Source: Flavobacteriales bacterium (GTDB taxonomy: Bacteria > Bacteroidota > Bacteroidia > Flavobacteriales > Flavobacteriaceae). From it: 64,000 nt of DNA. Shown piece by piece: positions 1 through 64,000 of this stretch. The number at the start of each line of letters is the position of its first letter. Position 1 is the first letter of the stretch. The notes under the pieces are model-generated. The model was not told the DNA's origin. It did no database searches and was given only the letters and a program-made list of their open reading frames with translations. The stretch is taken from the NCBI GenBank assembly GCA_004321735.1, contig SGZB01000001.1:1-64000 (forward strand). The letters run 5' to 3'. A program made the position numbers and the translations under genes.

Positions 1-2612
1 GCATCTTCTACTTTAAGAAGTTGACCTCCTTCAGTACCAATATATAAGGTTGAGCTTGATGAGTCTGAGTTATTGTAAACTGTCATTGCAGATACGTTAG
101 AACTCAAAGCACCATTTCTTAAGATTACTTTAGATGCATTTGTATTTTGATCAGCAGCTTTAAAATCATCCCAGTTAACAAAAGCAGCAACTTGATTTTG
201 ACCTCCTGATTCATAGTTAGAATAAATTACGCCATATTTTGAGTCTAAAGCTTGTACATTTATAAAATCACCATTAGATACATTTTCAGAATTTATCTGG
301 AAATTAGTAGCTGGGCTAGTATTAAGATTCCAAACTTCAATGGATCTATTGTAAACATAGTTTTGAACAAAATATTTGTTATTGATGTTTTGTGAAAACA
401 TTGATGCAGCACCATCTCCTCCTGAAACATCAATTGCACTTGTTGACATGTTACCGTTATCAACTTGGAACATATTTCCATTATCTTGTAATCCGCCAAC
501 GAACACATCAGTTTCACCGGAAATAGATTTATTTCTTCCAGTATTGTTAGATCTGTCTCTTCCTCCAATAGATGTACTATGACCAATAAACATATCTCTT
601 GGTGCAACACTTACTGTATAATATTGTGATGTGTGGAAATTGTAGTTTCTGGTACTTATCGAAGCACCACCATCATTTGTAAATGTGATTCCACCATCAT
701 TTCCAAACAAAACAACATTGGGATCAGATTCTAAAAATACTGCACCATGCTGATCTGCGTGAGAATATGGTTCTTGAAATCCACCATACCAATGACTTAT
801 TTGATCCCAAGGATTCGTAGTAGATCCTTGAGCAGTTTCACCACCTGAAGTAGTTTTGAAAATATTTATTCCTCCAACAAACAATTGATTCGGGTTAATT
901 GGATTAGCTTCAATCACAAGGTCATAAAATGATTGACCCCTTGTAAAATCATTTGTTGATATTCCTGTGTCTTTGTCATCAGGAAGAGAAAGGTTAGATG
1001 GATCGAGTGCTCCATTTGCAGCTTTTTGAATAACTACTGGCGAGCCTCCTTGGCCTGTTGCAGCAAGAATATATAGAATGTTATTTTTAGTGACCTCAAT
1101 TTCAGTTCTTCTTCCTTCCTCAACTTGATACTTGAGTTCAAAAGATGAAATATCGTCATTTGACAGATAAACTAATCCACCCCCAAGACCGCCGGTATCT
1201 CTTGTAGTTGAAAGCCAAAGTTTATTGTCAGGACCCAATTCTAAATCAATTGGTTGAACTAATTTACCATCAAATTCAACATTAATTCTCGTCCATGTAG
1301 TTCCATCATCACTTGAAACAAATAATCCATAATCATCTCCACCGAAAACCGTGTTGGCTGCATCTCTGTATAACGATGTTCCAGCAGCAATAAATATTTG
1401 CGTATTTCCACCATCGTTTCTCGTTACAACATCATTAATGTAGTAAGTGCCAGGAACTACTGTATTTCCTGAAGCAACATTTGTTGTTTTTTTCATTGAG
1501 ATGATTGTTTCACCTTGATTTATCAGGTTTTTTAATCTAAGTCCATCAACTCTTCTAATAAATACAGCTGGAATATTTACATCATTGGGATCTGTAGCAC
1601 CAACTCCCATTCTAATTAGGCCGTCATTCCAATCTGCTTCACCGTTATTTTTGTTATAAACAATAGCACCAACAGCACCAGCATTTTGTACGTTCAATAC
1701 TTTCACTCCAAATTCACAATCTCCTCTTTCAATTAGAGCTATTTTTCCGCTTATGTTAGAAGTAATTGATGTGCAAGCATTCTGTGGGCTTACAAGATCA
1801 ACAACTTTTTCAAGGGGATTTTCTGTTAGTGCTTTTCCAAATGATGCTGATAAAAAATCTATAGATCTCTGATCTGCAGGTTTTTTAATATCAATTTTAT
1901 TACCCTCACTTATAAATGTTGTTGGGTTTTCAGTATCTCCACCAAAAACTTTAAACCAAGTATCACCACCATCTTCTGATTTCCAGAGTCCATTTCCCAA
2001 AGCATCACCTGCAGTATATGATTCACCAGTTCCAACATAAAAAACTTTTGTATTATTTGGGTCATAAACAATTGATGAAACCGCAATGTTTTGAGGAATA
2101 TTTTGAGTAACAAGTTTCCATGGATTGTTTGGGTCTGAAATATTGGTGTTTTTAAATAATCCTCCACTGACACCTCCAGCAAATACAGTTTCATTTGTAT
2201 TATCATTTGGATCAAACATCATAGCTTTAGTTCTACCGCCAACATTATAAGGTCCTCTTTGAATCCATTGCATTTGTTCATTTTCACCCGGAACAGCTGA
2301 TAATCTTGGCGCCATTTTTTCAGCATCAACTAGCGCTTTTCTTGTTCTGAATAAATATTCAACTTCAGGTCTTCCTGTTAATGGATTCATTGAAAGCTCC
2401 CACATCTTTTGGTAATATGCATTTGGAGGTAATTCCATTGCGCGTCTTTCACTCTTTGAAAGTTTTTTATAGTCGTTAAATGGTGAGTTATCTAAAAATG
2501 ATTTATGAATTTCTCTTTTTTCATCAATAGTTATTTCGGAATTTTTATCAAAAAATAACGCAGTGATCGATGTAAATATTAAAAGTATAGTTATGTATTT
2601 TATCCTTTTCAA
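1..2612 (-). CDS. Secreted BNR/VPS10-like beta-propeller protein with inserted PA domain (partial, 3' end outside window)
   Basis: The reading frame is open from about 2633 to the left edge, so the C-terminus is missing. There is no in-frame ATG near the 5' end; TTG at 2612 (used here) or TTG at 2633 gives a short basic start followed by a hydrophobic segment, as expected for a signal peptide. Asp-box motifs of the form SxDxGxTW are visible (KSEDGGDTW near residue 215, SSDDGTTW further on), typical of BNR/sortilin-like propellers. Residues about 250-365 look like a protease-associated (PA) domain (GKIALIERGDCEFGVKV, then AGAVGAIVYN) inserted in the propeller. Flavobacterial proteins of this kind usually end in a type IX secretion sorting domain, but that end is not in view. 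It is probably an exported, surface-exposed protein; the substrate is unknown. Confidence 0.8.
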   Translation of the reverse strand, partial: MKRIKYITILLIFTSITALFFDKNSEITIDEKREIHKSFLDNSPFNDYKKLSKSERRAMELPPNAYYQKMWELSMNPLTGRPEVEYLFRTRKALVDAEKMAPRLSAVPGENEQMQWIQRGPYNVGGRTKAMMFDPNDNTNETVFAGGVSGGLFKNTNISDPNNPWKLVTQNIPQNIAVSSIVYDPNNTKVFYVGTGESYTAGDALGNGLWKSEDGGDTWFKVFGGDTENPTTFISEGNKIDIKKPADQRSIDFLSASFGKALTENPLEKVVDLVSPQNACTSITSNISGKIALIERGDCEFGVKVLNVQNAGAVGAIVYNKNNGEADWNDGLIRMGVGATDPNDVNIPAVFIRRVDGLRLKNLINQGETIISMKKTTNVASGNTVVPGTYYINDVVTRNDGGNTQIFIAAGTSLYRDAANTVFGGDDYGLFVSSDDGTTWTRINVEFDGKLVQPIDLELGPDNKLWLSTTRDTGGLGGGLVYLSNDDISSFELKYQVEEGRRTEIEVTKNNILYILAATGQGGSPVVIQKAANGALDPSNLSLPDDKDTGISTNDFTRGQSFYDLVIEANPINPNQLFVGGINIFKTTSGGETAQGSTTNPWDQISHWYGGFQEPYSHADQHGAVFLESDPNVVLFGNDGGITFTNDGGASISTRNYNFHTSQYYTVSVAPRDMFIGHSTSIGGRDRSNNTGRNKSISGETDVFVGGLQDNGNMFQVDNGNMSTSAIDVSGGDGAASMFSQNINNKYFVQNYVYNRSIEVWNLNTSPATNFQINSENVSNGDFINVQALDSKYGVIYSNYESGGQNQVAAFVNWDDFKAADQNTNASKVILRNGALSSNVSAMTVYNNSDSSSSTLYIGTEGGQLLKVED

Positions 2613-2697
2613 AACTCTATTCTTTTTGGGCAAAGAAAAATACAAATATTATACCGAACTATTAAAAAGAGTACTGAACAATTTGAATTTTAACACT

Positions 2698-3522
2698 TTA
2701 GACTGATACCTTACCTTTAATGTGAGGATGAGGGTCATAATTTATTACTTCAAAATCTTCAAACTTTAAATCAAATATTGATTTAACTTTCTTATTTATT
2801 TTAAGCTCAGGTAGAGTTCTTGGCTCTCTTTTTAATTGTAATTCCATTTGATCAAAATGATCTTTGTAAATGTGAGCATCTCCAAAAGTATGAACAAAAT
2901 CTCCTGCTTGGAGATTACAAACATGAGCAATCATTTCTGTGAGTAAAGCATATGATGCAATGTTAAAAGGAACTCCTAAAAAAATATCTGCACTTCTTTG
3001 ATATAACTGGCAACTTAATTTATTGTTAGCTACATAAAATTGAAAAAATGCATGACATGGTGGTAGGGCTGCATTACCTAATTTTACATTTTCACTGAAC
3101 GTTTTGCTTGTATCTGGTAAAACGCTGGGATTCCAAGCTGATATCAGCATTCTTCTACTATCAGGATTATTTTTAATTGTATCAATTAATTGTGAAATCT
3201 GATCAATATTATCATTATTCCAATTCCTCCATTGAAATCCATACACTGGTCCAAGATCACCATTTTCATTTGCCCAAGCATCCCATATTTTGACTCCATT
3301 GTCTTTCAAATAACCAATATTAGTTTCGCCCTTCAGGAACCATAAAAGCTCATAAATTATTGACTTTAAATGAAGTTTTTTAGTAGTTACTAAAGGAAAA
3401 CCTTCTTGTAAATCAAATCTCATTTGGTAGCCAAAAACACTTTTTGTTCCTGTACCTGTTCTGTCAGATTTTTCAGTTCCATTTTCAAGCACATGCTTAA
3501 CTAAATCATGGTATTGTTTCAT
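2698..3522 (-). CDS. thyA: Thymidylate synthase ThyA
   Basis: This enzyme makes dTMP from dUMP using methylene-tetrahydrofolate, in the cytoplasm. The 274-residue protein carries the family hallmarks: the phosphate-binding start [20 protein letters not shown] (residues 19-38), the catalytic cysteine in [10 protein letters not shown] (Cys156), [21 protein letters not shown], and the [15 protein letters not shown] segment. A short insert after WNPSVLPD is usual in Bacteroidetes. It is the last gene of the likely etfBA-nuclease-nupC-thyA run, 55 bp after nupC. Its placement after a nucleoside transporter fits pyrimidine nucleotide supply. A dihydrofolate reductase gene, often next door, is not in this window. 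Confidence 0.98.
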
Positions 3523-3577
3523 TGATGTAAAAGTATGAATTAAGAACTGTTTAGGTATTTAATAAAATCAAAAGATA

Positions 3578-4915
3578 TTAACCAATTAACATTCCTGCAA
3601 TTGATGCAGAAAGAAGCGAGGCTAATGCACCTCCAATTAGTGCCTTGATTCCAAATTTTGCTAAATTTTTTCTTTGATTTGGAGCCAAAGCACCAATACC
3701 CCCAATTTGTATTCCAATGGATGAAAAGTTAGCAAATCCGCAAAGCATATATGTTGCCATTATTAAGGACTTCTCATAAGTTAATTTTATCTCACTTGAT
3801 ATCATTTGGAAGTCAGCGAGTTGCATGTAGGCTATAAATTCATTAACCGATAATTTAATTCCCAATAATTGACCCATAGGTATGATATCTGCAGTTGATA
3901 CTCCGATTAACCACATGAGTGGTGAGAAAACTATTCCCATTATAGCTTCAAGTGAAAGTTTGTCATATATACTTTTGTCAGCTAGCAAGTCATTAATTGT
4001 GGTTAAATCTCCAAACAAAAAAAGTAAATGATTAACCATGGCAATTAATGCAATAAAAACTAATACCATTGCACCAATATTAACAGCAAGTTTAATTCCT
4101 TCAATTGTTCCATTAGAAATTGCATCAAGGATGTTTGAACCAGCATCGTATTCAGAAATATTTACATCACTGTTTATTTCTTCATTTTGGGGGATTAGTA
4201 TTTTAGAAATTAAAATTGCTCCAGGAGCTGCCATTACAGATGCAGTTAATAAGTGCTTAGCAAATTGAATTTGTTTTTCGGGGTCATCACCACCTAAAAA
4301 TGCTATGTATGCAGCTAATACACCTCCTGCCACAGTTGCCATTCCTCCAACCATAACTAAAAGAATTTCTGACTTATTCATTTTTGGCAGGTATGCTTTA
4401 ATGAGTAGCGGTGCTTCAGTTTGACCAAGAAAAATATTTCCGATTACAGACAAGCTTTCTGAACCAGAAATTTTTAAAATCTTTGTGTAAAGTTTTGCAA
4501 AAAAACTAACTACTTTTTGAATTATTCCAAAATAAAATAATAATGATGTTATTGATGAGAAGAAAATTACAGTTGGTAAAATTTCAAATGCCCATATATA
4601 GCTTGTGGTTTTTGGTTTCAATAAGTCACCAAAAACAAAAATAGTTCCCTCTCTAGTAAAATCAATAAGTTTAACAAAAACAGAACCAGCCTTCTCAAAA
4701 ATAAGTTGAACAAAAGGAACTTTAAGGATTAAAATCCCCAATAAAATTTGACTTAAAAGAGCATAGAAAACTGTTTTCCAAACTATTTTCTTTTTGTTAC
4801 TACTAAACAAAAAAGCTATTGATAAAATTGTAATTATACCAACAAAACCTCTAAATAAGCTTTCAATAGTTAAACCTTCGCTTAAAATTAATTCATTGTT
4901 TATTATGAAGTTCAT
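3578..4915 (-). CDS. nupC: Concentrative nucleoside transporter (CNT/NupC family)
   Basis: This is an inner-membrane, ion-coupled importer of nucleosides. The 445-residue protein is largely hydrophobic with many membrane segments. It carries the family core GQTEAPL at residues 164-170, whose Gln/Thr/Glu contact the nucleoside in characterised CNT proteins, and a second conserved NxxE-type stretch near SVNEFIAYMQL. The start codon directly follows the stop codon of the upstream nuclease gene, so the two are probably co-translated. With thyA downstream, it suggests salvage of nucleosides, which are abundant in marine dissolved organic matter. Na+ versus H+ coupling cannot be decided from the sequence. 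Confidence 0.93.
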   Translation of the reverse strand: MNFIINNELILSEGLTIESLFRGFVGIITILSIAFLFSSNKKKIVWKTVFYALLSQILLGILILKVPFVQLIFEKAGSVFVKLIDFTREGTIFVFGDLLKPKTTSYIWAFEILPTVIFFSSITSLLFYFGIIQKVVSFFAKLYTKILKISGSESLSVIGNIFLGQTEAPLLIKAYLPKMNKSEILLVMVGGMATVAGGVLAAYIAFLGGDDPEKQIQFAKHLLTASVMAAPGAILISKILIPQNEEINSDVNISEYDAGSNILDAISNGTIEGIKLAVNIGAMVLVFIALIAMVNHLLFLFGDLTTINDLLADKSIYDKLSLEAIMGIVFSPLMWLIGVSTADIIPMGQLLGIKLSVNEFIAYMQLADFQMISSEIKLTYEKSLIMATYMLCGFANFSSIGIQIGGIGALAPNQRKNLAKFGIKALIGGALASLLSASIAGMLIG

Positions 4916-5482
4916 TTATTTTCTTTGGTTAATTTCGTCTCTTAACTTAGCTGCCAACTCATAATCTTCATTTTCAATAGCATCAGAGATTTTCTTATTT
5001 AGTTGCTTTAATGTAAGAGTCTTGTATTCATCTGGCAGAAGGTTTTCTGCATTTTCTCCATCAATTTCCTTCTTTAAAATTATTCCAGCATTTTCTAGAA
5101 TTTTTGAATAGGTATATATTGGAGAATCGAATCTTATTGCCAATGCAACTGCATCAGAAGTTCTGGCGTCAATAATTTCTTCTACTTTATTTTGTTCACA
5201 AATAAGGCTGGAATAAAAAATTCCATCAATCAATTTATTTATTATTACCTGTTTTATTTTAATGTCAAAATTTTGAGCAAAATTTTTAAATAAGTCATGT
5301 GTCAAGGGTCTAGGAGGATCAATATTCTTTTCTAATGCAATTGCTATTGATTGAGCTTCAAAGCCTCCGATAACAATTGGGAGTTTTCTATCTCCAGCAA
5401 CTTCCTCAAGGATCAAAGCGTATGCTCCATTTTGAGATTGACTGTATGAAATTCTGTTTACTTTTAATTGAATAAGATCCAT
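4916..5482 (-). CDS. Bifunctional nuclease family protein (DUF151/BFN) with C-terminal UVR motif
   Basis: The 188-residue protein has an N-terminal BFN/DUF151 domain (about residues 5-125; markers LPIVIGGFEAQSIAIALE and IDARTSDAVALAIR). A short C-terminal UvrB/UvrC-type motif follows (about residues 150-186; LNKKISDAIENEDYELAAKLRDEI). Related proteins have been described as nucleases or stress regulators; the function in Bacteroidetes is not established. It starts 26 bp after etfA across a small hairpin and abuts nupC, so it is probably part of the same transcript. Confidence 0.9.
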   Translation of the reverse strand: MDLIQLKVNRISYSQSQNGAYALILEEVAGDRKLPIVIGGFEAQSIAIALEKNIDPPRPLTHDLFKNFAQNFDIKIKQVIINKLIDGIFYSSLICEQNKVEEIIDARTSDAVALAIRFDSPIYTYSKILENAGIILKKEIDGENAENLLPDEYKTLTLKQLNKKISDAIENEDYELAAKLRDEINQRK

Positions 5483-5485
5483 ACT

Positions 5486-5509
5486 AATTTCTATTTAAAG
5501 ATAGAAATT
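5486..5509 (-). other. Inverted repeat between etfA and the nuclease gene
   Basis: A perfect 9-bp inverted repeat (AATTTCTAT / ATAGAAATT) with a 6-base loop starts inside the etfA stop codon and ends just before the next ATG. There is no U-run after it, so it does not look like a classical intrinsic terminator. It could mark an RNA processing or stability point that uncouples etfBA from the downstream genes. The function is inferred only. Confidence 0.4.
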
Positions 5510-6471
5510 TAGTTGTTTTCAGCTTTGAAAGCTCTAAGTTTTTCGTTTAACCTTGGCACTACATCAAATGCATCTCCTACAATTCCATAATCTGCAGCTT
5601 TAAAAAATGGAGCATCGGGATCAGTGTTTATAACGAGTTTAATCTTAGAAGAACTAACTCCGGCGAGGTGTTGTATGGCTCCTGAAATGCCAATAGCTAT
5701 GTATAAATTTGTAGAAACAGGTTTTCCAGTTTGTCCAACGTGTTCACTGTGCGGTCTCCAACCAAGGTCTGAAACTGGTTTTGAACATGCAGTAGCTGCA
5801 CCAAGTGTTTTAGCAAGATCTTCAATTATTCCCCAATGTTCAGGCCCCTTTAAACCTCGTCCTGCTGAAACTACAATGTCAGCATCAGCAATTGAAATTT
5901 TATTTTCAGACATCTCTACAGAATCAACTCTAAGCTTTGTTTTTTCAATGGAAAGATCTTGTTGAATTGTTTCAGGATTAGATTTTTTTTCAATTGTTCC
6001 AAAAGAATTAGTAGCTAATCCAATAATCTTTCTTTCATTATCAATGGAGGATTCACTGAACGCTTTGTTTGAAAATGTAGATCTTTTAACAATAAACGGA
6101 TTTAGTTCAATCGGCAAACTGACTACATTAGATAAATATCCTGCATCAAACTTAATAGCAAGAGAAGGAGCTAAATATTTACAGTTACTACTACCACTCA
6201 ACACAATTATTTTGGAGTTTATCTTAATTGCGACTTGATTGATTGCATCAGCATATTCTCTGGATTTAAATTCAATCAAATCTTCATTCTTTACATTAAT
6301 AATTTTATCTGCTCCATAAATACTTGCATCATTAGCATTATCTATATTGAAACACAACACAGTTAATTCGACTGAAAGTTTATCAGCTAACGATCTTGCA
6401 TAAGAAATAACTTCAAATGAATTTTTTTTAATTTTTGATTCGTTGGATTCTACAAACGCTAGTATGCTCAT
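5509..6471 (-). CDS. etfA: Electron transfer flavoprotein alpha subunit
   Basis: EtfA carries the FAD of the ETF heterodimer that passes electrons from acyl-CoA and other dehydrogenases to the quinone pool. The 320-residue protein has an N-terminal ETF fold and the C-terminal FAD-binding region: SAGRGLKGPE (residues 202-211), PVSDLGWRPHSEHVGQTGKPV (232-252), GISGAIQH (261-268) and the NTDPDAPFFKAADYGIVGD block. Its ATG directly follows the etfB TAG, so the two subunits are translationally linked. Confidence 0.97.
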   Translation of the reverse strand: MSILAFVESNESKIKKNSFEVISYARSLADKLSVELTVLCFNIDNANDASIYGADKIINVKNEDLIEFKSREYADAINQVAIKINSKIIVLSGSSNCKYLAPSLAIKFDAGYLSNVVSLPIELNPFIVKRSTFSNKAFSESSIDNERKIIGLATNSFGTIEKKSNPETIQQDLSIEKTKLRVDSVEMSENKISIADADIVVSAGRGLKGPEHWGIIEDLAKTLGAATACSKPVSDLGWRPHSEHVGQTGKPVSTNLYIAIGISGAIQHLAGVSSSKIKLVINTDPDAPFFKAADYGIVGDAFDVVPRLNEKLRAFKAENN

Positions 6472-7218
6472 CTATATTATTTTTTCTTCAGTGTGTAATA
6501 TTTCAACAAGTTCATCTAAGTTTTCAGGATTTATCATTCTTATTTTACCCTTTTCTTCTGGTTTTGAGTATTTTAAAGTTGTGGTCTGAGATGAAAAACT
6601 TTCAGGTTCAATTACTTCTAATGGTTTTTGTCTAGCTTGCATAATCCCTCTCATGTTAGGGATCTTTAAGTCACTCTCCTCAACTAGGCCTTTTTGACTT
6701 CCAATTATAAGAGGCAATTCGCAAGAAACTTTTTCTATTCCACCCTCAATTTCTCGAGAAGCTGTAGCACGAGAGTTATCAATTTCGAGTTTTACACAAT
6801 TTGTTACAAAGTCAATATTTGTTAATTCTCCAATTAAACCGGGAACCATACAACCATTGTAATCAATTGACTCTCTTCCAGCAATAATTAAATCATAGTC
6901 ATTTTTTAAAATATGATTTGAAATCAGTTTAGCAACACGAAAACTATCTTTTGGATCCTCATCTACTCTAAACGCTCTGTCAGCACCAATTGCTAAAGCT
7001 TTTCTAAGTATAGGTTCATTTGATTGAGTGCCTACATTTATTATGTCAATAGAAGATCCATCCATTTCTTTGATCCACATTGCTCGCGTTAAACCAAACT
7101 CATCGTTTGGGTTGATAACATATTGAACTCCATCTTTACTGAATTCTTTATTATCCTCAGTAAAATTAATTTTTGATGTGGTATCAGGAACACAACTAAT
7201 ACAAACTAAAATCTTCAT
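6472..7218 (-). CDS. etfB: Electron transfer flavoprotein beta subunit
   Basis: EtfB is the AMP-binding partner of EtfA. The 248-residue protein has the expected VCISCVPDTTSKI start, VINPNDEFGL, the GADRAFRVD loop, and the C-terminal IPNMRGIMQARQKPLEVIEP segment. It is the first gene of the minus-strand run and is transcribed divergently from pdhB. A -7-like element lies 10 bp upstream, and an exact 20-bp palindrome lies behind it in the shared control region, suggesting linked control of ETF and pyruvate dehydrogenase. Confidence 0.97.
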   Translation of the reverse strand: MKILVCISCVPDTTSKINFTEDNKEFSKDGVQYVINPNDEFGLTRAMWIKEMDGSSIDIINVGTQSNEPILRKALAIGADRAFRVDEDPKDSFRVAKLISNHILKNDYDLIIAGRESIDYNGCMVPGLIGELTNIDFVTNCVKLEIDNSRATASREIEGGIEKVSCELPLIIGSQKGLVEESDLKIPNMRGIMQARQKPLEVIEPESFSSQTTTLKYSKPEEKGKIRMINPENLDELVEILHTEEKII

Positions 7219-7228
7219 TTTTCTACAA

Positions 7229-7236
7229 CAAAGATA
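7229..7236 (-). promoter_or_regulatory. Candidate -7 promoter element for etfB
   Basis: On the minus strand this reads TATCTTTG, an exact TAnnTTTG match, ending 10 bp before the etfB ATG. No TTG lies at the ideal -33 spacing. That position is instead occupied by the palindrome at 7248-7267, so a bound protein could block or replace -33 contacts. Confidence 0.55.
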
Positions 7237-7247
7237 TTAAATTCAAT

Positions 7248-7267
7248 TTACTATGCATGCATAGTAA
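7248..7267. promoter_or_regulatory. Perfect 20-bp palindrome, candidate operator between etfB and pdhB
   Basis: The sequence TTACTATGCATGCATAGTAA is an exact 20-bp inverted repeat with no loop, the shape of a dimer-binding operator. It lies just behind the etfB -7 element and 41 bp before the pdhB -7 element, so one bound regulator could affect both divergent genes. No regulator gene is adjacent. The regulator identity is unknown. Confidence 0.6.
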
Positions 7268-7308
7268 TTAAAAAAAAGTGTTAAAAAAGATTAAATGTTT
7301 TTTATTGT

Positions 7309-7316
7309 TATTTTTG
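7309..7316 (+). promoter_or_regulatory. Candidate -7 promoter element for pdhB
   Basis: TATTTTTG matches the Bacteroidetes TAnnTTTG element and ends 13 bp before the pdhB ATG, predicting a very short 5' leader. The -33 TTG is not evident. Confidence 0.6.
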
Positions 7317-7329
7317 CACAAAATTATTT

Positions 7330-8307
7330 ATGAGAACTATTCAGTTTAGAGAGGCAGTATGTGAAGCAATGTCTGAGGAAATGAGAAGAGATGAAAGTAT
7401 TTACTTAATGGGCGAAGAAGTTGCTGAATACAACGGGGCATACAAAGCATCAAAAGGCATGTTAGATGAATTTGGTGAAAAGAGAGTTATTGATACACCA
7501 ATTTCTGAGTTAGGTTTTGCTGGAATAGGAGTTGGTTCAACTATGACTGGTAACAGACCAATTATTGAATTTATGACTTTTAATTTTGCATTAGTTGGAA
7601 TAGATCAAATAGTAAACAATGCTGCTAAAATTAGACAAATGTCAGGAGGACAGTTTCCTTGTCCAATTGTTTTTAGGGGACCAACTGCATCTGCCGGTCA
7701 ACTAGCTGCAACACATTCCCAAGCATTTGAGAGCTGGTATGCTAATTGTCCTGGTTTAAAAGTAATTGTACCATCAAATCCATATGATGCTAAAGGTTTA
7801 TTAAAATCTGCTATAAGGGACAATGATCCAGTAATTTTCATGGAATCTGAACAGATGTATGGTGATAAGGGTGAAGTTCCTGAAGAAGAGTATCTTATTC
7901 CAATTGGCAAGGCTGATGTAAAGAAAACAGGTAAAGATGTGACTGTGGTGTCGTTTGGTAAAATAATTAAAGAAGTCTATGCTGCAGATCAAAAATTAAA
8001 AGAAAATGGAATTGATATTGAAATAATTGACATTATGACTGTAAGACCTTTGGATTTTCAAACTATTATTGAGTCGGTTAAAAAAACTAACAGGTTAGTT
8101 ATTGTTGAAGAAGCATGGCCTTTTGGAAATGTATCAACTGAAATTACATATCAAGTTCAAAACCAAGCTTTCGATTATTTAGATGCACCTGTTGTTAAAG
8201 TAAATACTGCTGATACTCCTGCTCCATATAGTCCTGTACTATTAAAAGAATGGCTACCAAACCATGAAGACGTAATAAATGCAGTTAACAAGGTACTTTA
8301 TAAGTAA
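7330..8307 (+). CDS. pdhB: Pyruvate dehydrogenase E1 component, beta subunit
   Basis: The beta chain of the thiamine-diphosphate E1 enzyme decarboxylates pyruvate for acetyl-CoA formation. The 325-residue length and motifs fit: GEEVAEYNGAYKASKGML (residues 28-45), the conserved DTPISE (55-60), IEFMTFNFALVGIDQIVN, PCPIVFRGP, and the C-terminal VVEEAWPFGNVSTEI. The E1 alpha and E2 genes are not adjacent. Related 2-oxoacid E1 beta chains (branched-chain type) look similar, but the close match to flavobacterial PdhB makes pyruvate the best call. Confidence 0.93.
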   Translation: MRTIQFREAVCEAMSEEMRRDESIYLMGEEVAEYNGAYKASKGMLDEFGEKRVIDTPISELGFAGIGVGSTMTGNRPIIEFMTFNFALVGIDQIVNNAAKIRQMSGGQFPCPIVFRGPTASAGQLAATHSQAFESWYANCPGLKVIVPSNPYDAKGLLKSAIRDNDPVIFMESEQMYGDKGEVPEEEYLIPIGKADVKKTGKDVTVVSFGKIIKEVYAADQKLKENGIDIEIIDIMTVRPLDFQTIIESVKKTNRLVIVEEAWPFGNVSTEITYQVQNQAFDYLDAPVVKVNTADTPAPYSPVLLKEWLPNHEDVINAVNKVLYK

Positions 8308-8314
8308 AAAATTA

Positions 8315-8322
8315 TATTTTTG
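8315..8322 (+). promoter_or_regulatory. Candidate -7 promoter element for hppA
   Basis: TATTTTTG (TAnnTTTG) lies just after the pdhB stop and 19 bp before the hppA ATG. It suggests that hppA can be transcribed separately from pdhB. Confidence 0.55.
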
Positions 8323-8341
8323 AACCCTCAAAAAAATTACT

Positions 8342-10735
8342 ATGAATTTTAATCCAGTTTTTATTCCAATTGCCCTATCAATTTTAGGTCTTATTTACAT
8401 GTATGCTAAAGCTCAATGGGTAAAAAAACAAGACCCAGGAAATGAAAAAATGGTAGGGATTAGCTCTGCTATTAAAAATGGTGCATTAGCATTTTTAAAT
8501 GCTGAATACAAATTATTGTTCTTTTTTGTTATAGGCGCATCCCTTGCATTGTTTTTCATATCAACTCAAGTTGAAACAACAAGTTGGTTAATAATTCCAG
8601 CCTTCATAGTTGGTGCTGTATTTTCTGGTTTAGCTGGAAATATTGGAATGAGAATAGCAACTGATGCAAATTCTAGAACAACTCAAGCTGCCAGAACAAG
8701 TTTACCCAAGGCTCTCAATGTAGCTTTTGGTGGAGGAACTGTCATGGGACTTGGCGTTGCTGGCTTAGCTGTATTTGGATTGAGTATTTTCTTTTTATTT
8801 TTTGTCAATTACTTTATTACTGACGGAGGAAATTTTTACACGGAAATGACAGTTGTATTAGAGGCTTTAGCAGGTTTTTCACTTGGAGCTGAATCGATTG
8901 CTTTATTTGCAAGAGTTGGGGGAGGAATTTACACTAAAGCTGCTGATGTCGGAGCGGACTTAGTTGGTAAAGTTGAAGCTGGTATACCGGAAGATGATCC
9001 TAGAAACCCAGCAACTATAGCTGATAATGTTGGTGATAATGTTGGTGATGTTGCAGGAATGGGTGCTGATTTGTTTGGTAGCTACGTAGCTACAGTTCTA
9101 GCATCTATGGTTTTGGGTAATTACATAATTAAGGATATGTCTGATTATGGAGCAAGTCAATATTCCGATGCTTTTAGTGGAATGGGCCCGATACTATTGC
9201 CTTTATTCATAGCTGGTGTTGGTATCATAGCGTCTATAATTGGAACACTATTTATAAAAATTAAAAATAATGATGCTAAAGAAGCACAGGTTCAAGCATC
9301 ATTGAACAAAGGTAATTTGATATCAATTTTAATAACACTCGTAGCGTGTTGGTTTTTGATTGACTGGTTCCTTCCTGAAACAATTAATGGAATGAAGTTT
9401 TTTGGCGAAGGTACTAAAGACATACCAAGCCAAAATATATTTTATTCTACAATAGTTGGATTAGCTGTTGGATATTTGATTTCATATTTTACTGAGTATT
9501 ACACTGCTCTTGGAAAAAAACCAGTTTTAAACATTGTTAGAAACTCTTCAACTGGTGCTGCAACTAATATAATTGCCGGTCTTGCTACTGGAATGAAATC
9601 TACTTTTTCTTCTATTATACTATTTGCTTTAGCAATATGGGGATCATATGAGCTTGGAGGTTTTTATGGTGTTGCAATTGCAGCATCTGCAATGATGGCA
9701 ACTACAGCAATGCAATTAGCTATTGATGCTTTTGGACCTATTTCTGATAATGCTGGTGGAGTTGCCGAAATGAGTGAGTTACCTAAAGAAGTAAGAGAGA
9801 GAACAGATATTTTAGATTCTGTTGGAAATACAACTGCTGCAACTGGAAAAGGTTTCGCAATTGCATCTGCTGCATTGACAGCCCTAGCATTATTTGCCGC
9901 TTACGTTACTTTCACTGGAATTGATGGTATTAATATCTTTAAAGCAGATGTTTTAGCTGCTTTATTTATTGGTGGAATGATTCCTGTTATCTTTTCTGCT
10001 TTAGCTATGGAATCTGTTGGTAAAGCAGCAATGAAAATGGTTGAAGAAGTTAGAAGACAGTTTAGGGAAATCCCTGGAATTCTTGAAGGGAAAGCTAAGC
10101 CTGATTATGAAAAATGTGTTGAAATATCTACAAATGCAGCTCTAAAAGAAATGCTTTTGCCAGGATTAATAACCATAATAACACCTGTATTGATTGGATT
10201 CATAATTGGACCTGAAGCTCTTGGAAGCTACATGGCTGGTGTAGCTGTATCTGGAGTTTTGTGGGCTATCTTCCAGAACAACGCAGGAGGAGCTTGGGAC
10301 AATGCAAAAAAATCTTTTGAAGCTGGAGTAGAAATTAATGGTAAAATTGAAAAGAAAGGCTCTGATGCACATAAAGCTGCTGTTACTGGAGATACTGTCG
10401 GTGATCCGTTTAAAGATACTTCAGGACCTTCAATGAATATATTAATTAAACTCACATGTTTAGTTGGTCTTGTAATAGCTCCTATATTAGGTGGTCATGG
10501 AAATGAAGAGCACTCTATGCTTGATGAAAAAGTTGAGACTGAAGTTGTGTTAGAGGTTAATACTTTGGATGAGCAAAACAGTTATCTAACTTTAACTACA
10601 ACTGAAAAAGTTTTAGATCAAGTAACAGAAAAAATTGAAAAATGTTCAGGCTCTAAAGAAGAAATCTTATTAAAATTAGCTGAGATTGAATCTGAAAATG
10701 TTGATATTGACAAAATGATTGTAACAAAAAGTTAA
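8342..10735 (+). CDS. hppA: Membrane-bound ion-translocating pyrophosphatase (K+-dependent type)
   Basis: This integral-membrane enzyme hydrolyses pyrophosphate and pumps H+ and/or Na+. It is 797 residues long with about 15-16 membrane segments. The substrate site [20 protein letters not shown] starts near residue 195 and is followed by [19 protein letters not shown]. In the [10 protein letters not shown] motif (495-504) Ala499 and Gly502 sit where K+-independent enzymes have Lys and Thr, so K+ dependence is predicted. A hydrophilic tail of about 80 residues follows the last membrane helix (after PILGGHGNE) and is not part of the catalytic fold; its role is unknown. The stop codon abuts that of the convergent kinase gene with no gap. 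Confidence 0.97.
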
Positions 10736-11344
10736 TTAGGATTTTAACTTTTCGTCAATAAGTTCTGTAATAACTGTGAAATCATCTTGATTTTTTACAA
10801 AATCAATGTCATCAACTTCTATAACAAGTAAATTGCTTTTATCGTAGCTCTGAATCCAAGCTTCATATCTTTCATTTAATCTGCTTAAGTATTCAATACT
10901 AATAGTATTTTCATAATCTCTTCCTCTTTTATGAATTTGATCTACGAGATTAGGAATTCCACTTCGAAGGTATATGAGTAGGTCAGGATCTTTCACAAAA
11001 GAATTAAGTGTATTGAAAATTGATTTATAATTTTCATAATCCCTATTGGTCATTAATCCCATTGCTTGAAGATTAGGAGCAAAAATGAAAGCGTCTTCGT
11101 ATATGGTTCTGTCTTGAATTGTATCATTTTCTTTTTTTGAGCATTCAAGCATTTGATTAAACCTACTATTTAAGAAATAAATTTGTAGGTTAAATGACCA
11201 TCTTTCCATTCTTTCATAAAAATCATCTAGATACGGATTTTTTAAGACATCCTCAAAATGCGGCTCCCAACCGTAATGTTTTGATAACATTTCAGTTAGA
11301 GTAGTTTTTCCAGCTCCAATATTTCCTGCAATTGCTACATGCAT
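10736..11344 (-). CDS. Deoxynucleoside kinase
   Basis: This cytoplasmic salvage enzyme phosphorylates deoxynucleosides. The 202-residue protein has the P-loop GNIGAGKTT (residues 7-15), the DRTIYEDAFIF segment equivalent to the family ERS/DRS motif, and the Arg-rich lid KRGRDYE. The length is normal for bacterial dNK/dGK/dAK enzymes. Substrate preference cannot be read from the sequence. It converges on hppA without any gap and is divergent from the GLPGLI gene. It complements the nucleoside transporter and thymidylate synthase elsewhere in the window. Confidence 0.93.
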   Translation of the reverse strand: MHVAIAGNIGAGKTTLTEMLSKHYGWEPHFEDVLKNPYLDDFYERMERWSFNLQIYFLNSRFNQMLECSKKENDTIQDRTIYEDAFIFAPNLQAMGLMTNRDYENYKSIFNTLNSFVKDPDLLIYLRSGIPNLVDQIHKRGRDYENTISIEYLSRLNERYEAWIQSYDKSNLLVIEVDDIDFVKNQDDFTVITELIDEKLKS

Positions 11345-11444
11345 GGTTTTTGATTATAACCTAAAATAATATTTAATTTGAACAATTTTTAAAAAAGATT
11401 AAACTTTTTTTATAATTAATTGTCTATAAACAAGAACACCCTAT

Positions 11445-12245
11445 ATGAGAACACTTTTATCACTTTTTATTTTTATTTCAAGCTTTTCATTTGCTCAAGA
11501 TTTTCAAGGCAAAGCTTACTACATGTCAAAAATTTCAATCGACAAATCATTCATGGATAATCCCAGATTTGCTAGCAGAAGAGGATACATGGAAAATATG
11601 ATCAAAAGAAATACTGAGAAAGATTATCTACTTGAATTTAATTCCACTGAATCATTTTACACAGAGAGAGAAAAATTAGATGTGGGAGAAAGTCAAGGGT
11701 ACAATTGGATGGCAGTTTATGTTGGTAATAATATTGGTAAACTTTATAAAAATTTACAAGATAAAGTAAGTATAAATGAAACTGAAATGATGGGTAAATT
11801 TTTTCTAGTAACAGATCCAATTGAAAATATGAGTTGGAAAATGACAGGTGAGTCAAAAAAAATAGGACAATACACCTGTTATAAAGCCACATATGAAAAA
11901 GAAGTTACTGAAAGGGTATTTAGTTTTGGATCACAGAATCAGAACCAAAATAATATGCAAACAAAAACTGTTGAAGTTTCAGCTTGGTTCACACCAGAAA
12001 TTCCGATTTCAAACGGTCCGGGGTTATATCAAGGTCTTCCAGGACTTATTCTAGAAGTTAATGATGGTAGAACGACTATATTGTGTACTAAACTAGTATT
12101 AAATCCAGACGAAAAATCTAAAATCAAACAACCTAAAAAAGGAAAAACAATATCAAACTCTGATTTTGTTGCCCTGCAAGATCAAAAAAGACAAGAAGCT
12201 CGTGAAATGTGGCAAAGAGGTAGAAGAGGAGGTTCTTGGAGGTAA
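11445..12245 (+). CDS. GLPGLI family exported protein
   Basis: The 266-residue protein has a clear signal peptide (MRTLLSLFIFISSFSFAQ) and the name-giving GLPGLI motif at residues 197-202, followed by LEVNDGRTTI. The C-terminus is Arg/Gly-rich. Proteins of this family in Bacteroidetes are exported and are often encoded next to an outer-membrane barrel, as here, but their function is unknown. The stop codon lies 8 bp before the next start, so the two genes are probably one transcription unit. Confidence 0.92.
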   Translation: MRTLLSLFIFISSFSFAQDFQGKAYYMSKISIDKSFMDNPRFASRRGYMENMIKRNTEKDYLLEFNSTESFYTEREKLDVGESQGYNWMAVYVGNNIGKLYKNLQDKVSINETEMMGKFFLVTDPIENMSWKMTGESKKIGQYTCYKATYEKEVTERVFSFGSQNQNQNNMQTKTVEVSAWFTPEIPISNGPGLYQGLPGLILEVNDGRTTILCTKLVLNPDEKSKIKQPKKGKTISNSDFVALQDQKRQEAREMWQRGRRGGSWR

Positions 12246-12253
12246 ACACACAC

Positions 12254-15025
12254 ATGAAAAATTTTTTATTACTACTATTTATCTTACCAACAGTATTATT
12301 TGCTCAGTCGAGCTTAAGTGGTAAAATAACTGATATTGACGGATATCCAATAATGGGAGCTAATGTCATAGCTGTGAACTCTGAAACACAAGTATTAGAC
12401 GGTTTTGGTATTTCAAATGAAAATGGTTTTTACTCAATAAATTTGAAGAATGGAACTGAATTTAATATTAAAGTTACTTTTATTGGATTCAGCCCTAATG
12501 AGTTTAATATTACCCTAACTGAAGATACAAGTAAAAATTTTGTTTTAGAAGAACAAGCTGAGGCCCTTGATGAAGTAGAACTTGTGTATGAGATGCCAGT
12601 TCAAATTAAAGGTGACACTATAGTCTACAGTGCGGATGCTTTTAACACCGGCACTGAAAAAAAATTAGCTGACGTTTTAAAAAATATGCCAGGGATAGAA
12701 GTAAATGATGATGGTGAAATTGAAGTTGAAGGACAAGTTGTTAGAAAAATACAAATTGAGGGTAAAGACTTTTTTGATGGAGACACCAAGCTTGCCTCAC
12801 AAAACTTACCTGCAAAAGCTGTAGGTAAAGTAGAGGTTCTTAGAAACTTTACAGAAAACAATCAATTAAGAAATGTTACTAATAACGAAGATAATTTTGC
12901 ATTGAATATTAGATTAAAAGATGGTCAAGATAAATTTTGGTTTGGTGAAATACAAGCTGGAACGGGACCTGATGACATTCATTTGATAGCTCCAAAAATC
13001 TTTTACTACTCAAAGAATTTTAATATGTCGGTCCTTGCCAATTCTAATGATGTTGGACAACCCCCACTTTCAAGGAGAGATTTCTACAGATTTGGTGGAG
13101 GTTTTAGAAATTTAAACTCAGGAACAGGAACTTCGATTAACATATCCTCAGATTTTGGTGGAATTGGAAATTTACAAAATAATAGAGCTAAGAAAATTGA
13201 ATCGGAACTCTTAGCTACAAACTTTACTGTATCTAATGATAAAGGTCTCAACATAAGTGGTTTTAGTATATTCTCATCTAACATTAATGAGTTAGAAGAA
13301 TTAATCACTAGGACCTATTTTAACAATGGTATTATTGAAAATACTGGAAATAATGTTTTACAAAAAAATGATCTTGAGCTTTACAAGTTTTCAGTTGAAT
13401 ATGAACCGTCGGATGTGCTGCAGATGGAATACAATATCCTTCTTAATCAAAGCGATCAAAATGAAGTAACTGATTTAACTTCAATTTACGGTAGACAGGG
13501 TAACAGAGTGAACGAAAATTTAAAAATTACTAATATTCAAACACCATATTCACTGAATCAGGAATTCAAATTATATTACACAGCAGGAGAGAAAAATATA
13601 TTTTCAATTGAGGCTCAACACCTTGATCAAGAAGAGGATCCAATAGGGAATGTAATCCGTGAATTTAATCCATTTTTAAATTTGTTTAACTTCAACACTG
13701 ATCAAAATGGTTATAATATCTCTCAAAACAGAAATGTTAATACGCAAAAATTAGAAGCAAAATTTGATTACTATTATTTAATTAATGATCAATCAAATAT
13801 CAACTTTACTTTTGGAGTCACCGATGTAAAGCAAAAATATGCGTCTAATTTCTTTCAAACCCTTGATAATGGTAGTTATCTAAATTTTACAGATCCATCA
13901 TATGTTAATGATGTTGATTTTGATTTTAATGACACGTATATATCTCTTAAATATAGATTAAAGACTGGAATCTTTACCATTGACCCAGGTCTAACTTTCC
14001 ATTCCTATAAATCAAGTAATAATCAGTATAGTGATTATTTTGAAACCAAAACATCTGATATTAGACCTGACTTCAGAGTCAATATTCAGTTTAAACAAAG
14101 TGAGAGCTTAAGACTTACATACAGAGAAACAACTCAGTTCACTGATGTCAACAACCTATCCAGAGCATATGTTTTTAATAATTATAACAGTATTTTTCAG
14201 GGAGAACCAGAGCTTGAAGCAGGTAGAGTTATAAATTATAATTTAAACTACAGAAGTATTAACCAATTTACTTTCACTAATGTTTATGCTGGTGCTAACT
14301 ATTCTAAAAGATCAAACTCTATTCAGTCAAGAACCAATCTTGTTGGAATTAATTCTGTAAGAAAGCCTACTAATTCTACTTTTCCAGTAGAATCTTACTC
14401 AGTAAATGCGAGAATTGATAAAAGAACAAAAAATCTCAGAGCAAACTTAGGTTTTAGACTCAACTTTAGTGAGTTTAGTAATATTATTAATGACAGGATT
14501 ACTAACTCTGAAAGTTTTGGTCAGAATTATAATGTTAGTTTAGCAACTAATTTTAGAGATAAACCTAACATTGAAGTTGGTTACAAGTATAACGTTAATA
14601 AATACACCAATAACGATATTGAAAATATTTTCTATCAAGAATCACCTTATGTTGAAGTTGATGCTTATTTTGGAAAAGGCTTTGTATTTCGCACAGAGTA
14701 CAGCTACAACTATTACAAGAACCAAGATCAAACTTTAAATAACTTTAGGTTTTGGGATGCAGATCTTTCATATGAAAAAGAGGGCTCTAAATGGGAGTAT
14801 AGTGTTGGGGTAACAAATATGTTAAATGATCAATCGATTAATAGAGATTCTGCAAATCAGTTATCATCTCAAACAAGGATGTATATGATTCAACCTAGAT
14901 ATGTTTTATTTAAATTAAAATATGATCTTACAGCATTTGGAGGAGGTTCTAAAAAAGATGATTCATCTAAAGATAAATCAACATCAAGACCCAGAGGAAA
15001 TGCTGGCGGAGGAAAATTAAAATAG
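12254..15025 (+). CDS. Outer-membrane beta-barrel protein, TonB-receptor-like, with carboxypeptidase-regulatory-like N-terminal domain
   Basis: The chosen ATG at 12254 gives 923 residues and an ideal signal peptide (MKNFLLLLFILPTVLFAQ); an in-frame upstream codon at 12236 would add six residues inside the preceding gene. Residues about 20-105 are a carboxypeptidase-regulatory-like beta-sandwich (SGKITDIDGYPIMGANV, ending KNFVLEE). Residues about 115-215 resemble a plug domain (LADVLKNMPGIEVNDDGEIEV). The rest is rich in alternating aromatic residues, as in a large barrel. The end is Gly/Ser/Lys-rich. It probably works with the GLPGLI partner in the outer membrane; the transported substrate is unknown. 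Confidence 0.9.
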   Translation: MKNFLLLLFILPTVLFAQSSLSGKITDIDGYPIMGANVIAVNSETQVLDGFGISNENGFYSINLKNGTEFNIKVTFIGFSPNEFNITLTEDTSKNFVLEEQAEALDEVELVYEMPVQIKGDTIVYSADAFNTGTEKKLADVLKNMPGIEVNDDGEIEVEGQVVRKIQIEGKDFFDGDTKLASQNLPAKAVGKVEVLRNFTENNQLRNVTNNEDNFALNIRLKDGQDKFWFGEIQAGTGPDDIHLIAPKIFYYSKNFNMSVLANSNDVGQPPLSRRDFYRFGGGFRNLNSGTGTSINISSDFGGIGNLQNNRAKKIESELLATNFTVSNDKGLNISGFSIFSSNINELEELITRTYFNNGIIENTGNNVLQKNDLELYKFSVEYEPSDVLQMEYNILLNQSDQNEVTDLTSIYGRQGNRVNENLKITNIQTPYSLNQEFKLYYTAGEKNIFSIEAQHLDQEEDPIGNVIREFNPFLNLFNFNTDQNGYNISQNRNVNTQKLEAKFDYYYLINDQSNINFTFGVTDVKQKYASNFFQTLDNGSYLNFTDPSYVNDVDFDFNDTYISLKYRLKTGIFTIDPGLTFHSYKSSNNQYSDYFETKTSDIRPDFRVNIQFKQSESLRLTYRETTQFTDVNNLSRAYVFNNYNSIFQGEPELEAGRVINYNLNYRSINQFTFTNVYAGANYSKRSNSIQSRTNLVGINSVRKPTNSTFPVESYSVNARIDKRTKNLRANLGFRLNFSEFSNIINDRITNSESFGQNYNVSLATNFRDKPNIEVGYKYNVNKYTNNDIENIFYQESPYVEVDAYFGKGFVFRTEYSYNYYKNQDQTLNNFRFWDADLSYEKEGSKWEYSVGVTNMLNDQSINRDSANQLSSQTRMYMIQPRYVLFKLKYDLTAFGGGSKKDDSSKDKSTSRPRGNAGGGKLK

Positions 15026-15037
15026 GAATTAGTAATT

Positions 15038-16066
15038 TTGAGTGTGTTTAAAAAACCACTTGCTTTAATTTTTTTAAGTTTATTTTTTAATTCACTCAAT
15101 TCTCAGTCTGGTTTAGAATCAATTCTAATTGCAGCTGAGCAAGATTCAAAAAAGATTTTTCAAGGTTATTTACAGCCAGCACTTAAGAGTTCTATATATT
15201 TAATGAATTCTGGGTGGTATACAACTGCAAAAGTTCATAAGAAATTAGGATTTGATTTGACTATTTCTCTTAACTCTGCGATTATTCCAAGTTCAGTTGA
15301 AACATTTGATATATCCAACCTAGAAATGATTACATCTGATTCTTCATCAATTTCAACTATTTTTGGAAATAATGAATCACATGAGTTGTATGTTGATATT
15401 CCTTCAGATGGATTGAGACCTGAGATTTCAACTTCATTTTTTTCCCCTAAAGGAATAAAAGAAAAGTTACCATTGGGAATGGTTTCCTCACCAGTAATTC
15501 AAGCGAGTGTTGGATTACCTCTTAAGTCAGAGATAACTTTAAGATACTTACCTGAGTATAGTAGGAATAATATTTACTTTTCAAATTATGGTATTGGATT
15601 TAAACATGATTTATTACAATATCTTAGTTTTTTAAAACGCATACCTACTTTAAATGTTTCTGCATTTGCTGCTTATTCAAAAATGAATATAGATTATGAT
15701 ATTCAATCCTCTGGTACTTTTTCAGGTACTAATCAAATGGCAAACTTCAATATTTCAAATTATAAACTTCAAATATTAAGTTCTATAAATCTTTCAATTT
15801 TTGAAATATATTCTGGAATAGGAGTTAATGGAGGTGATTCAAGTTTTAAAATTATTGGAGATTATGAAATTGAATATAATCTTAGGGACTCTGATATTCC
15901 ATATGTAGTGAATTTGAATGATCCAATTGATATAAATTACTCGATTCATGAATTTTCAAAAAACATTGGAATTAAATTTAAATTTCTGTTTCTTCATGCT
16001 TTTGTGGATTATACTTTTCAGGAATTTGATGTTGTAACAGCAGGTGTCTCACTTAACTTTAGGTAG
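15038..16066 (+). CDS. DUF6588-like outer-membrane protein
   Basis: The 342-residue protein starts at TTG (15038), with GTG two codons later as an alternative. It has a signal peptide ending near FNSLNSQ and the family-like opening SILIAAEQDSKKIFQGYLQPALKSSIYLMNSGWYTTAKVHKKLGFD. The alternating strands and the terminal aromatic-poor VSLNFR end are consistent with an outer-membrane barrel. The function is unknown. It follows the barrel gene by 12 bp and may share its transcript. Confidence 0.75.
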   Translation: MSVFKKPLALIFLSLFFNSLNSQSGLESILIAAEQDSKKIFQGYLQPALKSSIYLMNSGWYTTAKVHKKLGFDLTISLNSAIIPSSVETFDISNLEMITSDSSSISTIFGNNESHELYVDIPSDGLRPEISTSFFSPKGIKEKLPLGMVSSPVIQASVGLPLKSEITLRYLPEYSRNNIYFSNYGIGFKHDLLQYLSFLKRIPTLNVSAFAAYSKMNIDYDIQSSGTFSGTNQMANFNISNYKLQILSSINLSIFEIYSGIGVNGGDSSFKIIGDYEIEYNLRDSDIPYVVNLNDPIDINYSIHEFSKNIGIKFKFLFLHAFVDYTFQEFDVVTAGVSLNFR

Positions 16067-16094
16067 TGAAAACTGGGTTAATACATAGTTAATT

Positions 16095-16124
16095 TTGTTT
16101 TTTAAATTAAGTGATGTATTTTTG
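16095..16124 (+). promoter_or_regulatory. Promoter of the aromatic operon attenuator
   Basis: TTG at 16095-16097, exactly 19 bases, then TATTTTTG at 16117-16124 matches the complete Bacteroidetes consensus TTG-N19-TAnnTTTG. It places the transcription start within a few bases of the leader-peptide ATG at 16129, so the leader mRNA may be practically leaderless. Confidence 0.8.
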
Positions 16125-16128
16125 TTCT

Positions 16129-16200
16129 ATGATTAACAGATACAGCAATAATTTTTATTTCTTCTTTTACTATTTATATAAAAGCAGGATTTTTTGTTAG
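16129..16200 (+). CDS. Leader peptide of a Phe/Tyr attenuator (pheL-like)
   Basis: This is a 23-codon open frame, ATG to TAG, too short for usual gene calling. Five of its residues are Phe and five are Tyr, with the dense block NFYFFFYYLY at residues 8-17 (codons 16150-16179). It lies between an excellent promoter and a terminator in front of pheA-aminotransferase-tyrA. This is the classical arrangement of an attenuator leader peptide whose translation senses charged Phe-tRNA and Tyr-tRNA. The codons overlap the antiterminator segment near the stop codon, as the model needs. The call rests on sequence logic alone. Confidence 0.85.
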   Translation: MINRYSNNFYFFFYYLYKSRIFC

Positions 16201-16231
16201 TATCAATAAATATAATTTACAAAAAGTCCTG
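16185..16231 (+). promoter_or_regulatory. Antiterminator of the Phe/Tyr attenuator
   Basis: Bases 16185-16197 (CAGGATTTTTTGT) can pair over 13 consecutive positions with 16219-16231 (ACAAAAAGTCCTG); the only non-Watson-Crick pair is one U-G. This pairing consumes the left arm of the terminator hairpin, so the two structures exclude each other. A ribosome halted on the Phe/Tyr block leaves 16185-16197 free. A ribosome at the leader stop codon covers it and allows termination. Confidence 0.8.
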
Positions 16232-16251
16232 ATTTTCAGGACTTTTTTTTT
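16221..16251 (+). terminator. Intrinsic terminator (attenuator) upstream of pheA
   Basis: The core stem GTCCTGA / TCAGGAC (16226-16232 with 16236-16242) has a TTT loop. It is extended by five A-T pairs and followed by nine T residues ending five bases before the pheA ATG. The position directly in front of the first structural gene, not after a gene, marks it as a regulatory terminator. Confidence 0.9.
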
Positions 16252-16255
16252 GATT

Positions 16256-17071
16256 ATGAAAATAGCTATTCAAGGAATATTAGGGTCATATCATGATGAA
16301 GTAGCAAAGTTGCGTTTTGGTGATGATTCAAATATTATAGAATGTTCATCTTTTGACGCTCTGGTTGATTCAGTAAAAAATGAAGTTGCTGATATTGGAA
16401 TCATGGCTATTGAAAATTCCATTGCTGGGTCAATAATTCCTAATTATTCACTAATTGATAATTATGATTTGTCGATTATTGGAGAGTATTATATAAGTAT
16501 TAATCATCAGTTAATGGCATTGCCAGGAATTGATTTTAGTTCTATCGAAACAATTTCTTCACATCCAATGGCTTTATTACAATGTAAAGATTTCTTAAAA
16601 ACAACAGATAAAACTATAATTGAGAGCAAAGATACTGCAGAAGTTGCAAGAATGATTTCTGATGAAAAAATATCTACGACAGCGGCAATTGCAAGCCCGA
16701 AGGCAGCTGAAATTTATGGATTAGATATTTTGATGAATAATATTCAAACCATTAGTAATAATGAAACTAGATTTGTTTTTATTTCTAATAATGACAATAA
16801 AGATTTTCAGGATCTCAATAAAGCTTCATTAAAAATTATTTTAAGTCATGAAAGTGGAAGTTTAGCTAAAATTTTGAACATCTTTAATGACTACAATATC
16901 AATCTCACAAAAGTTCAATCAATTCCTGTCATTAAAACCCCATGGAAATATTCTTTTTTTATTGATCTTACTTTTAATAAAAGTGATGCTTTTATTAAAG
17001 CAATTGAGCTTGTAAAAAGAAATTCTGAATTTTTAAAAATTTTTGGTATTTATAAGAGTTTTAAAAAATGA
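16256..17071 (+). CDS. pheA: Prephenate dehydratase
   Basis: This enzyme converts prephenate to phenylpyruvate for Phe synthesis. The ATG at 16256 gives 271 residues; the upstream TTG at 16250 lies in the terminator T-run and is unlikely. The N-terminal dehydratase domain (IAIQGILGSYHDEVA, IENSIAGSI, SHPMALLQCKDFL, NNETRFVFIS) is followed by a C-terminal ACT domain (about 190-265) that normally binds Phe for feedback control. There is no fused chorismate mutase; that activity is on the DAHP synthase three genes downstream. It overlaps the aminotransferase gene by 4 bp (ATGA). Confidence 0.96.
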   Translation: MKIAIQGILGSYHDEVAKLRFGDDSNIIECSSFDALVDSVKNEVADIGIMAIENSIAGSIIPNYSLIDNYDLSIIGEYYISINHQLMALPGIDFSSIETISSHPMALLQCKDFLKTTDKTIIESKDTAEVARMISDEKISTTAAIASPKAAEIYGLDILMNNIQTISNNETRFVFISNNDNKDFQDLNKASLKIILSHESGSLAKILNIFNDYNINLTKVQSIPVIKTPWKYSFFIDLTFNKSDAFIKAIELVKRNSEFLKIFGIYKSFKK

Positions 17072-18213
17072 ATAAAGGAGCAGAAAGATTAAAATATATA
17101 GAAGAGTATTATTTCTCAAAGAAATTAAGAGAAGTAAAAGATCTTATAAATAATGGTGCTCCAATTATCAATATGGGAATAGGTAGTCCAGATTTAGATC
17201 CGCCTATTAGTGTAGTTAATTCAATTAAAGAGTCGTTAAAACATAAGAATGCTCATCAATATCAAAGCTATAGGGGAATTAATGATTTAAGATTAGAAAT
17301 TTCAAATTTCTACTCAAGATTTTACAATATAAAATTAAATGCTGATGAAAATATACTTCCCCTACTTGGATCTAAAGAAGGTATAATGCATATTTCACTC
17401 GCATTTTTAAATCCTGGAGATGAGGTTTTAATTCCAGATCCAGGATATCCTACTTATAGCTCTGTGACAAAAATAGTTGGTGCAACCCCTCGTTATTACA
17501 ATTTAAACTCAAAAAATAATTGGTATCCTGATATTGATAGTTTGCAGAGCTCAGATATATCAAAAGTCAAATTGATGTGGATTAATTACCCGCACATGCC
17601 AACAGGAACACCAGCCGAAATTAGTAAGTTAGAGGATATTGTTTCATTTACTCAAAAGAATAATATCATTTTAGTAAATGATAATCCATATAGTCAAATT
17701 CTTAATGATAATCCAGTAAGTATTTTAAATATAAATAACTCATTTAAAAACTGTTTAGAGTTGAATTCTCTCAGTAAAATGTTTAATATGGCTGGTTGGA
17801 GAGTTGGAATGGTATTAGGTTCAAAGGAACATATTGATAATATTTTAAAAATCAAATCTAATATGGATTCCGGAATGTTTTATGGAGTTCAAGTTGGTGC
17901 AATTAATGCACTAAAATCAGATAAAGATTGGTTTTTTAATCTTAACAATATTTATAAAAAAAGAAGAGAAATTATTTATAAAATATGTGATAAGCTCAAT
18001 TTAGAATATCGAAATGATTCAGTTGGAATGTTTGTTTGGGCTAAAATTAAAAATGAATCATCATCTGAAAAATTAAGTGATTTCCTTTTATATAAAAAAA
18101 ATATTTTTGTAGCTCCAGGATTTATTTTTGGTAGAAATGGTGAAGGTTATATAAGATTTTCACTATGTATTAATGAAGCTCAAATAAACAAAGCACTTAA
18201 AAGATTAACATGA
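17068..18213 (+). CDS. PLP-dependent aminotransferase, class I/II (probable aromatic aminotransferase)
   Basis: The 381-residue fold-type I aminotransferase has the PLP lysine in SLSKMFNMAGWRVG (Lys237) and NYPHMPTG (173-180) where most relatives read NYPNNPTG. Its position between pheA and tyrA, with 4-bp overlaps on both sides, indicates it supplies the last transamination step to Phe and Tyr. The sequence alone would also allow an aspartate- or LL-DAP-type enzyme, so the substrate is inferred from context. Confidence 0.9.
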   Translation: MNKGAERLKYIEEYYFSKKLREVKDLINNGAPIINMGIGSPDLDPPISVVNSIKESLKHKNAHQYQSYRGINDLRLEISNFYSRFYNIKLNADENILPLLGSKEGIMHISLAFLNPGDEVLIPDPGYPTYSSVTKIVGATPRYYNLNSKNNWYPDIDSLQSSDISKVKLMWINYPHMPTGTPAEISKLEDIVSFTQKNNIILVNDNPYSQILNDNPVSILNINNSFKNCLELNSLSKMFNMAGWRVGMVLGSKEHIDNILKIKSNMDSGMFYGVQVGAINALKSDKDWFFNLNNIYKKRREIIYKICDKLNLEYRNDSVGMFVWAKIKNESSSEKLSDFLLYKKNIFVAPGFIFGRNGEGYIRFSLCINEAQINKALKRLT

Positions 18214-19070
18214 AGATAGGAATAATAGGTCTTGGTTTAATGGGAGGATCCTTTTCAATTGAAATGAGGAGACTTTTTCCAAATTCATTAATTCTCGGAA
18301 ACGATATTTCTCAAATAAATATAAAATCAGCAAAAAGATTAGAACTCATCGATGATGTTTTTGAAGTTAATAATTTGTCTGGATTTGATATTGTTTTAAT
18401 TTCTGTTCCAGTTGATATCTCCCTTAAAATTGTAAATAGGGTTTTAGATCATGTTGCAGAGCATACGTTAGTTCTTGATGTTGGATCTACTAAGTTGCCA
18501 ATATGTAATGAAGTTCAGAATCATCCTAATAGACAAAATTTTTTAGCAATGCATCCAATTTCTGGAACTGAAAACAGTGGTCCAGATGCTTCAGTTAAAG
18601 GTTTGTATACGGGTATTACTAATATTGTTTGTGAAAAAGAAAAAACAGGATTAAAACAATACCAGTTGGCATTATCTATTTTTCAAAAATTAGAAATGAA
18701 AATTATTTATATGAATCCTAAAGTTCATGATCAGCATATTTCATATGTATCGCACTTATCACATATTACATCATTTATATTGGCAAAAACAGTTATTGAG
18801 AAAGAAATTGATGAAAAAAATATTTTCGATCTTGCAGGCAGTGGATTTGAATCAACTGTGAGGTTAGCCAAAAGTTCACCTGAAATGTGGTCTCCAATTT
18901 TTATACAAAATAAAAATTATATCGTTGAAGCTTTATCTGAATACATAGATAATTTAGAGGTTCTAAAACAAATGATATTAAAAAATGAAAATGAAGTGAT
19001 AATAAACGATTTAAATAATATAAATAGAATTAAGGAAATTTTATCAGGAATTAATAATAAAAGAAAATGA
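18210..19070 (+). CDS. tyrA: Prephenate dehydrogenase
   Basis: This enzyme oxidatively decarboxylates prephenate to 4-hydroxyphenylpyruvate for Tyr synthesis. The 286-residue protein starts with the dinucleotide-binding GLGLMGGSFS (residues 6-15) and has the TyrA markers LDVGSTKLPI, MHPISGTENSGPDAS and HVSHLSH-like VSHLSHITSFILA. There is no ACT domain or fused mutase. It overlaps both neighbours by 4 bp within the operon. Confidence 0.95.
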   Translation: MKIGIIGLGLMGGSFSIEMRRLFPNSLILGNDISQINIKSAKRLELIDDVFEVNNLSGFDIVLISVPVDISLKIVNRVLDHVAEHTLVLDVGSTKLPICNEVQNHPNRQNFLAMHPISGTENSGPDASVKGLYTGITNIVCEKEKTGLKQYQLALSIFQKLEMKIIYMNPKVHDQHISYVSHLSHITSFILAKTVIEKEIDEKNIFDLAGSGFESTVRLAKSSPEMWSPIFIQNKNYIVEALSEYIDNLEVLKQMILKNENEVIINDLNNINRIKEILSGINNKRK

Positions 19071-20149
19071 AAAACAACAAGAATTTAAGATTATGGTTAG
19101 ATGATTTTAATTTATCTCATCCACTAGTAATCGCGGGGCCATGCAGTGCTGAGACTGAAGACCAAATGCTAAACATTGCTAATCAGTTGAAAGATACTGA
19201 TGTTTCGGTTTTTAGAGCCGGAATATGGAAGCCTAGAACACGCCCAGGAATGTTTGAGGGTGTCGGCGCAATCGGATTAAAATGGTTAAAAAGAGTAAAA
19301 GATGAGACAGGTCTATTAACTTCAACAGAAGTTGCAAATGCAAATCATGTTAATCTAGCATTAGAAAATGATGTAGATATTTTATGGATTGGAGCAAGAT
19401 CAGCTGTAAGTCCATTTATAGTACAAGAAATTGCAGACTCTTTAAGAGGAACTGACAAGATAGTTCTTCTTAAAAATCCCGTGAACCCTGACCTTTCTCT
19501 TTGGTTTGGTGGAGTTGAAAGGTTATATAGCGCTGATATAAAAAAAATAGGAGTAATTCATAGAGGTTTTTCAACTTCCTCAAAATCTAAATTTAGAAAT
19601 AATCCTGAGTGGCAAATAGCTATTGAGTTTCAGAATAAATTTCCAGATATTCCACTTATTTGTGATCCTTCACATATTTGTGGTAGAAGAGATTTAATTC
19701 ATGATGTTTCTCAAAAGTCATTGGATTTAAATTTTGACGGATTGATGATTGAAACTCATGTTGATCCAGATAGTGCTTGGAGTGATGCTGCTCAACAAAT
19801 TACACCATCAACACTAATTCAATTAATGAAAGAATTAAAAATTAGAAGAGGTAATTTTCAAGAAGAGGATTATATAAAGAAGCTTTCAAAGTATAGAGCA
19901 AAGATTGATATGATTGATAATGATCTAGTTGAAATTTTAGGAAAAAGAATGAATCTTTCTGATAAAATTGGAAAACTTAAAAAGGATAAAAATGTTGCTG
20001 TTTTACAATCAAAAAGATGGAACGAAATTTTGGGTAAAATGATTTTAGAGGGAAAAGATAATGGCTTAAGTGAAGAGTTTGTTTTACAAATTTTTAAGGC
20101 AATACATCAAGAATCAATCAATCATCAAAATAAGATTTTGAAAAATTAA
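19067..20149 (+). CDS. Bifunctional 3-deoxy-7-phosphoheptulonate synthase / chorismate mutase
   Basis: The protein performs the first step of the shikimate pathway (DAHP from PEP and erythrose-4-phosphate) and the branch step chorismate to prephenate. Residues about 10-265 are the class I, KDPG-like DAHP synthase domain (LVIAGPCSAE, FRAGIWKPRTRPG, DPSHICGRR). Residues about 275-358 are an AroQ-type helical mutase (YRAKIDMIDNDLVEILGKRM, IGKLKKDKN). This fusion is characteristic of Bacteroidetes. The mutase domain probably also serves as the sensor for feedback by prephenate or chorismate, as in related fusions (family knowledge). Confidence 0.95.
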   Translation: MKNNKNLRLWLDDFNLSHPLVIAGPCSAETEDQMLNIANQLKDTDVSVFRAGIWKPRTRPGMFEGVGAIGLKWLKRVKDETGLLTSTEVANANHVNLALENDVDILWIGARSAVSPFIVQEIADSLRGTDKIVLLKNPVNPDLSLWFGGVERLYSADIKKIGVIHRGFSTSSKSKFRNNPEWQIAIEFQNKFPDIPLICDPSHICGRRDLIHDVSQKSLDLNFDGLMIETHVDPDSAWSDAAQQITPSTLIQLMKELKIRRGNFQEEDYIKKLSKYRAKIDMIDNDLVEILGKRMNLSDKIGKLKKDKNVAVLQSKRWNEILGKMILEGKDNGLSEEFVLQIFKAIHQESINHQNKILKN

Positions 20150-21069
20150 TGAAAGGTCACATTTATAAATCTACAGGTAGTTGGTATACTGTTAAAATTG
20201 ATGCCGGTAAATTTATTGAATGTAGACTTTCAGGTAGGTTAAGAGTTGATGGAATTAAATCAACGAATCCTGTGTGTGTTGGAGATTATGTTTTAATTGA
20301 AAAAAGAGTTGATTCGTATGTTGTTAAAAAACTTTTAGAAAGAAAAAACTTTATAATTAGAAAATCAGTAAAACTCTCAAAACAATATCACATAATTGCA
20401 TCTAATATTGATATTTGTTTTTTACTAGTAACTCCCAAGAATCCAGTAACATCAACAATGTTTATTGATAGATTTTTAGCATCAACTCTCTCATATGGAA
20501 TTGAAACTGTTATAGTTTTTAATAAGATTGATCAATATGATAAAGAATCAATGAATCAAAAAAATGAAATCGACAATATTTATAAAAAAGCTGGATATAA
20601 AACAATTTCAATTTCAGCTTTAAAAAAAAGTAATCTTTCAGATTTATTAAAACTTATGCAAAACAAAGTTTGTGTTTTTTCAGGTCATAGTGGAGTAGGA
20701 AAATCAACACTTTTAAATTCTCTTGATGATAATTTATCAATCAAAACACTACCAATTTCTGAGTCAAAGAAATCAGGACAGCATACTACAACTTTTTCTG
20801 AAATGTATGATCTTAAAAAAAATATAAAGGTTATTGATACGCCAGGAATAAAAGGATTTGGATTATATAACATTAACAATAATGAATTAAGCGATTATTT
20901 CTTAGAGTTTAGAAATGGTCCTAGTTGTAAATTTCATAATTGTATTCATAAAAAAGAGCCAGGATGTGTTATTAAAAAAGAAATAGAGAATGGAAATATA
21001 TCTAAAAGTAGATATTCAAATTATCTATTACTTTTAGAGGAAATTAATAATGAAACAAGTTTCAGATGA
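20149..21069 (+). CDS. rsgA: Ribosome small-subunit-dependent GTPase A
   Basis: RsgA is a circularly permuted GTPase that acts late in 30S subunit maturation. The order is visible: an N-terminal OB-fold (about 1-65), G4 NKID at 125-128 ahead of G1 GHSGVGKST at 179-187, then DTPGIKGFGL. The C-terminal zinc cluster is complete (CKFHNCIHKKEPGC), in contrast to the zinc-less DnaG and AccD in this window. It has a 1-bp overlap with the upstream gene and no obvious metabolic link to aromatic synthesis. Confidence 0.95.
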   Translation: MKGHIYKSTGSWYTVKIDAGKFIECRLSGRLRVDGIKSTNPVCVGDYVLIEKRVDSYVVKKLLERKNFIIRKSVKLSKQYHIIASNIDICFLLVTPKNPVTSTMFIDRFLASTLSYGIETVIVFNKIDQYDKESMNQKNEIDNIYKKAGYKTISISALKKSNLSDLLKLMQNKVCVFSGHSGVGKSTLLNSLDDNLSIKTLPISESKKSGQHTTTFSEMYDLKKNIKVIDTPGIKGFGLYNINNNELSDYFLEFRNGPSCKFHNCIHKKEPGCVIKKEIENGNISKSRYSNYLLLLEEINNETSFR

Positions 21070-21518
21070 AAGCTGTTATACAGAGAGTTAGTCACTCTAA
21101 ATTAAAAGTTGATAAATCCTTATTTAGTGAAATTGGATTTGGTCTAATGATTCTTCTAGGTATTACTCATGATGATAATTTAGAAGATTTGGTATGGTTG
21201 GCAAAAAAAGTAGCTCATTTGAGAATTTTTGATGATGAAGATGGTGTTATGAATAAGTCCGTTATGGATGTAGATGGAGAAATACAAGTAGTTAGCCAAT
21301 TTACCCTATTTGCTTTAACAAAAAAGGGAAATAGACCATCCTACATCAATGCTGCTAAAGGTGATTTTGCTGAGAAAATGTATAATAATTTTATTAAAGA
21401 ACTTCAGAAATATCTAAATAAAAATATTAAAACAGGTAAATTTGGGTATAACATGAGTATAGATTTTGAAAATCTGGGACCTGTTACAATTATAATAGAT
21501 TCAAAAAATAAGATTTAA
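21066..21518 (+). CDS. dtd: D-aminoacyl-tRNA deacylase (Dtd)
   Basis: Dtd removes D-amino acids (classically D-Tyr) from mischarged tRNA. The 150-residue protein is full length, with SQFTL at residues 77-81, GNRPSY at 88-93 and the cross-subunit Gly-Pro motif GPVT at 138-141. Its 4-bp overlap with rsgA and place inside an operon that makes Tyr suggests co-expression with aromatic supply. Confidence 0.96.
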   Translation: MKAVIQRVSHSKLKVDKSLFSEIGFGLMILLGITHDDNLEDLVWLAKKVAHLRIFDDEDGVMNKSVMDVDGEIQVVSQFTLFALTKKGNRPSYINAAKGDFAEKMYNNFIKELQKYLNKNIKTGKFGYNMSIDFENLGPVTIIIDSKNKI

Positions 21519-21519
21519 T

Positions 21520-21846
21520 ATGGAGTTAAAAGAAATGCAAAATATAGTTGATCAATGGATTAAAAAGTATGGTGTCAGATATTTTAATGAATTGACAAAT
21601 ATGGCTCAATTAACTGAAGAGGTTGGTGAAGTTGCAAGGATAATTTCAAGAGTTTATGGAGAACAGTCTGTTAAAAAAGGTCAAGAATTAAATAATTTAG
21701 GTGAAGAACTTGCAGACGTTTTATTTGTTTTAATTTGTTTGGCAAATCAGACAGGTGTGGATTTAGAGAAAGAATTCAAAAAAAAATTAGAAAAAAAAAC
21801 TGTGAGAGATGAAAAGCGCCATTTATCTAACAGTAAGCTGAAATGA
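21520..21846 (+). CDS. MazG-like nucleotide pyrophosphohydrolase
   Basis: The 108-residue all-helical protein has the metal-binding pattern of the MazG/dUTPase-like group: LTEEVGEVARIISRVYGEQS followed by LGEELADVLFVLICLAN (EExxE then ExxD). It is a single short MazG domain, as in house-cleaning enzymes that hydrolyse non-canonical NTPs. The natural substrate is unknown. It sits between dtd and aroA, with a 4-bp overlap into aroA. Confidence 0.9.
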   Translation: MELKEMQNIVDQWIKKYGVRYFNELTNMAQLTEEVGEVARIISRVYGEQSVKKGQELNNLGEELADVLFVLICLANQTGVDLEKEFKKKLEKKTVRDEKRHLSNSKLK

Positions 21847-23072
21847 ACATAGTTTTTATTTGTCCTTCCAACATAAAATCCAACTCTGAAATTTCAATTA
21901 CAGGATCAAAAAGTGAATCAAATAGATTACTAATAATAAATGCACTATATAGTAATACAAAACTATTGAATCTATCGAACTCTGATGATACAAAAGTTTT
22001 AACTAAAGCTTTATCAAATTTAAATGGTCAAACAGATATTCATCATGCTGGTACTGCAATGAGATTTTTAACAGCATTTTTAGCTCAAATTGAGGACAGA
22101 GAATTTGTAATTACTGGTTCAGCTAGAATGCAAGAAAGACCAATAGGAATTTTAGTTGACTCATTAAATGAATTAGGATTTGAAGTAAGATATTTAGATA
22201 AAAAGGGATTTCCACCTCTTAAAATTATAGGAAAAAAAAGTATTAAATCTGAAATTAAACTCGATTCTACCGTGAGTAGTCAATATGTATCTGCTTTGAT
22301 GTTAATAGCTCCATCACTTGAAAATGGCTTAAAAATTATTTTGGAAGGTCAAATAATCTCAAAGCCATATATCAACCTTACATTAAATATTTTAAAAAAG
22401 ATAGGGGTAAAGTGTAGTTTTAAAAAAAATATTATAGAAATAAAAAATCATTCTAAATCCAAAATATCTCAATACACAGTTGAATCTGATTGGAGTTCAG
22501 CATCGTACTTTTATTCAATTGTTTCATTGTTAGATAATACTACAATTATACTCTCAAGTTTTTTTGACAATTCTTTTCAGGGAGACAGCAAGGTGTCTAA
22601 GATTTATGAATCATTTGGTGTAAATACTACATATAAAGAAAATACTATACGTTTAACTAAAATGGAAAATTACTCTAAACCAGATTCTTTAGAGTTTGAT
22701 TTATTAGAAAACCCAGATTTAGCTCAGACCATTTCTGTTACCGCTCTCTGTATGGGTATTCCATTAGTTTTAAATGGATTACAAACATTAAAAATAAAAG
22801 AGACTGATAGAATTATTGCTCTTAAAAATGAATTGTCAAAGTTGGGTGCTAATGTTGTTTACAATGACAATTCGATTTCTATTAATCCTCCTGATAAGCT
22901 AAATGAAAATGTGAATATTAAAACTTACGATGATCACCGAATGGCTCTTTCATTTTCAACAGTTGGATTAATAACACCTATATATATTGAGGATTATAAT
23001 GTTGTATCAAAATCTTACCCTGATTATTGGTCAGATTTAAAGTCTATTGGATTTAATATTGAATTTCAATAA
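21843..23072 (+). CDS. aroA: 3-phosphoshikimate 1-carboxyvinyltransferase (EPSP synthase)
   Basis: This enzyme catalyses the sixth shikimate-pathway step. The 409-residue protein shows GSKSESNRLLI at the N-terminus, HHAGTAMRFLTAFLA, MQERPIG, and the C-terminal KIKETDRI and YDDHRMALSFS motifs. The N-terminal region is somewhat divergent compared with well-known forms, and the protein is shorter than the E. coli enzyme (427 residues), but all signature motifs are present. It is the last gene of the aromatic operon. Confidence 0.95.
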   Translation: MNIVFICPSNIKSNSEISITGSKSESNRLLIINALYSNTKLLNLSNSDDTKVLTKALSNLNGQTDIHHAGTAMRFLTAFLAQIEDREFVITGSARMQERPIGILVDSLNELGFEVRYLDKKGFPPLKIIGKKSIKSEIKLDSTVSSQYVSALMLIAPSLENGLKIILEGQIISKPYINLTLNILKKIGVKCSFKKNIIEIKNHSKSKISQYTVESDWSSASYFYSIVSLLDNTTIILSSFFDNSFQGDSKVSKIYESFGVNTTYKENTIRLTKMENYSKPDSLEFDLLENPDLAQTISVTALCMGIPLVLNGLQTLKIKETDRIIALKNELSKLGANVVYNDNSISINPPDKLNENVNIKTYDDHRMALSFSTVGLITPIYIEDYNVVSKSYPDYWSDLKSIGFNIEFQ

Positions 23073-23088
23073 ATAATTTAGCTTTTAC

Positions 23089-23120
23089 TTGACATCCCCT
23101 ATGTTCAGAATGTATATTTG
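23089..23120 (+). promoter_or_regulatory. Candidate promoter for the queA operon
   Basis: TTG at 23089-23091 and TATATTTG at 23113-23120 are separated by 21 bases, a slightly long but acceptable match to TTG-N19-TAnnTTTG. It ends 18 bp before the queA ATG at 23139. Confidence 0.6.
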
Positions 23121-23138
23121 CGATCTCAAATTTTTAAT

Positions 23139-24188
23139 ATGAAACTATCAAATTTTACTTACGATCTTCCAAAAGAATTACTTGCTGAATATCCATCCGA
23201 TGAAAGAGACGAGTCTAGGCTCATGGTTTTGCATAGAGATTCAGGTAAAATTGAACATAAAACTTTCAAGGATGTAATTGATTATTTCGAAGATGGAGAT
23301 AGTTTTGTGCTTAACAATACTAAGGTATTTCCTGCCAGATTAATGGGTAATAAAGAAAAAACTGGTGCTCGAATTGAGGTTTTTCTGTTAAGAGAATTAA
23401 GTAGAGAGCAAAGGCTGTGGGATGTTTTGGTAGATCCAGCTCGTAAAATTAGAATTGGTAATAAACTGTATTTTGGAGACGATGATAGTTTGGTTGCTGA
23501 AGTTATAGATAATACAACTTCAAGAGGAAGAACTCTGAGATTTTTATATGATGGGACGTATGAAGAATTTAGAGAAAAACTACTAGAATTAGGACAAACC
23601 CCATTGCCCAAATACATAAAAAGAGATGAAGAAGATTTTGATAAAGACAGATATCAAACAATCTATGCTAAAAATGTAGGAGCTGTTGCAGCTCCAACTG
23701 CTGGGCTTCATTTTTCTAGACATTTACTTAAAAGGTTGCAGATCAAGGGAATAAATCTTGCTGAACTTACATTACATGTAGGACTTGGAACATTTAATCC
23801 TGTTGAAGTTGAAGATTTATCCAAACACAAAATGGATTCTGAAGAGTTAATGATTAACGATGAAGTTGTAAAAATTGTAAATACAACCAAACAAAACAAA
23901 AGAAAAGTTTGTGCAGTTGGAACGACAGTTATGAAAGGGCTAGAATCATCTGTATCCTCAACTGGGACACTGAATCCATACGTTGGTTGGACTCATAAGT
24001 TTATTTTCCCCCCGCATGAGTTCAGTATCGCAAATGCTTTAATTACTAATCTTCATATGCCAAAATCCACTTTACTAATGATGGTTTCTGCATTTGCAGG
24101 ATATGATTTTATGATGGAAGCTTACAATGAAGCTGTCAAAGAAAAATATAGATTTTATTCCTATGGAGATGCCATGTTAATTCTTTAA
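23139..24188 (+). CDS. queA: tRNA preQ1(34) S-adenosylmethionine ribosyltransferase-isomerase
   Basis: QueA transfers the ribosyl part of SAM to preQ1 in tRNA, a step in queuosine synthesis. The ATG at 23139 (349 residues, [11 protein letters not shown]) is preferred over an in-frame TTG at 23118, which overlaps the promoter element. Motifs include [40 protein letters not shown] and [15 protein letters not shown]. It heads a tight run with rlmN, the prenyl synthetase and dnaG. Confidence 0.96.
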
Positions 24189-24189
24189 T

Positions 24190-25230
24190 ATGTCATCAAA
24201 AAAAATTGATATAAGATCATTAAAAAAAAATGAATTAATTAAGTTTTTAAATGATTTTAATTATGAACCTTACCGGGCTCAACAGATTTTAAGTAGAGTA
24301 AATAGTCAACAAATTGATTCTTTTGAAAAAATAACTAATATTCCAAAAGATTTAATCCAACTTTTAGACGAAAATTTTTTTTTAAGCAATACTCTTATCC
24401 ATCAATTTCAAAAAAGCTCAGACTTAACTTTTAAGTTTAGCATTAAGCTTCATGACAATTTAATTATTGAAGCTGTACTTATTCCAACTGAAAAAAGAAT
24501 TACAGCATGTGTTTCGAGTCAAGTAGGTTGTAGTTTAGATTGTAATTTTTGTGCTACATCAAGGTTGAAAAGAATTAGAAATTTAGAATCTTACGAAATT
24601 TATGATCAGATCATGCTATTGAATAATGAATCTCTAAAAAGTTTTTCTAAACCAATATCAAATATTGTATTTATGGGTATGGGAGAGCCATTACTTAATT
24701 ATAACAATGTTATTCATTCAATAGATTTAATTACTGGAAATCAAGGATTAGGCATTTCAAAAAAGAAAATTACTTTATCAACGTCAGGAATTTTTAAAAT
24801 GATAAAAAAAATGGCGGATGATAATGTAAAATTTAATCTAGCTATTTCATTGCATTCTGGCATTGAAGAAACTAGAAATAAGATTATGCCATTCTCTAAA
24901 TCATTTCCACTAAAAAAACTTATTGATAGTTTAGAGTATTGGTACTTGAAAACTAAAATTAAAATAACATTTGAATACCTAGTTTGGAAAGATATAAATG
25001 ATGATTTTGAACATATTAATGCTTTAGTTAAAATTTGTAAAAGAATACCTTCAAAAGTAAATCTTATTGAATATAACAGTATCAACGATGAAAGATTTAT
25101 TTCAGCTGATCAAACCTGGATAGATAATTATGTGAATTCGTTACGTGAAAATAATATTCAAGTTTCAGTTAGAAGATCACGAGGAAAAGACATTGATGCT
25201 GCCTGTGGTCAATTAGCAAATAAACACTAA
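24190..25230 (+). CDS. rlmN: Dual-specificity RNA methyltransferase RlmN (23S rRNA A2503 / tRNA A37)
   Basis: This radical-SAM enzyme makes 2-methyladenosine. Of its 346 residues, the cluster cysteines are Cys114, Cys118 and Cys121 (CSLDCNFC). The two mechanistic cysteines correspond to Cys107 and Cys339 (DAACGQLA near the C-terminus). FMGMGEPLLNYNNV and ISLHSG are also typical. It starts one base after the queA stop codon. Confidence 0.96.
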   Translation: MSSKKIDIRSLKKNELIKFLNDFNYEPYRAQQILSRVNSQQIDSFEKITNIPKDLIQLLDENFFLSNTLIHQFQKSSDLTFKFSIKLHDNLIIEAVLIPTEKRITACVSSQVGCSLDCNFCATSRLKRIRNLESYEIYDQIMLLNNESLKSFSKPISNIVFMGMGEPLLNYNNVIHSIDLITGNQGLGISKKKITLSTSGIFKMIKKMADDNVKFNLAISLHSGIEETRNKIMPFSKSFPLKKLIDSLEYWYLKTKIKITFEYLVWKDINDDFEHINALVKICKRIPSKVNLIEYNSINDERFISADQTWIDNYVNSLRENNIQVSVRRSRGKDIDAACGQLANKH

Positions 25231-25231
25231 A

Positions 25232-26218
25232 TTGAGTATAGTGAATAGAGTTTTTAAACTTAGAGAGCCAATAATAAAAGAGATGGAAATATTTGAAGAA
25301 AAATTTTCATCATTAATGCTAACTAGGGTTCCTCTGCTTAATCGAATAACTCATTATATAATTAAAAGAAAAGGTAAGCAAATGCGTCCAATGCTTATTT
25401 TTCTGTGTTCAAAACTGATATCTGAAAATGAAGTAAATGAAAAAGTTTACAGAGGAGCATCTGTTATTGAGTTAATTCATACTGCTACTTTAATTCATGA
25501 TGATGTAATTGATGATAGTAAAAGAAGAAGAGGTTTTTTTTCAATTAATGCAATATGGAAAAATAAAATTGCCGTTTTAGTAGGCGATTTCCTTCTTTCT
25601 AAAGGTATGTTGCTGTGTATTGATAATAAAGATTTTGACCATCTTGAAATTATCTCTGAATCTGTAAAAAATATGAGTGAGGGAGAATTATTACAAATTG
25701 AGAAAGCAAAGAAACTCGATATAGATGAAAAAATTTATATCGATATTATTTCAAAAAAAACAGCATCATTGATAAGTTCATGTTGTAAAATTGCAGGAGC
25801 TGGAACAGGTAAATCTAAAAAAGAAATTGATTTACTAGGAGAATTAGGTTTGAATATTGGAATAGCTTTTCAAATAAAAGATGATTTATTTGATTATGGC
25901 AAACAAAAGATTGGAAAACCAAGAGGTATTGATATTAAAGAAAAAAAAATGACACTTCCTTTAATAAAATCTCTAGAAAATGCCTCAGCAAAAGATAAAA
26001 AATGGATAATTAATTCTATTAAAAAATTTAGTAATGACAAGAAAGTTGTTCGACAAATAATTGATTATGTTAAAAATAACGGAGGACTTGATTATGCAAT
26101 ATCAATGATGAACGAATACCACACTAGGTCATTAAAAATTTTAGATAAATTCCCTGATAATCAATTCAAAGTTGCATTAAAAAACATGATTGATTATGTT
26201 ATTGAAAGAGATTATTAA
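25232..26218 (+). CDS. Polyprenyl synthetase (all-trans, octaprenyl-type)
   Basis: This enzyme makes the long prenyl diphosphate, probably the side chain of menaquinone. Of its 328 residues, the first Asp-rich motif is D90-D94 (DDVID) and the second is D217-D221 (DDLFD), with the RPMLIFLCS and EGELLQIE blocks between. The start is TTG, one base after rlmN. Chain length cannot be fixed from the sequence by eye. Confidence 0.9.
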   Translation: MSIVNRVFKLREPIIKEMEIFEEKFSSLMLTRVPLLNRITHYIIKRKGKQMRPMLIFLCSKLISENEVNEKVYRGASVIELIHTATLIHDDVIDDSKRRRGFFSINAIWKNKIAVLVGDFLLSKGMLLCIDNKDFDHLEIISESVKNMSEGELLQIEKAKKLDIDEKIYIDIISKKTASLISSCCKIAGAGTGKSKKEIDLLGELGLNIGIAFQIKDDLFDYGKQKIGKPRGIDIKEKKMTLPLIKSLENASAKDKKWIINSIKKFSNDKKVVRQIIDYVKNNGGLDYAISMMNEYHTRSLKILDKFPDNQFKVALKNMIDYVIERDY

Positions 26219-26227
26219 ATTTACGAT

Positions 26228-28153
26228 GTGATATCAAAAGAAACTATAGATCGAGTCTTTGAAACAGCACTTATCGAGGAAGTTATTTCTGATTTTATTC
26301 AATTAAAAAAATCTGGATCTAACTTCAAAGGTTTAAGTCCATTTACTGATGAAAAAACACCAAGCTTTATGGTTTCTCCTGCTAAACAAATATGGAAAGA
26401 TTTTAGTAGCGGTAAAGGAGGAAATGTTGTTGCTTTTTTAATGGAACATGATCAGTTATCCTATCCTGAGGCTATTAGATATCTAGCAAAAAAATATAAT
26501 ATAGATATTATAGAGACACAGCTTACTGATAATCAAAAGGAAAAAATTAATGAAAAAGAAAAGCTTTTTATAGTAGCAAATAAGGCAAAAGATTTTTTTA
26601 AAACTCAATTAAATTCAACTGATTTTGGAAAAAATGTTGCAAAAAATTATTTAACAGAAAGAGGATTTGGGGATCAAATTATTGATGAATTTGAAATTGG
26701 ATGTTTAACCGAACACAGTTATACTTTAAAGTCTTTTCTAGTTGAAAATGGATATGAAATTGAAGATTTAATTAAAATTGGTCTAGTATCAAGTAAGACA
26801 AAAGATGATATTTATAAGTCTAGGATAATTTTCCCAATAAAGACTATCTCTGGAAGAACAGCAGGATTTGGTGCTAGAACACTTAAATCAAACACTAAAT
26901 CTGCAAAATATATAAACAGTCCAGAGTCTGAAATTTACAACAAGAGTAAAATTTTATTTGGTCTTTCTAAATCAAAAAATGAAATAGTTAAAAAAGACAA
27001 CTGTTTTGTTGTTGAAGGGTATACTGACGTTATGAGGTTTCATCAAAAAGGAGTTAAAAATGTTGTTTCATCCTCAGGTACAGCACTCTCTAAGGATCAA
27101 ATTAATATTATAAGGAGATTATCAAAAAACATAACTGTAATTTATGACTCAGACAAAGCTGGAATAAATGCAACTGAGAGAAGTGTTGATATTATTTTAG
27201 AGCAAGGAATGAATATAAATATAGTTCTTCTCCCAGAAAATGAAGATCCTGATAGCTTTGCTAAAAATAAAAATGAATCTGAAATCTTAAATTTCTTAAA
27301 TAAAAACTCAGTTGACTTTATTGAATTCAAGGCAAATATTCTTAATAAAACTTTAAAAAATACTCCATCTGAAAAGGCTAAAGTTATTAATGATTTAATA
27401 ATAAGTATTTCAAAAATTCCTGATAGAATTAAGCAGGAAATTTATATTAGACATTGTTCTGAAATAATGAATATTTCTGAACAAACATTGTTTAATGTAT
27501 TGTCACAAATATCTGGAATAAAGATTCAAAGCAAGAAATCTCAGACCCCTATTTTAAATCTTTCGCCTCAACAAAACAACGTTGATCAAGTTTACGAATT
27601 AGAAAAGAAAATTATTGAAATTTTAATTTTATATGGAGATAAAAAAGTTGTATTTGATGAAATTAAAATATCTAAAAGTGAAGAAGGTGATGTGGTATAT
27701 AAAAATGTAAAAATTGAGTCTCAAGTATTTGAAAAAGTATTTCTGGATTTACAATCTGATGAGATTGAATTTGCTAACCCTGAATTTAAAGAATTGTATA
27801 GGTTAATTATTAAAAATTTTCAGTCAAGTAATTTTGACATCAGTTCAATATTGAATTCTATTGATGGTGAGTTGTCTAACTTGGTTACTACTATTATGAT
27901 GAAAGATGATATTTATCAATTACATAAATGGAAATCAAAGAATGTTTATGTAAAGGATAAAAATAAGTCAATTTCTCAGCTTGTAACTGAGACAATTCTA
28001 ACACTTAGAACATTATTAATAAATAGAAAAGTTAATGAGTTGTCAAAATCCAATGGTGACTCTGAAAATTTAGATCAAAATTTATTAGAAGAAATAGTTA
28101 ATTATTATCAACTTAAAAATTTTCTAAGTAAAAAATTAAATAGAGTTATTTAG
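26228..28153 (+). CDS. dnaG: DNA primase DnaG with degenerate zinc-ribbon
   Basis: DnaG makes RNA primers for replication. The protein has 641 residues and starts at GTG. The N-terminal domain is recognisable (GLSPFTDEKTPSFMVSP, then GGNVVAFLM), but the four zinc ligands of the canonical CHC2 ribbon are replaced by Ser37, Thr40, Asp58 and Ser61. The TOPRIM catalytic domain is intact (FVVEGYTDVMRFHQ, VIYDSDKAG, NEDPDSFA). A divergent C-terminal helicase-interacting region follows. The last 18 bp overlap the convergent nadE gene. Confidence 0.96.
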   Translation: MISKETIDRVFETALIEEVISDFIQLKKSGSNFKGLSPFTDEKTPSFMVSPAKQIWKDFSSGKGGNVVAFLMEHDQLSYPEAIRYLAKKYNIDIIETQLTDNQKEKINEKEKLFIVANKAKDFFKTQLNSTDFGKNVAKNYLTERGFGDQIIDEFEIGCLTEHSYTLKSFLVENGYEIEDLIKIGLVSSKTKDDIYKSRIIFPIKTISGRTAGFGARTLKSNTKSAKYINSPESEIYNKSKILFGLSKSKNEIVKKDNCFVVEGYTDVMRFHQKGVKNVVSSSGTALSKDQINIIRRLSKNITVIYDSDKAGINATERSVDIILEQGMNINIVLLPENEDPDSFAKNKNESEILNFLNKNSVDFIEFKANILNKTLKNTPSEKAKVINDLIISISKIPDRIKQEIYIRHCSEIMNISEQTLFNVLSQISGIKIQSKKSQTPILNLSPQQNNVDQVYELEKKIIEILILYGDKKVVFDEIKISKSEEGDVVYKNVKIESQVFEKVFLDLQSDEIEFANPEFKELYRLIIKNFQSSNFDISSILNSIDGELSNLVTTIMMKDDIYQLHKWKSKNVYVKDKNKSISQLVTETILTLRTLLINRKVNELSKSNGDSENLDQNLLEEIVNYYQLKNFLSKKLNRVI

Positions 28154-28930
28154 TAATTCTTTAGGAATTTTGCATATAGGAATTGGAATCATCTTATGTT
28201 CATTCTTATTGTAGAAGTTTTCTAAAATCTTATAAACTTCAAGACTTCTTCCTTCTAATGTCTCAGGACTGATTTTTTTATTTTTTAATTCCATTGCTTT
28301 TTCAAGTTCATCATAAGTGGCGCCAATTTGATCTTCATCACTTCTTGTATCATCCCAAAGACCATCGGTTGGTTTAGCTATTATGATTTCATCAATTATA
28401 TTAAGTTCTTTGGCTACGGCTCTTACTTGAGACTTCATTAGGTCCGCAATAGGAGATAAATCAACTCCACCATCACCGTATTTTGTATAAAATCCAACAC
28501 CAAAATCTTCAACTTTGTTTCCCGTCCCAACAACTAAATAATTATTTAGGGTAGCGTAGTAATATAAAGTTGTCATTCTTAATCTTGATCTTGAATTTGC
28601 AAGAGACAATAAATTATCATTTTTATGATTTTTTGCAACTGATTTAGAAAAAGATTCAAAGGTTTTTGTTAGATCAATATATTCTTCTTCAAAATTTTCA
28701 AACTTATTTAGCCATTTAATATGTTTGCCTGATCTCAAAAGTTCATTTTTTGACTGATAAATTGGCATCTGAATACAAAGAGTAGGTAGGCCAGTCATGC
28801 ATGCTAGAGTTGAGGTAACAGCAGAATCAATACCTCCAGAAATCCCTACTACAAATCCATTTGTTTTTGACTTTATTGAATAAGATTTCAACCAATTTAC
28901 AATGTGATTAATTACCTTTGATGTGTTCAT
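28136..28930 (-). CDS. nadE: NH3-dependent NAD+ synthetase
   Basis: NadE is the final enzyme of NAD synthesis (deamido-NAD + ammonia + ATP). The 264-residue protein has the PP-loop SGGIDSA at residues 31-37, SRLRMTTLYYYA, VVGTGNKVEDFGVGFYTKYGDGGVDLSP and KPTDGLWDDTRSDEDQIG. There is no glutaminase domain, so it uses free ammonia. Its ATG shares two bases with the divergent gldB ATG, and its 3' end overlaps dnaG by 18 bp. Confidence 0.96.
   Translation of the reverse strand: MNTSKVINHIVNWLKSYSIKSKTNGFVVGISGGIDSAVTSTLACMTGLPTLCIQMPIYQSKNELLRSGKHIKWLNKFENFEEEYIDLTKTFESFSKSVAKNHKNDNLLSLANSRSRLRMTTLYYYATLNNYLVVGTGNKVEDFGVGFYTKYGDGGVDLSPIADLMKSQVRAVAKELNIIDEIIIAKPTDGLWDDTRSDEDQIGATYDELEKAMELKNKKISPETLEGRSLEVYKILENFYNKNEHKMIPIPICKIPKELLNNSI
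28913..28920 (+). promoter_or_regulatory. Candidate -7 promoter element for gldB
   Basis: TACCTTTG (TAnnTTTG) ends 8 bp before the gldB ATG and lies inside the 5' coding end of nadE. It predicts a nearly leaderless gldB mRNA. No -33 TTG was found at the proper distance. Confidence 0.5.
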
Positions 28931-29915
28931 GATAAACTTCTACTTAACAAAATTATATCAATTATTTTACCAAATTATCTTCCCATTCAAATATTTTTTA
29001 AAATTTATAACTATTATTTTTTTGTTTTTTGTCAGTTGTGATAATTACAATAAAAACAATTTTAAGCTTGCAGCAATTGAAAGATTTGAAAAATCTTTTT
29101 TTGAATATGAATTAGATTCAATTGATAATCTTATTTCTGATTATCCTTTTTTATTTCCTGCTCAATTTTCCATTCAGGATTGGATTAATATAAGAGAGGA
29201 TGAATTAAGAGTTGAAATTTTTTCAGAGACTATTGAAATTTATCAAGATCAGTATTTGATACAAAATCTTTCAAAATTATACCACAATTTGAATAAGTAC
29301 TTTTCAAATTTTAACTACCCAAGATCTATTACCCTAAACAATGGTATCGATTATGATTATAGAATTATATACAGTAATGATATGTTGCTGATTTCTTTAG
29401 ATTGTTATCTAGGTGAAAGTAGCTTCTATTCAGAAATCCCATCATATCAAAAATCAAAAATGAATAAAAATTATTTGTTCAGAGATATTGCTGAAAAAAT
29501 AGCATTAAGTTTCGTAAAATATCCTAAGGAAAGACAGTTTATTAACAGAGCGATCTATTATGGAAAAATCATGTATTTCATTGAAAATGCTTTAGATTTT
29601 GAGGTTTTAAAAGTTTTTAAATATGATGATAGTCAAATTAATTGGTTAAATAAAAATGAAAAACTTATTTGGATCAAATTAATAGAGAATGAGATATTAT
29701 TTTCAACTACTAATGTATATTACGAAAACTTAATTTTAGAAAATCCTTATTCCAAATTTGGTACTCAACTGGACTATCAAATACCTCCAATGGTTGGAAA
29801 ATGGATAGGATATAAAATTGTTGAATCTTATATAAAAACAAATAATAAAAACATAGTTGATATTTTAGAAATGGATGAGTATGAACTATATTTAAATTCT
29901 AATTTTAACCCTTAA
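28929..29915 (+). CDS. gldB: Gliding motility lipoprotein GldB
   Basis: The ATG at 28929 gives 328 residues; a GTG two codons earlier is possible. A long hydrophobic leader ends in a lipobox with FFVSC, the predicted lipidated Cys being residue 37. The body matches GldB: IERFEKSFFEYELDSIDNLISDYPFLFP, the DCYLGE block, RDIAEKIALSF and PPMVGKWIGYKIVESY. GldB is needed for gliding in Flavobacterium, but many non-gliding flavobacteria keep it, so motility cannot be concluded. gldC follows two bases later. Confidence 0.93.
   Translation: MINFYLTKLYQLFYQIIFPFKYFLKFITIIFLFFVSCDNYNKNNFKLAAIERFEKSFFEYELDSIDNLISDYPFLFPAQFSIQDWINIREDELRVEIFSETIEIYQDQYLIQNLSKLYHNLNKYFSNFNYPRSITLNNGIDYDYRIIYSNDMLLISLDCYLGESSFYSEIPSYQKSKMNKNYLFRDIAEKIALSFVKYPKERQFINRAIYYGKIMYFIENALDFEVLKVFKYDDSQINWLNKNEKLIWIKLIENEILFSTTNVYYENLILENPYSKFGTQLDYQIPPMVGKWIGYKIVESYIKTNNKNIVDILEMDEYELYLNSNFNP
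28948..28955 (-). promoter_or_regulatory. Candidate -7 promoter element for nadE
   Basis: On the minus strand this reads TAATTTTG (TAnnTTTG) and ends 17 bp before the nadE ATG, inside the 5' coding end of gldB. A TTG is present only 15 bases further up, so the -33 match is weak. Confidence 0.45.
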
Positions 29916-29917
29916 GT

Positions 29918-30253
29918 ATGATTTCAAAAAAATCTGATATTGTAATAACTATAGAGCTAGATAAAAACAAAATTCCTGAGAAAATGAGTTGGTCAGCAAA
30001 AGATGGTGGTGTAGAAAATCAAGAAACAAAAGCATTATTATTTTCGTCCTGGGATTCAGTTAATAAAGAAACAATGAAAATAGATTTATGGACTAAAGAT
30101 ATGCCAGTAAATGAAATGAATGTCTTTATTCATCAGACTTTGGTAAGTTTATCTCGATCATTTTACAAAGCAACAAATAATGATAAAATGACCGATGCTT
30201 TTAATCAGTTTTGTGATTATTTTTCTGAAAACTTAAATTTAAAAAAGAGTTAA
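29918..30253 (+). CDS. gldC: Gliding motility protein GldC
   Basis: The 111-residue soluble protein starts SDIVITIELDKNKIPEKMSWSA and contains ALLFSSWDSVNKETMKIDLWTKDMPV, characteristic of GldC. It enhances gliding together with GldB in Flavobacterium. It starts two bases after gldB and its stop codon overlaps that of the convergent engB by two bases. Confidence 0.93.
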   Translation: MISKKSDIVITIELDKNKIPEKMSWSAKDGGVENQETKALLFSSWDSVNKETMKIDLWTKDMPVNEMNVFIHQTLVSLSRSFYKATNNDKMTDAFNQFCDYFSENLNLKKS

Positions 30254-30837
30254 TCAATCAGACTTAATAAATAGTTTCGTAAATCATCAAGCCCAGTTTT
30301 TTTACTTGATGATGTAAGGAAGTATTTTTGATTACAGGTTTTCTCAATCAAAAATTTTTTATAATTCATAAATTTTTTTTTGACAACTTCCTCTTTCAAT
30401 TTATCAACTTTAGTAAATATTATATCAAATTGAATATTATATTCAATTAAAAAATTTATATAATCAATATCTGATTTTACTGGCTCATGTCTAATATCTA
30501 TTAGTAAAAAAAGTTTTGTAAGATTTTTTCGATTGGTAATATAATCAATAGAAATTCTTTTAATTTTTTCAGATTCAGATTTTGAAAGTTTTGAGTATCC
30601 AAACCCAGGTAGATCAACTAAATAAAAAACATCATCAATTAAAAAATGATTTATCAATTGGGTTTTTCCAGGAGTTTTAGATGTTTTTGCCAAACCTTTT
30701 CTTTCGATAAGCGAGTTGATTAAGCTTGATTTTCCAACGTTAGATCTTCCTATAAATGCAAACTCATGTCTTTTATCGTTAGGACATTCTGAAGATTTAG
30801 AACTACTTTTTATGAACTTTACTTTTTTTAAAAACAC
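30250..30837 (-). CDS. engB: Ribosome biogenesis GTP-binding protein EngB (YihA/YsxC)
   Basis: This GTPase acts in large-subunit assembly. Of its 195 residues, G1 is GRSNVGKSS (30-38), followed by TPGKTQLINHF, DLPGFGYSKLS and the G4 TKVDK. It is one base downstream of the alpha/beta hydrolase gene in the same direction, so they are probably co-transcribed. The position beside gldC and the mraZ cluster is a familiar flavobacterial neighbourhood. Confidence 0.95.
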   Translation of the reverse strand: MFLKKVKFIKSSSKSSECPNDKRHEFAFIGRSNVGKSSLINSLIERKGLAKTSKTPGKTQLINHFLIDDVFYLVDLPGFGYSKLSKSESEKIKRISIDYITNRKNLTKLFLLIDIRHEPVKSDIDYINFLIEYNIQFDIIFTKVDKLKEEVVKKKFMNYKKFLIEKTCNQKYFLTSSSKKTGLDDLRNYLLSLID

Positions 30838-30838
30838 C

Positions 30839-31600
30839 TTAGATATTTTTATTTTTAAGCCAATCGATAAGTATTTTATTAAATTTTTCTGGGTGTTCCA
30901 TCATTGGTGCATGTCCACATTTGTCGATCCAAAATAGTTCAGAATTTGGCATTAAGTTATTAAATTCTACTCCAACATCAGGAGGGGTTACTGTGTCATT
31001 TTTCCCCCAAATGATGGCAGTTTCATTTATGATTTTTGGAAGATCACCTGACATATTATGTCTAATTGCACTCTTTGCCATTGCTAAAATCTTTATGAGT
31101 TTTTTTCTGTTATTTACTGTTTCAAAGATTTCGTCAATAATTTCTTTAGTTGCTATTTCTGGACTGTAAAAAACTTCTTGAGTTTTTTTCTTAATGAAAT
31201 TGTAATCCTCCCGCTTGGGATATGAATCTCCCATCGAATTTTCATATAATCCTGAACTTCCAGTTAAGACTAGTCCTTTAACTAGCTTCGGATATAATTT
31301 AGAAAATATTAATCCAACATGACCGCCCAATGAGTTTCCAATTAAAACTATATTTTTTAATTTTTTGTGATCTATGAATTTTTTCACATACTTAGCAAAG
31401 TGTTTAACATTTGTGTTTAATAAACTAGAATTATAAACAGGAAGTTCTGGTGCTATAACATTATATCCGTTTTTAGGAAAAAAATCAAATAATCCTTTAA
31501 AATTACTAAGTCCTCCCATTAATCCATGAAGAATGACAAGGGGTTGCCCATCTCCAACTGATTTATAATTAAATCCATTTTCAGATCTATAACTTTCCAA
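30839..31600 (-). CDS. Alpha/beta-fold hydrolase
   Basis: The 253-residue protein has the oxyanion segment LHGLMGG (24-30) and the nucleophile elbow GNSLGG with Ser90. The remaining triad candidates are Asp in WGKNDTVTPP and His in CGHAPMMEHPE. There is no signal peptide, so it is cytoplasmic. The substrate is unknown; conserved linkage with engB and the mraZ cluster gives no direct hint. Confidence 0.9.
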   Translation of the reverse strand: MESYRSENGFNYKSVGDGQPLVILHGLMGGLSNFKGLFDFFPKNGYNVIAPELPVYNSSLLNTNVKHFAKYVKKFIDHKKLKNIVLIGNSLGGHVGLIFSKLYPKLVKGLVLTGSSGLYENSMGDSYPKREDYNFIKKKTQEVFYSPEIATKEIIDEIFETVNNRKKLIKILAMAKSAIRHNMSGDLPKIINETAIIWGKNDTVTPPDVGVEFNNLMPNSELFWIDKCGHAPMMEHPEKFNKILIDWLKNKNI

Positions 31601-31619
31601 AGATTAGTTATTTAAAAAG

Positions 31620-31627
31620 CAAATATA
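31620..31627 (-). promoter_or_regulatory. Candidate -7 promoter element for the hydrolase-engB unit
   Basis: On the minus strand this reads TATATTTG (TAnnTTTG) and ends 19 bp before the hydrolase ATG. A TTG sits 22 bases upstream, a loose -33 match. The rest of the 191-bp gap between the hydrolase and mraZ is AT-rich and holds only the MraZ repeats. Confidence 0.5.
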
Positions 31628-31740
31628 TACAATTAACATCTATGCTGTGCAAATATTTTTTGATATTATTTAATATTTAAAATATTGATAATCAACAATT
31701 TAAATATAAAGACATTTATTCAATTAAATTTATTAACAAT

Positions 31741-31765
31741 GTGGTAAAATGTGGTAAAATGTGGT
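31741..31765 (+). promoter_or_regulatory. Three 10-bp-phased GTGGT repeats, probable MraZ operator
   Basis: GTGGT occurs at 31741, 31751 and 31761, separated by five bases each; the first two 10-mers are identical (GTGGTAAAAT). E. coli MraZ binds direct TGGG-type repeats with 5-base spacers upstream of its own gene, so this is the expected autoregulatory operator. The third repeat runs into the -7 element, so binding should block transcription of the division cluster. Confidence 0.85.
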
Positions 31766-31772
31766 ATATTTG
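31765..31772 (+). promoter_or_regulatory. -7 promoter element of the mraZ cluster
   Basis: TATATTTG (TAnnTTTG) lies 19 bp before the mraZ ATG and overlaps the last GTGGT repeat by one base. The -33 position lies inside the first repeat and has no clear TTG. Confidence 0.65.
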
Positions 31773-31791
31773 ATAGTAACGCTAATCATAT

Positions 31792-32256
31792 ATGAGCACT
31801 TTAATAGGTACATATGAATGTAAGATGGATATCAAAGGAAGACTAATGTTCCCCTCTACATTTAAAAAACAATTAGAGGATAAGTTAGACAAAGGCTTCA
31901 TTCTTAAGAGATCTGTATTTCAGAGATGTCTGGAGTTATTTCCATTAGATGAGTGGGAAAAAACTATGAATGGAGTTAATCAGCTTAACAGATTTGTAAA
32001 AAAGAACAATGATTTTATCAGAAGATATACTGCTGGATTAAAATCAATTGAGTTAGACAATGCTGGAAGAATTTTAGTGCCAAAAGACTTGATAAAATTT
32101 GCTGACTTAAAAAAGAATTTGGTAATGACTAGTGCTGTGAATATTATTGAGATTTGGGATAAGGAATTGTATGAGAAATCAATTAATGATTCAGAAATTG
32201 ATTTTGCACAATTAACAGAAGATGTGATGGGTAATACAAGCGATAATGTATCATAA
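31792..32256 (+). CDS. mraZ: Division/cell wall cluster transcriptional regulator MraZ
   Basis: The 154-residue protein has two AbrB-like MraZ half-domains: IGTYECKMDIKGRLMFPSTFK near the N-terminus and LKSIELDNAGRILVPKDL near residue 83. MraZ forms ring oligomers that bind phased repeats and usually repress the division cluster; such repeats lie directly upstream. It overlaps rsmH by 11 bp. Confidence 0.96.
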   Translation: MSTLIGTYECKMDIKGRLMFPSTFKKQLEDKLDKGFILKRSVFQRCLELFPLDEWEKTMNGVNQLNRFVKKNNDFIRRYTAGLKSIELDNAGRILVPKDLIKFADLKKNLVMTSAVNIIEIWDKELYEKSINDSEIDFAQLTEDVMGNTSDNVS

Positions 32257-33139
32257 TCCTGTATTACTAAATGAATCTGTTGAAAGTTTGGAAATAAAAA
32301 ATGGTGGTATTTATGTCGATTTGACCTTTGGAGGAGGAGGCCATTCTAAAGAAATACTAAAAAAAATTGATAAATCAGGAAAATTGATAGCTTTTGATCA
32401 GGATATAGATGCTCATAAAAATGCAATAAAAGACCCAAGATTTCATTTGTTGCACCAAAACTTTATTTATTTAAAGCAAAATCTTGAATATTTAGGAATT
32501 AATAAAGTTGATGGAGTGTTAGCTGATTTAGGTGTTAGTTCTTTTCAGTTTGACACAAATGAAAGAGGTTTTACATACGCTAGTGATTCAAGACTAGATA
32601 TGAGAATGGATATTAGTTCAGAACTTGATGCAGTAAGTTTACTGAATGATTATGATGAATCTGAATTGTCAAGAATATTTTTTGATTTTTCAGACTTAAG
32701 AAATTCCAGAAAAATTGCTCAACTTATTTGTGTAAATAGAAAAAATAAGAAAATACAAATGTCAGATGAGTTAAATAAAATCTTAAAACCATTATACAAT
32801 GACTCATATAAAAACAAATTTTTAGCACGTGTTTACCAAGCTATTAGAATTGAGGTCAATAATGAAATTAATGCATTAAAAAAAATGCTTAATCAAGTTG
32901 TTGAGGTTCTCTCAAAAAACGGAATAGTTTCTATAATAACATATCATTCCATTGAAGATCGCTTAGTAAAAAGGTTTTTTAAAAACTCTTGCTTTGATAA
33001 TGAACCAAAAAAAGATCATTATGGAAATAAAATTTTATCATTGAAACCAAAGTACAATTTTATAACTCCTTCAAAATCTGAACTGAAGTTAAATAATAGA
33101 TCTAGGAGTGCTAAGCTTAGATCTGCTTTCAAAATATGA
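32246..33139 (+). CDS. rsmH: 16S rRNA (cytosine(1402)-N(4))-methyltransferase
   Basis: RsmH modifies C1402 in the ribosomal P site. The 297-residue protein has YHNPVLLNESVE, the SAM loop DLTFGGGGHSKEIL, VLADLGVSSFQFD, RGFTY...LDMRMD and SYHSIEDRLVKRFF. It overlaps mraZ upstream by 11 bp and ftsL downstream by 4 bp. Confidence 0.97.
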   Translation: MYHNPVLLNESVESLEIKNGGIYVDLTFGGGGHSKEILKKIDKSGKLIAFDQDIDAHKNAIKDPRFHLLHQNFIYLKQNLEYLGINKVDGVLADLGVSSFQFDTNERGFTYASDSRLDMRMDISSELDAVSLLNDYDESELSRIFFDFSDLRNSRKIAQLICVNRKNKKIQMSDELNKILKPLYNDSYKNKFLARVYQAIRIEVNNEINALKKMLNQVVEVLSKNGIVSIITYHSIEDRLVKRFFKNSCFDNEPKKDHYGNKILSLKPKYNFITPSKSELKLNNRSRSAKLRSAFKI

Positions 33140-33453
33140 GAAAAAAAATATTAAACATATTGTTTGGAAAATTCTTAATTGATCAAATAAATTCAAACAA
33201 CTTAAAACTAATTCTATTTGTTTTTTTAATGGCTTTCACATTGATTTTTTTATCTCACAGTGTTGATTCAAAAATTTATAGAATAAATATTCTCAGTAAT
33301 GATGTAGCAGCAGTAGAATCAAATTTTATTGATCAAAGAAAAATTTTAATGAATATTAGAATGGAATCTAACATAAGAAAAAAACTTATCGATAAAAATA
33401 TTGAACCTTCATTAAAATCACCTCTAAAAATTCTAGTTTCTAATGAAAAGTAA
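33136..33453 (+). CDS. FtsL-like cell division protein
   Basis: The 105-residue protein has a short cytoplasmic head, one membrane helix (about residues 25-43, LKLILFVFLMAFTLIFLSH) and a periplasmic tail that could form a short coiled coil. Sequence identity to FtsL is weak, as is usual. The call rests on topology and position between rsmH and ftsI, the invariant FtsL place. It overlaps both neighbours. Confidence 0.85.
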   Translation: MRKKILNILFGKFLIDQINSNNLKLILFVFLMAFTLIFLSHSVDSKIYRINILSNDVAAVESNFIDQRKILMNIRMESNIRKKLIDKNIEPSLKSPLKILVSNEK

Positions 33454-35284
33454 TCATTTTGCTATAAAACTTATTTTAATTGCATTTGCATTTTTACTTG
33501 TTGGAGGATTAGTTGGATACAAACTAGTTGAAATTCAATTCATTGAAGGAGATAAATACAGAAAAATAGCAAGTGATAAAACTATTAGAAATTATAAAAT
33601 TAAGCCTATTCGAGGTAATATTTATTCCACTGATGGAAGTTTGTTAGCAACCTCAGTAACTAAGTATGATATTTATTTTGACACAAAAGTAGTTGATGAT
33701 AAAATATTTAATAATGGACTTGAAAAGTTATCTCATCAGCTTACTCTAATTTCAAAAAAGAGTCAAGATGAGCTTTATAATTATATTCTAAATGCTAGGA
33801 AAAATGGCAATAGATATCTGTCTATTTTCAAAGGTATATCTAGAAATGAAGTAGAAAAAATAAAAAAATTCTCAATTTTTAAAAATGGACTGATAAAAGG
33901 GGGGTTGATTGTAAATAAAAGAGTTTCTAGAGAATATCCTTTAGGGAAAATTGCGGAAAGAACAATTGGTTATGAAAGATTAAATAGTCAAGGTTTTTTT
34001 AGTGGTGTTGGTCTCGAACATGGTTTTGGTACTTTGCTTAGAGGAAAAGATGGTTTTGAGATTCAAAGAAAAATCTATAACGGTCAGTGGAAAGCACTTG
34101 ACAATGAAAACAAAAAGGAACCTATCAATGGATATGATATTGTTACAACAATAGATTCTGAAATTCAAGACATAGTACATGATTATTTGTTAGAACAAAC
34201 TGAAAAGTTTCAAGCAGATCATTCATCAGCTATTGTTATGGAAGTTGAAACTGGAAATATAAAAGCAATCTCAAATTTTGGAATTACAGATGATGGTAAA
34301 TATTATGAAAAATTAAACTATGCTGTTGGAGAATCTATTGAGCCAGGATCTACTTTTAAACTTGCAGCAATAGCAGCTGCATTAGAAGATCAGGTAATTG
34401 ATACTACAACCTTAGTTGATACTGAAAAAGGAGAGCTTAATTACTATGGATATAAGGTTAGAGATTCAAGAAAAGGAGGATATGGAAAAATAGATGTGAT
34501 GGATGTGATTAGATTGTCCTCAAACACTGGTATAGTCAAAATCATAGATTCAGTTTATAAAAATGATTCAAAGAGTTTTTCTGACAGACTCTACAATTTT
34601 GGAATTTATGAAAAAGTTCAAGAATCAATTAAAGGAGAACCTAACCCAAAAATTCCACATCCTAGTGATAAAAATTGGAATGGATTATCTCTTCCCTGGA
34701 TGTCATATGGATACGGTTTGAGTATGACTCCATTACAAATATTAACATTTTATAATTCTATAGCTAATGATGGAGAAATGGTTGGACCAAAATTTATATA
34801 CAGTTTTAAAAAGCCAGGTTCTACAAATGAAGTTGTTTATGAAAAGAGAATTTTGAAAAAATCTATTTTTTCAAAAAAAACTAATAATATTTTAAAACAA
34901 ATGTTATATGATGTTGTAAATCATGAAAATGGAACTGCAAAAAATATAAAATCTGATTACTTGAAACTTTCTGGAAAAACAGGGACTACTCAAGTAGATT
35001 ATGCATCTGATGATATAAATTATATTTCAAGTTTTGTTGGTTATTTTCCAGCTAACAATCCCAAGTATTCATGTATTGTTGTTATAAATAAACCGAATAA
35101 AACATTGGGATATTATGGATCTTCTGTGGCAGCTCCAGTTTTTAAAAAAATTGCAGAAAAGATTCAATCAAAATCACCTCTAATTAAATTACATTCAAAA
35201 AATGAACTTTTTGATAAGCTAAAGCTTACTTCAAATTCAGATGATAAAAAAATAAAAATTGATAATAATAAAATTGATTCATGA
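33443..35284 (+). CDS. ftsI: Septal penicillin-binding protein, class B (FtsI/PBP3-like transpeptidase)
   Basis: This enzyme crosslinks septal peptidoglycan in the periplasm, anchored by one N-terminal membrane helix. Of its 613 residues, catalytic Ser303 lies in EPGSTFK (SxxK), the SxN motif is Ser359-Asn361, and KTG is 512-514. After the transpeptidase domain only a short Lys/Asp-rich tail remains; no PASTA domain is visible, although many flavobacterial homologues carry one. It overlaps ftsL by 11 bp and murE by 4 bp. Confidence 0.95.
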   Translation: MKSNHFAIKLILIAFAFLLVGGLVGYKLVEIQFIEGDKYRKIASDKTIRNYKIKPIRGNIYSTDGSLLATSVTKYDIYFDTKVVDDKIFNNGLEKLSHQLTLISKKSQDELYNYILNARKNGNRYLSIFKGISRNEVEKIKKFSIFKNGLIKGGLIVNKRVSREYPLGKIAERTIGYERLNSQGFFSGVGLEHGFGTLLRGKDGFEIQRKIYNGQWKALDNENKKEPINGYDIVTTIDSEIQDIVHDYLLEQTEKFQADHSSAIVMEVETGNIKAISNFGITDDGKYYEKLNYAVGESIEPGSTFKLAAIAAALEDQVIDTTTLVDTEKGELNYYGYKVRDSRKGGYGKIDVMDVIRLSSNTGIVKIIDSVYKNDSKSFSDRLYNFGIYEKVQESIKGEPNPKIPHPSDKNWNGLSLPWMSYGYGLSMTPLQILTFYNSIANDGEMVGPKFIYSFKKPGSTNEVVYEKRILKKSIFSKKTNNILKQMLYDVVNHENGTAKNIKSDYLKLSGKTGTTQVDYASDDINYISSFVGYFPANNPKYSCIVVINKPNKTLGYYGSSVAAPVFKKIAEKIQSKSPLIKLHSKNELFDKLKLTSNSDDKKIKIDNNKIDS

Positions 35285-36738
35285 AGAAGTTAGATTATTT
35301 ATTATTAAATATTAATACAATAAAAATTTTAGGTGATAAAATCATAGATATAGAATCAATAACAAATAATTCTGAAAAAGTATCAGAAAAATCGATGTTT
35401 ATTGCTATTAAAGGTAATAATTCAGATGGTCATAATTATATAGATCAAGCAATTTTAAATGGCGCTAAATGTATTGTGTGTCAAATTCTTCCAGAAAAAA
35501 TAGTCAATAGCATAACTTACATAATTGTAAAGAATGTAAGAAGTGAGTATTCAAAAATATGTTCAAATTTTTTTGACAATCCTAGTGAAAAATTAAATCT
35601 AATTGGAATTACAGGAACAAATGGAAAAACAACAACGGCAACATTCCTTTATGAAATTCTAAAACTTCAGAATATAAAATCAGGACTAATATCTACAAAT
35701 TGTATTAAGATTCAGGATAAAAAATTTGACACAAATTTGACAACACCAGATTCTTATGAAATCAATTTTTATTTAAATGAAATGGTTAGCCATGGAGTTG
35801 AATATTGTTTTATGGAAGTTTCCTCTCATTCGATCGTTCAAGATAGAATCAAGGGTCTAAATTTTAAAATAGGTGTTTTTACTAACATTTCTCATGATCA
35901 TCTTAATTATCATAAAACTTTTAAAAATTATATAGAGGCAAAAAAAATATTCTTTGATAACCTAAGTTCTAAATCTATTTCATTATACAACAGTGATGAT
36001 AAAAATGGTAGAATTATGATTCAAAATACATCTTCCAAAATAAAATCTTTTTCTATCCATAAAAATTCAGATTATAAAATAAAAATTGTAGAAAATAATC
36101 TTGAGGGATTAGTTGTTGAAATTCAAAAAAATGTAATTCATTCTCGGATTTCTGGAAATCACAATGCATATAATTTACTAGCTGCTTACGCTGTTTGTGA
36201 TTTGTTAGGATTAGAAAAACAAAAAATTACACAATCATTGAGTATTCTCAAATCAGTAGAAGGCAGATTTGAAGTTATTTCTGAAAATAATAAAATAGGA
36301 ATAGTTGATTTTGCACATACGCCTGATGCAATAAAAAAAGTACTACTGTCATTAAGAGAATATGTTTCTGAAAAAAATAAGCTTATAACTATAGTTGGGT
36401 GTGGTGGTGGTAGAGATAAATTAAAAAGATTTAAGATGGGTAGCATCTCATCATCATTAAGTGATATTTCAATTTACACATCGGATAATCCTAGAGATGA
36501 AGATCCTAATCAAATAATTAAAGATATGCTTGAAGGAGTAGAAATAGAAAATAGAGATAAAGTATTAGTAATTCAGAATAGAGAAAAGGCAATTGAAAAA
36601 GGCGTTAAGTTATCAAATGAAAAAGATGTAGTTGTTGTGTTAGGAAAAGGTCATGAAAAATATCAATTAATTGGAAATAAAAAAATTGAATTCAGTGACA
36701 AAGAAAAGCTGAGTTATTATTTAAAAAGAGCTGTTTAA
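35281..36738 (+). CDS. murE: UDP-MurNAc-L-Ala-D-Glu:meso-diaminopimelate ligase
   Basis: MurE adds the third amino acid of the peptidoglycan stem. The 485-residue protein has the ATP loop GTNGKTT (112-118), [16 protein letters not shown], and SGNHNAYN. The DNPRDEDP motif in the C-terminal domain is the version found in enzymes that add meso-diaminopimelate. It is linked to its neighbours by 4-bp and 1-bp overlaps. Confidence 0.97.
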
Positions 36739-37940
36739 TGTTATATTATTTATTCGAATATATTGAATCAAATTTTCAAATTGCGGGAGCTAGTTTGTTC
36801 CAGTATTTATCTTTTAGATCTGCAATTACTTTTATCACTGCGCTTTTAATTTCAACAATTTTTGGAAAAAAAATAATCAATTTTCTAGCAAAGAAACAAA
36901 TTGGTGAAAATATCAGAAAATTAGATTTACCTGATGAAGAATTAAAGAAAGGTACACCTACGATGGGAGGTCTTATTATCATTATTTCAACTATAATTCC
37001 GATTTTACTTTTTTCAGATTTTAATAATTCATATGTTATAATTCTTTTAGTTTCTACATTTTGGCTAGGGCTAATTGGTTTTATTGATGATTATATTAAG
37101 GTTTTCAAAAAAAACAAAGCAGGTTTAAAAGGTGCATTTAAAATTGCAGGACAAGTAATATTAGGTTTATATATTGGATTTAATGTTTACTTTAATCCAG
37201 ACATAAAAATCAAACTTAGTTCTGACTCTTTAGTTCAATCAGAGCAAATTGATAATTTAAGAAGCTCAGGAAATCTAAAAACTACAATTCCATTTTTTAA
37301 GAATAACGAACTAGATTATGAGCAAATCTTTAATATCAAACCTGACAATTATAATTGGGTTTTTTATGTTCTTATAATAACATTTATTATTGTATCAGTA
37401 TCAAATGGAGCAAATTTGACTGACGGTCTTGACGGTCTAGCAGCAGGAAGTTCTGCAATAATCATTTTTACACTTGCAATTTTTTCATGGATCTCAGGAA
37501 ATATAATTTTTTCAGAATACCTCAATATACTGTATATACCTGGCATAGGTGAAATAGTTGTATTTATTGCGGCGCTTTTAGGTGGAATAATTGGGTTTCT
37601 GTGGTATAATACTTATCCAGCTCAAATATTTATGGGTGACACAGGTAGTTTAACACTGGGTGGAATTATAGCAGTTATCGCAATTTTAGTAAGAAAAGAA
37701 CTTCTCTTACCTATTCTTTGTGGGGTTTTTTTAGTAGAAAGCTTATCTGTAATCATACAAGTTACTTATTTCAAATACACAAAAAGAAAATTTGGAAATG
37801 GTGTTAGAGTTTTTTTAATGACACCAATTCATCATCATTTTCAAAAACTTGGATACAATGAAAGTAAAATCGTGTCCAGGTTTTGGATTATCTGTATTAT
37901 GCTGGCAATTATTTCATTAATAACCCTTAAAATAAGATGA
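36738..37940 (+). CDS. mraY: Phospho-MurNAc-pentapeptide translocase
   Basis: MraY makes lipid I at the inner membrane. The 400-residue polytopic protein has [10 protein letters not shown], the Asp-rich [18 protein letters not shown] and MTPIHHHF. An extra stretch around residues 150-205 (with [12 protein letters not shown] and [14 protein letters not shown]) makes it longer than the E. coli enzyme; such an insert is common in Bacteroidetes. Confidence 0.97.
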
Positions 37941-39283
37941 TTAATCAAAAAGAAATAGGAATTATAGGTTCTGGTATAAGTGGGTCGGGTGCTGCAAAAT
38001 TGGCTTTAAGAAATAAATTAAATTTTTTTATGTCAGATTATTCTGAAATAGGTAATGATATTAAAGAACTTTTAAATAAAAATAATATTGAGTTTGAAGA
38101 AAATGGTCATGATTGGGAAAGATTAAGTGGTTGTGATGAAATAATACTTAGTCCAGGAATTTCTTCAAAAAAAATATTGTTAAAAATCCCGAATTATGAT
38201 TCTAAAAATATTATATCTGAGATTGAATTTGCAAGCAGATATACTGATGCAAAAATAATTGCAATAACAGGCACAAATGGCAAAACTACCACCAGTTATT
38301 TAATATATCATATTTTAAAGTCTTCAGGTTTAAATGTAGGACTTGCAGGTAATTTAGGTATTAGTTTTTCTGAGACAATATGTCAAAGAAAATATGAGTA
38401 TTATGTTCTTGAAGTAAGTAGTTTTCAACTAGAAAATATCAAAAAATTTAAGCCATTTATTTCAATTATACTTAATGTCTCTAATGATCATTTAGATAGA
38501 TATAATTACTCAATCAAAGAGTATACTAGGGCTAAATTTAATATAAGTTCAAATCAGGACTCTAACGATTATTTAATAATTAATACTATGTGTAAACATT
38601 CGTCACAATTTCTTTCACAAAATAAAATTAGTTCACAATTAATTCATGTTGGATCAGAAAAAAATGATGGAAAAAATAAAATTTTTAAAGAAAAAAATAT
38701 AATCAAATCAACCATAAATAATAAAAATGTTATGTTTAATTTAAACGAATTCTCATTGCGTGGAGATCATAATGTTCAAAATTCAATGGCAGCAATATGT
38801 GTGTCACAAATTTTAAATATTTCAAATGACTCGATTAAAGAAAGTTTAAAAACTTTTCAAAATGTTCCTCATAGGTTAGAACATTTTTTAACGATTCAAA
38901 AAGTCAAATATGTAAATGATTCTAAAGGAACTAATGTCAATGCTGCCTATTATGCTTTAGAATCAATCAAGGGATCGGTTATATGGATAGCAGGAGGTGT
39001 AGACAAAGGAAATGACTATAAAGATTTGATTCCATTAGTAAATCAAAAAGTTAAAGCAATTATTTGTTTAGGTATTGACAATTCTAAATTAATTGAATTC
39101 TTTTCACCTTATTGTGAAACAATAATGAGCACTGATAATATAAAGGATGCTGTAAGAAATTCTTATAGGCTTTCAGAAAAAAATGATACAGTACTACTAT
39201 CACCTGCTTGTGCAAGTTTTGATTTATTTGAAAATTTTGAAGATAGAGGAAATAAATTTAAAGAAGAAGTAAGAAAATTATGA
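37937..39283 (+). CDS. murD: UDP-MurNAc-L-alanine:D-glutamate ligase
   Basis: MurD adds D-Glu to UDP-MurNAc-L-Ala. The 448-residue protein has an N-terminal nucleotide-binding fold ([15 protein letters not shown]), the ATP loop TGTNGKTTT near residue 114, [24 protein letters not shown] and NDSKGTN, ending with [25 protein letters not shown] overlaps on both sides indicate translational coupling in the cluster. Confidence 0.97.
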
Positions 39284-40422
39284 ATATAATTTCAAATTTG
39301 AAAGGTGATAAAGTAGTATGGTATGTTGTATTGGCATTATCAATTTTTTCTTTTTTACCAGTATTTAGTGCTAGCTCAAATTTTGGATCTACTCTAATTT
39401 TTTCAAATTTGTTTAAACATGTAGCAATAATAATTATAGGGATATTAATTATGTATGCTACTCATCTTGTAGATTATAAATATTTTAAAGGTCTTTCTAA
39501 AATAATATTGCCATTTGTAATATTATTATTGGCTTTTACAGCATTTCAAGGAAATGAGATTGAAGGTGCTAATGCAAATAGATGGTTAAATATTCCTTTT
39601 GTAGGAGTTTCATTTCAACCATCATCTTTAGCATCAATTTTTCTTTTAATTTATGTATCAACTTACCTATCAAAAAATCTAGAAACTAAGATAGATTTTA
39701 AATCTTCTTTTATTCCTCTGTGGATTCCAATTGTTGTAGTTCTAATGTTGATTTTACCCTCAAACTTTTCAACTGCTTTCATGATATTTTTAATGGTTCT
39801 TACAATTATTTTTGTAGGACAGTATCCACTAAAATATATATTTTCAATTATATTTTTAATAATCACATGCGCATCAATATTTGTAACTCTTGCTCAAAAA
39901 TATCCAGATATTTTTCCTAATAGAGTTGATACTTGGGTAAATAGATTTGAGAATTATGGTAATCTTGACGATGATGCTTCAAATTATCAAATAAGTAGAG
40001 CAAAAGCAGCAATTGCGAATGGATCTTTATTTGGTGTTGGGGCAGGAAAAAGTTCAATGAAATATATACTTCCACAAAGTACCTCTGACTTCATTTTTTC
40101 CATAATTGCTGAGGAATATGGATTTATTGTTGCCGGTTTAATTTTGTTTTTGTACTTGATTTTACTATTCAGAATTATAATTATATCGTATAAATCTAAT
40201 TCAGGTTTTGGAAAATTAGTAGCACTTTCAGTTGGGTTGCCTATAATTTTACAAGCTTTAATTAACATGGGTGTCGCAGTTCAATTATTTCCAGTAACTG
40301 GACAACCTCTTCCGCTAATAAGTATGGGAGGAACCTCAATTTGGACAACTTTTTTAGCGTTGGGTATTTTATTAAGTGTAAGCAATAAAGACTTGAATAA
40401 TGAAACCAAAGCATATGAGTAG
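39280..40422 (+). CDS. ftsW: Peptidoglycan glycosyltransferase FtsW
   Basis: This SEDS-family membrane enzyme polymerises septal glycan with FtsI. The 380-residue protein has about ten membrane segments. It retains the NRWLNIPFVGVSFQPS segment, DDASNYQISRAKAAIANGSLFGVGAG, STSDFIFSIIAEEYGF, and the C-terminal PVTGQPLPLISMGGTS. It overlaps murD by 4 bp and murG by 23 bp. Confidence 0.96.
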   Translation: MNIISNLKGDKVVWYVVLALSIFSFLPVFSASSNFGSTLIFSNLFKHVAIIIIGILIMYATHLVDYKYFKGLSKIILPFVILLLAFTAFQGNEIEGANANRWLNIPFVGVSFQPSSLASIFLLIYVSTYLSKNLETKIDFKSSFIPLWIPIVVVLMLILPSNFSTAFMIFLMVLTIIFVGQYPLKYIFSIIFLIITCASIFVTLAQKYPDIFPNRVDTWVNRFENYGNLDDDASNYQISRAKAAIANGSLFGVGAGKSSMKYILPQSTSDFIFSIIAEEYGFIVAGLILFLYLILLFRIIIISYKSNSGFGKLVALSVGLPIILQALINMGVAVQLFPVTGQPLPLISMGGTSIWTTFLALGILLSVSNKDLNNETKAYE

Positions 40423-41500
40423 GAGAGTATTAATATCAGGAGGTGGTACTGGAGGTCATATTTATCCAGCAATAAGCATTGCTAATGAATTTAAAAAAAG
40501 AAATGAGGAATATGAAATTTTATTTGTTGGTGCAAAAGGAAGAATGGAGATGAAAAAAGTTCCGAAAAACGGATATAAAATAAAAGGTATTTGGATAACA
40601 GGAATTAACAGGAAAAATATTTTTTCAAATATTTTATTTCCATTAAAGTTAATTATTAGTTTAATACAATCATTTTTCATAGTAATTAAGTTTAATCCAG
40701 ACATTACAATTGGAACAGGTGGTTTTGCCAGTGGACCAGCTTTAATTATATCTCATTTTTTTAATAAACCAATTTTATTGCAAGAACAAAATTCTTTTCC
40801 AGGAATTACAAACAAAATATTAGCCAAATACGCAAAAAAAATTTTTGTTGCATATGAAAATATGGACAAGTTTTTTCCTGAGAATAAAATTTTAAATTTT
40901 GGTAATCCAATTAGAAATAGACTTTTTAATATTAAGCCAAAAGATATAGAGGTATTTAAAAAAAATAATGAAATCAAGAATAATAAAACCATATTATTTT
41001 TAGGAGGAAGTTTAGGTGCAAAAGTTATGAATGATTATGTTTTTAATAATGAGAATTATTTTAATGAGAATAATTATCAAGTTATTTTACAATGTGGGGA
41101 ACGATACCAAGAAAATTATCTTAACAAAAGCACAAGTTTAATAAAGGTTATTCCATTTATAGATGATATGCATTTAGCTTATTCTTGTTCAGATTTAATC
41201 GTTTCAAGATCTGGAGCTATTATTATTTCAGAACTTTCAAATTTAGGGAAGCCAGTAATTTTTATTCCATCGCCTAACGTAGCTGAAGATCACCAAACAA
41301 AAAATGCAAAGTACTTATATGAAATTGAAGCTGCAGAATTAGTACATGAGGACGAGATAGACTATAAGCTTAACAGTATCATAAAAAAAATATTTGCGGA
41401 TGAAAAACTCAAGGAAAAATTATCGAAAAATTTAAAAAAAATATCAAATAATAATTCAACTGAATTAATAGTTGATCAAATAGAAAATTATATAGTTTGA
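40400..41500 (+). CDS. murG: UDP-GlcNAc:lipid I N-acetylglucosaminyltransferase
   Basis: MurG forms lipid II at the inner membrane surface. The 366-residue protein has GGGTGGHIYPAISIA close to the N-terminus, GTGGFASGPALI, LQEQNSFPGITNKIL, FLGGSLGA, and the UDP-binding SRSGAIIISELSNLGKPVIFIP with HQTKNA. A second in-frame ATG at 40415 would remove five residues and reduce the overlap with ftsW; either start is possible. Confidence 0.96.
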   Translation: MKPKHMSRRVLISGGGTGGHIYPAISIANEFKKRNEEYEILFVGAKGRMEMKKVPKNGYKIKGIWITGINRKNIFSNILFPLKLIISLIQSFFIVIKFNPDITIGTGGFASGPALIISHFFNKPILLQEQNSFPGITNKILAKYAKKIFVAYENMDKFFPENKILNFGNPIRNRLFNIKPKDIEVFKKNNEIKNNKTILFLGGSLGAKVMNDYVFNNENYFNENNYQVILQCGERYQENYLNKSTSLIKVIPFIDDMHLAYSCSDLIVSRSGAIIISELSNLGKPVIFIPSPNVAEDHQTKNAKYLYEIEAAELVHEDEIDYKLNSIIKKIFADEKLKEKLSKNLKKISNNNSTELIVDQIENYIV

Positions 41501-42846
41501 AAAAATTAGGCTTTAAAAATTATTTTTTTATTGGAATTGGAGGAATTGGCATGTCTTCCCTTGCTAGGTATTTAAAATTTAAAGAAAAAAATGTTTCTGG
41601 ATATGACTTAAATCAATCAAAAATAACAAATCAATTAAAAGATTTAGAAATTGAAATAATATTTAAAGAACAAATTGATTTAATTGAAAAAATTTATTTG
41701 AATGTTGAGGATACTCTAATTATTTATACACCTGCTATCCAATCACACAATATTTTATATAAGTATTTTATTGAAAATAATTTTAAGATAATTAAGAGAT
41801 CAGATTTATTACAATTAATAACTTATGATAAGTTTACAATTGCAGTTTCCGGAACTCATGGAAAAACAACTGTTACTAGTCTTTTAACAAATATTTTTTC
41901 TCATTCTGATATTGAATTTACTTCTTTTTCAGGTGGCATAATGAAAAACTTTAATTCAAACTTATATGTCCAAGGTGATAAAATTTTTATTGTTGAAGCA
42001 GATGAATATGATAAATCATTTTTAAAACTCAATCCTGATATATTATGTATAAATAATATTGACGAGGATCATTTAGATGTTTATGATGATTATAATGATT
42101 TAAAATATTCTTTTGAAAAGTTTATAAAACAAATTAAGAGTGGTGGTAGTTTGATTTTTAATGAGAATTTAAACTTTATCGGTAAGAGCTTTGGTATTAA
42201 TAAAGAATCAAATTATAAACTTCACAATATTGTTTTTAAAAATTTACAGTCAATTTTCGATGTTGAATATAAAAATATATTTCTAAAAAATATTGAGCTT
42301 AATATGGTTGGATTTCATAATTGTTTAAATGCTCTAGCTGCTATAGCTATCTCATTAGAGTTTAATATTCCTAAAGAAATAATAAAAAAAGGATTAAAAG
42401 AGTTTAAGGGCATTGAAAGAAGATTTTCGGTAGAATTGATCGATCCAGTAATTTATATTGATGATTATGCTCACCATCCAAGTGAAATAATTAGTGTATA
42501 TAAAACACTTTCTGATTTATTTCCAAAAAAGAAAAAATTTGCAATTTTTCAACCTCATCTTTACTCGAGAACGAGAGATTTTATGGATGATTTTGCAAAT
42601 AGCCTAAGTAATTTCGACAAGGTTGCATTATTAGAGATATATCCAGCTAGAGAGAAATCTATACCTGGGATTAGTTCAGAAAAATTACTTGAAAAAATTA
42701 AAGTTTTTGATAAGTCATTAACTGATGAAAAAGGCATAATTAATATTATTAATCAAAATGATAATGAGGTTATTGTTACAATGGGTGCTGGAGATATAGG
42801 AAACCTAGTTAATAAGATAAAAAAGGAAATAGCAGTTGAAATTTAA
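41497..42846 (+). CDS. murC: UDP-N-acetylmuramate:L-alanine ligase
   Basis: MurC starts the stem peptide. The 449-residue protein begins at TTG, in a TTGA overlap with the murG stop codon. It has FIGIGGIGMSSLARYL, the ATP loop SGTHGKTTVTSLL, EADEYDKSFL, NIDEDHLDVYDDY, DDYAHHPSE and FQPHLYSRTRDF. Confidence 0.97.
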   Translation: MKKLGFKNYFFIGIGGIGMSSLARYLKFKEKNVSGYDLNQSKITNQLKDLEIEIIFKEQIDLIEKIYLNVEDTLIIYTPAIQSHNILYKYFIENNFKIIKRSDLLQLITYDKFTIAVSGTHGKTTVTSLLTNIFSHSDIEFTSFSGGIMKNFNSNLYVQGDKIFIVEADEYDKSFLKLNPDILCINNIDEDHLDVYDDYNDLKYSFEKFIKQIKSGGSLIFNENLNFIGKSFGINKESNYKLHNIVFKNLQSIFDVEYKNIFLKNIELNMVGFHNCLNALAAIAISLEFNIPKEIIKKGLKEFKGIERRFSVELIDPVIYIDDYAHHPSEIISVYKTLSDLFPKKKKFAIFQPHLYSRTRDFMDDFANSLSNFDKVALLEIYPAREKSIPGISSEKLLEKIKVFDKSLTDEKGIINIINQNDNEVIVTMGAGDIGNLVNKIKKEIAVEI

Positions 42847-43549
42847 AATATTAAATATTGTTTTTGTTTTAATAAACATCATAATTGTGGGTGGTATAAT
42901 ATTTTTTAATTTGAAAAATACTTCTGAAAAATTGATTTTTAATGAAAAAAATATTCAATTTTCATCAAATAACTTTATAAATAACGATTCTATTAAGATC
43001 AATTTATTGGATAATTATAAAAGCTTAGATTCACTTAATGCTGACATAGAAACAGTATATGAAATTGAACAAATAATAAGTCGAATCCCTTTTATTAAAA
43101 AGGCAAATGTTTACTTGACTGTTAATTCAGATCTAATTATTCAAGTTCAAGAAAAAAAACCAGTTTTGAATTTATATAATTCTGATTATTTATTGTCAGA
43201 AAATGGACAATTAATACCTAAAATTGATTCTTTAAATATTGACCTAATAAGTTTTTTTGGAGAAATAGATCCTACTATTTATATAAACCTCTCAAATCTT
43301 TCAAAAATGATCATAAAAGATGATTTTTTAAAAGATCATATAAAATATATATACTCTGATAGTTTAAGCTTTTATTTAAGCGTCAACAGGTTTAATTATA
43401 ATATTGAACTAGGAAGTTTAGAAAATATTTCTGAAAAATTAAATAATTATAAGGTTTTTATAGCATCGATAATGGATGATGAAATTCTTAATAAATATTC
43501 ACATCTGAACCTAAAATTTAACAAACAAGTAATTGCTCAAAAAAAATAA
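42836..43549 (+). CDS. ftsQ: FtsQ-like cell division protein
   Basis: The 237-residue protein starts at TTG and has one N-terminal membrane helix (about residues 4-23) and a periplasmic domain. The segment IEQIISRIPFIKKANVYLTVNSDLIIQVQEKKPVLNL matches the POTRA/FtsQ pattern, followed by LLSENGQLIPK. The homology is modest, but the place between murC and ftsA is the canonical one. It overlaps murC by 11 bp and ends one base before the ftsA ATG. Confidence 0.88.
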   Translation: MKFKILNIVFVLINIIIVGGIIFFNLKNTSEKLIFNEKNIQFSSNNFINNDSIKINLLDNYKSLDSLNADIETVYEIEQIISRIPFIKKANVYLTVNSDLIIQVQEKKPVLNLYNSDYLLSENGQLIPKIDSLNIDLISFFGEIDPTIYINLSNLSKMIIKDDFLKDHIKYIYSDSLSFYLSVNRFNYNIELGSLENISEKLNNYKVFIASIMDDEILNKYSHLNLKFNKQVIAQKK

Positions 43550-43550
43550 T

Positions 43551-44861
43551 ATGGAAAATAATCAATTGTTTATTGGATTAGATATCGGAACAACAAAAAT
43601 AGTTGCTATGATTGGAGAGTTAAATGAGTATGATAAATTAAAAATCATAGGTATTGGTAAATCAAAAAGTCTTGGTGTACATAGAGGAGTTGTAAATAAT
43701 ATAACACAAACAATTCAGTCTATACAATTAGCTATTGAAGAAGCTGAATTAAATTCAAAGCAAAAAATTGATAAAGTTGTTGTTGGAATTGCTGGTCAAC
43801 ATATTAGAAGCTTACAACATAGTGATTACATAACAAGAGAAAACTCAGATCAAGTAATAACTGAGGATGATGTAGAAAAATTAATATCTCATGTCTATAA
43901 ATTAGTAATGTTACCAGGTGAAGAAATAATTCATGTATTACCTCAAGATTATAAAGTTGATGGTCAAGGTGAAATAAAAGAACCAATTGGTATGTTTGGT
44001 TCTCGTGTTGAAGCAAGTTTTCATGTTGTTGTTGGTCAGGTTAGTTCAATAAAAAATATTGCTAGATGTGTGAAATCTGCAGGTATTGATTTTGATGGAA
44101 TTACTCTTGAACCTTTGGCTTCAGCAGATGCTGTTTTGAGTAGGGAAGAGAAAGAAGCTGGAGTTGCTTTGATAGATATTGGTGGAGGAACTACAGATCT
44201 AGCAATTTTTAAAGATGGAATAATTAGGCATACAGCTGTTATTCCATTCGGAGGAAATATAATTACAGAAGATATTAAGGAAGGATGTTCAATTATTGAA
44301 AAACAAGCCGAGCTATTGAAGGTTAAATTTGGTTCAGCATGGCCAGGAGAGAATAAGGAAAATGAAATAGTTTCTATACCTGGATTAAGAGGCAGAGATC
44401 CAAAAGAAATTACGCTAAAAAACCTATCAAAAATAATTAATGCACGAGTAATTGAAATTATAGAACAGGTATACATGGAAATTAAAAATTATGGTCATGA
44501 TCAGCAAAAAAAGAAATTGATAGCTGGAATTGTTCTTACAGGTGGTGGGAGCCAACTAAAACACTTGAAGCAATGCGTTGAGTTGGTTACAGGTATGGAT
44601 ACTAGATTGGGTCAGCCAAACGAACATTTGGCTGGAAATAATTCAATTGAGATTTCAAATCCAACATTTGCAACAGCTGTTGGATTAGTCATGAATTCAA
44701 TGAACAAAAGAAAAAATAAAAATTTAGAAAATAGAGAAGAGGAAGTTAAATCAGAATCTCAAGAAAATAAAGATATTAATCTTTCAGATTCAAATAATAA
44801 AAATTCAGTATTTGAGAAATTTACTGAGAAAATAAAAACATTTTTAGAAAACGCAGAATAA
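43551..44861 (+). CDS. ftsA: Cell division protein FtsA
   Basis: FtsA is the actin-like membrane tether of the Z-ring. The ATG at 43551 gives 436 residues (an in-frame TTG at 43533 inside ftsQ is less likely). Nucleotide-binding motifs GLDIGTTKIVAMIGE, DIGGGTTDLAIF and GIVLTGGGSQLKHL are present. A variable charged stretch is followed by a C-terminal amphipathic helix (FEKFTEKIKTFLENAE), the expected membrane-targeting sequence. ftsZ follows after 9 bp. Confidence 0.97.
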   Translation: MENNQLFIGLDIGTTKIVAMIGELNEYDKLKIIGIGKSKSLGVHRGVVNNITQTIQSIQLAIEEAELNSKQKIDKVVVGIAGQHIRSLQHSDYITRENSDQVITEDDVEKLISHVYKLVMLPGEEIIHVLPQDYKVDGQGEIKEPIGMFGSRVEASFHVVVGQVSSIKNIARCVKSAGIDFDGITLEPLASADAVLSREEKEAGVALIDIGGGTTDLAIFKDGIIRHTAVIPFGGNIITEDIKEGCSIIEKQAELLKVKFGSAWPGENKENEIVSIPGLRGRDPKEITLKNLSKIINARVIEIIEQVYMEIKNYGHDQQKKKLIAGIVLTGGGSQLKHLKQCVELVTGMDTRLGQPNEHLAGNNSIEISNPTFATAVGLVMNSMNKRKNKNLENREEEVKSESQENKDINLSDSNNKNSVFEKFTEKIKTFLENAE

Positions 44862-44870
44862 CATACAACT

Positions 44871-46634
44871 ATGAATTTTAATCAAGATTTAAACAATTTA
44901 TCATTTGATTTACCAAAAAATCAAAGTAATGTAATTAAAGTAATTGGAGTCGGCGGTGGCGGTAGTAATGCAATCAATCATATGTATTCTAAAGGAATCA
45001 AAGGAGTAGATTATGTTGTTTGTAATACAGATGCTCAGGCTTTAGAAAACAGTAATGTTCCTAATAAAATCCAGTTGGGGGTTAACCTTACAGAGGGTCT
45101 TGGGGCAGGTGCTAATCCGATTGTTGGTGAAAAAGCTGCTATTGAAAACTTGAATGAAATAAAAAGTATGCTTGAAAATAATACCAAAATGGTATTTATA
45201 ACTGCTGGAATGGGTGGAGGAACAGGAACTGGAGCAGCTCCAATTATTTCAAAATTAGCTATGGAAATGAATATTCTTACAGTTGGAATTGTTACTATGC
45301 CTTTTATTTTTGAGGGTAAAAATAGAATAAGTCAAGCTAACATTGGATTAGATAAATTAAGAAAAAATGTTGATGCTTTGATCGTTGTAAATAATAATAA
45401 ATTAAGAGATGTATATGGAAATTTAGGAGTTAAGCAAGGTTTTTCTAAAGCAGATGAAGTCTTAGCTACAGCTGCTAAGGGAATAGCAGAAGTTATAACA
45501 CATCATTATACCCAAAATATTGATTTAAAAGATGCAAAAACTGTTTTATCAAAAAGTGGAAATGCTATAATGGGTTCTGCAGGTTCATCTGGTGAAAAAA
45601 GAGCAATTAAAGCTGTTTCAAATGCACTAGATTCACCTTTGCTCAATGATAATAGTATTAGGGGTGCTAAAAATGTCTTATTATTAATTCTTTCTGGTTC
45701 TAGCGAGGTTACAATAGACGAGATAGGTTTGATCAACGATTATATACAAGAAAGTGCTGGAAATAATGTCAACATAATTATGGGAATAGGAGAGGATCAG
45801 TCAATGATTGAAGAAATTTCAGTAACTGTAATCGCAACTGGATTTGACATAAATCAACAAGATGAAATTATTCACTTAGATCCCAAGAAAAAAATTCATT
45901 ATTTAGATGAGGAGAGAGAAGTGACTGAAGAGTTTATCGAAGAAAAAAATAAAACACCTTTTCAATTTGATTTTGCATCATCTGAAATCGATTTTAAAAA
46001 CACTCATTTTCAAAACAATGTTCAAACTGACAAAGAAGAATTTTCAAAAATTAATTTGAATGATTTTGAGGTTGAATTTGAAGAAGTAAAGTTTGATGAT
46101 AACAAAATTATTTCGGAGAGAGTTGAAACAAAACTAGAGGATATTTTAGTAAATGAATTTGAGCATGTTAAGTCGGAGGAAAGTTTTTTAAAATTTGATT
46201 TTAATGATTCAAATAATGATCAAAAAATTGTACACATTCTTGAAGAAGATGTTAATGAAATTGAAGTAATTGATCCAATGCAAATTATTCCTTTAACAAC
46301 TGTTGGTAATGATGAGGCAGTAGAAACATCTCAAGAGATAGCACCGGCTAATAAATCAGAAATGATTGATGTAAATCCATTTGAAAATCCAATTGCTAAA
46401 ACTTTAGCAAAAAGAACAGAAGAAAGAAAGATTAAGTTAAAGGAATTTAATTATAAATTTGCTAAAACTAATAGAATAGAGGATATGGAAAGTGAGCCTG
46501 CCTATAAAAGAGCCGGAGTCAATTTTGAAAATAATGAAACGTCTTCAAAATCATTCTCTAAAATTGAGGAAAATTTTGATGGTGATTTAGAACTAAAAAC
46601 TAATAATACATTTCTTCACGATAACGTTGATTAA
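44871..46634 (+). CDS. ftsZ: Cell division protein FtsZ
   Basis: FtsZ is the tubulin-like GTPase that forms the division ring. Of its 587 residues, the globular core spans about 20-335 with GVGGGGSNAINHM, the tubulin signature GMGGGTGTGAAP (113-124) and the catalytic-loop NDYIQESAGNNVNIIMG region. A long acidic linker of about 200 residues precedes the end region MESEPAYKRAGVNFEN, similar to the flavobacterial C-terminal motif. The long linker is usual in this group. Confidence 0.97.
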   Translation: MNFNQDLNNLSFDLPKNQSNVIKVIGVGGGGSNAINHMYSKGIKGVDYVVCNTDAQALENSNVPNKIQLGVNLTEGLGAGANPIVGEKAAIENLNEIKSMLENNTKMVFITAGMGGGTGTGAAPIISKLAMEMNILTVGIVTMPFIFEGKNRISQANIGLDKLRKNVDALIVVNNNKLRDVYGNLGVKQGFSKADEVLATAAKGIAEVITHHYTQNIDLKDAKTVLSKSGNAIMGSAGSSGEKRAIKAVSNALDSPLLNDNSIRGAKNVLLLILSGSSEVTIDEIGLINDYIQESAGNNVNIIMGIGEDQSMIEEISVTVIATGFDINQQDEIIHLDPKKKIHYLDEEREVTEEFIEEKNKTPFQFDFASSEIDFKNTHFQNNVQTDKEEFSKINLNDFEVEFEEVKFDDNKIISERVETKLEDILVNEFEHVKSEESFLKFDFNDSNNDQKIVHILEEDVNEIEVIDPMQIIPLTTVGNDEAVETSQEIAPANKSEMIDVNPFENPIAKTLAKRTEERKIKLKEFNYKFAKTNRIEDMESEPAYKRAGVNFENNETSSKSFSKIEENFDGDLELKTNNTFLHDNVD

Positions 46635-46637
46635 ATT

Positions 46638-47087
46638 ATGAGCTTAAAAAGTAAAATTGAAAAAGAGATTATTTCATCTATGAAATCCAAAGATTCATTG
46701 AGATTAGAATCTTTAAGAGCTATTAAATCTGCAATAATACTCATGGAAACAAAATCTGGTGCAAAATCTAATCCCTCACATGAGGATGAAATAGCTTTAT
46801 TACAAAAATTAGTAAAACAAAGAAAGGAAAGTGCAACTATTTTTAACTCCCAAGGCAGAATAGACCTCGCTGAAAAAGAGATTGCTCAAGAAAGAATAAT
46901 CTCAGAATTTCTACCAAAACAATTATCAATTGAAGAAGTAACAACCATAATTAAAGAAATAGTAAAAAGAATTAATGCTGAAGGTATGGGAGATATGGGT
47001 AAGGTAATGGGTTTAGCAACAAAAGAACTTTCTGGAAAATCAGACGGTAAAACTATTTCACAAATTGTTCGGAGTATTTTAAACTAA
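46638..47087 (+). CDS. GatB/YqeY domain protein
   Basis: The 149-residue all-helical protein is a stand-alone YqeY domain (LKSKIEKEIISSMKSKDSLRLESLRAIKSAI, then KQLSIEEVTTIIKEIV and GDMGKVMGLATKELSGKSDGKTIS). The domain is related to the tRNA-binding tail of GatB. The physiological role is unclear. It starts three bases after ftsZ and closes the division cluster. Confidence 0.93.
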   Translation: MSLKSKIEKEIISSMKSKDSLRLESLRAIKSAIILMETKSGAKSNPSHEDEIALLQKLVKQRKESATIFNSQGRIDLAEKEIAQERIISEFLPKQLSIEEVTTIIKEIVKRINAEGMGDMGKVMGLATKELSGKSDGKTISQIVRSILN

Positions 47088-47095
47088 TCAATACA

Positions 47096-47169
47096 GGCCA
47101 AGTAGTTCAACTGGATAGAACATCAGATTTCGGCTCTGGCGGTTGAGGGTTCGAATCCTTCCTTGGTCA
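47096..47169 (+). tRNA. tRNA-Arg (anticodon UCG)
   Basis: This 74-nt cloverleaf has the acceptor stem GGCCAAG / CTTGGTC with one G-T pair, D-arm GTTC/GAAC, anticodon stem TCAGA/TCTGG with loop TTTCGGC (anticodon TCG at 47130-47132), and T-arm GAGGG/CCTTC with TTCGAAT. The discriminator is A; the CCA end is not encoded. It reads CGA codons. It lies 8 bp after yqeY and 6 bp from the convergent MATE gene. Confidence 0.93.
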
Positions 47170-47175
47170 CAAAAA

Positions 47176-48540
47176 TTATTTTGTATTCTTTATATGTAAA
47201 TTACACATGTAGAAAAATCTCATCGATAAAAAGATTGATGCAGATATCAAACCGATCAAAAAACCTATCCAGACTCCAACAGCTTTTAATTCAGTGTATA
47301 AAGCCATATATACCATCACTGGTAATCCTATTATTATATAGCTTAGAAAACATATAAACGAAGGAATTTTTACATCTTGTATTCCACGAAGTGCTCCTTG
47401 AGCAACAATTTGTATTCCATCAAAAATTTGAAATAATGCGACTATAAGTAATAGTTTTGATGAAATATTGGCTGTTTCGATTATGTCTTCTCTACTCACA
47501 TTTTCTAAATATAGCCATGGTAAAAAATCAGAAAGTGAAATAAAAACTAATGCAAAAAACATTTCAATTAGAATTACCATTAAAAAAATAGATATTGCAA
47601 TTCTTTTGAGGTTTGAAAAATCATTAATTCCTTTTTGATTACCTACTCGAATTGTGGCAGTAACACTTAGACCAAGAGCAACCATAAATGTTATTGTTGA
47701 AAGATTCAAGGCAATTTGATTGGCAGCTTGCTCGTTTGTTCCAATTATTCCACAAACCCAAATTCCAGATATAAAGAAGCCAACTTCAAATAGTACTTGT
47801 AAAGCAGAAGGGTAACCTAAGTTAAAAATTTTTGATATTATAGTTTTTGTAAATTTTAGAAATTTAAAATTTTCGAAATATTTTTTAAGGTTACTAGAAT
47901 TTTTAATTAGATAAATAATAATTAAAACCATAAATATTCTAGAGATTAATGTTCCAATTCCAGCTCCCACTAGTTCTAGTTTTGGAAAACCAAATTTTCC
48001 ATATATCAACAAATAGTTTAGTAAAACATTAATAATATTTGCGATAATTGTAGAAATCATTGAAATTTTCGTCAAGGATAATCCATCAGTAAATTGTTTA
48101 AAGCTTTGAAATAAAACAAGAGGAATCAGTGATATTGCAACCCAGTTAATGTATGGATAAGCAAGCTTGACCACATCTGGTGATTGACCCATAGAATTTA
48201 ACAAAGGTTTTAAAGCAAAAACTCCAATTGTTAGAAGAAAACCAAGAATCAAACATATGGTTACACTATTTTCTAAAATTGATTTAGATTTTATAAAATT
48301 TCTTTGAGCATTACTCTCTGCAATTAGAGGCGTAATTGCAGTAGAGAATCCAATACCTAGTGACATTGCCAAAAAAACAAAACTATTTCCAAGTGATATT
48401 GCTGCAAGTTCTGCGGTTCCAAGTCTTCCAACCATCGCATTATCTACAAATTGAACAAGTGTATGCCCAACAAGACCAATAATTACAGGATAGGCTAACT
48501 TATAATTATATGGAAATTCTTTTGTGTAATTTTTAATCAA
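47176..48540 (-). CDS. MATE family efflux transporter
   Basis: The 454-residue protein has 12 predicted membrane segments in two similar halves. MATE markers include LVGHTLVQFVDNAMVGRLGTAELAAISLGN and, in the second half, GYPSALQVLFEVGFF. These proteins export cationic drugs or metabolites using H+ or Na+ gradients; the substrate is unknown. It is the last gene of the minus-strand operon, 7 bp after the M14 peptidase gene, and no regulator is nearby. Confidence 0.95.
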   Translation of the reverse strand: MIKNYTKEFPYNYKLAYPVIIGLVGHTLVQFVDNAMVGRLGTAELAAISLGNSFVFLAMSLGIGFSTAITPLIAESNAQRNFIKSKSILENSVTICLILGFLLTIGVFALKPLLNSMGQSPDVVKLAYPYINWVAISLIPLVLFQSFKQFTDGLSLTKISMISTIIANIINVLLNYLLIYGKFGFPKLELVGAGIGTLISRIFMVLIIIYLIKNSSNLKKYFENFKFLKFTKTIISKIFNLGYPSALQVLFEVGFFISGIWVCGIIGTNEQAANQIALNLSTITFMVALGLSVTATIRVGNQKGINDFSNLKRIAISIFLMVILIEMFFALVFISLSDFLPWLYLENVSREDIIETANISSKLLLIVALFQIFDGIQIVAQGALRGIQDVKIPSFICFLSYIIIGLPVMVYMALYTELKAVGVWIGFLIGLISASIFLSMRFFYMCNLHIKNTK

Positions 48541-48547
48541 TATCCAA

Positions 48548-51016
48548 TTACATTTTACTTGATAGATAAATAGAATTCATTAAAAGTCTATTTGTACCAT
48601 ACCAAAATGCCCTAAAGTTTGTGTTATCACTGAATAAAAATATTTTACCAGAACCATGTCTCTTAATTTTAAAGGGAACACTCTTTTTTAATAGCTCAGT
48701 ATTTTCCTTTGAAATATAACCACTAAGTAATGGGTTACTTGTATATTTTATAGGATTATTAAAACTATTTTTATCTGGTTTCATAAATATTGTATTATTA
48801 CGAAAAGTTGGTAAATAATTAGATTTTATTCCAAAATTAATTGGATGACTTTTATCCAATTTGGTATTGAATATTGCACCACCAATAACTTGAGCACCTG
48901 AAAATTTTCCTCTGTCTTCATAATTGACATCTTTTGCATTCATATTGTTATTAAATAATTCTATATCAATTAATTTATTTCTATTTAACCAGTTAATGGA
49001 ACCTCTGTAAGCAATCAGATTTCCACCTGAACTCAAAAAGTCTTTTAATCTGTTAATGTTAATTTGATTTCCAGAGTAATTAGGTAAAATAATATGAGAA
49101 TACTTTGAAAGATTAACTCTATTAATATTTCTAACATCAATTTTTGTTATTAGAGTTTTATATCTAGTGTCAAAAAGATGCCAAATTTCTCCAGCATCAT
49201 AAGATCTAATACCATCTCCTACTATTATTGCAATTTTAGGTTTATTTATTGTTGTGAATGAGTTAGAACCAAAACCAATATTGTCTTCATATCCACTATT
49301 TAGTCCATTAATATCAATTCCTGTCTCTTTTGAAATTTCTATTAGTAAATTGTGTATTTCATTAGAGCTTTTTGACTGACCAACAACAGGAATAAATAAA
49401 CTTCCATAGTCATAAGTTTTATTTTTTATAAAAATCTTTTTTGAACTTGATTTCACTCTAATATTATTAATCAATAGTTTATTAATTAGTGTCGGAATAT
49501 TGTAATCATGGGGTTCAATTAAATAACCATAGTTTGACAAACTTGATACTTTTCCAACAGGTTTTTTAATATCACCTTCAATTATATTCAAGTCTTTTTT
49601 CAAAAAATCATAATTTAAATTAAAAGCCAAAGGAAATGTCCAAGCTGAAACATCATAAAAAAGACTGTCTTTAAACTTTTTAGTTGTTTCAAACATCGCT
49701 TTTATTAATTTTGATTTGGGTTGATTTAATGATACGTAATATTTATAGTCTCCATCAACTGTTTCATTAACCTTGATTTTATGTGTTCTTAAAATTTTAG
49801 CAAGTTCATAGCTGCTTGACTTATCTGAACTGTTTCCAAATCCAATTCCTTTTATTTTCGAATTTTTTGACTCATTTATACTTTCTAGATAAAAATTGTT
49901 CATATGCTTCAACAAATCAACTCTAATTGAACTTGCTGCTTTTAGGGTAGATAAAATTGTAGTCAATTGATTTTTAATTGTAAATGGAAATGTTAAAATT
50001 CCATTTTGACTTTCTTGAACATGTCCTCTGGAACTGCCTTGCTCAAAAAGAATTCCAATACTACCATTTATGTCAGGATAAGTAGATCCTTTTCCAAAAT
50101 AAAAATCATCATAGTTTTCTTTACTGTAATATAGGCTTCCAATCTTGTCGAGATATTCAGCATGAAATCCAGCAATTTTTTCTGTCAATTTTTGATTATT
50201 ACTTGGAATCATAGGATTAACTCTATCTGGAACACCAGGTTGAAAGAAAAAAGTTGAATTAGTTCCCATTTCATGATGATCTGTTACTACATTAGGAATC
50301 CATTCTGTAAAAGTTTTAATTCTTGCTTTTGACTCCGGGAGTTGAACAGGAAGCCAATCTCTATTTAAATCAAACCAGTAATGATTTGTTCTTCCTCCAG
50401 GCCATACCTCACTATACTCTCTATCATTAGAGTCTGGATTTAAAGTTAGACTCTTATTGGAGTTAGCCCAATATGCAAATCTTTGTAAACCATCAGGGTT
50501 TAATGATGGGTCAAATAGAATTACAGTATTATTTAATATATCAATCAATTCTTGATTTTGAGATGCTGCTAAATAATATATTCCAAGCAAACTAGCATTT
50601 GAACCACTTGGCTCATTTCCGTGAACAGAGAAGCCCTGATAAACAATTGCTGGCATATCATTGTAGTTAACAATCTTTTCACCTGAACTCAATCTCAAAT
50701 GATTCTTTCTAATTTTCTCGATATTTTTTAAGTTTTCAGGACTTGAAACTGTCAAGATAATTAATGGTCTATCTTCATAAGTTTTTCCAGTTTCATGGAT
50801 TTTAATTCTATCTGATTTGTCAGCTATTTTATACATATACTCCACCAACTTGTCATGTGTGATATGCCATTCACCAACATCGTGACCAATAACCTCAGAT
50901 GGTTTTGGAATTTTTGGATCAAAATTTAAATCACCATTAAAGTAGTAATCTAAACTTGTTTGTGAATTAATTGTAAAACTGAATAAAACAGTAATTAAAT
51001 AAAGTGCTTTTCTCAT
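48548..51016 (-). CDS. Exported M14-family zinc carboxypeptidase with C-terminal GATase1-like region
   Basis: The 822-residue protein has a signal peptide (MRKALYLITVLFSFTINSQ). The M14 domain (about residues 45-360) shows zinc ligands in HGNEPSGSN (His and Glu) and DHHEMGTNS, and the catalytic Glu in ILFEQGSSRG. Residues about 600-720 (KPKIAIIVGDGIRSYDAGEIWHLF, then HIILPNYSG and FLSSGGNLIAYRGS) look like a class I glutamine-amidotransferase-type fold without clear catalytic residues. It overlaps the phosphodiesterase gene by 4 bp. It is probably a periplasmic or surface peptidase. Confidence 0.93.
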   Translation of the reverse strand: MRKALYLITVLFSFTINSQTSLDYYFNGDLNFDPKIPKPSEVIGHDVGEWHITHDKLVEYMYKIADKSDRIKIHETGKTYEDRPLIILTVSSPENLKNIEKIRKNHLRLSSGEKIVNYNDMPAIVYQGFSVHGNEPSGSNASLLGIYYLAASQNQELIDILNNTVILFDPSLNPDGLQRFAYWANSNKSLTLNPDSNDREYSEVWPGGRTNHYWFDLNRDWLPVQLPESKARIKTFTEWIPNVVTDHHEMGTNSTFFFQPGVPDRVNPMIPSNNQKLTEKIAGFHAEYLDKIGSLYYSKENYDDFYFGKGSTYPDINGSIGILFEQGSSRGHVQESQNGILTFPFTIKNQLTTILSTLKAASSIRVDLLKHMNNFYLESINESKNSKIKGIGFGNSSDKSSSYELAKILRTHKIKVNETVDGDYKYYVSLNQPKSKLIKAMFETTKKFKDSLFYDVSAWTFPLAFNLNYDFLKKDLNIIEGDIKKPVGKVSSLSNYGYLIEPHDYNIPTLINKLLINNIRVKSSSKKIFIKNKTYDYGSLFIPVVGQSKSSNEIHNLLIEISKETGIDINGLNSGYEDNIGFGSNSFTTINKPKIAIIVGDGIRSYDAGEIWHLFDTRYKTLITKIDVRNINRVNLSKYSHIILPNYSGNQININRLKDFLSSGGNLIAYRGSINWLNRNKLIDIELFNNNMNAKDVNYEDRGKFSGAQVIGGAIFNTKLDKSHPINFGIKSNYLPTFRNNTIFMKPDKNSFNNPIKYTSNPLLSGYISKENTELLKKSVPFKIKRHGSGKIFLFSDNTNFRAFWYGTNRLLMNSIYLSSKM

Positions 51017-52140
51017 TGTATAGAAATATTTTTATTAATTTTTAAATTCTTTTTAGATCCAATCACATAATTAAGAACTTCAAAAGGCATTACAAGTTTT
51101 TCGAGCTTATCTATTGTCTTAACATAAATTTCTAACTCAGATCTTGGAGCAATTTCAATATAATTAAATTCTGTATGAAATGTATATTCTCCAGTATATT
51201 TTAACTTAAGTGGTGCAACAGAATGATTTTTTAATTTCACTTTTAGTATTGATTCAGCACTATTAAAAAAATCATAATCGTACCCTTCACTAGTTGCAGT
51301 GAAATTATTTTCAGCTACAATTTTTAAATTTTCTTCTTTACCTATAATTAAATCATGATACCATACAAATGTGTCACCTTTAAAAAGAGCATCACTTGTA
51401 GATTTCATAGTTCTATTTTCAGAAATTATGAATGTTAGTGGTCTATGATAACTTTCCCTTTCATTATTAAAGTCCCAGTCAATTAAAACATGAACATCAC
51501 TTGTCCCAAGAATTGTTAAATCATTTTCTAAAGCTATGTCTAATGCTTCTTCTGAGAAAGTAAACATATTAACTACTTCAATTCCATGTAATAACTTTTT
51601 GTTAATTATCTCCTTGTGAATCGGGTCTAATTTTGCGATACCATCCTTTCTGTTTGCTTCCCAGTGAGGATGATTCCAAAAAACAAAAGCCCCTTGTTTA
51701 TTGGCTTCTTTTATTGCTTTATTAAATTCCAATGCTTTTTTTTCTTTATCAAAAAATTTATTTGCATCGTTAATAAATATTGCGTTGAAATGTCCTGGGG
51801 GCATCGGCTTTGTAATTTCAGTACCGTGAACAACTGCCAATGGCTGGTTTTTTACATAACCTCCAGCAATTTGGTATGATCTATTTCTGTCTGGGTGAGG
51901 AATATCTCTTAAATGTGATTGATATTCAAGATGTTCAGTTAGTGATATCATATCTATACTATCTCTCAAAGCTTCATCAACTCTAATTGTAGGCCATACG
52001 CTTCCATCAGAAAATACTGTATGAATATGTAAATCAGCAGAAATAAAAAATTTACCCTCTGGACTTTCAAAAAATGTTTTAACTCCTTGTCCATAATTTA
52101 TTAGAGTAAATAATAATAGAATGTATTTTAATTTTTTCAT
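51013..52140 (-). CDS. Exported PHP-domain phosphodiesterase (Sb-PDE-like)
   Basis: The 375-residue protein has a short signal peptide (MKKLKYILLLFTLINYGQG) and a PHP metal-dependent hydrolase domain: SADLHIHTVFSDG (His38, His40), LTEHLEYQ, VVHGTEIT, FWNHPHWEAN, GIEVVNMF and LGTSDVH. A C-terminal beta-rich part follows. The closest named group is the Sb-PDE phosphodiesterases, described for organophosphate diesters; the natural substrate here is not known. It overlaps both operon neighbours by 4 bp. Confidence 0.88.
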   Translation of the reverse strand: MKKLKYILLLFTLINYGQGVKTFFESPEGKFFISADLHIHTVFSDGSVWPTIRVDEALRDSIDMISLTEHLEYQSHLRDIPHPDRNRSYQIAGGYVKNQPLAVVHGTEITKPMPPGHFNAIFINDANKFFDKEKKALEFNKAIKEANKQGAFVFWNHPHWEANRKDGIAKLDPIHKEIINKKLLHGIEVVNMFTFSEEALDIALENDLTILGTSDVHVLIDWDFNNERESYHRPLTFIISENRTMKSTSDALFKGDTFVWYHDLIIGKEENLKIVAENNFTATSEGYDYDFFNSAESILKVKLKNHSVAPLKLKYTGEYTFHTEFNYIEIAPRSELEIYVKTIDKLEKLVMPFEVLNYVIGSKKNLKINKNISIQ

Positions 52141-53774
52141 GTGTTAAGTGATTTAAGAAGCTTCTTTTTAACTCTTAAATATTTATTAATATTTAAGGAA
52201 TAGTCTGTGTAACTTTTAAAAATTTTATTAATTAATTTTTTGTGAATTTTAGAGTTTTTGATTTTAAGAGATTCTAACATTTCATAATCTTCAGCACCAA
52301 TTCTATGAGCTTCAAATCTAAGTGATGAAAGTGGTCCATTTTTTCCAGGATAAATAACATGTGTGTCACCAGCAGGAAGATAATTATTTGAAGAAGCTGC
52401 AGGTGATGGGTGCTTTACAACACTTTGTTTAAAAGGATCAGCTTTATATTGATTTAAACCCCAATGTAGATATCCTAAGGTATTATATTTTGATCCACCC
52501 CAGCCAAAATATACTTGTCTTAATTTTTCCATATCTAGAGTTCTATTCAACCATTTACCACCTGGAACTAAGCAAGTGTAGACTAAAATTTTTTCTCCTT
52601 TTTTTTCTCTTTCTCTAAAAAAATCTAAATTTTCTTGAAAATCATTTATTATGGGACACCAAATATCAATTGCATCACCTAAACTATCTCTTGTATTAGT
52701 TGCTTCCATTATTTTGATCTCTGGATAAATTTCTTTTATTTGTTTAGCAACATCAACATAGCATTGGGCATTGATTGAGGTTGGTTCATCAGCAATATGT
52801 TGTAGCCATTGATTTTTTAAATTATACTTTTCAGTAAAATCTCTTATTTTGTTTATGATAGATGCAATTTCATTTTTACCCTCATCTGAGTAATATCCCA
52901 CTTTTTTTAATCTAGTCTTTAGTTCAGGATTACCCCAATCATCATTGGCTCCTCTATTTAGTAAATGAGGTGATTCAAAATATTTGAATCCATATTTTCT
53001 AAAAATATTAATAAATGAAATCATTTTCTGCTCATCTAATTGGAATTCACCATCATTAAGGTAGATAAGTTCTCCTGGTATTATAATACAATTTTGTCTT
53101 CCCTCTGCCATGACTTTAGCATACTTATCAAGCATAATATACCACTCATTGGTCCATCTTTCAACACCATGATATTCTTCCATTTTGCCAAGATTAAACC
53201 AATTTGTATAAAAGAAATTACTTTCAGAAAGTTTAGGAATTACATAATCATATACATTTACTTTTAGTTTTAAATCAAATGTCTTTGATCCAATTCTAAA
53301 TGATAAATTGACGAAATGATTACCTGAATCAATTTTTTCAGGAATGTATATTTTTAAATTTAATAGTGAATATTTAGTCTCAGCTGTGATATTATTATGA
53401 ACAGGTTTTAATATTTCAAAAACTCTAAATGGAGCTCTTCTTATAACATGTGGATTTATTAATCCTTTAAATTGTTCAGTTCTACTATCTAATCCAGTGT
53501 TTTCCTCTATAGGAACATCTTTTACATTGTTAAATTGAATATTATTTAAAGTTTTGCTAAATGCATTAAAATCTATTATATCTCCTACTTTCGTTTTAAT
53601 GATAATATTTACATCGCTATAACTATTACGCGCTGTATTAACTTTATAGTTTTTTGGATAATTAAATTCATTTTTATCAGGATAAACTTCTTTAAGTAGG
53701 TTAGAAAAGCCAATATCTTGAGAATGGATTGGTAAAAGCAAAAAAAATAATCCTATTTTGAAATATATTTTCAT
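52137..53774 (-). CDS. Exported GH123/DUF4091-like glycoside hydrolase
   Basis: The 545-residue protein has a signal peptide (MKIYFKIGLFFLLLPIHSQ). The central catalytic-like domain includes HIADEP at 326-331, where Asp329-Glu330 match the acidic pair of GH123-type hydrolases that act on N-acetyl sugars. The C-terminal segment YLPAGDTHVIYPGKNGPLSSLRFEAHRIGAEDYEML is a typical DUF4091 end. It is first in the operon with the phosphodiesterase, peptidase and MATE genes. The substrate is inferred, possibly an amino-sugar glycan. Confidence 0.85.
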   Translation of the reverse strand: MKIYFKIGLFFLLLPIHSQDIGFSNLLKEVYPDKNEFNYPKNYKVNTARNSYSDVNIIIKTKVGDIIDFNAFSKTLNNIQFNNVKDVPIEENTGLDSRTEQFKGLINPHVIRRAPFRVFEILKPVHNNITAETKYSLLNLKIYIPEKIDSGNHFVNLSFRIGSKTFDLKLKVNVYDYVIPKLSESNFFYTNWFNLGKMEEYHGVERWTNEWYIMLDKYAKVMAEGRQNCIIIPGELIYLNDGEFQLDEQKMISFINIFRKYGFKYFESPHLLNRGANDDWGNPELKTRLKKVGYYSDEGKNEIASIINKIRDFTEKYNLKNQWLQHIADEPTSINAQCYVDVAKQIKEIYPEIKIMEATNTRDSLGDAIDIWCPIINDFQENLDFFREREKKGEKILVYTCLVPGGKWLNRTLDMEKLRQVYFGWGGSKYNTLGYLHWGLNQYKADPFKQSVVKHPSPAASSNNYLPAGDTHVIYPGKNGPLSSLRFEAHRIGAEDYEMLESLKIKNSKIHKKLINKIFKSYTDYSLNINKYLRVKKKLLKSLNT

Positions 53775-53814
53775 GTAAATTTTCTTTAATTTAAAAAAAT
53801 AAATACAGCTAACA

Positions 53815-54417
53815 ATGAAACGAAATTATTTAATACTTTTTCTTACCTCTTTGATTTTTTCATGTAATACTCCAACAGAAACGGTATCACTTTTTAATGG
53901 TAAAAATTTGGATGGTTGGATTATTTATGGAACTGAAAAATGGTACGTGGAAAATGGCGAGTTAATTTGTGAAAGTGGGCCTGATAAAGATTATGGCTAT
54001 CTTGGAACTAATAAGTATTTTGATGATTTCATCTTAGAACTAGATTTTAAACAGGAAGATAACGGTAATAGTGGTGTTTTTTTTAGATCAACTGTTAATG
54101 GAGTTAAGGTTAAAGGATGGCAAGTTGAAGTAGCTCCACCTGGGTATCATTCCGGAGGTATTTATGAATCTTATGGAAGAGGATGGTTGATTAAGCCTGA
54201 TCAATCAAAAGATTCAATTGTTAAAATGGGTGAGTGGAACAAAATGAAAATAAAAGTTTATGGTGATGAAGTTACAACCTGGATTAATGAGAATCAGATG
54301 ATAAAAATTAAAGATTCAATAATCGGATTAGGTAGAGGAGGTGTTGCTCTCCAAATTCATGATGGAGGTGGTATAAAAGTCAAATGGAAGAATATTAATT
54401 TGACTAAATTAAATTAA
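53815..54417 (+). CDS. DUF1080 (3-keto-disaccharide hydrolase-like) lipoprotein
   Basis: The 200-residue protein has a lipoprotein signal with the predicted acylated Cys17 (LIFSC). The concanavalin-like DUF1080 fold is clear: SLFNGKNLDGWII, ELDFKQEDNGNSGVFFRS, WQVEV and GGVALQIHDGGGIKVKWKNI. Related proteins hydrolyse 3-keto-glycosides or bind sugars. It is divergent from the GH123-like gene across only 40 bp in which no clear promoter motif was found. It overlaps the convergent anmK by 14 bp. Confidence 0.9.
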   Translation: MKRNYLILFLTSLIFSCNTPTETVSLFNGKNLDGWIIYGTEKWYVENGELICESGPDKDYGYLGTNKYFDDFILELDFKQEDNGNSGVFFRSTVNGVKVKGWQVEVAPPGYHSGGIYESYGRGWLIKPDQSKDSIVKMGEWNKMKIKVYGDEVTTWINENQMIKIKDSIIGLGRGGVALQIHDGGGIKVKWKNINLTKLN

Positions 54418-55459
54418 ATACATCACCTGACGAGTGATCTTTTGAAGCTCCGGTCACTGATTTTAAACAATTATTTAAACCTTCATTTTTTAGTCTTCCG
54501 AGGAAGGCGAATATTAATGCTTCTTTATAATCAACTATCTCTTTTTGTGGAATATGAATCTTTAATTTTTCCTTTTTCAGACAATTGATTAGAGTTTTAT
54601 TATAAGCTCCACCACCTGTTATTAATATTTCATTTTCAGTATCAACGTTCTTTTTTATTTGATACGCAACATGGTGTATATAAGTATTTAAAATATCTTT
54701 AATTTCAATTTTATAATTTTCAATTAGTGGAAAAATAATTTTGTTTACAAATTCAATTCCTAGTGACTTTGGAAGTTTTTTCTCGTAATATGATATTGAA
54801 TTTAATTGGTTAAATAATTTCTTGTTTACACTACCCTCACTCGAAAAATTTCCATCCAAGTCAAATTCTGCTCCTATAATTTTACAGTAGTGATTTAAAA
54901 CAGTATTCATCGGGCATATATCAAAAGCATAAATGTTATTTTCCTCTTTTGAAGAAATGTTAGCAAAACCTCCCAAGTTTAAGCAATATTTAAAATCTTC
55001 AAATAAATACATGTCTCCAATTGGGACTAGAGGCGCACCTTGACCGCCTAAAGCAACATCTTGAGCTCTAAAATTATTTATTGTTTTAATTCTAGTTAAT
55101 TTGTTTATTGTTTTTCCATCACCTATTTGAAGTGTTTTACCAATGTCTGGTTCATGAAAGATAGTATGACCATGAGATGAAATAAGATCAATATTCTTAA
55201 GATTGTGTTCCTTAATAAAATTATTTGTAGCATTTCCAAAAATTACTCCCAATTCAATACTAAGGTTTGAAATTTCTTCATTACTGAGATAAATTGAATT
55301 TTTCAATTTATTTCTTAGCTGTTCATTATAAGAAACGGTCTTACAGTTTATAATTTCAAATTTTTGAAGTTGTTTTTCTTGAAATCTTACTGCGCATATA
55401 TCTAAACCATCTAAAGATGTACCACTCATTAAGCCAATAATGTTAGTGAACTTGGACAT
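54404..55459 (-). CDS. anmK: Anhydro-N-acetylmuramic acid kinase
   Basis: AnmK phosphorylates anhydro-MurNAc during peptidoglycan recycling. The 351-residue protein has GLMSGTSLDGLD (residues 9-20), SSHGHTIFHEP, INNFRAQDVALGGQGAPLVPIGD, NLGGFANIS, DICPMNTVLNHY and LITGGGAYNKTLI. It follows rpe by 34 bp in the same direction. It relates functionally to the cell-wall cluster but is not next to it. Confidence 0.95.
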   Translation of the reverse strand: MSKFTNIIGLMSGTSLDGLDICAVRFQEKQLQKFEIINCKTVSYNEQLRNKLKNSIYLSNEEISNLSIELGVIFGNATNNFIKEHNLKNIDLISSHGHTIFHEPDIGKTLQIGDGKTINKLTRIKTINNFRAQDVALGGQGAPLVPIGDMYLFEDFKYCLNLGGFANISSKEENNIYAFDICPMNTVLNHYCKIIGAEFDLDGNFSSEGSVNKKLFNQLNSISYYEKKLPKSLGIEFVNKIIFPLIENYKIEIKDILNTYIHHVAYQIKKNVDTENEILITGGGAYNKTLINCLKKEKLKIHIPQKEIVDYKEALIFAFLGRLKNEGLNNCLKSVTGASKDHSSGDVFNLI

Positions 55460-55493
55460 GAGTGAAAGTTATTAAAATAAATTATACAATACT

Positions 55494-56153
55494 CTATCCG
55501 GAAATGAGTTTTGAAATGGTATTTGTTGGATTTTTGGACTTAAAAACTGTGCTACCAGCAACTAAAACATTTGCGCCTAAATCAAATAATTTATTTGAAT
55601 TATCTTCGTTTACACCCCCATCAATTTCAATCAATGCACTTGACCCAGAGTTAATAATCAGGTTCCTAAGTTCAGCAACTTTATCAAAGGTATTTTCAAT
55701 AAATTTCTGTCCTCCAAATCCAGGATTTACACTCATTAAACATACTAGATCAATATCATTGATTATAGAACTTAGTGAAGATACTGGTGTATGAGGATTT
55801 AATGCTACACCAGCTTTAATACCTAAACTTTTAATTTTTTGAATATTTCTATGTAGATGTGTAGAAGCTTCAATATGAACTGTAATAATTTCACTACCTA
55901 AATCAGCAAACTTTTGAATGTAGTTTTCTGGATTTACAATCATTAAGTGAACGTCTAAAGGTTTTTCAGCTTTTTGCTGAAAAATTTTCATAATTGGTGT
56001 TCCAAAAGAAATGTTTGGAACAAATATTCCATCCATCACATCAATGTGAAACCATTGAGCTTTACTGTTATTAACTAGTGAAATTTCTTCTTCAAGCTTA
56101 CCAAAATTACATGCAAGCATTGAGGGAGCTATTATTCTTGAACTTTTATCCAA
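55494..56153 (-). CDS. rpe: Ribulose-phosphate 3-epimerase
   Basis: Rpe interconverts ribulose-5-P and xylulose-5-P. The 219-residue protein starts at TTG, which is needed to include the conserved [17 protein letters not shown]. Further motifs are [38 protein letters not shown]-like [15 protein letters not shown] and [10 protein letters not shown]. It overlaps the sigma factor gene by 8 bp, indicating co-expression. Confidence 0.95.
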
Positions 56154-57009
56154 GGTATGTTTTTAGGATTTTACTTCTAGAAGCATGTTTAAGTCTTCTA
56201 ATTGCCTTTTCTTTGATTTGACGAACTCTTTCACGGGTCAAATCAAATGTTTCACCAATTTCTTCAAGTGTCATTGCATGTTGCTCACCTAAACCAAAAT
56301 ATAGTCTAACAACATCAGCTTCTCTAAGTGTAAGTGTTTCAAGTGCTCTTTCTATTTCAGTTTTAAGTGATTCATGTAAAAGTTTCTTATCAGGATTAGG
56401 TGATTCACCACTTCTAAGTACATCATACAAGTTAGAATCTTCTCCCTCAACAAGAGGAGCATCCATTGAAACATGTCTTCCTGAATTTTTCATAGATTCT
56501 TTCACATCAGAAACAGTCATGTCTAATTCTTTCGCGATTTCTTCAGCTGAAGGTACACGTTCATTAGCTTGCTCTAGAAAAGCATACATTTTATTTATCT
56601 TATTTATCGATCCAATTTTATTAAGAGGAAGTCTTACAATTCTTGATTGCTCAGCTAAAGCTTGAAGAATTGATTGTCTAATCCACCAAACAGCGTAGGA
56701 AATAAATTTAAAACCTCTTGTTTCATCAAATCTTTTAGCTGCTTTTATAAGCCCTAGATTTCCTTCATTAATCAAATCAGGAAGCGTTAAACCTTGATTT
56801 TGATACTGCTTGGCTACTGAAACTACAAATCTTAAATTAGCTTTCGTAAGTTTCTCAAGTGCTATTTCGTCACCAGCTTTAATTCTCTGAGCTAATTCCA
56901 CCTCTTCTTCTGCAGTAATTAAATCAACTTTTCCAATTTCTTGTAAATATTTATCAAGTGAAGCAGTTTCACGATTTGTAACCTGTTTTGTTATTTTAAG
57001 CTGTCTCAT
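56146..57009 (-). CDS. rpoD: Primary RNA polymerase sigma factor (RpoD/SigA, Bacteroidetes type)
   Basis: The 287-residue sigma-70 protein lacks the long region 1.1 and non-conserved region, as is typical of Bacteroidetes primary sigma factors. Visible are region 1.2 ([25 protein letters not shown]), region 2 ([36 protein letters not shown]), region 3 and region 4 ([48 protein letters not shown]). This class is expected to recognise TTG-N19-TAnnTTTG, the motif found repeatedly in this window. Confidence 0.95.
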
Positions 57010-57056
57010 TAATGTCTTTTAATACTTATACGATTAATGTTAAAAAAGGTTTCATT

Positions 57057-59174
57057 TTATTCCTTTTTTTTTGGTCTTTCAAGTAAAATTTTTCTAGAAA
57101 CTTTTTGTTTTTTAGTTCTTGGATCAATCCCCATATATTTCACTCTAACAATATCTCCAAGGTTTAAGTGTTTTTCAACATTTTCTACTCTTTCCCAAGC
57201 TATTTCGGAAATATGCAGTAAAACTTCTTTACCTGGCCTGAACTCTACAACAGCTCCAAATTCCAAAATCTTTATTACCTTGACATCGTATTCTTTTCCA
57301 TTCTCTGGTTTAAAAGTAATGTTATCTATTTTTTCAATAACTGAATCAATCATTTCTTGATTAGTTCCTAAAATTTCTATTATTCCTTTTTCATCTTCTT
57401 CCTCAATAACAATTGTAGTTCCAGTTTCTTTTTGCATCTCTTGAATTACTTTTCCGCCAGGTCCTATCACTGCACCTATATAGTCCCCGTCTATTGTAAC
57501 TTTTACCATTTTTGGAGCATGAGCTTTAACAGACTCAGCTGGCTTTTCTATGGTGTCAGTTAATTTTTCAAGTATTTCTAATCTTCCAGTCCTAGCTTGT
57601 TCAAGAGCTTTAACTAAAATTTCATAAGAAAGGCCCTTAATCTTAATATCCATCTGACAAGCTGTTATACCATCTTCAGTTCCAGTTACTTTGAAATCCA
57701 TATCACCTAAATGATCTTCATCTCCAAGAATATCTGAAAGAACAGAATATTTTTCACCATCAGAAATTAAACCCATAGCTATCCCTGATACAGGTTTGCT
57801 AATTTTAACTCCTGCATCCATCAAAGCCATTGTACCTGAACAGACAGTTGCCATAGATGATGAACCATTTGATTCAAGAACCTCAGAAACTACTCTCACA
57901 GTATATGGACAATCTTTTGGGAATACTTTACTTAAAGCTCTCTGAGCTAAGTTCCCATGACCAATTTCTCTTCTTGAGGTTCCTCTTAATGGTCTAGCTT
58001 CACCAGTAGAAAATGGAGGAAAGTTGTAGTGTAAATAAAAATTTTCTTCACCTTGATGTGTGGGGGAATCAATAATATTAGCATCTCTTGATGTACCTAG
58101 GGTTACGGTAGCTAGTGCTTGAGTCTCACCTCTAGTAAAAATTGAAGATCCGTGTGTTGATGGTAAATAATCAACTTCACACCAAATTGGTCTAATATCG
58201 GTAGTTTTTCTACCATCAAGTCTAACACCTTCACTTAATACAAGTTCTCTTATTGCCTCTTTCTCAACTTTATAGAAATACTTTAAAATTAAATTTTCAT
58301 TTTCTTCAAGTTCTTCATCGCTAAATTTGCTCAATAGGTTTTCTTTAACCTCAGAAAACTCTAATGACCTTTCTTTTTTACCAAGTCCTTTTTTAGCTAT
58401 CTGATAACAATTTTCATAACATTCATCGTGTACTTTTTTTAACAAATCTTCATTCTCAATTGCAGATTCATATTCTCTTGTTTCTTTTTGTCCAATTTCA
58501 TTAACCAATTCTTTTTGAGCATCAATTTGTGTTTTAATAGCCTCATGTCCAAATTTTATAGCCTCAGTCATTTCACTTTCACTGATTTCATCAAATTCTC
58601 CTTCGACCATTGAAACAGAATCGTAACTAGCTCCAACCATAATATCTATATCAGAATTATCTAATTGAGCTCTGCTTGGATTGATAATAAAGTCACCATC
58701 AATTCTTGCGACACGAACCTCAGAGATAGGATATTCAAATGGAATATCAGAAAGTTGAATTACAGTTGATGCAGCAAGTCCAGCAAGTGAATCAGGCATT
58801 ACTTCATCGTCATGTGACATTAGTTGAATCATTAATTGTGTTTCATGATGGTAATCTTTAGGAAACAGAGGTCTAAGAACCCTGTCAACAAGTCTCATCG
58901 TAAGTATTTCATCATTAGATGGTCTAGCTTCTCTTTTAAAAAATCCACCAGGAAATTTTCCTGCAGCTGCAAATTTTTCACGATAGTCAACTGTAAGTGG
59001 TAAAAAATCAACGGGGCTAGCAGTTCTTGCTGATACAACAGTTGCTAAAAGCATAGCATTACCCATTTGTATAACAGCAGATCCATCAGCTTGTTTAGCT
59101 AATTTTCCTGTTTCAATTGAAATAATTCTACCATCAGGTAGTGTAATTTCTTTTTTATAAATTTTTGTACTCAT
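57057..59174 (-). CDS. pnp: Polyribonucleotide nucleotidyltransferase (PNPase)
   Basis: PNPase is a phosphorolytic 3'-5' exoribonuclease. The 705-residue protein has two RNase PH domains ([13 protein letters not shown] and the second with [33 protein letters not shown]), a KH domain ([20 protein letters not shown], near 560-610) and a C-terminal S1 domain ([20 protein letters not shown]...[10 protein letters not shown]). It follows rpsO across a hairpin, as in E. coli where PNPase regulates its own mRNA there. Confidence 0.97.
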
Positions 59175-59176
59175 TT

Positions 59177-59220
59177 GTTTTCATTAATTAATTGTTGTGT
59201 GAGTAGCAACCAATGAAAAC
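59177..59220 (-). other. Hairpin in the rpsO-pnp intergenic region
   Basis: GTTTTCATT (59177-59185) and AATGAAAAC (59212-59220) form a 9-bp stem, with an inner GTTG/CAAC pair of arms (59194-59197 with 59207-59210). There is no U-run, so it is not a typical terminator. By analogy with E. coli rpsO-pnp it may be an RNase processing site used for PNPase autoregulation; this is inference. Confidence 0.5.
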
Positions 59221-59223
59221 TTA

Positions 59224-59493
59224 TTACTTTCTAAGTGATAATTTTTTTATAATAGCCCTATACCTGTTAATATCTTTATTTTTTAAATATGATAGAAGAC
59301 TTTTTCTTTTTCCAACCATTTTTAAAAGCGATCTTTCTGTATTGTAATCCTTTTTGTTAGACTTAAGATGATCTGTTAAGTGATTTATTCTTGTAGTAAA
59401 TAAAGCAATTTGACCTTCAATAGAACCAGTATCTTTTTCAGAACTTCCGTTATCTTTAAAAATGTCTTGAATTTTCTCTTTAGTTAAATACAT
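59224..59493 (-). CDS. rpsO: 30S ribosomal protein S15
   Basis: S15 is a primary 16S rRNA-binding protein of the small subunit. The 89-residue length is normal, with [51 protein letters not shown] as the conserved core. It has its own likely -7 element upstream and lies in front of pnp, the conserved order in many bacteria. Confidence 0.97.
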
Positions 59494-59511
59494 TTAAAAT
59501 ATTTTGTGGCG

Positions 59512-59519
59512 CAAATATA
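59512..59519 (-). promoter_or_regulatory. Candidate -7 promoter element for rpsO
   Basis: On the minus strand this reads TATATTTG (TAnnTTTG) and ends 18 bp before the rpsO ATG, in the 42-bp gap after accD. No TTG lies at the -33 position. Confidence 0.6.
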
Positions 59520-59535
59520 GTATAATTTTTTAAAG

Positions 59536-60399
59536 TTAATCACTATAATTACGAAGAGGTCTATTAAGAATTAAATCTAGGTAAAAATTAATCTTTTCTT
59601 TCAAATTGTTTCTATGGCTAATAAAATCAACAAAACCATGTTCCAGTAAAAATTCAGATCTTTGAAAACCTTCAGGAAGGTCTTGACCGGTAGTATCTTT
59701 AACTACACGTGGACCAGCAAATCCAATTAATGCACCCGGTTCAGAAATAATAATATCTCCTAACATTGCAAAAGATGCTGTTGTTCCTCCGGTAGTGGGA
59801 TCTGTACAAAGAGAAATATAAGGTATTTTGTTATTAGACAATTCTAAAAGTTTAGCAGAAGTTTTTGCCATTTGCATTAAGGAGAAAGCTCCTTCCATCA
59901 TTCTTGCTCCACCGGATTTTGAAATAATTAATAGAGGAGATTTAGTTTTTATTGAATGATCAATTGCTCTTGAGATTTTTTCACCAACAACAGACCCCAT
60001 AGATCCTCCAATGTAACTGAAATCCATTGATGCAATAGTTAAAGGTTTTGAACATGAGTTTCCGTATGCAACAGAAATTGCCTCAGCAAGTCCAGTCTTT
60101 TTATTTGCTTCCTTGACTCGTTTCGGGTAGGTTTTAGTATCAGTAAAGTTTAAGGGATCAGATGCTTTTAGATTATTAAACAATATTTCATAATCAGAAT
60201 CAAATAATAAATTAAAATACTCATTTGACCCAATTCTCATGTGAAAATTGTCTTCCGGAGAAACAAAATTGTTGTTTACTAATTCATCATTATCAACAAT
60301 TTTTCCTGTTGGAGTTTTATGCCAAAGACCGTCTGGCGTATCCTTTTTGTCTTTTGTATTTGTTTGAATTCCTTTCCTTGTTCTTTTAAACCAAGCCAT
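59536..60399 (-). CDS. accD: Acetyl-CoA carboxylase carboxyltransferase subunit beta, lacking zinc-ribbon cysteines
   Basis: AccD forms, with AccA, the carboxyltransferase that makes malonyl-CoA for fatty-acid synthesis. The 287-residue protein has [60 protein letters not shown] and [12 protein letters not shown]. The N-terminal ribbon is recognisable by length and flanks (GLWHKTP..., VSPEDNFHM) but the four Cys ligands are Thr29, Thr31 (or gap), Ser47 and Asp50. It follows fbaA by 22 bp. Confidence 0.95.
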
Positions 60400-60421
60400 A
60401 ATTTCAATTAAAACTAAAAAA

Positions 60422-61471
60422 TTATAATGTATTTACATTATTTAGGTCTTTAAAAGCTTTTTCAAGTCTTGTCACGAAATATTCCTCACCTTTTCTTAAC
60501 CAAACTCTTGGGTCATAGAATTTTTTATTAGGAATATCATCTCCATCAGGATTACCTATTTGGTTTTTAAGATATTCAGCATTTGAAGAGAAATAGTCTC
60601 TAACACCCGACATGAAAGCATATTGCATATCTGTGTCAATATTCATCTTGACAGCTCCATATGAAATAGCTTCTCTAATTTCTTCTACTGTAGAACCAGA
60701 TCCACCATGAAATACAAAATTAACAGTGTTTTCAGCTACATTGAATTTTTTAGAAATATAATCTTGAGAATTTTTTAAAATTTTAGGGGTTAGCTTAACA
60801 TTTCCAGGCTTGTAAACACCATGAACATTTCCAAATGCAGCAGCGACAGTAAATTTATCACTGATTTCAGATAATTGTTCGTAGGCATAAGCAACTTCTT
60901 CAGGTTGTGTGTATAATTTAGAGCTATCAATATCTGTATTGTCAACTCCATCCTCCTCACCACCAGTGACACCTAATTCTATTTCAAGTGTCATTCCAAT
61001 TTTTGACATTCTCTCTAAATATTTTTTACAAGTAGATATGTTTTCTTTAATATCTTCTTCGGAAAGATCAATCATATGAGAACTAAAAAGTGGTTTTCCA
61101 CTTTTTTCATAATATTTTTCGCTTTCAGAAATCAAGCCATCTATCCATGGTAAAAGTTTTCTAGCAGCATGATCGGTATGCAATAGTACTGTAGCATTAT
61201 ATTCTTTTGAAAGTTCATGGACATGCTTTGCTCCGGCAATTGATCCCTTTATAGATGCAATTTGGTCTATGTTCCCTAATCCTTTTCCAGCATTAAAACT
61301 TCCTCCTCCATTGGAAAATTGAATTATGACTGGGGCATTTAATTTTGCTGCAGTTTCTAAAGTTGCATTAATTGAAGATGATCCGATAACATTGACTGCT
61401 GGTAGAGCAAATTTCTTTTTTTTTGCAAGTTCAAAAATTTCTTGAACTTGATTTCCTGTAAGTACACTCAT
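60422..61471 (-). CDS. fbaA: Fructose-bisphosphate aldolase, class II
   Basis: This zinc-dependent aldolase works in glycolysis and gluconeogenesis. The 349-residue protein has [18 protein letters not shown], the zinc ligands in [40 protein letters not shown] and FVFHGGSGS, and the substrate loop [13 protein letters not shown]. The class IIA form is indicated by length and motifs. It is probably co-transcribed with accD. Confidence 0.96.
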
Positions 61472-61489
61472 TTAGTAAAAATTGTTGGG

Positions 61490-61497
61490 CAAAATTA
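61490..61497 (-). promoter_or_regulatory. Candidate -7 promoter element for fbaA-accD
   Basis: On the minus strand this reads TAATTTTG (TAnnTTTG) and ends 18 bp before the fbaA ATG. No TTG was found at -33. Confidence 0.5.
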
Positions 61498-61513
61498 AGA
61501 AGAAAAAAAGAAG

Positions 61514-63910
61514 TTAGAAAGGATAATTTAATCCAATATTAAATACAGCTTTTTTTAGACTGAAATCTGTTAACCATCTTTTTCCTTTTTCTAAAGAAGG
61601 ATTATGAGTCTTCAAGCCCATATCTAACCTAAAAATGAATAACCCAGAATCATACCTCAATCCAACTCCATTTCCTATTGCAAGCTCACTTAAATCACTA
61701 AATCCATTAAAAGTTCGAGAGCTATCTTCAGTATTGTCTAGCAGATTCCAAATATTTCCTACATCAGCAAAGAATGCTCCATCAAAATTCCCAAACATTT
61801 TAAACCTATACTCAAAATTAAATGCAATTTTAAAGTTAGCTTCATTAAACTCATCAAATGCACCACTACTTCCGGGACCTAATTTATATACTTGCCAAGC
61901 TCTGTTATCATTAGATCCTCCACCAAAAAAAGATTCAGAGAATGGTATATTTTCGGAATTTCCATAAGGTATAGCTAAGCCATTAAAAAATCTAAATGCA
62001 AAAAGTGAATTATTTTCAAAACTCCAATGTCTTATGTATGTAAATTCAGTTTTGAAAAATTGTGAGAATCTTAAATCAGATATAGTTTTAAAACTCTCAG
62101 AGTTATTTTTTTTTACGAATAAATTTGCAATATTACCAGATGTTTGAATTTTTAAATTCCATCTGTTAAAATTATTACCTTGAAATACATTTTCGGATTT
62201 ATTTGAAAATTTTATTGAGGGACCAAGAATTAAATTATTAGAAATCAACCTAGATCTCCTGCCTTCAATAAAACTTACTTTTTTAAAATCTTTTTCTGTG
62301 ATGCTTGTAAATTTTCCCTCTAACACATCATCAATAAATAAATTAATTCCTGTAGGGATTTCTAAATCCCCGTTGTTGTAATAAATTGGATTTGAGGTTA
62401 TTTTATTAGCTATTAAGTTTAATTCCTTGTATGAGCTAGAATATATATTAAAATAATTTCCAATATTTTTATTATTTATGAGTGCAATTTCAGCAGGAGA
62501 AAAACTAAAAAAAGTTTTTTTAGTATTCCAACTATATGTATAATTTAATTTAAAACTATTTCTATCTAATCCTATATTTCTTTGATTTGACGAACCGAGA
62601 TTAATCAATGTTCTTTTATTAGATATACTTCCGTCGGACATTTTTTCTGAAGCCAACAAAAATCTTGGTATATCAAGTATTAGGTCATAATTTATTTGTG
62701 ATATTTGAGTTTTTCCAGATTTACCTATTGAGCCACTGAAAGATAATGTTAAGTTTTCACCTCTTCTAAAAATATTTCTTGATTTAAATCTGTTTTCAAA
62801 GGCTATACCAATATCTTCAATATCAGATTGCTTTAAATCAAATCCAAATCCTAGTCCAAATTTCTTTTTACTATTTAAAAGTAAATTAGTATTTAGTGAG
62901 TTGTCTTCGTTTATGCTGTATTGAATTGAGGGAAAATTAAATAAATCTAAATCATTCAACTCTCTTAAACTTGCTTTTCTCAATGAATCATTAAAAACAT
63001 CCCCAGATTTAAATTTTAACTTAGATTTTATAAAATTTTCATTGAAATTAAAAGAATTAATTGAATCACTTTGAATTATATTAATTTCTGAGATTTTTGA
63101 AATAGAATAATCATCTCCAAATATATTTGTTTTTATAGGAACGGACAAGTTGTTATTAGTGGAATCAATTTCTGCACTAAAAAGAATAGAATTAATTTGA
63201 AAATCGTATACCCCATTATTTTTAAATAAATTAAACAATCTATTTCTTTCAATATCAAAATTTATTGAGTTAAAGAATGAATTGTTTTTTAATTTCGATT
63301 TGTTAGAGTTTGCTTTGTAGATTGAATCAATTATTTCGGAATCAATATTCGATTGATTTTCTGCTATAAAATATCTACTTGAGGCATAGATATGGAAAAC
63401 TAGATTAGCAATTTTTTCATTTTCTTTTTTTACTTCAAAATCAATCTCATTATTCAAATAACCTAAATTTTGAAAATAAAGGTTTAAGTTTCTGACTGAA
63501 TTTTCAATTTCTGATGTATCAATAATTGCAATATTTTCACCATTCTTTAATTTCCAATTATTAAAATTACTGTTATAACGTTTTAATTGTTTTAGCTGTT
63601 TTTCTGAAAGTAAATTTTTTAATTTTTTTCTTTTATTTTTTGTATTTAACCAATCTTCAAATAAACTGTCAGACTCAAGTTTCGCTGTAGAACCTAGTAA
63701 TGCTGGGAAAGGAACTCCTAAAATCCTTGAATTCTCCTTAATTGTGATTAGGGGATTTAATGAGTCACTTTTTATTAGTTTTTCATTTAAACTTATATCA
63801 ATATTTTTAAGAATTATTTGATTTTTTTCAATCTCTTTTGTTAGATTACAACTAGAAAAAAAAGCTAATACTATAATTAATAAATTTATTTTTATTAAGT
63901 TTCTATTCAT
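61514..63910 (-). CDS. BamA/TamA-family outer-membrane lipoprotein (TamL-like)
   Basis: The 798-residue protein starts with a lipoprotein signal ending LAFFSSC (predicted lipidated Cys21). Soluble POTRA-like repeats follow (about residues 30-400), then a C-terminal 16-strand type barrel. The family motif FGGGSNDNRAWQVYKLGPGSSG is at about residue 660. A lipid anchor on an Omp85 protein is characteristic of the Bacteroidetes TamL variant of TamA, which helps outer-membrane homeostasis with TamB. Divergent from the partial gene at the right edge. Confidence 0.88.
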   Translation of the reverse strand: MNRNLIKINLLIIVLAFFSSCNLTKEIEKNQIILKNIDISLNEKLIKSDSLNPLITIKENSRILGVPFPALLGSTAKLESDSLFEDWLNTKNKRKKLKNLLSEKQLKQLKRYNSNFNNWKLKNGENIAIIDTSEIENSVRNLNLYFQNLGYLNNEIDFEVKKENEKIANLVFHIYASSRYFIAENQSNIDSEIIDSIYKANSNKSKLKNNSFFNSINFDIERNRLFNLFKNNGVYDFQINSILFSAEIDSTNNNLSVPIKTNIFGDDYSISKISEINIIQSDSINSFNFNENFIKSKLKFKSGDVFNDSLRKASLRELNDLDLFNFPSIQYSINEDNSLNTNLLLNSKKKFGLGFGFDLKQSDIEDIGIAFENRFKSRNIFRRGENLTLSFSGSIGKSGKTQISQINYDLILDIPRFLLASEKMSDGSISNKRTLINLGSSNQRNIGLDRNSFKLNYTYSWNTKKTFFSFSPAEIALINNKNIGNYFNIYSSSYKELNLIANKITSNPIYYNNGDLEIPTGINLFIDDVLEGKFTSITEKDFKKVSFIEGRRSRLISNNLILGPSIKFSNKSENVFQGNNFNRWNLKIQTSGNIANLFVKKNNSESFKTISDLRFSQFFKTEFTYIRHWSFENNSLFAFRFFNGLAIPYGNSENIPFSESFFGGGSNDNRAWQVYKLGPGSSGAFDEFNEANFKIAFNFEYRFKMFGNFDGAFFADVGNIWNLLDNTEDSSRTFNGFSDLSELAIGNGVGLRYDSGLFIFRLDMGLKTHNPSLEKGKRWLTDFSLKKAVFNIGLNYPF

Positions 63911-63920
63911 TGTGATTTAT

Positions 63921-63950
63921 CAAAAATACATCTAAAATAATGGTTACCAA
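63921..63950 (-). promoter_or_regulatory. Promoter of the tamL-like gene
   Basis: On the minus strand TTG (63950-63948), 19 bases, then TATTTTTG (63928-63921) is an exact match to TTG-N19-TAnnTTTG, ending 10 bp before the ATG. The -33 element lies inside the first codons of the divergent gene. Confidence 0.75.
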
Positions 63951-64000
63951 AAATGAGTTGAAATATATAAGAAGATTAAATAATAAATCTGAAAGAATTA
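63940..64000 (+). CDS. Probable TrmH/SpoU-type RNA methyltransferase (partial, N-terminal 20 codons only)
   Basis: An ATG at 63940 opens a frame to the window edge: MVTKNELKYIRRLNNKSERI. The pattern MVxKNxxKxIxxL is typical of the start of TrmH-family RNA methyltransferases in flavobacteria, which often sit beside the TamL-like gene. Only 20 residues are visible, so the call is tentative. The gene starts 29 bp from the divergent tamL-like start. Confidence 0.5.
   Translation, partial: MVTKNELKYIRRLNNKSERI

Follow-up and report, generated by a model that had tools for sequence, protein, structure and literature searches.

Attenuation in bacteria was treated by Lopatovskaya et al. 2010, as cited in PMC4833913. 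In a survey from 2013 (PMC3766115), it was proposed that amino-acid attenuators may have originated in gamma-proteobacteria and undergone few transfers. The description closest to the locus of this study comes from the transcriptome of Flavobacterium psychrophilum (ISME Commun 2021, PMC9723704). There, a structured 5' element was reported upstream of pheA, conserved in Flavobacteriaceae and without a match in Rfam, together with strong signs that operons for amino-acid biosynthesis are preceded by leader-peptide attenuators. The element described here is likewise structured, conserved and placed upstream of pheA. Unlike here, the main text of that paper does not describe the codons, the pairing and the specificity of the pheA leader. 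Nothing closer was found in literature searches. A first-pass annotation of the present DNA knew of no described example in this lineage, which has to be corrected, because the related element had already been noticed in F. psychrophilum. The system is already known in part, i.e., as the conserved structured 5' element and the clues for attenuation in that species. What appears to be new is the combined Phe/Tyr design with its wide distribution, the covariation and the near-leaderless start that is predicted. It is a known kind of switch that has been little described in Bacteroidota.

The window, i.e., the whole analysed stretch of 64,000 nucleotides, belongs to a small draft genome (1.15 Mb, 78% complete). 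The nearest named records to this genome are uncultured marine Flavobacteriaceae and 'Cryomorphaceae', e.g., MED851 and BACL29. The gene pheA was assigned at positions 16256 to 17071 of the forward strand, on which the parts of the leader and the operon are located, by the Pfam PDT and ACT domains of a prephenate dehydratase. It is followed at 17068 to 23072 by the rest of a putative operon, whose ORFs overlap or adjoin. In Pfam search, these were a class I/II aminotransferase, tyrA (prephenate dehydrogenase), a DAHP synthase fused to chorismate mutase, rsgA, dtd, a MazG-like gene and aroA, in this order. Because the operon holds pheA, tyrA and further aromatic genes, both branches, to Phe and to Tyr, would be served by a single transcript. 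Within the operon, rsgA and the MazG-like gene flank the dtd gene for D-Tyr-tRNA deacylase (21066 to 21518), and this position may possibly reflect a link to tyrosine. The gene upstream of the leader encodes a DUF6588 protein (15038 to 16066) on the same strand.

A promoter of the Bacteroidota -33/-7 type was read directly at 16094 to 16124. The consensus of these promoters is TTTG-N19-TAnnTTTG. The window has TTTG at 16094 to 16097, a spacer of 19 bases and TATTTTTG at 16117 to 16124, which is a perfect match, as the first-pass annotation had said. The -7 box of the consensus is also found in PMC9723704. Similar boxes precede the leader ORF in most relatives. The promoter was missed by an E. 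coli-type promoter scan, which does not cover the Bacteroidota consensus. At promoters of this type, transcription starts about 4 to 5 bases behind the box. The distance from the box to the leader ATG is four bases in the window and 5 to 7 bases in the same-genus leaders that were printed; therefore, the leader mRNA is predicted to be leaderless or nearly so in this genus, with the ORF starting at most about 2 nt from the transcript 5' end. A leaderless start as a general rule was ruled out by the median distance of 16 bases over the strong-promoter loci. Leaderless mRNAs are rare in Flavobacteriaceae, i.e., 5.5% in F. psychrophilum (PMC9723704).

The leader ORF at 16129 to 16200, also read directly, encodes the 23 amino acids MINRYSNNFYFFFYYLYKSRIFC, with 5 Phe and 5 Tyr and the block NFYFFFYYLY. 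The regulatory codon block, delimited with the stall scan described below, runs from F9 to Y17 (16153 to 16179), and the F/Y block is conserved in relatives. Segment 2, the left arm of the antiterminator, lies inside leader codons 19 to 23 (16185 to 16197). Segment 3 (16219 to 16232) is the right arm of the antiterminator and the left arm of the terminator, and 16185 to 16197 can pair with 16219 to 16231 at 13 of 13 positions, including one G.U pair. The intrinsic terminator, recognized by terminator scan at 16221 to 16251, is composed of a hairpin of 12 pairs with a loop of 3 (16221 to 16247) and nine T (16243 to 16251), five in the stem and four after it. The ATG of pheA follows at 16256, and a terminator upstream of pheA is conserved in relatives. 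RNA folding and the stall scan also predicted a weak hairpin between segments 1 and 2 (16159 to 16189), formed by the run of Phe codons and the 5' part of the antiterminator left arm. A ribosome on the F/Y block would open this hairpin. The frame with its 5 Phe and 5 Tyr, the 13-position pairing and the terminator with its nine T had all been pointed out in the first-pass annotation, whose observation holds to the base. Two hallmarks of the attenuator class, i.e., a short ORF rich in codons for the products of the operon and an intrinsic terminator between the leader ORF and pheA, were found in this region.

The predicted RNA energy of 16129 to 16253 was -24.7 kcal/mol (z = -3.67), so this region is more stable than its shuffles. 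Chance occurrence was estimated from 15 dinucleotide shuffles of the 64-kb window on both strands. ORFs with at least 7 F/Y in 10 codons occurred 0.53 times per shuffle on average, and none of those in the 15 shuffles had a terminator behind it. In the real window, a single ORF of this kind was followed by a terminator, i.e., the pheA leader. The 15 shuffles never gave an ORF with at least 8 F/Y in 10 codons, and the pheA leader is therefore not considered a product of chance.

A search of 149 genomes of the family Flavobacteriaceae, one per genus, gave PheA in 130. The DNA upstream of pheA was read in 128 other genera of the family, and in 123 of them an ORF with at least 6 F/Y in 10 codons and a terminator were present. 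No Phe/Tyr leader with a terminator was found upstream of pheA in the other 5 of the 128 (L041, L086, L094, L095, and L130). G+C-rich coding-like DNA lies upstream of pheA in L086, and the L130 locus is near the contig start. The F/Y-rich ORF and the terminator were found in all 15 same-genus genomes and in 68 of 80 named relatives, including Aquimarina, Mesonia, Salegentibacter, Zunongwangia, Wenyingzhuangia and Polaribacter. Outside the order, both were present in about half of the class members checked, and outside the class in two genomes of the phylum (L292 and L296). No leader was found at the loci of Algoriphagus, Belliella and Rhodonellum, nor in the order's reduced genomes of 600 kb (L148-L151), which keep pheA.

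The neighbours of the leader bear on a simpler reading, i.e., that the hairpin merely terminates the upstream DUF6588 gene and that A+T-rich DNA has produced the F/Y-rich frame by chance. The region is indeed A+T-rich, and the DUF6588 ORF ends on the same strand 155 bases before the hairpin. However, a promoter is placed between that gene and the hairpin. The upstream gene is common to only 3 of 124 loci, whereas the downstream aminotransferase is common to 120 of 124; the element thus belongs to pheA, and on this ground the reading as a terminator of the upstream gene was rejected. The F/Y content is also specific to one frame, the pairing arms carry matched base changes, and the window shuffles gave no F/Y-rich ORF with a terminator. 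With all these points against it, this reading is extremely improbable.

The composition of the leader peptide was compared in 161 leaders. Each has at least two Phe and at least two Tyr, in a set that was picked for Phe plus Tyr content with Tyr as such never demanded, and 90 of them have Trp too. The F/Y content of the block is 0.73 in frame versus 0.21 and 0.28 in the other frames. At the block positions Phe and Tyr are exchanged freely, both synonymous codons of each are in use, Trp also replaces them in part, and almost no position is fixed. The last block positions most often hold Phe. In 90% of the loci, the stop codon lies 20 to 36 bases and the block end 43 to 61 bases before the terminator.

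Such a narrow range of distances could also be expected of a TnaC-like arrest peptide, the nascent chain of which would bind free Phe or Tyr in the ribosome, and aromatic-rich nascent chains can slow ribosomes. However, known arrest peptides need particular residues, and here Phe, Tyr and partly Trp interchange across a block in which hardly any position is kept. It is therefore very unlikely that the leader acts as an arrest peptide.

The alternative pairing was compared between loci, in which segment 2 lies at or close to the 3' end of the leader ORF. Pairing of segment 2 with its own segment 3 had a mean energy of -12.2 kcal/mol, versus -8.4 kcal/mol with segment 3 of other loci, and the own pairing was better than the own swapped mean in 157 of 162 loci; segment 2 was located by complementarity, which favours pairing, and the swap control corrects for this, while shared ancestry remains. 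The definition of segment 2 by the longest contiguous pairing gave U-rich false pairs in a few loci (e.g., L025 and L080), and anchored heptamers were therefore used for column counts. Within a heptamer, the own arm pairs with 6.11 of the 7 bases, versus 5.59 (sd 0.04) for swapped arms. One core position of segments 2 and 3 is G-C in 78 loci and A-U in 74, and it is unpaired in 3 of 160. Divergent loci keep the pairing with other bases, e.g., GACCGCT/AGCGGTC, ATCCCGC/GCGGGA and AACCCGG/CCGGGTT. The core of segment 3 changes at least 30 times on the PheA tree. Independent pairs at two columns gave 3 to 4 changes in the same way each and none in the opposite way, and the sign tests were not significant alone. 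Base changes in the segment that encodes the peptide C-terminus match those in the left terminator arm, and the antiterminator and terminator pairings are thus both conserved. An antiterminator that excludes the terminator, a further hallmark of the attenuator class, is thus kept by matched changes, with few independent events. The comparison with relatives that the first-pass annotation had proposed as a check found both the Phe/Tyr-rich frame and the alternative pairing conserved.

For the transcript start, the termination efficiency and the starvation response, we infer the following course. RNA polymerase would start at about 16129, and the leader ORF, at or close to the 5' end, would be entered by a ribosome immediately. 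With ample charged Phe-tRNA and Tyr-tRNA, this ribosome would reach the stop codon and cover segment 2. Segment 3 would then pair with segment 4 to form the terminator, and transcription would stop before pheA. When Phe or Tyr is scarce, the ribosome would wait at codons 11 to 15 and leave segment 2 free, which would pair with segment 3 while segment 4 is still to be transcribed. The terminator would not form, and the operon would be transcribed. In a leader without a ribosome, the weak hairpin of segments 1 and 2 would hide segment 2, and termination would be favoured again.

The effect of the stall position was modelled in the stall scan, in which the leading edge of the ribosome was set 15 nt downstream of the first P-site base. 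By the codon in the A site, the predicted antitermination was 0.38 for F11, 0.74 for F12, 0.80 for F13, 0.75 for Y14 and 0.84 for Y15, i.e., for codons at 16159 to 16173. No codon before F11 reached 0.1, and the value was about zero at L16 and beyond, with almost none at F9, Y10 and Y17. A ribosome that stalls before F11 probably leaves the run of Phe codons free to pair with the beginning of segment 2, which would explain why such stalls fail. Antitermination that is predicted only for stalls from Phe11 to Tyr15 supports ribosome-stalling attenuation sensing Phe and Tyr. In the scan of 162 loci, the highest predicted antitermination lies at the last codons of the F/Y block, with zero two to three codons later, and F/Y/W codons score above others in 155 loci; the geometry and the codon choice therefore fit each other. 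In the model, a ribosome at the regulatory codons frees the antiterminator arm and one at the stop codon covers it, as is typical of the attenuator class. The predicted maximum exceeded 0.3 in 53 of the 162 loci, and the equilibrium model favours the terminator in most; therefore, the switch would need the kinetic lead that segment 3 has before segment 4.

The stall scan also bears on the question of specificity. Enteric pheA leaders use Phe alone, and together with the prevalence of Phe at the last block positions this could mean that the attenuator senses only Phe, with the Tyr codons as passengers. The first-pass annotation had also expected stalls at Phe codons to work best, which was slightly wrong. 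Stalls at Y14 and Y15 are as effective as those at Phe codons in the model, so that Tyr carries the same weight as Phe. Tyr is also a product of the operon, through tyrA, and none of the 161 leaders, picked for Phe plus Tyr content, has fewer than two Tyr codons. Sensing of Phe alone is thus unlikely. From its parts, conservation, matched base changes and codon window, all obtained by computation, the pheA leader is with high confidence predicted to be a transcription attenuator that works by ribosome stalling and responds to Phe as well as to Tyr. The ribosome-stalling mechanism put forward in the first-pass annotation is accordingly supported by the conserved parts, the matched changes and the stall scan.

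Among the known RNA families, the Rfam model RF01859 (Phe_leader) gave 17.1 bits (E = 1.6) versus a gathering threshold of 55 bits. The pheA leader works like Phe_leader in its modelled design, yet it is no member of the RF01859 model, and no Rfam family fits it at gathering or relaxed thresholds. No T-box or riboswitch match was found, and at gathering level Rfam gave a single match for the whole window, a tRNA at 47096.

Leaders of the same layout precede other amino-acid genes in related DNA. The same-genus trpE leader has a terminator and an FWW-containing peptide with tandem Trp, and differs from the pheA leader in its amino acids. Five genomes of the genus (L277, L278, L279, L281, and L282) have leader ORFs such as MNNRFKFWWHFMKFRLLSL and, immediately before trpE, a terminator. 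In the own genome (L194), a terminator is present before trpE, and the upstream DNA is too short to show a leader. The hisG leader of the own genome has the same layout for another amino acid, with an HRHHH leader and a terminator. Upstream of hisG on contig C14 (L287), the leader ORF MLNKLHRHHHLLNLNLRRDM is followed by a terminator 14 bases before hisG. The leader MLNKLHRHHHLLNLNLRRDM is probably a His attenuator.

The enteric pheA leader (RF01859) and the trp, his, ilv and thr leaders of gamma-proteobacteria likewise have an ORF with regulatory codons, an antiterminator and a terminator that exclude each other, and a weak 1:2 hairpin. Mixed regulatory codons are known from ilv and thr leaders. 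In contrast to the gamma-proteobacterial leaders, the flavobacterial leader mixes Phe and Tyr, often with Trp, and its operon serves both branches. It also differs in its Bacteroidota promoter, the lack of a Shine-Dalgarno sequence and the very short predicted 5' end. The breadth of the attenuator predicts which operons respond to Phe and Tyr, and the attenuator lends itself to simple reporter tests in a phylum whose translation starts without Shine-Dalgarno pairing. Because far more than a hundred genera of Bacteroidota have the switch at the same place, attenuators seem to be used much more widely than a gamma-proteobacterial origin with few transfers would suggest. In our judgement it is about as likely as not that a bivalent Phe/Tyr attenuator, read by ribosomes from the extreme 5' end without a Shine-Dalgarno sequence, is an ancient feature of Bacteroidota that was not acquired from gamma-proteobacteria, and that these small-genome marine flavobacteria, which also have trp and his leaders, may control amino-acid synthesis mainly by attenuation.
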